DNA of 35,672 bases from assembly GCA_028696875.1 (NCBI GenBank), contig JAQVGF010000001.1:1-35672 (forward strand), given 5' to 3'. The position numbers were made by a program, and so were the translations under genes. This stretch comes from Dysgonamonadaceae bacterium (GTDB lineage: Bacteria > Bacteroidota > Bacteroidia > Bacteroidales > Dysgonomonadaceae). The notes beneath the pieces are model-generated. The model was not told the DNA's origin. It searched no databases and saw only the letters and a program-made list of their open reading frames with translations. Below, one piece after another: positions 1 to 35,672 of the stretch (position 1 is the stretch's first letter; every line of letters starts with the position of its first letter).

Positions 1-40
1 ACTGAGTTCAGAGAGAATTTTAGGAAAACAAAAATCATTG

Positions 41-54
41 TTTGATATATCAAA
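41..54. promoter_or_regulatory. 14-bp perfect palindrome TTTGATATATCAAA upstream of the GH5 gene; possible operator
   Basis: Read directly; about 52 bp upstream of the TATTTTTG box at 106-113. Confidence 0.3.
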
Positions 55-105
55 ATAGTATCAATAAAAGATAAATACTGCATATAAAAGTGCTTTCCTT
101 TTTTG

Positions 106-113
106 TATTTTTG
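106..113 (+). promoter_or_regulatory. Candidate Bacteroidota -7 promoter element TATTTTTG upstream of GH5
   Basis: Exact match to TAnnTTTG, 23 nt before the ATG at 137. Confidence 0.4.
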
Positions 114-136
114 TTTAATAAGGTTATTATATAACT

Positions 137-1135
137 ATGAAAACAAAATACATTATTTTTTACGCGCTATTATTTATTCATTTTCTAGTGAATTGCTCTG
201 GGGATCAACAGAGTACTAATATCTTACCAAACAATGAAAGTATTGTAGAAAGTCAAGGAAAACTTTCAGTTAATGGGGTGAACCTTACCAATGAAAGAGG
301 CGAAACAGTTGTTTTAAAAGGCGTGAGTTATGGCTGGCATAATTGGTGGCCCAGATTTTATAACAAATCAACCGTTGAACATTTTGCTAACGAATGGAAT
401 TGCACTGTTGTGCGGGCTGCTATGGGAGTAGATCCTGATGGAGGTTACATAAAAGATCCAGAATTTGCTTTAGATTGTGTAACGAAAGTAGTTGACGCCG
501 CAATTGAAAATGAGATATATGTGATTATTGATTGGCATAGTCATACAATACGAACAGATGAAGCTATTGAATTTTTTGAAACAATGGCTACAAGATATAA
601 ACAGTACCCCAATATTATTTATGAAATATTCAACGAACCTGAAAGGGATTCTTGGCAAGATGTGAAAAGTTACTCAGAAAAATTAATTCGAGCTATTCGA
701 GCTATTGATCCTCAAAATATTATTTTAGTTGGTTCTCCACATTGGAGTCAAGACGTTCATTTAGTTGCAGACGACCCAATTGAAGGGTATAAGAACATTA
801 TGTACACTTTGCATTTTTACGCCGCAACGCATAAAGATGAATTACGGAAAAGAGGGGATTACGCACTAAAGAAAGGTATTCCTCTATTTGTTTCGGAATG
901 CGCTGGCATGGAAGCTACGGGTGATGGACCAATTAACTATGAAGAATGGCAAAAATGGTTAGATTGGATGAAAATAAATTCAATAAGCTGGGTGGCGTGG
1001 TCAATTGCTGACAAAGATGAAACATGTTCTATGATTCAAAAAGGGGCGTCTTCAAACGGAGACTGGCAAGAAAAAGACTTAAAGGAATGGGGTAAAGTTA
1101 TCAAGGAAGAATTGACTGATAATATTGACTCATAA
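137..1135 (+). CDS. GH5-family endo-glycanase (cellulase/mannanase type), predicted lipoprotein
   Basis: Lipobox-like FLVNC; LKGVSYGWHNWW, IDWHSH, EIFNEP (acid/base) and VSEC (nucleophile) motifs typical of GH5. Confidence 0.88.
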   Translation: MKTKYIIFYALLFIHFLVNCSGDQQSTNILPNNESIVESQGKLSVNGVNLTNERGETVVLKGVSYGWHNWWPRFYNKSTVEHFANEWNCTVVRAAMGVDPDGGYIKDPEFALDCVTKVVDAAIENEIYVIIDWHSHTIRTDEAIEFFETMATRYKQYPNIIYEIFNEPERDSWQDVKSYSEKLIRAIRAIDPQNIILVGSPHWSQDVHLVADDPIEGYKNIMYTLHFYAATHKDELRKRGDYALKKGIPLFVSECAGMEATGDGPINYEEWQKWLDWMKINSISWVAWSIADKDETCSMIQKGASSNGDWQEKDLKEWGKVIKEELTDNIDS

Positions 1136-1352
1136 GTTTATATTTATTTAGAACTCATTCAACGTTATATTTTAAATGTTCAATAAAATCAAATCCTCTT
1201 AATTAATAATCTACCTTTCATATATTCACAATAATTTCAGAAAAGGAGTCTAAATTAGTAATATCTAAACTTAGCAGCCTTGAAAAGGGAAATAAATCAA
1301 AAAAGTATCAGTGCTTGTTAAAATAATACTGGTGGATAAATAATACTTTACC

Positions 1353-1360
1353 TACTTTTG
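1353..1360 (+). promoter_or_regulatory. Candidate -7 promoter element TACTTTTG upstream of susC
   Basis: Exact TAnnTTTG match, 43 nt before the ATG at 1404. Confidence 0.4.
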
Positions 1361-1403
1361 TAATAGACAGCTACTTTTTATAATATCTCAATAAATATAT
1401 CTT

Positions 1404-4400
1404 ATGAAAAACTTTTTTTTGTTATGCGTAGCTCTTTTAATGAGTTTTCAATTAATAGCACAACAGCGCAGAGTATCTGGAACAGTTTTAGATAGCAAAG
1501 ATAAATCTGCAATGATTGGTGCCAATATAATGGAGAAAGGAACCTTGAATGGTACAATTACTGATATCAATGGTAATTTTTCCTTAAATGTAACTTCTTC
1601 AAATTCTATACTTGTAGTATCAAGTATAGGGTACAAAACCTTAGAAGTTGTAGTAGGGAACCGTTCAATCCTGAATCTGGAAATGGATGAAGAGACTGAA
1701 TTATTGGACGAGCTAGTTGTAATAGGATACGGAACGATGAAAAAGAGTGATATTTCTGGAGCATCAGTTTCAGTAAGTGAAGACGCGATTAAAGGGTCTG
1801 TAATAACGAATCTCGATCAAGCATTACAAGGGAGAGCATCAGGAGTAAGTTCGGTTATGACTTCTGGTGCACCGGGTTCATCTACTTCGATTAGGATACG
1901 CGGTCAAGCTACAATAAATGCAAATGCAGAACCTTTGTATGTTATAGATGGTGTTATTGTACAAGGTGGTGGATCCAGTGGAGCTTCTTTCGGTTTGGGT
2001 GATGCTCTGGGCAATAGTCCAACATCTACAATTTCTCCTTTATCAACAATTAATCCAGCTGACATATTGTCGATGGAAATCCTGAAGGATGCTTCAGCAA
2101 CAGCCATTTATGGTGCACAAGGTGCAAATGGTGTAGTACTCATTACAACAAAAAGGGGACAGGCTGGTGAAGCAAAATTTTCGTATGAGGGATTATTTGG
2201 TTTACAAAGACAATCCGCTCGTCTTGAAATGATGAACCTTAGAGAATTTGCAGAATTCAGTAATTCTGTTTCAGATGAAACCAATGCACTGGATAGCCGT
2301 CCCGAATTTCAAGATCCTTCTTTGCTTGGTGTTGGAACAAATTGGCAAGATGCTATCTTTAGAATTGCTCCAATGCATCAACATCAATTATCGGCTCAAG
2401 GTGGAACAGATGCTATTCGATATTATATTTCAGGTTCATTTTTGAACCAGGATGGAACAATAATAGGCACAACTTTTAAACGCACCTCCTTCAGAGTTAA
2501 TTTAGACTCGCAGTTAAAGAAATGGCTAAAATTAGGAGTTAGTGCTATGTATTCTAATACAGATGAAAGACTTGGGTTGGCTGATAGTGAAGAAGGGATT
2601 GTAAACTATTCGCTTTTAACACCGCCCGACATACCCATTTATGATTTGGACGGAAGCTATGCATCAGTGATTCGAGAAGGCTATACGCGTATAAATCCTA
2701 TTGCCATGGCACTCGACGAAGATATTTTATTAGAAAGGAATAAATTAAATGGGAGCATCTTTGCAGATATTACCCCTCTGAAAAATCTTGTGTGGCACAC
2801 AGAACTCGGTTTTGATATTGGAGGTTCCAGAGGTGAACGTTTTGAACCAGCTGTAAGATATGGAAATTGGAGTCGCGATAAAAATATGAGTTCTATTCAA
2901 CGGAACAACAATAATTTCTGGCAGTTGAAAAATTATTTAACTTATACCGGAAAAAAAGATAAACATGATTATACGCTCATGTTAGGACAAGAATTATGGG
3001 AGTCACAATATGAGTTTCAAAGCGTTTCTACTACAGACTTACCATCAAATGATATTCATAATCCGAGTTTAGGTAAAGATCCTCGAATCAACTCTGGTTT
3101 TGGAAGTTCCGCAATGGCTTCATTTTTTGGAAGAGCTACTTATAATTATGACAATAGATATATGGGGACATACACTTACAGACAGGATGGATCTTCAAAC
3201 TTTGGTCCTAAAAACAGATGGGCTGGGTTTAATGCGTTTGCTGTTTCGTGGCGTTTTACTAATGAAGAGTTCTTTGAATCGGCAACAAATATTTTGAACG
3301 ATGGAAAACTTCGTGTAGGATGGGGACAAACGGGAAATTCAAATATTGGTGGATATAGATGGGGTGCCTCTATTTCAAGAATGCCTTCGGGATTAGGTTT
3401 AGGTTACCGACAAAGCAACATTGCAAATCCCTATATACAATGGGAAACACAAGAACAATGGAACTTTGGACTTGATTTAAGCTTTTTACAGAATAGAATT
3501 GGTTTAGTAGTTGATCTATATGACAAAACCTCAAAGGATATGTTAATGCAATTGCAGCTTCCCTCGTATATGGGAACACGCGGAAATGTGTCTTCTGCTT
3601 TATCGGCACCTTATGGGAATTATGGTACCATCAACAATAAAGGATTTGAATTCACGATCACAACAAATAATCTCACCGGTGGATTGACTTGGGATACACA
3701 ATTTCAGATGTCTTTCAACAAAAATAAACTGGTAGCACTCGATGGAACTGATTCAGGCCATATCGAAGGTTACGGACAATGGAGTGATGTTGTTACAATT
3801 ACAAGAGTTGGAGAGCCTTTATACAATTTCTATGGGTATAAAGTTGCCGGTGTGTATAAAGACTTCGATGATATTAACAATTCACCAAAACCTGCAAAAT
3901 ATCCTTCTAATGGAGTTTTTAATCGTGCTAATACGGTGTGGCCAGGAGATTTAAAATATGAAGACATAAGTGGTCCTGATGGAAAGCCGGATGGGATTAT
4001 AGACACTTATGATAGAACAAATATTGGTTCTCCGATGCCAAAATTTACTTTCGGGATGACCAACACTTTCAAATATCAGAATTTAGATCTATCCATTTTT
4101 ATAAATGGTTCCTATGGAAATAAAATATTCAACTATATGGATATGAATTTATCGGGCATGACAAGTATTTGGAATAACCAACTGAAAAAAGTAACTGAAC
4201 GTGCTCGGTTAGAACCAATTGATGGGAACAAAGCTTATCCAACAGAGATTAACGGAGTTACAGTGAATAATTGGTTTGAAGATGTCACCAATGTAGAGGT
4301 AACAAACCCTAGGGCAACAATTCCAAGAGCAATAGCAAATGATCCTAATGACAACAATCGCATCAGCGATAGATATATTGAAGACGGCTCATATTTACGT

Positions 4401-4631
4401 ATAAAGAATATTACTCTTGGATACACCATACCTACTCATTTAACACGTAAGTTGCTGATTGAAAACATACGTGTATATACGAACATACAGAACTTATATA
4501 CCTTTACCAAATATACGGGTTATGATCCAGAAATTGGAGCAAGCACGTCAAACGCAAACGTATATGGATTAGATAACGGACGCTATCCTTCTCCACAGAA
4601 TTACACATTTGGGCTGAATATTACATTTTAA
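1404..4631 (+). CDS. susC-like: SusC-like TonB-dependent outer membrane transporter (RagA/SusC family)
   Basis: Signal peptide, CarboxypepD-reg-like VSGTVLDSKDKSAMIGANI, plug motifs DELVVIGYG, ATAIYGAQGANGVVLITTKRG, C-terminal ...QNYTFGLNITF. Confidence 0.97.
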   Translation: MKNFFLLCVALLMSFQLIAQQRRVSGTVLDSKDKSAMIGANIMEKGTLNGTITDINGNFSLNVTSSNSILVVSSIGYKTLEVVVGNRSILNLEMDEETELLDELVVIGYGTMKKSDISGASVSVSEDAIKGSVITNLDQALQGRASGVSSVMTSGAPGSSTSIRIRGQATINANAEPLYVIDGVIVQGGGSSGASFGLGDALGNSPTSTISPLSTINPADILSMEILKDASATAIYGAQGANGVVLITTKRGQAGEAKFSYEGLFGLQRQSARLEMMNLREFAEFSNSVSDETNALDSRPEFQDPSLLGVGTNWQDAIFRIAPMHQHQLSAQGGTDAIRYYISGSFLNQDGTIIGTTFKRTSFRVNLDSQLKKWLKLGVSAMYSNTDERLGLADSEEGIVNYSLLTPPDIPIYDLDGSYASVIREGYTRINPIAMALDEDILLERNKLNGSIFADITPLKNLVWHTELGFDIGGSRGERFEPAVRYGNWSRDKNMSSIQRNNNNFWQLKNYLTYTGKKDKHDYTLMLGQELWESQYEFQSVSTTDLPSNDIHNPSLGKDPRINSGFGSSAMASFFGRATYNYDNRYMGTYTYRQDGSSNFGPKNRWAGFNAFAVSWRFTNEEFFESATNILNDGKLRVGWGQTGNSNIGGYRWGASISRMPSGLGLGYRQSNIANPYIQWETQEQWNFGLDLSFLQNRIGLVVDLYDKTSKDMLMQLQLPSYMGTRGNVSSALSAPYGNYGTINNKGFEFTITTNNLTGGLTWDTQFQMSFNKNKLVALDGTDSGHIEGYGQWSDVVTITRVGEPLYNFYGYKVAGVYKDFDDINNSPKPAKYPSNGVFNRANTVWPGDLKYEDISGPDGKPDGIIDTYDRTNIGSPMPKFTFGMTNTFKYQNLDLSIFINGSYGNKIFNYMDMNLSGMTSIWNNQLKKVTERARLEPIDGNKAYPTEINGVTVNNWFEDVTNVEVTNPRATIPRAIANDPNDNNRISDRYIEDGSYLRIKNITLGYTIPTHLTRKLLIENIRVYTNIQNLYTFTKYTGYDPEIGASTSNANVYGLDNGRYPSPQNYTFGLNITF

Positions 4632-4713
4632 CTTTCTAGTAGAGAAGCATAAGAAAGACTAACATAAAAAAAATTACATGACGAGTTCATTTGTCTTAAA
4701 AAAAAATACTTGT

Positions 4714-6405
4714 ATGAAAAAATATAAAAATATAATGCAAAAGAGTACATTCGCTTTACTGATCGTTCTTTTAGGAATGATTTCATGCGAAGATTTTCTC
4801 GATCGTCCAACGGAAGACAATTATACAGTAGATAGTTTTTATAAAACAGACGAGCAATGTTTTCAAGCAGTAAATCCTGTTTATAATTCACCTTGGTATG
4901 ATTTTCAGCGTGGCTTCTTTAAAGTAGGGGAGGTGTTAGCCGGTAATTATTACTGGGGAAATTCTCCATATCTAACTTTTACTATTAATTCAACTGACGA
5001 AGATTTAGTAAATATGTCCGCTTCGCTATGGTCAGTAAATGCATATTGCAACGGTATTTTAGAAAACATCGATTTAAAGTCAGGTCCCAATGTTACTGAA
5101 ATAACTAAAAACACGGTTAAAGGTGAAGCGTTAGTACTGAAAGCAATGGCTTATTTTTATTTGGTGAGAATATACGGAGCAGTACCTATTATTCATAATA
5201 ACTCTGCTATGATTTCTGAAGGTGGTTATAATGAAGTTTATAGAGCTACAATTCCAAATATATATGATTACATTATTATGACTTTAGAGAAGGCTATTGA
5301 ATGGTTACCAGAAAAGAATAAACCTGGGAGAATCGATAAGTATTCTGCTTATGGATTGCTATCCAAAGTTTATCTTACAAAATCAGGATATGGAATGACA
5401 GGTTCACGCAATGAAGAAGATTTAAATAAAGCAGCAGTAAATGCGGAGAAAGTAATTTATCAAAGCGGACGAACACTATTACCTAAATATTCAGATATAT
5501 TCAGATTGGAAAACAATTTCAACGAAGAGAGTCTTATTGCTTGGCATTGGGTTGTATCAAATCAATGGACCTCTCAAAACACCTTGCAATCAGATTTAGG
5601 TATTGTCGGGTTTGATGAGTATGGTGCTAACTGGGGAGGATATACAGGACCTTCTGTTGATTTGCAAGAAGCCTTTGGCGAAAATGCATTAAGTTTAACT
5701 AGAAACTATGTTGATGCTCGAAGAAAAGCAACAATGATGATGTATGGAGACAAATACGAATACTTCTGGGTTGACAAAGGTGGATTTGATTATACTGAAT
5801 TTGCTGTTGAAAGTATGGAATATCAAAGTGCTACCGGTGCAAATGAAGTAAAACATTTAGTTGGGAATAATAATGATCATGTAATTGGAATCGGTACAAA
5901 CATGGACAGAATGCAAACTAGTTTAAGTACTCACCTTCTACGCCTTGCTGATGTATATCTAATTTATGCAGAAGCCATACTTGGAAATAATAGTTCAACT
6001 TCTGATGCAAAAGCTTTAAAAGCATTTAACGATGTGCGGGGACGATCTCTTCAAGGATACCAACCAAGAACAAGTATAACGTGGAACGATATTTGGAAAG
6101 AACGCCGTTTAGAACTTGCTTGTGAGGGTGATCGCTGGTACGATTATGTAAGATGGCATTATTATAACCCTCAAGGAGCGATTACTGAAATTAAAAATCA
6201 AAAAAGAAGTTCCTATTCAGGATTAAAGGATTATTATGAAACGGGAGTATTAGATCCTGAAGTAACAAAATATGATGAGAATCCAAGTATTCCTAACATA
6301 ACAGATGAACATTTTCATCTTCCTTTCCCTGACACTGATTTGACAATGAACCCTAATTTATTAAAAGATCCGGTGGAGTTTGATTTAAGTACAATAAGTT
6401 ATTAA
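4714..6405 (+). CDS. susD-like: SusD-like surface glycan-binding lipoprotein (RagB/SusD)
   Basis: Lipobox MISC-EDFLDRP, ERRLELACEGDRWYDYVRW and LRLADVYLIYAEA motifs; the ORF track starts at 4678 but ATG 4714 (MKKYKN...) fits the signal peptide better. Confidence 0.96.
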   Translation: MKKYKNIMQKSTFALLIVLLGMISCEDFLDRPTEDNYTVDSFYKTDEQCFQAVNPVYNSPWYDFQRGFFKVGEVLAGNYYWGNSPYLTFTINSTDEDLVNMSASLWSVNAYCNGILENIDLKSGPNVTEITKNTVKGEALVLKAMAYFYLVRIYGAVPIIHNNSAMISEGGYNEVYRATIPNIYDYIIMTLEKAIEWLPEKNKPGRIDKYSAYGLLSKVYLTKSGYGMTGSRNEEDLNKAAVNAEKVIYQSGRTLLPKYSDIFRLENNFNEESLIAWHWVVSNQWTSQNTLQSDLGIVGFDEYGANWGGYTGPSVDLQEAFGENALSLTRNYVDARRKATMMMYGDKYEYFWVDKGGFDYTEFAVESMEYQSATGANEVKHLVGNNNDHVIGIGTNMDRMQTSLSTHLLRLADVYLIYAEAILGNNSSTSDAKALKAFNDVRGRSLQGYQPRTSITWNDIWKERRLELACEGDRWYDYVRWHYYNPQGAITEIKNQKRSSYSGLKDYYETGVLDPEVTKYDENPSIPNITDEHFHLPFPDTDLTMNPNLLKDPVEFDLSTISY

Positions 6406-6424
6406 CAATAACAAAAACAAGAAT

Positions 6425-7663
6425 ATGAAAATCTTTAAACAAAAAAAGCACAACTATTGGCTGCTATATATATTTATAGCTATCACAGGGTATTTGTTTC
6501 AATCTTGTGATGACAATTCTGATGAATTTACTCTTACCAAAGGTTCTCCAGAAGTATATTATGTGCGAGTTCCAAATCCCGAATCAGCAGATTCTCTTAT
6601 AGTAAAAGCTTATATGGACAACACCATTGTATTAGTTGGGAATAATCTTACAAGCATAAAAGAGATGTGGTTCAACGATAGGAAAGCTATATTAAACTCA
6701 AGTTTAATTACTGATGCGACTTTGTTTGTTACGATACCTAAAGAAATCCCAACAGTTGTTACCGACAAAATATATATGATTACCAAAAGTAACGATACAG
6801 TTAAATATGATTTTGGGGTTCAAGTTCCAAGTCCTGTAGTTTCGAGAATATCCAACGAATACGAATATGATGGGAATACTGCTATTATTTACGGAGATTA
6901 CTTTATTGATGATCCCAATAAACCTCTCACAATAATGATGCCGGGGAATATCCCTGTTACAGAAATAAAAAGTATTGAGAAAACTAAAGTAACGTTTGTT
7001 GTACCTGACGGTTCTCAAAAAGGGTATATTAATGTGAACTCTCTCTATGGTAGTGGACGATCTAAATTTCAGTTTCGTGACGATAGAGGCATGATTTTAG
7101 ATTGGGATAATTTAAATGCGAATGGGGGATGGCGTGCAGGAAAAGTCAAAAGCAGTGACCCTGAAGGCATTAGCGGTAATTATGTCTATTTTACCGGTAA
7201 CATGAGTGGAGATTTAGAAACTTGGGACGAAGATAACTTCTCATTCAATTTGTGGGGTAAAGCTAACGGGCGCCCGGAGGGAGATCTTTTTGACATCCCA
7301 TTAGAGTCAGCTCAATTAAAATTTGAAGTAAATGTAACTCAAAACTGGTCTGCTAGTGCATTACAAATGATATTCACTCCTTGGTCCACTACTGACACCA
7401 ACGGTTATATTGCTGATAATACTACCCCTAGAGGTCTTTGGAGACCATGGGAATCAACCGGTTCATATACAACTGATGGCTGGATAACAGTATCATTTCC
7501 ACTCACTAACTTTAAATACAGTCACACAGGTGCCACACTTACTATGGCTCCTCCCGGAAATTATGGTGGCTTGACATTCTTTGTTTATCACGGAGGAATT
7601 ACAGGAACAGATTGTACTCCCTACATTTCTATAGATAATATACGGGTTGTTCCTATTGAATAA
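6425..7663 (+). CDS. TIG/IPT-type surface glycan-binding lipoprotein
   Basis: Lipobox FQSC-DDNSDE; TIG-like strands; C-terminal beta-sandwich-like region similar to that of the next gene; follows susCD. Confidence 0.8.
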   Translation: MKIFKQKKHNYWLLYIFIAITGYLFQSCDDNSDEFTLTKGSPEVYYVRVPNPESADSLIVKAYMDNTIVLVGNNLTSIKEMWFNDRKAILNSSLITDATLFVTIPKEIPTVVTDKIYMITKSNDTVKYDFGVQVPSPVVSRISNEYEYDGNTAIIYGDYFIDDPNKPLTIMMPGNIPVTEIKSIEKTKVTFVVPDGSQKGYINVNSLYGSGRSKFQFRDDRGMILDWDNLNANGGWRAGKVKSSDPEGISGNYVYFTGNMSGDLETWDEDNFSFNLWGKANGRPEGDLFDIPLESAQLKFEVNVTQNWSASALQMIFTPWSTTDTNGYIADNTTPRGLWRPWESTGSYTTDGWITVSFPLTNFKYSHTGATLTMAPPGNYGGLTFFVYHGGITGTDCTPYISIDNIRVVPIE

Positions 7664-7707
7664 GTTGTGTTCCCTATTGAATAAATTGAATTTGTAAAAA
7701 AAACACT

Positions 7708-9819
7708 ATGAAAACAAATAAATATAGATGGCTTTCCTATCTCATCATACTTACTTTCATTGTCAATGGAGGTTTGTTTATGGGATGTGATAAAAGTGAA
7801 ACCGACGATACAGTAATTTTAAATTCCTTTGGCCCTTCTCCGGCACTAAGAGGAGGAGAACTAAGGTTCATTGGGAATAATTTGAAAGAAGTAAAAGCAG
7901 TTGTTTTTACAGGATTAACCCCAGGGAGTACAGTAGAAGTTACTGATATAACGATTGTAAACGAACATGAGATAAAAGTTGCTATTCCACAAGATGCAGG
8001 TCCCGGAACAGTAACATTAAAAACTTCGCAGGGAGATATTACAACCCTCACACCTGTTACTTTTTCAGAGCCGATTGGAATTAAAAAAATAACACCGACT
8101 ACTGTAAAAGCAGGAGAAACTTTAACCATAGAAGGTGATTATTTAAACCTAATCATGGAGGTAATATTCTTTGATAATGTGGTTGTGGAAGCTAAAGATT
8201 TCATAGCCGGACAGTCACGTGAAAAGTTACAGGTTATAGTTCCGGCAGAAGCGCAAACAGGTAAAATAATCTTGTCAGATGGAAAAGAAATACCTATTGA
8301 GGTATATTCAGATATTGAGATAATTGTTGTTCTACCTTCTCTTACTGCATTCTCCCCCGAAATTATAAAACCTGGAAAGGATCTAACTATTACGGGAGAA
8401 AATCTGGATTTAGTCGAATCCATTATGTTTAGTGGAGACAAGGAGGTTGATGACTTCACAATAAATGATGATTTTACAGAAATAACATTAGTTACTCCAG
8501 AAGATATTCAAGATGGTACTTTCAAATTGATTGCCAAATCAACAGTTGAAATTGAAAGCACTAAACCCTTGGCGACAGTAATGCCTTCTGAACTTACAGT
8601 TGCACCAAAAATTGTAAAAAATGGAGACGATTTAATAATTACTGGAAAAGATTTGGATTTAGTTTCTATTATTAAATTCAATGAATTGAAGGCTGAAATA
8701 ACTACTAAGTCTGAAACAGAGATAACAGTTACGGTTCCGGAAACAGCAAACTCAACAGTTGCTACTCTCGTAGCATTATCAACAAAAGAGGTGAACACTC
8801 CCGAGTTCTCATATATAGAACCTGAAATTACATCACTTTCGCCCACAACATTGATGGCAGGAACAGATTTAACAGTACAAGGAGCAGATTTAGATTTAAT
8901 ACGTTTAGTTAGATTCCCTTCAGCATCGAAAGATGTGGGAGTTGAACCTTCTTCAACAACTTCCTTTGTAGTAACTGTCCCAGCAGACGCTACAAGCGGA
9001 AATGTAACATTCATTACGGTTAATGAGACTGAAGTTACTTCTAACTTAACGTTAACAATTACACCTGCCGATATCCCAGTAATTACAAAAAGCCCCACAA
9101 GCGTTAAGCCTGGGCAGTTATTAGTAATTGAAGGTACCAAATTAAACTTAGTAGAATCGATTATTTTCCAAAATGGAGTTAAGGCAACACAATTTGGCAC
9201 ACGTTCAGAAACATTATTAGAAGTAATTGTTCCCGACAATGCTAAAAAGGGATCCAATAATATCGAATTGGTTACTTTTGCGGGAAAAACTGTTATTCTT
9301 ACTTTAACCATTAGCGGAACAGATCCGGTTGTTGATCCATCACTTATGATATATGATTTTGAAGGTGGATTAGCCAATGATGGTAGATGGAACGGTATTG
9401 GGGGTGAAGGTGATCCATCCGATGCTCTTTCAGGTAAATATTATGAAATAACTGCGGAAAATTGGGGGACAGGCTATTGGTGGTTTGCTGAAAACTGGAT
9501 GACACATCCTTCAGTAACAAAAAATGATCATGTTTTGAAAATGGATATTCGTTTACGAAATGATATACCGGCTGCCAGTGCTGAGGTACGCCTAATGTTA
9601 TCTGGGAAAACCGTTAACATCTTACCCTATTTATTAGATGGAGCTAATTGGTCAACAGGTGGCGATTGGAAAACAATTACCATTCCGCTTACTGCTTGGA
9701 CTGATTTATCCGATCCTACTCCGGCAAGCGGAGGCGATTGGGGAATTGCAACGTGGGTTAACGAGTCGAACTTTACAGGCTTCTGTGTCGACAATATACG
9801 TTACGAGAAGATTAATTAA
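7708..9819 (+). CDS. Large multi-TIG/IPT surface glycan-binding lipoprotein
   Basis: Lipobox LFMGC-DKSETDD; about six tandem TIG-like repeats (xxSPxxxxxGxxLxIxGxxLxLVxxIxF) and a C-terminal carbohydrate-binding-like domain. Confidence 0.85.
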   Translation: MKTNKYRWLSYLIILTFIVNGGLFMGCDKSETDDTVILNSFGPSPALRGGELRFIGNNLKEVKAVVFTGLTPGSTVEVTDITIVNEHEIKVAIPQDAGPGTVTLKTSQGDITTLTPVTFSEPIGIKKITPTTVKAGETLTIEGDYLNLIMEVIFFDNVVVEAKDFIAGQSREKLQVIVPAEAQTGKIILSDGKEIPIEVYSDIEIIVVLPSLTAFSPEIIKPGKDLTITGENLDLVESIMFSGDKEVDDFTINDDFTEITLVTPEDIQDGTFKLIAKSTVEIESTKPLATVMPSELTVAPKIVKNGDDLIITGKDLDLVSIIKFNELKAEITTKSETEITVTVPETANSTVATLVALSTKEVNTPEFSYIEPEITSLSPTTLMAGTDLTVQGADLDLIRLVRFPSASKDVGVEPSSTTSFVVTVPADATSGNVTFITVNETEVTSNLTLTITPADIPVITKSPTSVKPGQLLVIEGTKLNLVESIIFQNGVKATQFGTRSETLLEVIVPDNAKKGSNNIELVTFAGKTVILTLTISGTDPVVDPSLMIYDFEGGLANDGRWNGIGGEGDPSDALSGKYYEITAENWGTGYWWFAENWMTHPSVTKNDHVLKMDIRLRNDIPAASAEVRLMLSGKTVNILPYLLDGANWSTGGDWKTITIPLTAWTDLSDPTPASGGDWGIATWVNESNFTGFCVDNIRYEKIN

Positions 9820-9834
9820 TTGAGTTTATTTATC

Positions 9835-9862
9835 AACAGGAAAGATTAAAATCTTTCCTGTT
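9835..9862 (+). terminator. Perfect 13-bp inverted repeat AACAGGAAAGATT-AA-AATCTTTCCTGTT followed by TTTAATTTTAATAT; intrinsic terminator/attenuator or mRNA processing hairpin inside the PUL
   Basis: Read directly; U-rich tract 3' of the stem; lies between SGBP (ends 9819) and GH26 (starts 9877). Confidence 0.7.
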
Positions 9863-9876
9863 TAATTTTAATATAA

Positions 9877-11223
9877 ATGAAATTAGAATTTATTTATATC
9901 GTATTGTTTATTGCCTTAACTGTTTCTTGCGGAAGCAATGAGAAAGATCCAGAAATAAAAATTGAGCCACAATTTTTAAACTCTCATCCTACAGATGGAG
10001 AATCAAACGTGAGCGAATTAATAACTTCCATTGAACTATTCTTTAATGAAAATATAACATTAGTAACTCCTCACGGTATCACACTAAATGGTAATCCAAT
10101 TTTAGAAGCACGGCCGGGAATACAAAAAAACTTGAAAATTTCACTCCCAACTCTAAAGTCTTCTACCACTTATACACTCCTTATACCTCAAAATAAAGTA
10201 AAAGGACCCTCCGGAATTTTAATTTCCAAAGAAATTAAAGTAACATTTACAACTGAGAGTATATCCGAAAGAACATATTCACAAGAAGTGCAAAATGTGA
10301 TGAATTATTTAAAAAGTCTATATGGCAAAAAAACAATTTCAGGGACTATGGCAAAAGTCAACTGGAATATTGAAGAAGCTGAATGGGTACATACTCAAAC
10401 GGGAAAGTATCCTGCATTAAACTGCTTCGATTTCATTCACCATATATATTCGCCTGCAAACTGGATTGATTACAGCAACACTACAGAAGTAGAGAACTGG
10501 TGGAGTTTAAATGGATTAGTAGCAGCCATGTGGCATTGGAATGTTCCTGCAAATAACGGTGAACATAGTTTTTATTATGGGAAAAAACCTGAAGAAACAC
10601 TTTTCGATGTAAGAAAAATATCTGACCCAAATTCTCCGGAATATAAGTTGATGATTAAGGATATTGATATCATTTCTGGATACTTGAAGTTGTTACAAGA
10701 TAAAAACATTCCTGTTATTTGGCGTCCATTGCACGAGGCCGCCGGAAACACCAACAGTTATCCAGGTGGTAGAGGTTGGTTTTGGTGGGGAGCTAATGGA
10801 CCAGAACCTTTTATAGAACTATGGAAGCTTATGTTCGACCGAATGACAAACTATCATGAATTAAATAACTTAATTTGGGTTTGGACTTCACAAGGGAATG
10901 ATCCTGATTGGTATCCAGGGGATAACTATGTAGATATTGTAGGGACCGATATTTATCCTGAAACAAATGTTCATGACTCGCAAATTGTGCAATTCAATAA
11001 AGTAAAGAACATTGTTAGCAGTAAGAAAATGATTGCTTTGAGTGAGTGTGGAGGAATACCCGATCCAAATAAAATGTTTGAAAAAGGTGATACCTGGCTT
11101 TGGTTTATGCCGTGGTATGGAGGACATACGCGCGATGATAAAATTAACGGGACCGGTTATTGGAAAACAATAATGGATAATCAATATGTAATTACCAGAG
11201 AAGAAATGCCAAATTTAAAATAA
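9877..11223 (+). CDS. GH26 beta-mannanase, predicted surface lipoprotein with N-terminal Ig-like domain
   Basis: Lipobox TVSC-GSNEKDPE; GH26 motifs VIWRPLHEAAG, GRGWFWWG, VDIVGTDIYPE, ALSECGG. Confidence 0.93.
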   Translation: MKLEFIYIVLFIALTVSCGSNEKDPEIKIEPQFLNSHPTDGESNVSELITSIELFFNENITLVTPHGITLNGNPILEARPGIQKNLKISLPTLKSSTTYTLLIPQNKVKGPSGILISKEIKVTFTTESISERTYSQEVQNVMNYLKSLYGKKTISGTMAKVNWNIEEAEWVHTQTGKYPALNCFDFIHHIYSPANWIDYSNTTEVENWWSLNGLVAAMWHWNVPANNGEHSFYYGKKPEETLFDVRKISDPNSPEYKLMIKDIDIISGYLKLLQDKNIPVIWRPLHEAAGNTNSYPGGRGWFWWGANGPEPFIELWKLMFDRMTNYHELNNLIWVWTSQGNDPDWYPGDNYVDIVGTDIYPETNVHDSQIVQFNKVKNIVSSKKMIALSECGGIPDPNKMFEKGDTWLWFMPWYGGHTRDDKINGTGYWKTIMDNQYVITREEMPNLK

Positions 11224-11398
11224 TAAAAAATGAGCTGCCTTTCACCCTTAAAATGATTTGCTAATTTACATGTAATATAAAGCGGAATCTAAATGTGATG
11301 AAATTATGACAATATACACTTTGAGTTGCAATATAAATCTAAGCAATATATTCAACGCACAAATAAAATATTTGTACAGAGATAAACGAAAATAGCAT

Positions 11399-13867
11399 AT
11401 GAAACTAAAATACTTACTAATTTTTATAACTACTTTGTTTTTTACAATGATAGTCAAATCTCAAGAGTTTAAACTTAACTCATTGGGATATTTTCAAAAC
11501 CATGGGATTGATATAATGGCTTTTGATGATATTTACCCCGAAGGTCATCAAGGTGGATTGGCGATTATAATGAATGGTGATCGGGTAGCTACAAACGGTG
11601 ATATTCGTCTTGAAATCAGCCCCGGACAATGGCAGCCTCTGCCAATCCAAAAAAGCAGGCATGTAGATCAGAAGAATAATAGAATTACTGTTGAGTTAAA
11701 TTATCCTGACACATCACGTCATTTAAAGGGTTTTAATCCGATGGTTTATCCTGACTTAGAGTTTAACTATACTGTAAATATCACTGGAGAAAGTAATTCA
11801 ATCGTGGTTTCGGTTGATTTAGATCGTCCTATTCCAGAAGATTTTATAGGTAAAGTAGGATTTAACTTTGAGTTGTTCCCTGGTAAGTTTTTTGGCAAAT
11901 CGTGGATGATGGATGATCAGAATGGAATTTTTCCACTTCAGCCAAACGGCCCAACCCAACTTATAGGAGGAAAACTAAATTCTGACTATGAGTACAATCC
12001 TATTGAGGCTGACCGTATTGTTGCTCAACCTTATTCAGAGGGAAAACGTTTGGTGTTAGCAGCGGAAGATCCACATTCTATGCTAACGATAGAATCTGAT
12101 GGTAATGAATTGAAATTGTATGATGGTCGTATGAATCATAACAATGGTTGGTTTGTTGTACGCAGTGAAGTGCCTGCGGGTAAAACTGATGAAGCAATAA
12201 AATGGATTATTACACCAAATGTAGTATCGGATTGGATGTATAGACCAGTGATTCAAACTTCCCAAGTAGGATATTTACCAAATGCCTCAAAAGTTGCTGT
12301 TATCGAGTTAGACAAACGAGATCAAGATCGATTAGAGCCTAAGTTATATCAAATAACTTCTGACGGAGATAAGTTGATTTACACAACTGAAACAACTAAT
12401 TGGGGGACCTTTCTACGTTACAATTATTTGAAATTTGATTTTTCGCATATCAAAGAGGAAGGATTGTATAAGATTTGCTATGGTAATTCTGAATCTTCAG
12501 TATTTCGAATAAACAATGATGTATACGATAGAGGGGTATGGCAACCTGTACTTGAATATTTTCTTCCGGTGCAAATGTGTCATATGAGAGTAAATGAGAA
12601 ATACCGTATATGGCACGATTTATGTCATATGGATGATGCTAAAATGGCTCCTATAGACCATAATCATTTTGACGGATATCTGCAGGGATCTTCAACTTTG
12701 ACTAAATATGAACCTGGAGAAATCGTTCCTGGTCTCAATATTGGCGGTTGGCATGATGCGGGTGATTATGATCTTAGAGTTGAATCACAAAGCGCTGAGT
12801 CTTATATATTGGCTTTAACTTATGAGGAGTTTCATCCAGAATATGATGAAACATCAATTAATCATCAGACGAGAATTACAGAGATTCATCAACCTGATGG
12901 CAAGCCTGATATTTTACAACAAGTAGAGAATGGTGTTTTGACAGTGGTAGCTGGATATAATACACTGGGACGTCTTTATCGTGGAATTATTTGTAATAAT
13001 TTACGTCAATACGTAATGTTGGGTGATGCGGGAGCTATGACGAATAATATTATAGGTGATAAAGATGATCGTTGGGTATTTACTGAAGACAATCCTCCAC
13101 GTGAATTAAGTACTGCTGCTGATTTAGCTGCATCTTCTCGTGTTTTGAGAAATTTTAATGACACTTTAAGTATTCAAGCACTTGACATAGCAAAAGAGTT
13201 GTTCCATAATACAAATGGAGAAGGGCGAGCTAAAGAAGCAAAGTTAAGAGCTGCTACTGAACTTTACTTAGCTACAGGGAACAATGATTATAAAGATTTT
13301 CTTATTTCAAATATAGATTATATTACAAATAATATAAATCGTGTTGGTTGGTTCATTGGACGTGCTGATGTTAAAATGAACAATATTGAATTCTCCGAAG
13401 CTGTTCAAAAAGCTCTCTTAACGTATCGTAATGAGTTGGAACTTGAAAAGAAAGAGACACCTTATGGCATTCCTTATCGTCCTAAAATATGGGGTGCTGG
13501 TTGGGATATTCAATCGTTTGGTGTTAAACATTATTTCTTAACAAAGACTTATCCTGAAATATTTAGTTCTGATATTGTGTTCAATTCCTTGAATTTTATT
13601 CTGGGTTGTCATCCTGGCAAAAACACATCATCTTTTGCTTCTGGAGTTGGCACTAAATCAGCTACAGTAGCATATGGTGTTAATCGCGCTGACTGGTCAT
13701 TTATTCCTGGAGGTGTTGTCTCAGGAACAGCTTTGATTCGCCCTGATTTTCCGGAGTTCTTAGAATTTCCTTTTCTATGGCAACAAACAGAGTATGTTAT
13801 GGGTGGCGGGTCTTCAAATTATATGTTTTTGGTTCTTGCCGCTTTAGAATTATCTAAAAATGAATAA
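11399..13867 (+). CDS. GH9 endoglucanase with N-terminal Ig-like (CelD_N) domain
   Basis: GGWHDAGDYD, FILGCHPGKN, and C-terminal WQQTEYVMGGG...NYMFLVLAALEL motifs. Confidence 0.9.
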   Translation: MKLKYLLIFITTLFFTMIVKSQEFKLNSLGYFQNHGIDIMAFDDIYPEGHQGGLAIIMNGDRVATNGDIRLEISPGQWQPLPIQKSRHVDQKNNRITVELNYPDTSRHLKGFNPMVYPDLEFNYTVNITGESNSIVVSVDLDRPIPEDFIGKVGFNFELFPGKFFGKSWMMDDQNGIFPLQPNGPTQLIGGKLNSDYEYNPIEADRIVAQPYSEGKRLVLAAEDPHSMLTIESDGNELKLYDGRMNHNNGWFVVRSEVPAGKTDEAIKWIITPNVVSDWMYRPVIQTSQVGYLPNASKVAVIELDKRDQDRLEPKLYQITSDGDKLIYTTETTNWGTFLRYNYLKFDFSHIKEEGLYKICYGNSESSVFRINNDVYDRGVWQPVLEYFLPVQMCHMRVNEKYRIWHDLCHMDDAKMAPIDHNHFDGYLQGSSTLTKYEPGEIVPGLNIGGWHDAGDYDLRVESQSAESYILALTYEEFHPEYDETSINHQTRITEIHQPDGKPDILQQVENGVLTVVAGYNTLGRLYRGIICNNLRQYVMLGDAGAMTNNIIGDKDDRWVFTEDNPPRELSTAADLAASSRVLRNFNDTLSIQALDIAKELFHNTNGEGRAKEAKLRAATELYLATGNNDYKDFLISNIDYITNNINRVGWFIGRADVKMNNIEFSEAVQKALLTYRNELELEKKETPYGIPYRPKIWGAGWDIQSFGVKHYFLTKTYPEIFSSDIVFNSLNFILGCHPGKNTSSFASGVGTKSATVAYGVNRADWSFIPGGVVSGTALIRPDFPEFLEFPFLWQQTEYVMGGGSSNYMFLVLAALELSKNE

Positions 13868-13967
13868 TTAATTAAGAAAGTCAACGTTGGAGTAAATCAT
13901 AGAAAAGTGAGTACAACGATACTTCCTTAACACTTACTTATTTCAATAATAAAACTTAAACAAGAAT

Positions 13968-15245
13968 ATGATAAGATCAATATTAAACAAAGCAACATAT
14001 TTGTTATTTATAATTGGGGTTTCCTCTTTGTTTTCATGTACTCCTTCAAAGAATGAATCAGATAGAGAAGAAATTCTTTATGATGAAATTTCAAAAGATC
14101 TGAAATCGAATATTCTCCCTTTTTGGGAAAAATATTCCGTCGACAAAAGAGGTGGTTTTTATGGTGCATTAGCTTATGATGGTTCCCCAATTGTTGATGC
14201 AGATAAAGGATGTGTACTAAATGCTCGCATTTTATGGACATTTTCTATAGCCTATCAGGTATTTAAAGAGCCACAATATTTGGATCTTGCGAATCGTGCA
14301 CAACACTATTTTATTGATCATTTCATCGATAAAGAACAGGGTGGGACATATTGGACTCTGAAAAGTGACGGTACTCCAAAAGACAAAGACAAACAAACCT
14401 ATGGAATTGCTTTTGCAATTTACGGATTATCGGAACATTATCGTGCTACCCAAAATCAAAAAAGTTTAGATGAAGCCATTGCTTTGTATCATTGTCTTGA
14501 AAATAGGGTTTTTGATTCGGAAAATGGAGGATATATTGAATCATTTACTAAGGATTGGCAAAAACCAAATAGGTATGGTTATGATGGAGATGGGATTGCA
14601 AGTAAATCAATGAATACACATATACATGTACTAGAAGCTTACACAAATTTATATCAAGTGTGGAAAGATGAAGGTTTACGTAAGCAGTTGACAGGTTTAT
14701 TGGATGTGTTGATAAAAAAAGTTTATAATCCAAGAACATATCATTTAATGCATTATTTTAATGATACATGGGAGAGTTTAGGAGATGTTGATTCTTATGG
14801 ACATAATATAGAAACCGCATGGTTATTTAATGAGGCATCAATGACTTTAGGTGATGCTGAATTAATAAGAAAAACCAATAAAATAGCTATTGAAATTGTG
14901 AGTACTACCATGGAACAAGGAATGAATCCCGATGGGTCACTGATTTATGAACGAAAAGGCAAATATTTTCAAAGAGATCTATCTTGGTGGTGCCAAGCCG
15001 AAGCTGTTAATGGATTGTTAGATGCGTGGCGAATATCTGGGAATGTTAAATATATGGATGCAGCAATTAATACATGGGACTGGATAAAATCGAACATGAT
15101 TGACTATAAACATGGTGAATGGTACAGCACAGTATCAGTAGCTGGAGATGCTGATACAAAGGGTTTAAAGGCAAGTTTATGGAGGTGCTCATATCATAAT
15201 AGTCGAATGGGATTCAGAGTCATGTCATTTAAAGACATGAAATAG
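13968..15245 (+). CDS. AGE-family cellobiose/mannobiose 2-epimerase, predicted lipoprotein
   Basis: Lipobox LFSC-TPSK; NARILWTF, MNTHIHVLEAYTNLY, GHNIETAWL, WWCQAEAV, YHNSRM motifs of cellobiose 2-epimerases. Confidence 0.9.
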   Translation: MIRSILNKATYLLFIIGVSSLFSCTPSKNESDREEILYDEISKDLKSNILPFWEKYSVDKRGGFYGALAYDGSPIVDADKGCVLNARILWTFSIAYQVFKEPQYLDLANRAQHYFIDHFIDKEQGGTYWTLKSDGTPKDKDKQTYGIAFAIYGLSEHYRATQNQKSLDEAIALYHCLENRVFDSENGGYIESFTKDWQKPNRYGYDGDGIASKSMNTHIHVLEAYTNLYQVWKDEGLRKQLTGLLDVLIKKVYNPRTYHLMHYFNDTWESLGDVDSYGHNIETAWLFNEASMTLGDAELIRKTNKIAIEIVSTTMEQGMNPDGSLIYERKGKYFQRDLSWWCQAEAVNGLLDAWRISGNVKYMDAAINTWDWIKSNMIDYKHGEWYSTVSVAGDADTKGLKASLWRCSYHNSRMGFRVMSFKDMK

Positions 15246-15270
15246 CTATATAATTAATTTGAATTTCGCT

Positions 15271-17061
15271 ATGAAAAAAATAATTTATTTTCTACTTGTC
15301 TTGTTCTCGTTTACAATTAATACTTCCGCCCAAACAGAAGTTATGGCTTGGGGCAATATCACCGGAATTCGTATTAATGGACAACTTATTGATTTTGAGT
15401 CTAGTGTTGTTGTTATCGGTAAAGATAAATCATTCGTTCATGCCACGGGCAAAGAGCGTCAAGCTCGTCCTCAATACTTTCGTGACGGAGATACACAAAC
15501 GGTGATAACCGAAATTGATGGTATCCGTTTCACGCAAGTTGTAACCGATTTATCGAAGGGAAAGGCGCGTGTTGAGATTAACTTACAGTCTGATACAACT
15601 TTGAATTTGGATGGAGTGTATTTACATATTCAACAACCATTAAATAAAAAAGAGCAGACAATAAGGGTTGGTTCTAAAGAAGGCACACAAGATATTACTA
15701 TTGTTAAAGGAAAAGTAAAGAAAGGGCAGAAAGCACATCTATCTATTGAGATAACTGCCACTGGCCCAATTGACACAGAAACGGCAATCCTCTCTATTTC
15801 TTCGCGCAATCCGGGACGAGAATTTTTAGGATTAGGAGGTAACTTTCGACTACAAAATCCCTCTGTTGACCCTCAAGTAATTGATTACTCTTTGGAGAAT
15901 CTTCGAGTTGCATATGGAAGAGTTGAGATGCCTTGGCGCTCTTGGCATCCCGAGGAAAACGGAAATCCGTTGGAAGATGCTTTAACAGGTAAGATTGATG
16001 AGCGTGTGCGAGACGCTATGGAAATGGCACGAAGACTTAAAAGACTTGGAATGCCTGTGATAGTTAGTGCATGGTTTCCACCCGTTTGGGCGATTGATGG
16101 AAAACCCGAAGATTATCCTCGAAGAGGGGGTGTACAAGCTTTTCGTTTAGACGCAAAAAAAATTGAACGTATCTACAAGTCATTGACAGACTATTTATTG
16201 GTGTTGAAAAAAATATATGGAGTAGAAGCTATATCGTTTTCTTTCAATGAATCAGATATTGGCATTGATATAGTGCACACCGCTGAAGAACATGCGAAGT
16301 TTATCAAAGGATTGGGAAGTTACATGGCGAGCAAAGGGCTAAGCACCAAAATGCTTTTAGGTGACAACTCAGACGCTACTACGTATGACTTTATTCTTCC
16401 CGCAATGCGCGATCCCGAAACACATCCTTATATTTCGGGCGTCTCTTTTCACTCGTGGCGAGGTTGCGACGATGCTACGTTAGAGAAGTGGGCAGCAGCT
16501 TCCCGCGAATTGAATGTACCACTAATAATTGGTGAAGGCAGTACCGATGCTGCTGCTTGGCGTTATCCACAAATATTCAAAGAGGCTACTTTTGCTTTGT
16601 ATGAAATTAATCTCTACACACGCATCAGTGCAATCTGTCAACCCCAATCTATTTTGCAGTGGCAACTTACTTCCGACTATTCAATACTTTGGGGAGCAGG
16701 TGTTTATGGTTCGGAAGGTGAGTTAAGACCTACGCAGCGTTATTGGAACCTTAAACAGCTGGCTTCTACTCCCGAACAGGCATTTGCTTTACCTGTGAGT
16801 AGTAGCAAAGAAGAAGTGAATAGTGCTGCTTTTGCCAATATTGCACGGGGCGAATATGTGGTGCATGCCGTGAATAATGGATCTGCCCGGAGTGCTATTA
16901 TCAAAGGATTACCTACTGAAAATGCCACAGTGAAAGTGTATGTAACGAATCAAGAACAAGGTATGGAAGAAACAAGTACGTATCACTTCTTGCCTAATGG
17001 CAACTTAGAAGTGCAACTGCCTGCCGTAAGTTTTGTATCCGTTTTTGTAAATCAATTGTAA
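15271..17061 (+). CDS. Secreted clan GH-A glycoside hydrolase, GH30-like
   Basis: Signal peptide ending TSAQ; SFNESD (candidate acid/base) and LIIGEGS (candidate nucleophile); VIVSAWFPPVWA; ORF track starts at 15259, ATG 15271 preferred. Confidence 0.65.
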   Translation: MKKIIYFLLVLFSFTINTSAQTEVMAWGNITGIRINGQLIDFESSVVVIGKDKSFVHATGKERQARPQYFRDGDTQTVITEIDGIRFTQVVTDLSKGKARVEINLQSDTTLNLDGVYLHIQQPLNKKEQTIRVGSKEGTQDITIVKGKVKKGQKAHLSIEITATGPIDTETAILSISSRNPGREFLGLGGNFRLQNPSVDPQVIDYSLENLRVAYGRVEMPWRSWHPEENGNPLEDALTGKIDERVRDAMEMARRLKRLGMPVIVSAWFPPVWAIDGKPEDYPRRGGVQAFRLDAKKIERIYKSLTDYLLVLKKIYGVEAISFSFNESDIGIDIVHTAEEHAKFIKGLGSYMASKGLSTKMLLGDNSDATTYDFILPAMRDPETHPYISGVSFHSWRGCDDATLEKWAAASRELNVPLIIGEGSTDAAAWRYPQIFKEATFALYEINLYTRISAICQPQSILQWQLTSDYSILWGAGVYGSEGELRPTQRYWNLKQLASTPEQAFALPVSSSKEEVNSAAFANIARGEYVVHAVNNGSARSAIIKGLPTENATVKVYVTNQEQGMEETSTYHFLPNGNLEVQLPAVSFVSVFVNQL

Positions 17062-17229
17062 AGAAGTATAACGAAATAAATGTACTTCCACATGCAATCT
17101 ATTGATTAAAACAACTAATATAAAAGTGTTTTGAGCCATTTATTATCTAGAAAATGAAATGTTTACAAAATTCTTAATTATATAACCTACAGCAGGCTGA
17201 TTAATTAGAGCTTGCAAAAGTTGAAAAAA

Positions 17230-18360
17230 ATGAAAATATTAAATTACCTCGCAGGATTAGCTTTCATAATCTTAATTGCTGCTTGTGGGAATAAAAAAAA
17301 TACAAACCAAGATTCTGGTTTCTCAGCCTCATCCAACAGAACTCCCGAAACTGAAAGTCTACTTTCTAATTTGAAAAAGATTGCATCAAAGGGCATTATG
17401 TTTGGTCATCAAGACGACCCTTTGTACGGAGTAACCTGGGAAGGTGATAGCGATCGATCTGACGTTAAAAGCGTTGTAGGAGATTACCCTGCCGTAATGG
17501 GTTTTGACATCGGAAGAATCGAATTGGGGAGTAAAAAAAGTTTAGATAACGTTGACTTCAATATAATCCGACAGGAGATTATCAATCAATTCAATCGTGG
17601 TGGGATAATAACTATTAGCTGGCACATGTACAATACTTTAACAGGAGGTGATTCGTGGGATATAGAAACTAAAGGTGTAGTTACTTCCATTCTTCCTAAT
17701 GGAGAGAATCATAACAAGTTTCTGACTTGGTTGAAACAGGGAGCAGACTTTTTCAATTCTCTTGTGACTGAAGACGGAACAAAAATACCGGTTCTATTTC
17801 GACCCTGGCACGAACACACTGGAAGCTGGTTTTGGTGGGGTAAAGATAATTGCACTATAGAAGAATATAAAGAACTTTGGTTATTGACATATAACTATTT
17901 TGAAGAACAAGGTGTAGACAATCTCCTTTATACATACTCACCAGACAGTCATGGTCCCGGAGAAATCTATCTGGAACGTTATCCCGGAGATGAATATGTT
18001 GATTTACTCGGACTTGATATATATCATCGAGGCGATGAAGAGGGTATCGAGATATATCAAAACACATTAGATACTATTTTATCTTTTTTGACTGAAGAGG
18101 GAGAAAAGAGAAACAAACCAATTGCTGTGACGGAAACGGGATTAGAAGCAATACCGATTGCGAATTGGTGGACAGAATTACTCCTTCCTACTCTTGAGAA
18201 ATACCCGGTAACTTATGTATTGGTTTGGCGTAATGCACGAGAACGTCCAAATCATTATTATGCTCCCTATCCAGGACAAAAATCGGCCGACGATTTTGTA
18301 AAGTTCTTTAATAGTCCGAAGACTCTTTTTGTTAAAGATCTTCCCAATCTATATAAATAA
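17230..18360 (+). CDS. GH26 beta-mannanase/mannobiohydrolase-like lipoprotein
   Basis: Lipobox [62 protein letters not shown] track start at 17212 is a TTG, ATG 17230 preferred. Confidence 0.93.
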
Positions 18361-18377
18361 ATTACACTTATTCATAT

Positions 18378-19556
18378 ATGAATTCATACAATTCAAAAAT
18401 TAAAGCGTTATTAAAAAATCAAAGTAAGCTTATCGAAAGAGAGAATAAGCCAGCTTCTACCACAAATGGTTGGTATCAACGATATAAAAACCCCATTTTG
18501 ACTGCTGCACACACCCCTATTCATTGGAGATATGATCTCAATGAAAAAACAAATCCATTTTTGATGGAAAGAATTGGTGTGAATGCAGTAATGAATTCAG
18601 GAGCTATAAAATGGAATGATAAATATCTATTAATTGCACGCGTGGAAGGTGTTGATAGAAAATCTTTTTTCGCTATAGCAGAAAGCCCTAACGGAATAGA
18701 CAATTTCCGATTTTGGGATTATCCTGTAACTATCCCTGAAACTGATGATCCTGCCACTAATGTATATGATATGAGGCTCACTCAACACGAAGATGGTTGG
18801 ATTTATGGCGTGTTTTGTACAGAACGTCGTGACCCTCAAGCAGATGTGAATGATTTATCATCAGCAATTGCTTCAGCTGGTATTGCTCGCACAAAGGATT
18901 TGACAAGTTGGGAGCGTTTACCGGATTTAATATCCTCGAGTCAGCAACGAAATGTAGTTCTCCATCCCGAGTTTGTGAATGGTAAATATGCTCTTTATAC
19001 CCGACCACAAGATGATTTTATTGATGCAGGGAGTGGATCAGGTATTGGCTGGGCATTGGTTGATGACATTTTAAATGCCAAAGTTATAGAAGAAAAAATA
19101 ATTGATAAGAGATATTATCACACCATCAAAGAGATGAAAAATGGAGAAGGTCCAGCGCCACTTAAAACTCCTCAAGGCTGGCTACACATGGCTCATGGAG
19201 TAAGAGGATGTGCTGCAGGCTTACGCTATGTATTATATATGTATATGACTTCATTGGAAGATCCATCCGAACTCATTGCTTCTCCCGGAGGATATTTTAT
19301 GGCACCCGAAGGAGTCGAAAGAATTGGTGATGTGTCGAATGTGCTATTTAACAACGGTTGGATAGCCGATGAAGATGGAACGGTTTTTATCTATTATGCT
19401 TCTTCCGATACGCGAATGCACGTGGCAACATCTACAATCGAAAGATTAGTGGACTATTGCCTGAACACACCAGAAGATGGCTTTTCTTCCGCCTCGTCAG
19501 TAGAAACATTGAAAAAACAAATTAAAAGTAACTTTATCGTCCTGGAAAATTTGTAA
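18378..19556 (+). CDS. GH130 4-O-beta-D-mannosyl-D-glucose phosphorylase
   Basis: Cytoplasmic; [79 protein letters not shown] motifs of GH130_1. Confidence 0.93.
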
Positions 19557-19568
19557 ATTTCGAATTAT

Positions 19569-20957
19569 ATGATCAAGCTGAAAGAAAAGATAGGATATGG
19601 TTTTGGAGATATGGCATCATCCATGTTTTGGAAACTATTTGGTTCTTATTTGATGATATTTTATACCGATGTTTTCGGATTGCCGGCTGCAGTCGTGGGT
19701 ACTATGTTCCTTTTTACTCGCATTTGGGATTCATTAAGTGATCCTGTGATGGGCGTGATTGCAGACAGAACAACGACCCGATGGGGTAAATTCAGACCCT
19801 ACATTTTATGGGGTGCTTTGCCTTTTGGTATTATTGGTGTATTAACATTTACAACACCTTCACTTGATTTAACCGGAAAAATTATTTATGCTTATGTTAC
19901 CTATTCGTTAATGATGGGTATCTACACAGTTGTAAATGTTCCTTATGCATCTTTGTTGGGAGTAATGAGTCCAAATCCGAAGGATAGAAACACATTAGCT
20001 ACTTTCAGAATGTCGTTTGCATATATTGGTAGTTTTGTCGCACTGCTACTTTTTATGCCTATTGTGAATTTATTTAGTGGAGGAAGTACTGACATTGCAG
20101 CTCAACAAAAAGGGTGGACAATGGGAGTGGGTATAATAGCGGTGATATGCGTAGTTCTTTTTGTTCTCACATTTGCTCTCACAAGAGAAAGAGTGAAACC
20201 CATAAAAGAGAAACAAGCAAAGCTTAAAGAGGATCTTAAGGATTTGGCAAAAAACAAACCTTGGTGGATACTCTTAGGCGCAGGGATTGCTGCACTTGTA
20301 TTCAACTCGATTAGAGATGGAGCAACAGTCTATTATTTTAAATATTATATTGTAGAAGAAGCATATACAAACATTTCTCTTTTTGGTTTTTCATTTCTGT
20401 TGAGTGGACTTTACCTTGCAATTGGTCAAGCGGCTAACATTGTTGGGGTTGTTTTGGCAGCACCTGTAAGCAATAGGATAGGAAAGAAAAACACCTATCT
20501 TGGAGCAATGATAACTGCATCCATTTTGAGTGTAATCTTCTTTTGGTTCAACAAAGAACAACTGGCACTTATTTTCGTATTTCAAGTACTCATCAGTATC
20601 TGTGCGGGTAGCATCTTCCCCTTACTTTGGTCGATGTATGCAGATTGCACCGATTATTCTGAACTAAAATCAGGAAACAGAGCGACAGGACTTATCTTCA
20701 GCTCTTCTTCCATGAGTCAAAAATTTGGATGGGCGATAGGAAGTGCTCTTACCGGTTGGCTTCTGGCATATTACGGATTTCAGGCAAATCAGGCACAAAG
20801 TCTTGAAACTTTAAATGGTATCAAAATGTTTATGAGCATACTGCCTGCGGTAGGAACAGCTCTTTCAGTTATTTTCATCTCAATGTATCCCTTAAGTGAA
20901 AAGAAAATGGAAGCTATTGTTAGCCAGCTGGAAGTAAGAAGGAATCTTCAGGAATAA
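19569..20957 (+). CDS. GPH-family (MelB/YicJ-like) MFS sugar:cation symporter
   Basis: 12-TM-like protein; KIGYGFGDMASSMFWKLFGSYLMIFYTDVFGLPAA, DPVMGVIADRTTTRWGKFRPYILWGA. Confidence 0.93.
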   Translation: MIKLKEKIGYGFGDMASSMFWKLFGSYLMIFYTDVFGLPAAVVGTMFLFTRIWDSLSDPVMGVIADRTTTRWGKFRPYILWGALPFGIIGVLTFTTPSLDLTGKIIYAYVTYSLMMGIYTVVNVPYASLLGVMSPNPKDRNTLATFRMSFAYIGSFVALLLFMPIVNLFSGGSTDIAAQQKGWTMGVGIIAVICVVLFVLTFALTRERVKPIKEKQAKLKEDLKDLAKNKPWWILLGAGIAALVFNSIRDGATVYYFKYYIVEEAYTNISLFGFSFLLSGLYLAIGQAANIVGVVLAAPVSNRIGKKNTYLGAMITASILSVIFFWFNKEQLALIFVFQVLISICAGSIFPLLWSMYADCTDYSELKSGNRATGLIFSSSSMSQKFGWAIGSALTGWLLAYYGFQANQAQSLETLNGIKMFMSILPAVGTALSVIFISMYPLSEKKMEAIVSQLEVRRNLQE

Positions 20958-20974
20958 TTCAATCCGTAGAGATT

Positions 20975-22165
20975 ATGAATAATAAAATTGCTCATCTCAA
21001 AGCAGAAGTTGATGAAATTCTTAAAGAAAACATCCTCCCCTATTGGATGAATAATATGTTAGACAAAGAAAATGGAGGTTTTCTGGGACGCATCACCGGT
21101 GATGAGGTTATAAAACGTGATGCACCAAAAGGAGCCGTATTAAATGCGAGAATCCTTTGGACACATGCCGCTGCCTATCAAGTTTATAAAGATAAAACTT
21201 ATTTGAAAGTTGCAACAAGAGCAAAGGATTATCTGTTAGATTATTTTTACGATGAAGAACATGCTGGAATTTATTGGCTGGTAGATTATAAAGGGGATCC
21301 AATTGAGACAAAAAAACAAATCTACGCACAAGGATTTGCAATATATGGATTGAGCGAATATTATCGAGCGACACAAGATGAGGAAGCCTTAAAATATGCT
21401 ATAAAACTTTATAAAATAATTGAATCGCACAGTTTTGACAGAGAAAATAATGGTTATTTAGAGGCTTTCACACAAGATTGGCAAGTGATAGAGGATATGC
21501 GCTTGAGTGAAAAGGATGAAAATGTGCAAAAGACAATGAACACGCATTTGCATATTTTAGAACCATATACCAATCTTTATCGTATTTGGAAAGACGATTC
21601 TTTGAAAAAACAACTAACGAATCTGATTAATCTGTTTTTAGAGAGATTTATCGATAAAGAATCAAACCATCTAAACTTGTTTTTTGATACTAACTGGAAT
21701 TCAAAAAGTGAAATAATATCTTACGGACACGATATTGAAGCATCATGGTTGATATATGAAGCTGCACTTGTACTGAACGAAGTCGAAATACTTGAAAAAG
21801 TAAAAAAGGTTGTTCCTTTTATTGTAAAAGCTGCCGAAGAAGGCCTGCAATCTGACGGAAGTTTAATTTATGAAAAAAGCTATCAAACCGGAGAAATAGA
21901 TATGGAAAGACATTGGTGGGTGCAAGCAGAGGCGGTTATCGGCTTCATAAATCATTATCAGTATTACAATGATGAGCATTCTTTGAATCTTGCTTTAGAC
22001 TGTTGGGAATACATAAAGGGAAATCTCATCGATTGGCAAAATGGCGAATGGTTTTGGAGTGTTTACGCAGATGGCTCAGTGAATAGGAAAGATGATAAAG
22101 CTGGTATCTGGAAATGTCCTTATCATAATGGGCGAATGTGCTTGGAGATTATAGAACGATTTTGA
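20975..22165 (+). CDS. AGE-family cellobiose/mannobiose 2-epimerase, cytoplasmic
   Basis: No signal peptide; MNTHLHILEPYTNLY, GHDIEASWL, HWWVQAEAV, KCPYHNGRMCLE. Confidence 0.93.
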   Translation: MNNKIAHLKAEVDEILKENILPYWMNNMLDKENGGFLGRITGDEVIKRDAPKGAVLNARILWTHAAAYQVYKDKTYLKVATRAKDYLLDYFYDEEHAGIYWLVDYKGDPIETKKQIYAQGFAIYGLSEYYRATQDEEALKYAIKLYKIIESHSFDRENNGYLEAFTQDWQVIEDMRLSEKDENVQKTMNTHLHILEPYTNLYRIWKDDSLKKQLTNLINLFLERFIDKESNHLNLFFDTNWNSKSEIISYGHDIEASWLIYEAALVLNEVEILEKVKKVVPFIVKAAEEGLQSDGSLIYEKSYQTGEIDMERHWWVQAEAVIGFINHYQYYNDEHSLNLALDCWEYIKGNLIDWQNGEWFWSVYADGSVNRKDDKAGIWKCPYHNGRMCLEIIERF

Positions 22166-22284
22166 TAATAGAAAAGGATGTATTCTCATCGGAATGCCTC
22201 CTGCTGTTTTTATATAGTGTCTGCAAAAAGCCTCCTGTTTTTTGAAATACAGAGCGTATTTTAGCTTTACTTCCAAAGACCTCT

Positions 22285-25170
22285 CTACTTCAAAAAATCC
22301 CCCACCTTCATCTCCTCTACTTCCCCAATCTTTTCAAGTTGCTTCATATCTATCTTCTTCTTATTTCCAACAACTATATAAACCACAGTTTTACCTTGAA
22401 TGTTTTTCGTATAAAAATCTTCCAAATCTTGCAACTTCATTTCTGAAACATTCTCAACAAGCAATTCATTTGGGTCTTCACTGTAGCCTTGCCGTTTGTA
22501 AAGTGCAACGCGTTGCGTTTTTTGTCTGAAGTTGGGGTAGGCGCTTTGCGCCTGATTTATCATACTCTCTTTTGCAGCTTTTAGTCGCTTCTCGCTCAAC
22601 GGCATTTCTGCAAGCAATGATTCAACTGCTTGTATTGCATCTGTGGTTTTATCTGCCTGAGTTGAAAGGAATAGATTAAAGCGCATCGCTTTATCATTTA
22701 ATTTTACAGGCGGATTTTCCACCGAAGAGTTGGCACGATAGGCCAAAGAACGAAACTCACGTATCTCTTGAAACATCAGAGAACTCATTCCCGACCCAAA
22801 ATAGGTGTTGAAGAGTTGAGCGAGGGTTTTGTCATAATTGCTGTTTTGTATTGGCCCCAAAATGTATGCTTGAACAATGCTTTGAGTTGCTTTAGAATCG
22901 TTATAGAAGAACACTTTTGGTTGTGAATATGCGATTCCTTCTTTGAAATCAGGATTATCTGAATTCAAATTGATTTTATTTATCGAAAAATTCTGAGTGA
23001 TTATTTTTGCAACCTGATCCTGTGACAATGTACCCGAATAGTGAAAGTTCGCTTCAGTTGAAAGCGCTTTCTGTAAATCGGAAATAAATTGTTCTCCTGA
23101 AACTTGTTTCAATTCTTTTAAGGATAAACGAGTCAGGTATTCAGACTCTTTGTCAAACTTCACTTTTTCTGTTAGTGCCTTGCTCAGTTCATCGGGTGAT
23201 TTACGCGTTGCTTTATCCTCTAACTTTTTCTCCTTAGTCAGCTTTTTCAATTTTGACTTGTCCGGTTTCAAATTAGTCAGGAAATAACTTACCAATTTGA
23301 ATGTTTCTTCAAAAGTATCATCAAATCCCGAAACTGAAATAGTAAAATGAGTAGAATGGACATTGAAATTTAATGTACTGCCAAGCTGTTGCAATTCTTC
23401 ATTGAACTGATCGACGCTCTGCTTATCCGTACCCAAATAATTCAAATAAGAGACCAGGGGAGAAAGCGTTGGAAGCTGTCGACTTCCAATTTCGAAATTC
23501 ATGGTTAAACTAAACACATTGTTCATATCATTGGGTGTGTAATATAAATTAACCAATCGATTATCGCCTAATGATACACTTGGACCATCGTTCTCAAAAT
23601 CAAGATAACGAGGGGTAAACTCTGAGCTGCCAAGAGTTTCCAACCATTTACTATAGTCAGACTCTTGTTCTTTATTCACTGCTTCAATCGGTTTGAAAGG
23701 TGGCTTCGATATTTTGGCATTCGGATATTTACCTGTTTTCTTTTTTACGTCGAAGTAATTGTCGGAAAAATATTTGTTTGCAATATCAATCACATCTTGC
23801 TTTGTAATCGATTTTATCTTTTCTGTTTGCTTCAGGTATTCACTCCAGGTCATCCCTTTGGCGAATACTTCAATTATTTTCTGATTGCGTGTATCCAAAC
23901 TTTCCAGGTCTAACAAATGCTTGCGCTCTTGTTCCAATTTCAAACTCTGAAACATCTCATCCGAAATATCTCCACTCTTTATTTTATCTAAAGCTCCAAA
24001 AAGAAGTTTTTGTGCAGAACCGTACGTTTGAAAAGGAATATTAGGAATTGCTATAACTGCAATAGCTCCTGCGTCGTTCATACTTAAAGGAATAGCGGCG
24101 CTCATCATCAGTTTACCATCTATTGTAAGCTTATCAAGCAATCCGGTTTTATTTTCATTGCTGAGAAATGAGATAGCCAAACTCAAAGCAATCTCATCGG
24201 GATGATTAGATGGAACTCCTCTCCACAACAGTGCATTGCCTCTCACAAATGGAATAGGTATTTTTGCTTTTAAATCAACTCTGCCTTCTATTGGAGCCGG
24301 CATTTCAATCGCAGGTTTCTCTACCGACCCTTTTTGTATTTTACCAAAAGTAGCTTCTAATAATGGCAGCACCTCTTCTGTATCGAAATCACCACTCAAC
24401 ACCAAACCCATATTTCCGGCTACATAATAGGTTTTAAAGAACTCTTCCATCTCTGACAGACGAGGGTTTTTAAGATTTTCGGTGCTCCCAATAATGGGAT
24501 ATTGGTAAGGATGCGGTTTGAAAAACTGCTCAATTGTTTTTTCCACAGCTTGGCTTCCCAACATATCAGCATACATATTTTTCTCTTCGTAAACTGTTTC
24601 CAATTCGCTTTGGAACATCCTGAAAACAGGATTAATCAGTCGCTCACTATTTATTTCGCACCACTGCTTCATGTATTGCGGTGTGAAGGTATTGAAATAC
24701 ATGGTGTAATCCCACGATGTACCTGCGTTGAGACCCGTACCGCCATATTGAGAGATAAGTTTGTTAAATTCATTTGGAATGACATATTCTGCTGCTTTTA
24801 TGGAAAGATCATTAATTTCTTTTTGAATTTCCAGACGTTTTTCGGGGTCCGATAAACGCGCCAGCTCATCGTATTTTTCTGAAATAGAATCCAACCATAT
24901 TTTTTCCTCCGCATAATTGATAGTGCCAATTTTATCGGTTCCTTTAAACAGGATGTGTTCAAAGTAATGAGCCACACCTGTGTTGGGAGAATCTTTTGCT
25001 CCCGCCTTGACGATGATGCTTCCAATTATTTTTGGCTGCGAATTGTCTTCGTTTAGCCAGACGGTTAAACCATTACTTAATCTGTATTCTTTCACGCTTA
25101 AAGGGTTTTTTGAGAATAAAACAAACAGTGAACTCAGTAAAAGTGCAGTTGTAATTACTATCTTTTTCAT
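22285..25170 (-). CDS. M16-family zinc metallopeptidase (insulinase-like), secreted
   Basis: Signal peptide; HYFEH (HxxEH) zinc motif in GVAHYFEHILFKGT; tandem M16 domains. Confidence 0.95.
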   Translation of the reverse strand: MKKIVITTALLLSSLFVLFSKNPLSVKEYRLSNGLTVWLNEDNSQPKIIGSIIVKAGAKDSPNTGVAHYFEHILFKGTDKIGTINYAEEKIWLDSISEKYDELARLSDPEKRLEIQKEINDLSIKAAEYVIPNEFNKLISQYGGTGLNAGTSWDYTMYFNTFTPQYMKQWCEINSERLINPVFRMFQSELETVYEEKNMYADMLGSQAVEKTIEQFFKPHPYQYPIIGSTENLKNPRLSEMEEFFKTYYVAGNMGLVLSGDFDTEEVLPLLEATFGKIQKGSVEKPAIEMPAPIEGRVDLKAKIPIPFVRGNALLWRGVPSNHPDEIALSLAISFLSNENKTGLLDKLTIDGKLMMSAAIPLSMNDAGAIAVIAIPNIPFQTYGSAQKLLFGALDKIKSGDISDEMFQSLKLEQERKHLLDLESLDTRNQKIIEVFAKGMTWSEYLKQTEKIKSITKQDVIDIANKYFSDNYFDVKKKTGKYPNAKISKPPFKPIEAVNKEQESDYSKWLETLGSSEFTPRYLDFENDGPSVSLGDNRLVNLYYTPNDMNNVFSLTMNFEIGSRQLPTLSPLVSYLNYLGTDKQSVDQFNEELQQLGSTLNFNVHSTHFTISVSGFDDTFEETFKLVSYFLTNLKPDKSKLKKLTKEKKLEDKATRKSPDELSKALTEKVKFDKESEYLTRLSLKELKQVSGEQFISDLQKALSTEANFHYSGTLSQDQVAKIITQNFSINKINLNSDNPDFKEGIAYSQPKVFFYNDSKATQSIVQAYILGPIQNSNYDKTLAQLFNTYFGSGMSSLMFQEIREFRSLAYRANSSVENPPVKLNDKAMRFNLFLSTQADKTTDAIQAVESLLAEMPLSEKRLKAAKESMINQAQSAYPNFRQKTQRVALYKRQGYSEDPNELLVENVSEMKLQDLEDFYTKNIQGKTVVYIVVGNKKKIDMKQLEKIGEVEEMKVGDFLK

Positions 25171-25213
25171 AGTCTCATATTTTGTTGATAATTCGCTTAA
25201 TTAGACCGGATAA

Positions 25214-25221
25214 CAAAAATA
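25214..25221 (-). promoter_or_regulatory. Candidate -7 promoter element TATTTTTG for the M16 peptidase gene
   Basis: Plus strand CAAAAATA; exact TAnnTTTG on the minus strand, about 43 nt upstream of the start codon. Confidence 0.35.
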
Positions 25222-25377
25222 CAAAAAGCTAATGAATAGTAGAGGAGTTTTCGTACAATAATATTCCCATGAAATTATTGAGCTAAATAAAATAACGATA
25301 GATATGTAATAGAGATTGAGAGAATAAATTATCCGGTAAGTTAGCAATAAGAACAATTAACACCCAACGGTTTAGAT

Positions 25378-25401
25378 TATCTGATAACGTCGCATCAGAT
25401 A
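25378..25401. promoter_or_regulatory. Inverted repeat TATCTGAT-N8-ATCAGATA upstream of umuDC; candidate operator
   Basis: Perfect 8-bp arms read directly. Confidence 0.35.
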
Positions 25402-25441
25402 TTTTAATACTCTTGTTTTAAAACTTAACATAAAGATTCGC

Positions 25442-25449
25442 TACATTTG
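25442..25449 (+). promoter_or_regulatory. Candidate -7 promoter element TACATTTG of umuDC
   Basis: Exact TAnnTTTG, only 5 nt before the ATG at 25455. Confidence 0.4.
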
Positions 25450-25454
25450 TACAT

Positions 25455-25889
25455 ATGAAATCAATTTACAAGAAAGACCGATTAGAAATTTTTACTCCTG
25501 ATATATCGGGCTTGGAGTTGCCTTATGTCGGTGGAGTAGTTGCAGGTTTTCCCTCTCCTGCCGATGACTTTGTGTACGAAAGCATCGATCTTAACAAACT
25601 ACTTGTAAAACATCCTGATGCTACTTTTTATGCCCGCGTTCGCGGTCAATCAATGACATCGGATTTCCATGAAGACGACTTGTTAGTAATAGATCGCAGT
25701 GTTGAATGGGGAGACAATAAAATTGCACTTTGTTACATAGAGAATGAATTCACTCTGAAAAGATTGAAAATAGATGGTGATAAATGTTTTTTAGTCCCAT
25801 CGAACAACGATTTTCCGCTTATCGAGGTAAAAGATGACAACGATGTAATTGTATGGGGAATAGTTACTTATTCCATCAAAAAGCATTGA
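25455..25889 (+). CDS. umuD: UmuD-like S24 (LexA-type) auto-cleaving protein, pol V accessory subunit
   Basis: VVAGFPSP cleavage-site region, RGQSM catalytic Ser, ENEFTLKRL catalytic Lys; adjacent to umuC. Confidence 0.93.
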   Translation: MKSIYKKDRLEIFTPDISGLELPYVGGVVAGFPSPADDFVYESIDLNKLLVKHPDATFYARVRGQSMTSDFHEDDLLVIDRSVEWGDNKIALCYIENEFTLKRLKIDGDKCFLVPSNNDFPLIEVKDDNDVIVWGIVTYSIKKH

Positions 25890-25913
25890 ATTAAATAAGA
25901 TAATTCATCAAAC

Positions 25914-27170
25914 ATGTATGCACTTATAGATTGCAATAATTTTTACGCCTCGTGCGAACGTGTTTTTAATCCGTCGCTCAATGCTATGCCTATTGTGGTG
26001 CTTAGCAACAACGATGGATGTGTAATAGCTCGCAGCAACGAAGCCAAGAAGTTAGGCATCCCTATGGGCGCACCGGCATTTGAATATGAAAGCGTGTTTC
26101 GCACGCATGGCGTAAAAGTGTTTTCTGCCAATTTTCATTTGTATGGCGATATGAGCCGTCGGGTGATGAATATCTTAAGCAATTTCAGCCCTGCTACTGA
26201 GATTTATTCTATCGATGAATGTTTTTTATCATTGCATGGAATAAACAAAGATCATTACAAATATGGTCTGGAAATGGTGGAAAAAGTTATGAAATGGACA
26301 GGCATCCCCATTAGTGTGGGTATAGCTCCTACTAAAGCTTTGGCTAAAGTGGCTAATCGGGTTGCAAAGAAGTTTCCGGAGATAACTCAAAGTGTTCATG
26401 TGATAGATAGCGATGAAAAGAGAATAAAGGCTTTGAAATGGTTGCCTGTAGAAGATGTGTGGGGAATAGGGAGACAAAATGCCAAAAAACTATATGCAAA
26501 TGATGTCCGAAAAGCATATGAATTTACGTTACTGCCCGAAAGTTGGGTGTTGAAACAGATGACCATTGTTGGACTGAGACTCCAAAAAGATTTAAAAGGT
26601 ATTTCTTCCATTGATATGGAATATGAGGAAAAGAAGAAAAGTATCTCCACAACTCGTACTTTTGAGAGAGATTACAATACATTTGATGAAGTGAAAGAAC
26701 GTATCACTACATTTACTTCACTATGTGCACAAAAATTACGCAATCAGAATTCGCTTTGCAACGTTTTGAGCTTATTTGTAGAAACCAATCGGTTTAAAGA
26801 AACCGAAACTTATTACTATAAATCTATCCAATTAAAATTGCCTTTCTCTACATCCTCCACATTAGAGCTGGTTCCGTTTGCAGTAATGGGATTGAAACAC
26901 ATATTTCGGGATCATCTCCATTATAAAAAGGCAGGTGTAACATTATCTCATTTTGTAAATGCCGATTGTTATCAGCCGTCACTTTTCTACAATTCAAACC
27001 CGAAGCATCGGGAACTGATGAAGGTTATGGATAAAATAAATGGAACTTATAAATCAAATGCCATTCGATTGGCAGGAATGGACGAGAAAACGTTTAAAAT
27101 GAGACAAGAGCATCTTTCTCCGGCTTATACTACGAATATTAATGATGTTTTACGTGTTCTTATTGATTGA
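25914..27170 (+). CDS. umuC: UmuC-like Y-family DNA polymerase V catalytic subunit
   Basis: [60 protein letters not shown]. Confidence 0.96.
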
Positions 27171-27172
27171 TT

Positions 27173-27184
27173 ATAACGTTGAGT
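27173..27184. repeat. 12-bp inverted repeat left copy ATAACGTTGAGT
   Basis: Exact reverse complement of 27973-27984; flanks the TA module. Confidence 0.6.
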
Positions 27185-27391
27185 CACTCCGTTACCGCAC
27201 AAGTTCTCTCGTGCTCTCTAATAGAAAATTGGAAAGATTCTTTTTTGCTACACTTTAAAAGGTGTCAATTAATTCTGAATACCATGCAATGCAATTGTGC
27301 AGTAGCGAGGTAAAACTAAGCAAAATCCATAACAGAAATATAGACCTTCGAATGGTTCGAAAAAATCGGGACGGCATTCACTGTTTTAAGA

Positions 27392-27712
27392 TTAGGTCTT
27401 TTTAACTATCCGAAAAGTTAATTGTTTCCTTGTTAAGTCTCTTGCTGAATGGTGTATGGTTAAAATGTCAATTTGATTATTTTCAACTATTTTATAAATG
27501 ATTCTGCAACTTCCTTCGGTTAGTTCTCTAATATTATCTATGTTAATTTCAGGTACAATCTTTCCTGAACGAGGCTGAGTTTTTAATATCCTTGTCCGTG
27601 TTTTAAGTCTGGTTATCTGAAGTTTTGCATACAGCTTAGAATCTTTTGAGATGTATTCTGCGATATTCTTCAAGTCACCTTTTGCTTGGAATGTCCAATT
27701 TATTCGAACCAT
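27392..27712 (-). CDS. ParE/RelE-superfamily toxin
   Basis: VRINWTFQAKGDLKNIAEYI...SGKIVPE...IRELTEGSCRIIYKI...IDILTIHHSARDL pattern. Confidence 0.88.
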   Translation of the reverse strand: MVRINWTFQAKGDLKNIAEYISKDSKLYAKLQITRLKTRTRILKTQPRSGKIVPEINIDNIRELTEGSCRIIYKIVENNQIDILTIHHSARDLTRKQLTFRIVKKT

Positions 27713-27882
27713 TTTTCGATTTCATTTTCCATTTCGCTCTCTGATATTACTTCTCCATTCTCCGATTGTCGATTCCCAGTTTCAATCTTTTCAATTAAGA
27801 TTAATTTTTCAATTAACTCATCAATTGAAAATTCTTCAGGGAATTTATCAATATGTTCTTTAAGTTTTTCTTTTGTTAGCAT
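27700..27882 (-). CDS. Small acidic antitoxin partner of the ParE-like toxin
   Basis: 60 aa, acidic, overlaps the toxin start by 13 bp on the same strand. Confidence 0.75.
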   Translation of the reverse strand: MLTKEKLKEHIDKFPEEFSIDELIEKLILIEKIETGNRQSENGEVISESEMENEIEKWFE

Positions 27883-27905
27883 ATTATATTGTTTTTAAAT
27901 TAGTC

Positions 27906-27913
27906 CAAAGATA
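27906..27913 (-). promoter_or_regulatory. Candidate -7 promoter element TATCTTTG of the toxin-antitoxin operon
   Basis: Plus strand CAAAGATA; exact TAnnTTTG on the minus strand, 23 nt upstream of the antitoxin ATG. Confidence 0.4.
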
Positions 27914-27972
27914 CGGAATGTTTATTTCATTTGTTGACTGTGATTTCTTTGAATATGCAAGATAACGTTATT

Positions 27973-27984
27973 ACTCAACGTTAT
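27973..27984. repeat. 12-bp inverted repeat right copy ACTCAACGTTAT
   Basis: Exact reverse complement of 27173-27184. Confidence 0.6.
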
Positions 27985-28196
27985 TTATTTGTCAATCGGA
28001 TTTTCCTTTGTTGACCATCGCCATTCATTATCACCCCATCTATCATATAACCAAAAATCATTTTTAAATCGTAATAAGGATGCCTTGTATTGTGCAATAA
28101 TCAGAGACGCCCTACGCGAGCGTTTTAACAAAAACGGAAGCACCCGATATTGATAAAAAGCGGACCCCAACATTATCGGATCATCATTAATCAACA

Positions 28197-28277
28197 ACGC
28201 ATAGTGGCCATTAACGCAAGAGAAACAAGCACAAATTTAGGATGCAGCGAATCTGTTTTTACGGTCATATTATGCGT
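28197..28277. repeat. Structured intergenic element bounded by ACGCATA / TATGCGT inverted repeat
   Basis: 7-bp perfect terminal arms with further imperfect TGGCC/GGTCA pairing inside. Confidence 0.4.
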
Positions 28278-28311
28278 AATGAAAAATCATTATAAAAATA
28301 TTCAACAATGA

Positions 28312-28429
28312 GTCTACTCCGATAAATCCTCTGGGACTTTAGCTGAGTGCTGATTATTAGTCTTTTCCCTTCAGGGACAATGGGCAGGAAGAATCTAATA
28401 CTCAGCAATTGAGGGTTTTCAGAGTAGGC
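28312..28429. repeat. Large imperfect hairpin (REP/BIME-like or structured RNA)
   Basis: Paired blocks: CTACTC(28314)/GAGTAG(28422), CCTC/GAGG, GCTGAGT(28342)/ACTCAGC(28400), ATTAG/CTAAT, TCTT/AAGA. Confidence 0.6.
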
Positions 28430-28433
28430 TTAA

Positions 28434-28490
28434 CAATATATTGAACAGAATCCATTACAATGGACGGATGATATGTTTTACACCTCATAA
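28434..28490 (+). pseudogene. Possible C-terminal remnant of a Y1/REP-associated (IS200-like) transposase
   Basis: Frame reads QYIEQNPLQWTDDMFYTS*, resembling the usual C-terminal (Y)IxxNPxxWxxDxFY tail; preceded by an in-frame TAA at 28431 next to the hairpin. Confidence 0.4.
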
Positions 28491-28891
28491 TACAACAAAT
28501 CCCTTAATTCATCATATCCCAGTTTTTTCGCCAATTCGTAGGTGTTTTCGTAACATGCCATTCGGTAATAATTCAAACGATTGAAAGAGGCAAGCAATCC
28601 TTCATCTTTTACTTCTTGAGGAATCTGCTGTGATGATATTTCTTTTAAATTCTCAATCATTTCCTGAGCCACAGAGTCTGTGGTGTTACCCGGATTTACA
28701 CCTTTCTCTCCTAATGCTTCTTGCAGAAGTTCAAATTGTTTTTTGGTTTCTTTGGCAAGTTCTACTGCTATTTGCAGAAGATCTTGGTCTTCTATTTCTT
28801 CTTGTACAGCTTCAAATATTTCTGCACACTCTTTTTCCAGAGCATATAGATTTTTGAATTCGCTGTTAAATAAATCAGTTAGATTGTTCAT
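28478..28891 (-). CDS. DUF892 / YciF-like ferritin-like protein
   Basis: Helical 137-aa protein: LFNSEFKNLYALEKECAEIF..., ferritin-like helix pattern. Confidence 0.65.
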   Translation of the reverse strand: MNNLTDLFNSEFKNLYALEKECAEIFEAVQEEIEDQDLLQIAVELAKETKKQFELLQEALGEKGVNPGNTTDSVAQEMIENLKEISSQQIPQEVKDEGLLASFNRLNYYRMACYENTYELAKKLGYDELRDLLYYEV

Positions 28892-29038
28892 GAGAAATGT
28901 TTTTTTTAATGTGTTGTGTGCTGTATATGCAACAAGAAACTAATGGTAATGTTTAAATAAATACACATGTTGTGACGCTCCATACGGACGTCTAATTGAT
29001 TGAGAATACCCGTAAAAAGTGTTTCTCCCAGCCATTTA

Positions 29039-29716
29039 TCAGCCATTACTACTAATTAATTGCAGTGATTTCTTATTTAGAATTTTCACTTTCCTTCCTT
29101 TCATTTCTATAATATTGTCGTTAATGAACTCCGAAAGCAATCGGTTTATGCTCTCGCGACTGGCATCTACTAAATTTCCGATATCGGATTGAGATATAGG
29201 AAGTGTGAAGGAGTCCGATTCAAAAATATTGTCAGATAAATCAAGAAAAACATCTGCCAGATTGCCGCGCGTTTGTTTTTGGGCACGGTTGGCGCATCGA
29301 TGATAAGATTCTAACTCGCTTTTACTCAATTCCTGAATAATATAGGCTGAAAAGTTATTGTTTTCCTCTAAAACTTTCCTAAACAGATTGATATCGATAA
29401 AACATGCTTCAGAATCCAGTATAGCGGTAACGGAGTATTGGTTTATTTTGTTGCCAAAAGTGGTGGGCAATCCCAAATAAGTGGGAGCTTTAATAAGTCG
29501 CACAATTTGTTCGTTATAAGGTCCGGTGATATGAACTTTCACTAAACCTTCACGCAAGAAAACCACATTAGTGGAAAACATCCCTTGATGTATAATAGTG
29601 GAATCTTTCTTGAATTTCACCACGGCGTGGTTCTTTCCAAGCTGTTCCAACTGACGATCTTTCAGGGTGCGCATCGATTTCATTACGCAGTCACAATTTG
29701 CACATTCTTCTTTCAT
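29039..29716 (-). CDS. Crp/Fnr-family transcriptional regulator with N-terminal Cys cluster
   Basis: CECANCDC N-terminus region (C5,C8,C10), cNMP-binding-like beta-barrel, HTH ISQSDIGNLVDASRESINRLLSEF. Confidence 0.93.
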   Translation of the reverse strand: MKEECANCDCVMKSMRTLKDRQLEQLGKNHAVVKFKKDSTIIHQGMFSTNVVFLREGLVKVHITGPYNEQIVRLIKAPTYLGLPTTFGNKINQYSVTAILDSEACFIDINLFRKVLEENNNFSAYIIQELSKSELESYHRCANRAQKQTRGNLADVFLDLSDNIFESDSFTLPISQSDIGNLVDASRESINRLLSEFINDNIIEMKGRKVKILNKKSLQLISSNG

Positions 29717-29720
29717 ACTA

Positions 29721-29728
29721 CAAAAATA
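29721..29728 (-). promoter_or_regulatory. Candidate -7 promoter element TATTTTTG of the Crp/Fnr gene
   Basis: Plus strand CAAAAATA; exact TAnnTTTG on the minus strand, 4 nt from the start codon. Confidence 0.4.
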
Positions 29729-29736
29729 ATAAAAAA

Positions 29737-29750
29737 GTGATACAAGTCAC
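29737..29750. promoter_or_regulatory. Crp/Fnr-type operator GTGA-N6-TCAC (GTGATACAAGTCAC)
   Basis: Perfect GTGA/TCAC half-sites with 6-nt spacer in the divergent intergenic region between the regulator and the dsrE-like operon. Confidence 0.6.
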
Positions 29751-29845
29751 AATATAATGTATTATTGTTCACGTCACAAAATAAAAATAATAGAGAAATA
29801 ATTCTTTAATTTGCATTATAATAATTCAGAAAATAAAAGACATAT

Positions 29846-30412
29846 ATGGAGAATTTAAAAGAGATAACTATGGAGAAGCTTTTAACGGAACTAAAAACCC
29901 TGAAAGCAAAGACCGACGATATGGAAGATTCCCGTAAAGATCAACTATCCATTGCCATTATATCCGGCGATATGGATAAGATTATGGCGACCATGATTGT
30001 GGCATTAGCGGCTGCCGCCATGGATTCGCAAGTGAAACTGTTTTTCTCTTTTTGGGCAATTGGCGCATTGCGCGATCCTAAAAAACAGGGAAAAGGGAAA
30101 AATTTTATATCGAAAATGTTTGGAATGATGTTACCCAAAGGGCGGAACAAGTTGAAACTGTCTAAATTCAATATGCTTGGTATGGGACCGTTGATGATGA
30201 AAGGATTGATGAAACAACAAAATGTGCTTTCGTTAGACGAAATGTTTAAACAAGCAGGTGAACTCGGAATAGAAATTACTGTTTGCGAAATGACGATGAA
30301 TTTGATGGGTTTCAAAAAGGAAGAGATGATTGATTATCCGCATCTTAGTTATGCAGGAGCCACTACGTTTATTGTGGATGCCGGTGAGAGCAGTATGCAA
30401 TGGATGATTTAA
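29846..30412 (+). CDS. DsrE/DsrF-family protein (DsrE2/peroxiredoxin-like)
   Basis: LSIAIISGDMDKIMATMIVALAAAAMDSQVKLFFSFWAI, ITVCEMTMNLMGFKKEEM (conserved Cys), AGATTFIVDA. Confidence 0.87.
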   Translation: MENLKEITMEKLLTELKTLKAKTDDMEDSRKDQLSIAIISGDMDKIMATMIVALAAAAMDSQVKLFFSFWAIGALRDPKKQGKGKNFISKMFGMMLPKGRNKLKLSKFNMLGMGPLMMKGLMKQQNVLSLDEMFKQAGELGIEITVCEMTMNLMGFKKEEMIDYPHLSYAGATTFIVDAGESSMQWMI

Positions 30413-30505
30413 AACAGATTAGCTTTCCATGCAAATTCGAATTAGAAATAAAGAAACAGAATTTTAAAGATATTAAATTAATTAACTACTAAAAAGTAAA
30501 GTATT

Positions 30506-30757
30506 ATGACAACAGATGCATTAAGTGGAATAACAGTAGCAAAATCAGTAGATGCACGCGGAACAGCATGCCCCGGACCACTCTTAGAAGCTAAGAGAGC
30601 AATTGGAACAATTAATAGTGGTGACGTAATGGAAATTCTTTCGGCAGACGAAGGAACAAAACAAGATATTCCGAAATGGTGCAAGAAGCAAGGTCATGAG
30701 TATCTTGGGAGTGCCGAAGAAAACGGATACTTCAAAGTATATATGAAAAAGAAATAA
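30506..30757 (+). CDS. tusA-like: TusA-family sulfur carrier protein
   Basis: VDARGTACPGPLLEAKRAIGTINSGDVMEILSADEGTKQDIPKWCKKQGHE; CPGP motif. Confidence 0.93.
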   Translation: MTTDALSGITVAKSVDARGTACPGPLLEAKRAIGTINSGDVMEILSADEGTKQDIPKWCKKQGHEYLGSAEENGYFKVYMKKK

Positions 30758-30836
30758 GAATTTCTTGGCGGCGTTTAGTACACAAAAAACAGTGAGCTGA
30801 TACTAAGCAAAGTGAAGAATTTAATCTAATTCTATT

Positions 30837-31247
30837 ATGACCCAATCATTCAACAAAAACGCGAAAATACTCGTGTTTTCCACTGAGAAGATTTCAGATC
30901 CCGCCATTGATATGGCGGGACTGATGAAATTGCATTATCCGCCAACTGTTTATACCATTACTGTGCCTTGTTCAAGCGGTATAAAACCGAGTTGGATAAT
31001 GCATGCTTATGAAAAGGGATTTGATGGTGTTTTTATCGCTGCTGACGGAACCGATTGTGTGTTCGGCGAAACGTGCACCCAAAAAACAGGTAATGTGGTG
31101 AGCATGGCTCATGATCAAATGAAAGAAAAAGAGATTGATCCCGCCCGGTTGCGCATGGCTGCAATTTGTTCAGTTTGCAGTGAAGCATTTGTGAAACAGG
31201 TACGCAGTTTTAACGATTATCTGATAAAGACATTACATGCAGAATAA
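30837..31247 (+). CDS. MvhD/FrhD-like iron-sulfur electron-transfer protein (stand-alone)
   Basis: TVPCSSGIKPSWIMHAYEKGFDGVFIAADGTDCVFGETCTQKTGN...ERLRMAAI-like layout, five or more Cys. Confidence 0.75.
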   Translation: MTQSFNKNAKILVFSTEKISDPAIDMAGLMKLHYPPTVYTITVPCSSGIKPSWIMHAYEKGFDGVFIAADGTDCVFGETCTQKTGNVVSMAHDQMKEKEIDPARLRMAAICSVCSEAFVKQVRSFNDYLIKTLHAE

Positions 31248-31296
31248 AAAAATGTTAGAGCAGCCATTTTGAATTTCTCTTACAAAGACTATTATA

Positions 31297-32601
31297 ATGA
31301 AAGAACCAAAAATTATAGAATACGATGCGCTTGTAATAGGAGCGGGAATTGCCGGTGGCGAAACTGCTCTAAATCTCGCTAACACGGGATACAAGGTATT
31401 ATTGGTAGAAAAAGATCACTCTCTTGGAGGAAAAATGATCTTGTTAAGCAAGGTTTTTCCTACGCTGGATTGTGCTGCTTGTATCACCACACCTAAAGTG
31501 TCGGAAATTGCGCGTCATAAAAACATTACTGTTTTCACAGAAAGTGAAGTAACGAACATAAGCAAAGAGTCTGCAAACAATTTCGTGGCACAGATAACGA
31601 AAAAACCGCGTTATGTGCACGTGGATGATTGCACCGCATGTCAATTATGCGAACAAGCTTGCCCCGTTAGTGTACAAGATGAATATCAATATGGACTTAT
31701 TGGGCGCAAAGCGGCTTATATTCCTTTCAGCATTGCTAATCCTAAAGCGGCTGTTATCGATATAGAAAATTGCACATTGTGTGGTGCTTGCGAACGCGTA
31801 TGCCCAACCCAATGTATCGATTTCACAATGGAAACCGAATACTATGAACTACACACCAAAACTGTGGTATTGGCTACCGGATTCACTCTTTTTGATCCGA
31901 TAGAAATACCACGATACGGATATGGGCGATATAAAAACGTAATCACATCCATGCAAATGGAGCGCGAGATCGCGCCTACGCGTCCATACAACACTATTCT
32001 TCGACCGGGCGATGGGAAAGTGCCCGATAGAATTGCGTATGTACTTTGTGCAGGATCGCGAGACAATACTGTAGGTAATCCCAATTGTTCGCAAATTTGC
32101 TGTATGTATTCTATTAAACAAGCTCAATTGTTAATGGGAGCATTGCCAATGGCGGACATAACCATTTACTATATCAACATCCGTTCCTTTGGAAAAGGAT
32201 TCGAAGAATTCTACCAACAAGCAAAAAGTATGGGAGTGGAGTTTGTGAAAGGAAAGATAGGAGAGATAACCGAGAAAGACAACGGAGACCTTATTTTGAG
32301 GTATGAAGATATTAACGAAGGAGTTGTGAAGGAAGCTGAACACGATATGGCGGTGCTTTCCGTAGGTGTGAGATCCAATCCTACTATTGGCAAAATATTT
32401 AATAATGGTGCGTTAAAATTCGATCCGCTCAATTTTGTGGCACAGGAGGATTTAATGGGCAGCCCGTCAAAAACAAGCATTAAGGGTGTATTTGTAGCCG
32501 GAACGGCTACGGGGCCAATGGATATTCCCGATTCCATTCTTTCGGCCGGATCGGCAGCTTCAGAAGCAATCAGTTATTTAACACAACATCAAGAGGTATG
32601 A
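31297..32601 (+). CDS. qmoA-like: HdrA/QmoA-like flavoprotein with two [4Fe-4S] ferredoxin motifs
   Basis: VIGAGIAGGETALNLANTGYKVLLVEKDHSLGGKM, FPTLDCAACITTPK, CTACQLCEQACP, CTLCGACERVCP, CAGSRD, CSQICCMYSIKQA. Confidence 0.88.
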   Translation: MKEPKIIEYDALVIGAGIAGGETALNLANTGYKVLLVEKDHSLGGKMILLSKVFPTLDCAACITTPKVSEIARHKNITVFTESEVTNISKESANNFVAQITKKPRYVHVDDCTACQLCEQACPVSVQDEYQYGLIGRKAAYIPFSIANPKAAVIDIENCTLCGACERVCPTQCIDFTMETEYYELHTKTVVLATGFTLFDPIEIPRYGYGRYKNVITSMQMEREIAPTRPYNTILRPGDGKVPDRIAYVLCAGSRDNTVGNPNCSQICCMYSIKQAQLLMGALPMADITIYYINIRSFGKGFEEFYQQAKSMGVEFVKGKIGEITEKDNGDLILRYEDINEGVVKEAEHDMAVLSVGVRSNPTIGKIFNNGALKFDPLNFVAQEDLMGSPSKTSIKGVFVAGTATGPMDIPDSILSAGSAASEAISYLTQHQEV

Positions 32602-34322
32602 AAGAAAGAATAGGAGTATATATATGTCATTGCGGCGGCAACATATCCGACTATGTAGATGTGGAAAAAGTACGTCAGGCAGTGCAAGACGATGAAGGAG
32701 TGGTATTGGCTAAAACTACGGTGTTTGCTTGTTCCGACAGTAATCAAACCGATATGGTAAATGACATTAAGGAACACAATTTGGATGGCGTTATTGTCTC
32801 TTCATGTTCGCCGAAACTGCATCTTACTACGTTTCGCGATGTTACTGAACGAGGTGAACTGAACAAATACACGTATGTGCATGCTAATATTCGCGAACAG
32901 GTATCGTGGGCGCATTCCGATGATAAGATAGGAGCAACCGAAAAAGCGATTCATGTTGTAAAAGCGGCAATTGCCAAATCAAGATATGCCAAACCTTTGT
33001 ATCCCAATCAGTTTGAGGCAGAAAAAACCATTGCTGTTATTGGAGCGGGCATCGCAGGTTTAAAAGCAGCTATCTCGCTATCTGATAAGAATTCCAATGT
33101 TGTACTTATTGAAAAGGAAAACAGAGTGGGTGGACACACGGCAACGTGGGGCAGTCTGTTTATGACTGATGAAAGAGGGAGTGAATTAATTGATCGAATA
33201 TACAGCGATTTATCGCAACGCGAGAATGTTTTCATTCTTACCGGATCGGAAGTGATCTCTTCGAAAGGGAGCATTGGCAACTTCACGCTCAAAATAAGAA
33301 AAAAGCCTCAAATAGCAGGCGATCCTGTTGAAACAATGGAGATAAACGTAGGATCGATTGTAGTTGCTACTGGGTTTGAACATTATTCACCGGAAGAAGG
33401 CGAATTCGCATTTGCACAAAATGAAGCTGTTATAACGCTACCTAATTTTAAACAATTGGTAGACGAGTCATCCGGAAAAGTGTTGGAATATAATGGAAAG
33501 AAAATAAAGAATATAGCTTACGTATATTGCGTGGGAAGTCGCCAGACGGAAGGTGAGAATAAATATTGTTCGCGTTACTGCTGTACATCTGTTATTCACA
33601 CAGCCATTGAAACGAAAAAGAAATTCAAAGGCATTCAGAACATCCATCTCAATAGAGGAATCCGAACGTACGGAAAACAGGAGCTTCTCTACGCCGAATC
33701 GCTTCAAATGGGTGATCTCTATCTTCAATTTAACGACGATACACCACCCGAAATACGCAATGAAGGAAAGAAAACGGTTGTAACGGTAAAAGATATTCTT
33801 TCAGCCGGGAGAGAGCTGGAAATGGAAGTAGATTTGGTTGTGCTTGTAACCGGAATGGTTCCTCGCAAAGATCAATCTATTGGGAAAATGCTTAAATTAC
33901 CCAAAGGACGTGATAAATTCTACAACGAAGTACACATGAAATTACGCCCTGTGGAAACCGTCATAGATGGTATAACCATTGCAGGAACATGTCAAGGACC
34001 AAAAAACATTAGTGAGTCTGTGAACTCGGCACTATCGGCTGCCACCAAATCATTTTCTTATGTCAGCAAAGGAACGCTCGAAACGGAACCTATTGTGGCA
34101 GAAGTGGATCATGAAGTGTGCTCGTGGTGCGGAAAATGTGCCGAGGCGTGTCCTTTTGATGCGATAGAGAAACAGGAAGTGAATGGCAAAGAAGTTGCTG
34201 TTATAAATACGTCGGTATGTAAAGGTTGCGGAATGTGCACTCCCGTTTGTCCCGTAGACGCCATCGATCTGATTGGCTACACCAGCGAAGAAATGAAGAG
34301 TATGATTGAAGTATTGGCTTAA
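32598..34322 (+). CDS. qmoB-like: HdrA/QmoB-like flavoprotein with C-terminal two [4Fe-4S] ferredoxin motifs
   Basis: GVYICHCGGNISDYVD, VIGAGIAGLKAAISLSDK, YCVGSRQ, CSRYCCTSVIHTA, CSWCGKCAEACP, CKGCGMCTPVCP; overlaps previous stop by 4 nt. Confidence 0.88.
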   Translation: MKERIGVYICHCGGNISDYVDVEKVRQAVQDDEGVVLAKTTVFACSDSNQTDMVNDIKEHNLDGVIVSSCSPKLHLTTFRDVTERGELNKYTYVHANIREQVSWAHSDDKIGATEKAIHVVKAAIAKSRYAKPLYPNQFEAEKTIAVIGAGIAGLKAAISLSDKNSNVVLIEKENRVGGHTATWGSLFMTDERGSELIDRIYSDLSQRENVFILTGSEVISSKGSIGNFTLKIRKKPQIAGDPVETMEINVGSIVVATGFEHYSPEEGEFAFAQNEAVITLPNFKQLVDESSGKVLEYNGKKIKNIAYVYCVGSRQTEGENKYCSRYCCTSVIHTAIETKKKFKGIQNIHLNRGIRTYGKQELLYAESLQMGDLYLQFNDDTPPEIRNEGKKTVVTVKDILSAGRELEMEVDLVVLVTGMVPRKDQSIGKMLKLPKGRDKFYNEVHMKLRPVETVIDGITIAGTCQGPKNISESVNSALSAATKSFSYVSKGTLETEPIVAEVDHEVCSWCGKCAEACPFDAIEKQEVNGKEVAVINTSVCKGCGMCTPVCPVDAIDLIGYTSEEMKSMIEVLA

Positions 34323-34326
34323 AATT

Positions 34327-34605
34327 ATGAAAGTAGAAGCAAGAAAAACAGCAAAATATCTGCGGGACAAACAAGGCGTTCCCGAAAAAGCGAAAGAGGA
34401 ACTGAAGGAATATAATCGAATAAAAAAGGCAATTACCGGTGCGTTGAAAGACGAAGAACTAACAATTGCTCAATTATCGGAGAAGCTTCAAATGCCCAAA
34501 CCGGAGGTTACGTATTATCTTTTGTCGTTGGTGAAATATGGTATTGTAGCAATTGGAGAAATTGACGATATGGATGAGTATTACTCTTATAAATTAGTGA
34601 AATAA
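34327..34605 (+). CDS. Small winged-helix/HTH-like protein inside the Qmo-like operon
   Basis: LTIAQLSEKLQMPKPEVTYYLLSLVKYGIVAIGEID; ATG 34327 preferred over track start 34306; TAATG overlap with next gene. Confidence 0.7.
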   Translation: MKVEARKTAKYLRDKQGVPEKAKEELKEYNRIKKAITGALKDEELTIAQLSEKLQMPKPEVTYYLLSLVKYGIVAIGEIDDMDEYYSYKLVK

Positions 34606-35666
34606 TGGCAACAAGAATAAACCCAAGATTTTCGGAAGAGTTAAAAAAATACGGTGCAATTAATATGAATGCATGTTACAATTGTGGAACATGTACTGCC
34701 GTATGTTCATTGTCAACAACAGACGATTCGTTTCCGCGCGAAATGGTGCGTTTAAGCGTTCTGGGACTTGAAGACGATATCAAAACATCGCTCAAGCCGT
34801 GGGAGTGTTATTATTGTGGAGAGTGCACAACCAATTGTCCACAAACAGCAAATCCGGGCGAACTGATGATGTCGCTCCGCAGATGGTTAACTGCCAAATA
34901 CGATTGGACCGGACTTTCCGGACTGTTGTACAAGTCGATGTCACTAACTCTTTTTGCAATGCTATTAGTTTTTGCCGGAGTATTATACTTCGCCAATTCG
35001 GTTAATTTCAATTTGGAACAGATGCTTCACACCGGACATATTTTCGAGATGGTTGCTATTGGCACAATTATGTTTGTGATATTTGTTCCCAATTTGCTAC
35101 GCATGTGGAACTTTACTGTGCTCAAAGCAGGCGTGAAAGCGCCTTTTAAAACGTATGTTACAGCATTGAGCGACCTTTTTGTACATATGTTTACTCAAAA
35201 GCGATCAAAAGATTGTGATGAAGATGATTCTTTCAGATGGTTAGAACACTTTATACTTGTACTTTCGTACTTGTCGTTGCTCTTTACCACCGTTTTTCTG
35301 AATTGGTTTGGCACGGGAAGCATACTTATTATCATTTTTGGTTACATCGTTAGTTTTTTGATTTTTGTGGTTACCGTAGATTTTGTGAGTAGTCGCATGA
35401 AGAAGAAAAAATCATTGAATAAATTTTCCCAGCCGTCGGATTGGTTTTTTGTAATCTGGCTGTTGTTGATGGGAATCACAGCTTTTATGGTACGCTTGTT
35501 CATCGATCTCAACATTCTTGAATCAAACAAATGGATGTATATTTTGCATCTTACGGTGTTAGCACAATGGGCGCTTATTATTGTTCCATTTGGAAAATGG
35601 ACGCATTTCTTATATCGCTCGTTTGCAATGTATTTTTCGAAAGTAAAAAGTATGGCATTAGAATAG
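34605..35666 (+). CDS. qmoC-like: QmoC-like protein: HdrC-like [4Fe-4S] domain fused to HdrE-like membrane cytochrome b domain
   Basis: CYNCGTCTAVCSLS and CYYCGECTTNCPQTANPGE motifs, then multiple TM helices with histidines WLEHFIL, LHLTVL, KWTHFLYR. Confidence 0.9.
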   Translation: MATRINPRFSEELKKYGAINMNACYNCGTCTAVCSLSTTDDSFPREMVRLSVLGLEDDIKTSLKPWECYYCGECTTNCPQTANPGELMMSLRRWLTAKYDWTGLSGLLYKSMSLTLFAMLLVFAGVLYFANSVNFNLEQMLHTGHIFEMVAIGTIMFVIFVPNLLRMWNFTVLKAGVKAPFKTYVTALSDLFVHMFTQKRSKDCDEDDSFRWLEHFILVLSYLSLLFTTVFLNWFGTGSILIIIFGYIVSFLIFVVTVDFVSSRMKKKKSLNKFSQPSDWFFVIWLLLMGITAFMVRLFIDLNILESNKWMYILHLTVLAQWALIIVPFGKWTHFLYRSFAMYFSKVKSMALE

Positions 35667-35672
35667 ACTTGT

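Follow-up and report, generated by a model that had tools for sequence, protein, structure and literature searches.

A Qmo/HdrA-like operon with TusA and DsrE2 genes in Bacteroidota, a candidate menaquinone-linked sulfane-sulfur reductase

A seven-gene operon of a Dysgonamonadaceae bacterium may well encode a menaquinone-linked sulfane-sulfur (persulfide or polysulfide) reductase system, a reading to which we give a probability of about 0.58. The window, i.e. the whole stretch of DNA analysed (35,672 nucleotides), covers part of a contig of 53,059 bases. What we observed are the gene content and conserved linkage, a cysteine exchange in the FlpD-like subunit, gene fusions and a conserved upstream palindrome; in addition, two complete genomes with the operon lack apr, dsr and the usual sulfur reductases. 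That sulfur is the substrate, that it is reduced, the route of the electrons and the chemistry at the persulfide are inferred. Reduction of elemental sulfur is known from some fermentative Bacteroidota, and the operon is a candidate for the enzyme. No description of it was found in the literature; a cockroach-gut study mentioning QmoABC and Bacteroidota proved unrelated.

Gene order, conservation and regulator

Seven open reading frames on the plus strand, from 29846 to 35666, encode two sulfur carriers, an FlpD/MvhD-like protein, two HdrA-type flavoproteins, a winged-helix protein and an HdrC/QmoC-type membrane protein (Table 1). The preliminary description had presented them as seven tightly spaced genes. 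The common strand holds and all seven frames are open, but spacing is loose among the first three genes, the gaps in gene order being 93, 79, 49, −4, −17 and −1 bp. Position 29039, previously taken as the start of the operon, instead falls at a divergent Crp/Fnr regulator on the minus strand (29039–29716). Downstream, the contig carries DnaB, EF-G and ribosomal protein genes.

Table 1. Features of the operon and its upstream region (positions in the window)
Feature	Position	Strand	Basis
Crp/Fnr-family regulator	29039..29716	-	PF13545 + PF00027
Operator-like palindrome GTGATACAAGTCACA (candidate)	29737..29751		conservation at same place in relatives
Putative Bacteroidetes-type promoter element TAATTTG (TAnnTTTG)	29807..29813	+	sequence reading
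DsrE2 sulfur-carrier protein	29846..30412	+	PF13686, 1.2e-41
TusA sulfur-carrier protein	30506..30757	+	PF01206, 2.6e-24; CPGP
FlpD/MvhD-like subunit	30837..31247	+	PF02662, 1e-26
HdrA-type flavoprotein, QmoA-like	31297..32601	+	NF040770, 473 bits; motif FPTLDCAACITTPK
HdrA-type flavoprotein, QmoB-like, C-terminal double 4Fe-4S domain	32598..34322	+	NF040770, 473 bits; PF14697; solved HdrA relatives
Winged-helix protein	34327..34605 (listed ORF: TTG 34306)	+	weak PF01022/PF09339 matches
HdrC/QmoC-type membrane subunit	34605..35666	+	NF038018, 142 bits, cut-off 300

The gene order is kept in about 40 Bacteroidales genomes, with differing flanking genes, and therefore the grouping is no chance event. 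In this survey, which covered Bacteroidota genomes only, the linkage to TusA and DsrE held as well: every complete locus has TusA, and most have a DsrE protein. A related form of the gene set is present in another class of the phylum. Between relatives the operon is patchy in its occurrence. A plasmid search returned distant HdrA matches only, the better one being an HdrB-HdrC-HdrA-FlpD locus in Ilyobacter.

The Crp/Fnr protein probably serves the operon as a dedicated local regulator. Its gene adjoins the operon in relatives too, and its cysteines C5, C8 and C105 are found in all 22 alignment rows, and C141 in 20 of them. The operator-like upstream palindrome is kept in the same spot in nearly all relatives. 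A pattern derived from it occurs at a single place per genome in the three genomes searched (G007, G024 and G030), with no other match genome-wide. The TAnnTTTG-type element also appears in most of the aligned intergenic regions of relatives.

Subunits of the putative complex

Both sulfur carriers have invariant cysteines, Cys147 in DsrE2 and Cys22 (of CPGP) and Cys59 in TusA, each in 26 of 26 alignment rows. The third protein belongs to the MvhD family, as previously described, but it lacks the usual MvhD cysteine pattern. Compared with solved MvhD and with hydrogenase-linked FlpD, it has a CxxC (C111-S-V-C114) where MvhD has CNWC, and in all FlpD proteins of the sulfur operons CNWC is missing and CxxC present. 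This combined loss and constancy is a newly noted point. The cysteines may ligate a cluster rather than work as a dithiol; the AlphaFold model of the subunit is of low confidence (mean pLDDT 61). Related QmoC-HdrA-FlpD sets in the same phylum adjoin [NiFe] hydrogenase genes, suggesting that the partner of FlpD is exchangeable.

The two flavoproteins, earlier described as QmoA/B-like, are indeed HdrA-type, and HdrA2 is the best NCBIfam match of both, at about 473 bits each. They are not canonical QmoA/B, given a motif FPTLDCxxC in place of the canonical FPKLCPPxC. Subunit A of the sister clade comes in a long form with an NAD(P)H domain; the short form of the window has no such domain.

The small winged-helix protein, for which the start at ATG 34327 agrees better with relatives than the listed TTG 34306, gives weak ArsR/IclR/TrmB matches. 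In five loci of the sister clade (L048, L050, L057, L061 and L066) the domain lies inside the QmoB frame. Because of this fusion, the protein is probably a subunit of the complex, which is also a newly noted point, and would form a structural part of subunit B; a plain transcription factor is unlikely.

The membrane protein combines HdrC and QmoC regions and stays below the qmoC cut-off in Table 1. Both of its CxxCxxCxxxC motifs, as well as His215, His315 and His334, are conserved, Apr-linked QmoC included. It carries two 4Fe-4S motifs and a likely heme-b membrane domain.

Proposed function and rival readings

In the proposed reductase, DsrE2 and TusA would gather cytoplasmic sulfane sulfur as protein persulfide, and TusA would pass the sulfur to the CxxC site of the FlpD-like subunit, with release of H2S. 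The oxidised site could then be re-reduced via the two flavoproteins. Menaquinol electrons would enter through the heme/HdrC subunit, probably alongside a low-potential donor, since menaquinol by itself, at about −74 mV, is not reducing enough for the S0/HS− couple at about −270 mV. This donor could be the NAD(P)H domain that subunit A contains in the sister clade.

We count in favour of a reductase the TusA/DsrE linkage, the CxxC of FlpD, the enzyme gaps in the complete genomes G024 and G030, the closeness of G024 to an S0 reducer and the CoADR/NSR-type fusions, both described below, the conserved cysteines and histidines of QmoC, and the hydrogenase-linked QmoC-HdrA-FlpD sets. On the other side stand narG in the bacterium's own genome, where an oxidative direction is possible, the lack of a YedE importer, the possible role of the FlpD cysteines as cluster ligands, and Petrimonas mucosa, which has DsrE2 and TusA but not the complex. 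More tentatively, and with the odds somewhat against it, the operon could represent a new anaerobic respiration, widespread in fermentative Bacteroidota, in which a cytoplasm-facing quinone-linked HdrA complex reduces TusA-SSH at a repurposed CxxC MvhD subunit and links the reduction both to the quinone pool and to a low-potential donor. If the reductase reading is true, a quinone-linked persulfide reductase is added to the enzymes known to reduce sulfur, and a candidate role emerges for at least some Qmo/HdrA complexes in genomes without apr or dsr. The operon may also give rise to H2S in digesters and comparable habitats, where the usual marker genes would overlook it.

The preliminary description had proposed a sulfane-sulfur carrier instead of APS reductase as the partner of the complex, from the lack of aprAB, dsrAB and HdrB genes in the window. 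These absences extend well beyond it. Of the 15 operon genomes, the bacterium's own among them, 14 lack aprA; in the exception (G043), a distinct aprBA-qmoABC locus lies on a different contig from the operon. Likewise, dsrA is absent from all 15 operon genomes. HdrB (PF02754) is absent from the operon and the own genome, and in the complete genome G030 this domain occurs only in a 946-aa fusion protein. Furthermore, the trees of QmoA, QmoB and QmoC each split the operon proteins from Apr-linked Qmo at 100/100, with references from Chlorobia and Bacteroidota only, so that no nesting in Apr-linked Qmo was seen. With the missing aprA, the separate clade and the TusA/DsrE linkage, none of the refuting conditions named in the preliminary description applies, and its reading is partly supported, with quinone coupling, direction and substrate as proposals. 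A canonical Qmo serving APS reductase, with sulfur-transfer genes adjacent by chance, would explain the QmoC homology; given these absences, the separate clades and the different QmoA motif, its probability is close to nil, and it is refuted for G024 and G030, both without aprA.

The opposite direction, in which the complex delivers electrons from TusA/DsrE2 persulfide to menaquinone, either to dispose of persulfide or sulfide or to respire nitrate or oxygen, is unlikely, yet several points agree with it. In sulfur oxidisers Qmo runs oxidatively, and TusA/DsrE relays typically belong to sulfur oxidation (PMC10504309), electron flow from persulfide to menaquinone would be downhill, and the own genome has narG (nitrate reductase), its only molybdopterin catalytic subunit. 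However, no enzyme for further sulfur oxidation was found, be it HdrB-based sHdr, Dsr or Apr, and a molybdopterin nitrate reductase is missing from the complete carriers G024 and G030; a domain search that also covers Psr/Phs detected no molybdopterin oxidoreductase in the operon or in these two genomes, which also gave no strong match to an NSR-type enzyme. Moreover, one carrier has an S0 reducer as its closest characterised relative: G024, taken as Petrimonas sp. IBARAKI, has 99% 16S identity to P. sulfuriphila, the phenotype being documented for P. sulfuriphila BN3 and not for IBARAKI itself. No described S0-reduction enzyme of Petrimonas was found in the literature.

It is rather improbable that the complex reduces another disulfide or acceptor, with TusA and DsrE2 acting only in persulfide homeostasis or in biosynthetic sulfur transfer (thiolation of tRNA, assembly of Fe-S clusters or cofactors). 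Other bacteria use TusA in biosynthesis, and P. mucosa, for which no sulfur phenotype was found in the literature, retains both carriers without FlpD-QmoABC. Against this speak the presence of TusA in the operon at every complete locus, the patchiness of the unit, unlike a housekeeping function, and the two HdrA subunits with QmoC, which suit energy metabolism better. A confurcating or bifurcating machine, mainly transferring electrons from NAD(P)H or ferredoxin to menaquinone while sulfur plays a minor or regulatory part, is very improbable: it would accommodate the NAD(P)H domain of the long-form subunit A and the relatives linked to [NiFe] hydrogenase, but the short form of the window lacks this domain, and both forms share the DsrE/TusA link.

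Relation to known systems

With type I QmoABC of sulfate reducers and Chlorobi, the operon shares two HdrA-like flavoproteins and an HdrC-heme b membrane subunit. It differs in having no Apr partner, in its fixed TusA, FlpD and winged-helix genes, and in its separate clade. The HdrA motif and an FlpD/MvhD-family subunit are common to HdrABC-MvhAGD of methanogens and other FlpD/MvhD-linked HdrA complexes. The operon, in contrast, has neither HdrB nor a hydrogenase, its FlpD deviates from the MvhD pattern of CNWC and C(H)xGDC in that CNWC is replaced by CxxC, and a membrane heme subunit is added.

The sHdr pathway of sulfur oxidation is encoded by hdrC1B1A-hyp-hdrC2B2 with TusA/DsrE, and an HdrA-type protein with TusA and DsrE proteins is found in both systems. 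We rejected it because HdrB1/HdrB2 are missing from the operon and the own genome, which have QmoC instead, in hosts that are fermenters and not sulfur oxidisers. The Dsr pathway was rejected on the dsrA count given above.

Type II QmoAB(C) is nearer to HdrA, also occurs in genomes without Apr and Dsr, and its function is open (PMC10504309). The operon flavoproteins have the HdrA motif and HdrA2 as their best NCBIfam match, and may or may not be members of type II. The YTD cluster of sulfur disproportionators also has tusA and a dsrE gene side by side, but is described without such a redox complex (PMC12998232); a YedE-type sulfur importer (PF04143) was found in none of the eight genomes tested, and this candidate was rejected too. 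Psr/Phs-type sulfur respiration shares the quinone-linked sulfur reduction proposed here, but the operon has cytoplasmic sulfur carriers and no molybdopterin enzyme.

An NSR of the general type considered here is a polysulfide reductase in Thermotoga (PMC9431562). Relatives lacking the operon have a fusion protein that joins TusA and DsrE2 to a CoADR/NSR-type flavoprotein bearing a rhodanese domain. In both arrangements TusA and DsrE2 would feed a flavoprotein, likely with the same chemistry; the fusion is one protein without a QmoC-like membrane part, whereas the partner in the operon is the HdrA/QmoC complex. Among relatives, the CoADR-type fusion and the operon arrangement alternate.

The operon and its conservation

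The seven genes of the preliminary description are real, whereas the start it had quoted for them, position 29039, falls in a divergent Crp/Fnr regulator on the opposite strand. Their tight spacing holds for the later genes, which are joined by three overlaps, and not for the first ones, which are separated by gaps of 93, 79 and 49 bp. Downstream of the operon the contig, 53,059 bases long in all, carries genes for DnaB, EF-G and ribosomal proteins, indicating an ordinary chromosomal setting. On the other side lie the SOS neighbors noted before and a putative toxin-antitoxin pair, both assigned from sequence only. The DUF892 gene adjoining the regulator had no counterpart beside the operon in the relatives compared around QmoB- or QmoC-matched loci.

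Features of the window, its own genome (G000) and related Bacteroidota genomes
Feature	Location	Strand	Remarks
Seven-gene operon	29846-35666	+	DsrE2-TusA-FlpD-A-B-winged helix-C
umuD/lexA-like and umuC-like pair	25455-27170		SOS neighbors
Two small overlapping frames	27392-27882	-	look like ParE/RelE-type toxin and upstream antitoxin
DUF892 (PF05974) protein	28478-28891	-	
narG (nitrate reductase alpha subunit)	G000:C138:11420-13600		1133 bits
DsrE2-TusA remnant	L209 (G036:C1:1190000-1207000), 6810-9683		promoter-like element kept, palindrome gone
CoADR-rhodanese-TusA-DsrE2 fusion	L183 (genome G023)		
CoADR-rhodanese-TusA-DsrE2 fusion	L210 (genome G008)		
CoADR-rhodanese-TusA-DsrE2 fusion	L211 (genome G009)		
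Extra DsrE-family protein	L041:1981-2478		Paludibacter-type locus
Extra DsrE-family protein	L045:9479-9976		Paludibacter-type locus
Extra DsrE-family protein	L046:3822-4298		Paludibacter-type locus

The draft genome of the bacterium (2.35 Mb, 258 contigs) is 86% complete. Absences from this genome alone are therefore weak, and more complete relatives were also examined. About 20 loci, picked by QmoB and QmoC matches, share the gene order of the window, including the Crp-type regulator on the minus strand, with varying flanking genes. A second set of 20 loci, picked by QmoC alone, came mostly from other families. TusA, FlpD, A, B, winged helix and C are all present in 19 of these, and the remaining locus is cut by its contig end, so the linkage of TusA and DsrE to the redox genes is kept. 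DsrE2 is usual in these loci, and sometimes missing or swapped for another DsrE protein. QmoC alignment matches at 1e-40 or better occur in 89 of 343 genomes of the order, 41 of them scoring at least 540 bits, the range of the operon type; neighboring genes were read in part of the matching genomes only. In family f52, from another class of the phylum, TusA-FlpD-A-B-winged helix-C is followed by a gene for a DsrE protein (identity 52% for A, 40% for B, 29% for C). In four loci of the same operon type (L066 of genome G048, L179, L180 and L181), QmoC is closer to the f52 type, and subunit C may thus have been exchanged. Paludibacter-type loci carry an extra DsrE-family protein between qmoA and qmoB, with a lipoprotein-like signal and a conserved YACPTC.

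A CRP/FNR-type palindrome, a putative operator, lies between regulator and operon in nearly all loci. Genome-wide, the palindrome pattern matches at the operon and nowhere else in G007, G024 and G030; since these very loci had served to build the pattern, this speaks for specificity only.

Apr-linked Qmo and hydrogenase-linked relatives

The genes were suspected to serve a system other than APS reductase, and the trees agree: A, B and C are each split from Apr-linked Qmo (support 100/100; midpoint root, references limited to Bacteroidota and Chlorobia). Two motifs of subunit A, FPTLDCxxC and FGKG(Y/F)EE, are of the HdrA type; Apr-linked QmoA instead has FPKLCPPxC. Judged by these sequences, the operon complex is not canonical Qmo. 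As anticipated, aprA is missing from 14 of the 15 operon genomes, and dsrA was found in none of the 15. The one genome with aprA, G043, carries aprBA-qmoABC on a contig other than the operon's, so both systems coexist there.

Within the same phylum, related QmoC-HdrA-FlpD sets adjoin [NiFe]-hydrogenase subunits, called from sequence motifs (L120 of genome G319; L063 and L124 of G057), and resemble a hydrogenase module linked to quinone. Compared with these sets, DsrE2-TusA occupies the hydrogenase's place in the operon. The two HdrA parts of L120 are seemingly fused (1490 aa), and L121-L123 hold further related sets. In a sister clade (L048, L050, L057, L061, L066), a GltD-like NAD(P)H domain (PF14691, PF07992) is inserted into a long subunit A of 914-942 aa, a form also present in L178-L180; in the five clade loci the winged helix is fused to QmoB.

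A cysteine switch in FlpD

Solved MvhD and hydrogenase-linked FlpD carry CNWC after the first strand and C(H)xGDC after the third, with one solved relative deviating. CNWC is lost from the sulfur-operon FlpD, which has CS[VI]C near the C-terminus, in 27 of 27 rows (two representing one genome) and in all 19 further proteins from the QmoC-picked loci (CSIC in L181). In f52 the other conserved cysteines are also lost and CTVC alone is retained. The loss of CNWC, with a CxxC kept even in f52, points to dithiol or persulfide chemistry at FlpD. Alternatively, C45, C74 and C80 of the Bacteroidales FlpD could act together with the CxxC as cluster ligands. The AlphaFold model of FlpD is of low confidence (mean pLDDT 61).

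Sulfur metabolism and direction of electron flow

Petrimonas sp. IBARAKI, which we take to be genome G024, was isolated from black colonies with sulfide and shares 99% 16S identity with P. sulfuriphila, a reducer of S0 to H2S (PMC5940944). The complete operon genomes G024 and G030 contain neither a molybdopterin oxidoreductase nor a strong NSR-like match (top score 117 bits, whereas genomes carrying long fusions score 372-501 bits), which makes Psr-, Phs- or NSR-type reduction unlikely in both. In the operon-free G008, G009 and G023, the sole DsrE2 sits in a CoADR-rhodanese-TusA-DsrE2 fusion of ~820 aa, whose DsrE2 portion shares 35-36% identity with DsrE2 of the window. Of 15 genomes, 13 have exactly one DsrE2, which either accompanies the operon or its remnant or forms part of a CoADR-type fusion. 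The remnant is that of G036, taken as P. mucosa (PMC7768429), which retains DsrE2 and TusA next to a DDE-transposase gene; FlpD, QmoABC and the regulator are missing at that place, and the palindrome pattern has no match genome-wide.

Beyond gene linkage, we infer all steps of the mechanism. Sulfane sulfur borne by DsrE2/TusA would be passed to the FlpD CxxC, where H2S would be set free. Electrons would flow from menaquinol through C to A and B, joined by a low-potential co-donor. Menaquinol is unlikely to be the only donor, given potentials of about -74 mV for menaquinone and about -270 mV for S0/HS-. The oxidative direction is possible in the bacterium of the window itself, since narG, the only molybdopterin enzyme found in its 86% complete draft, is encoded there.
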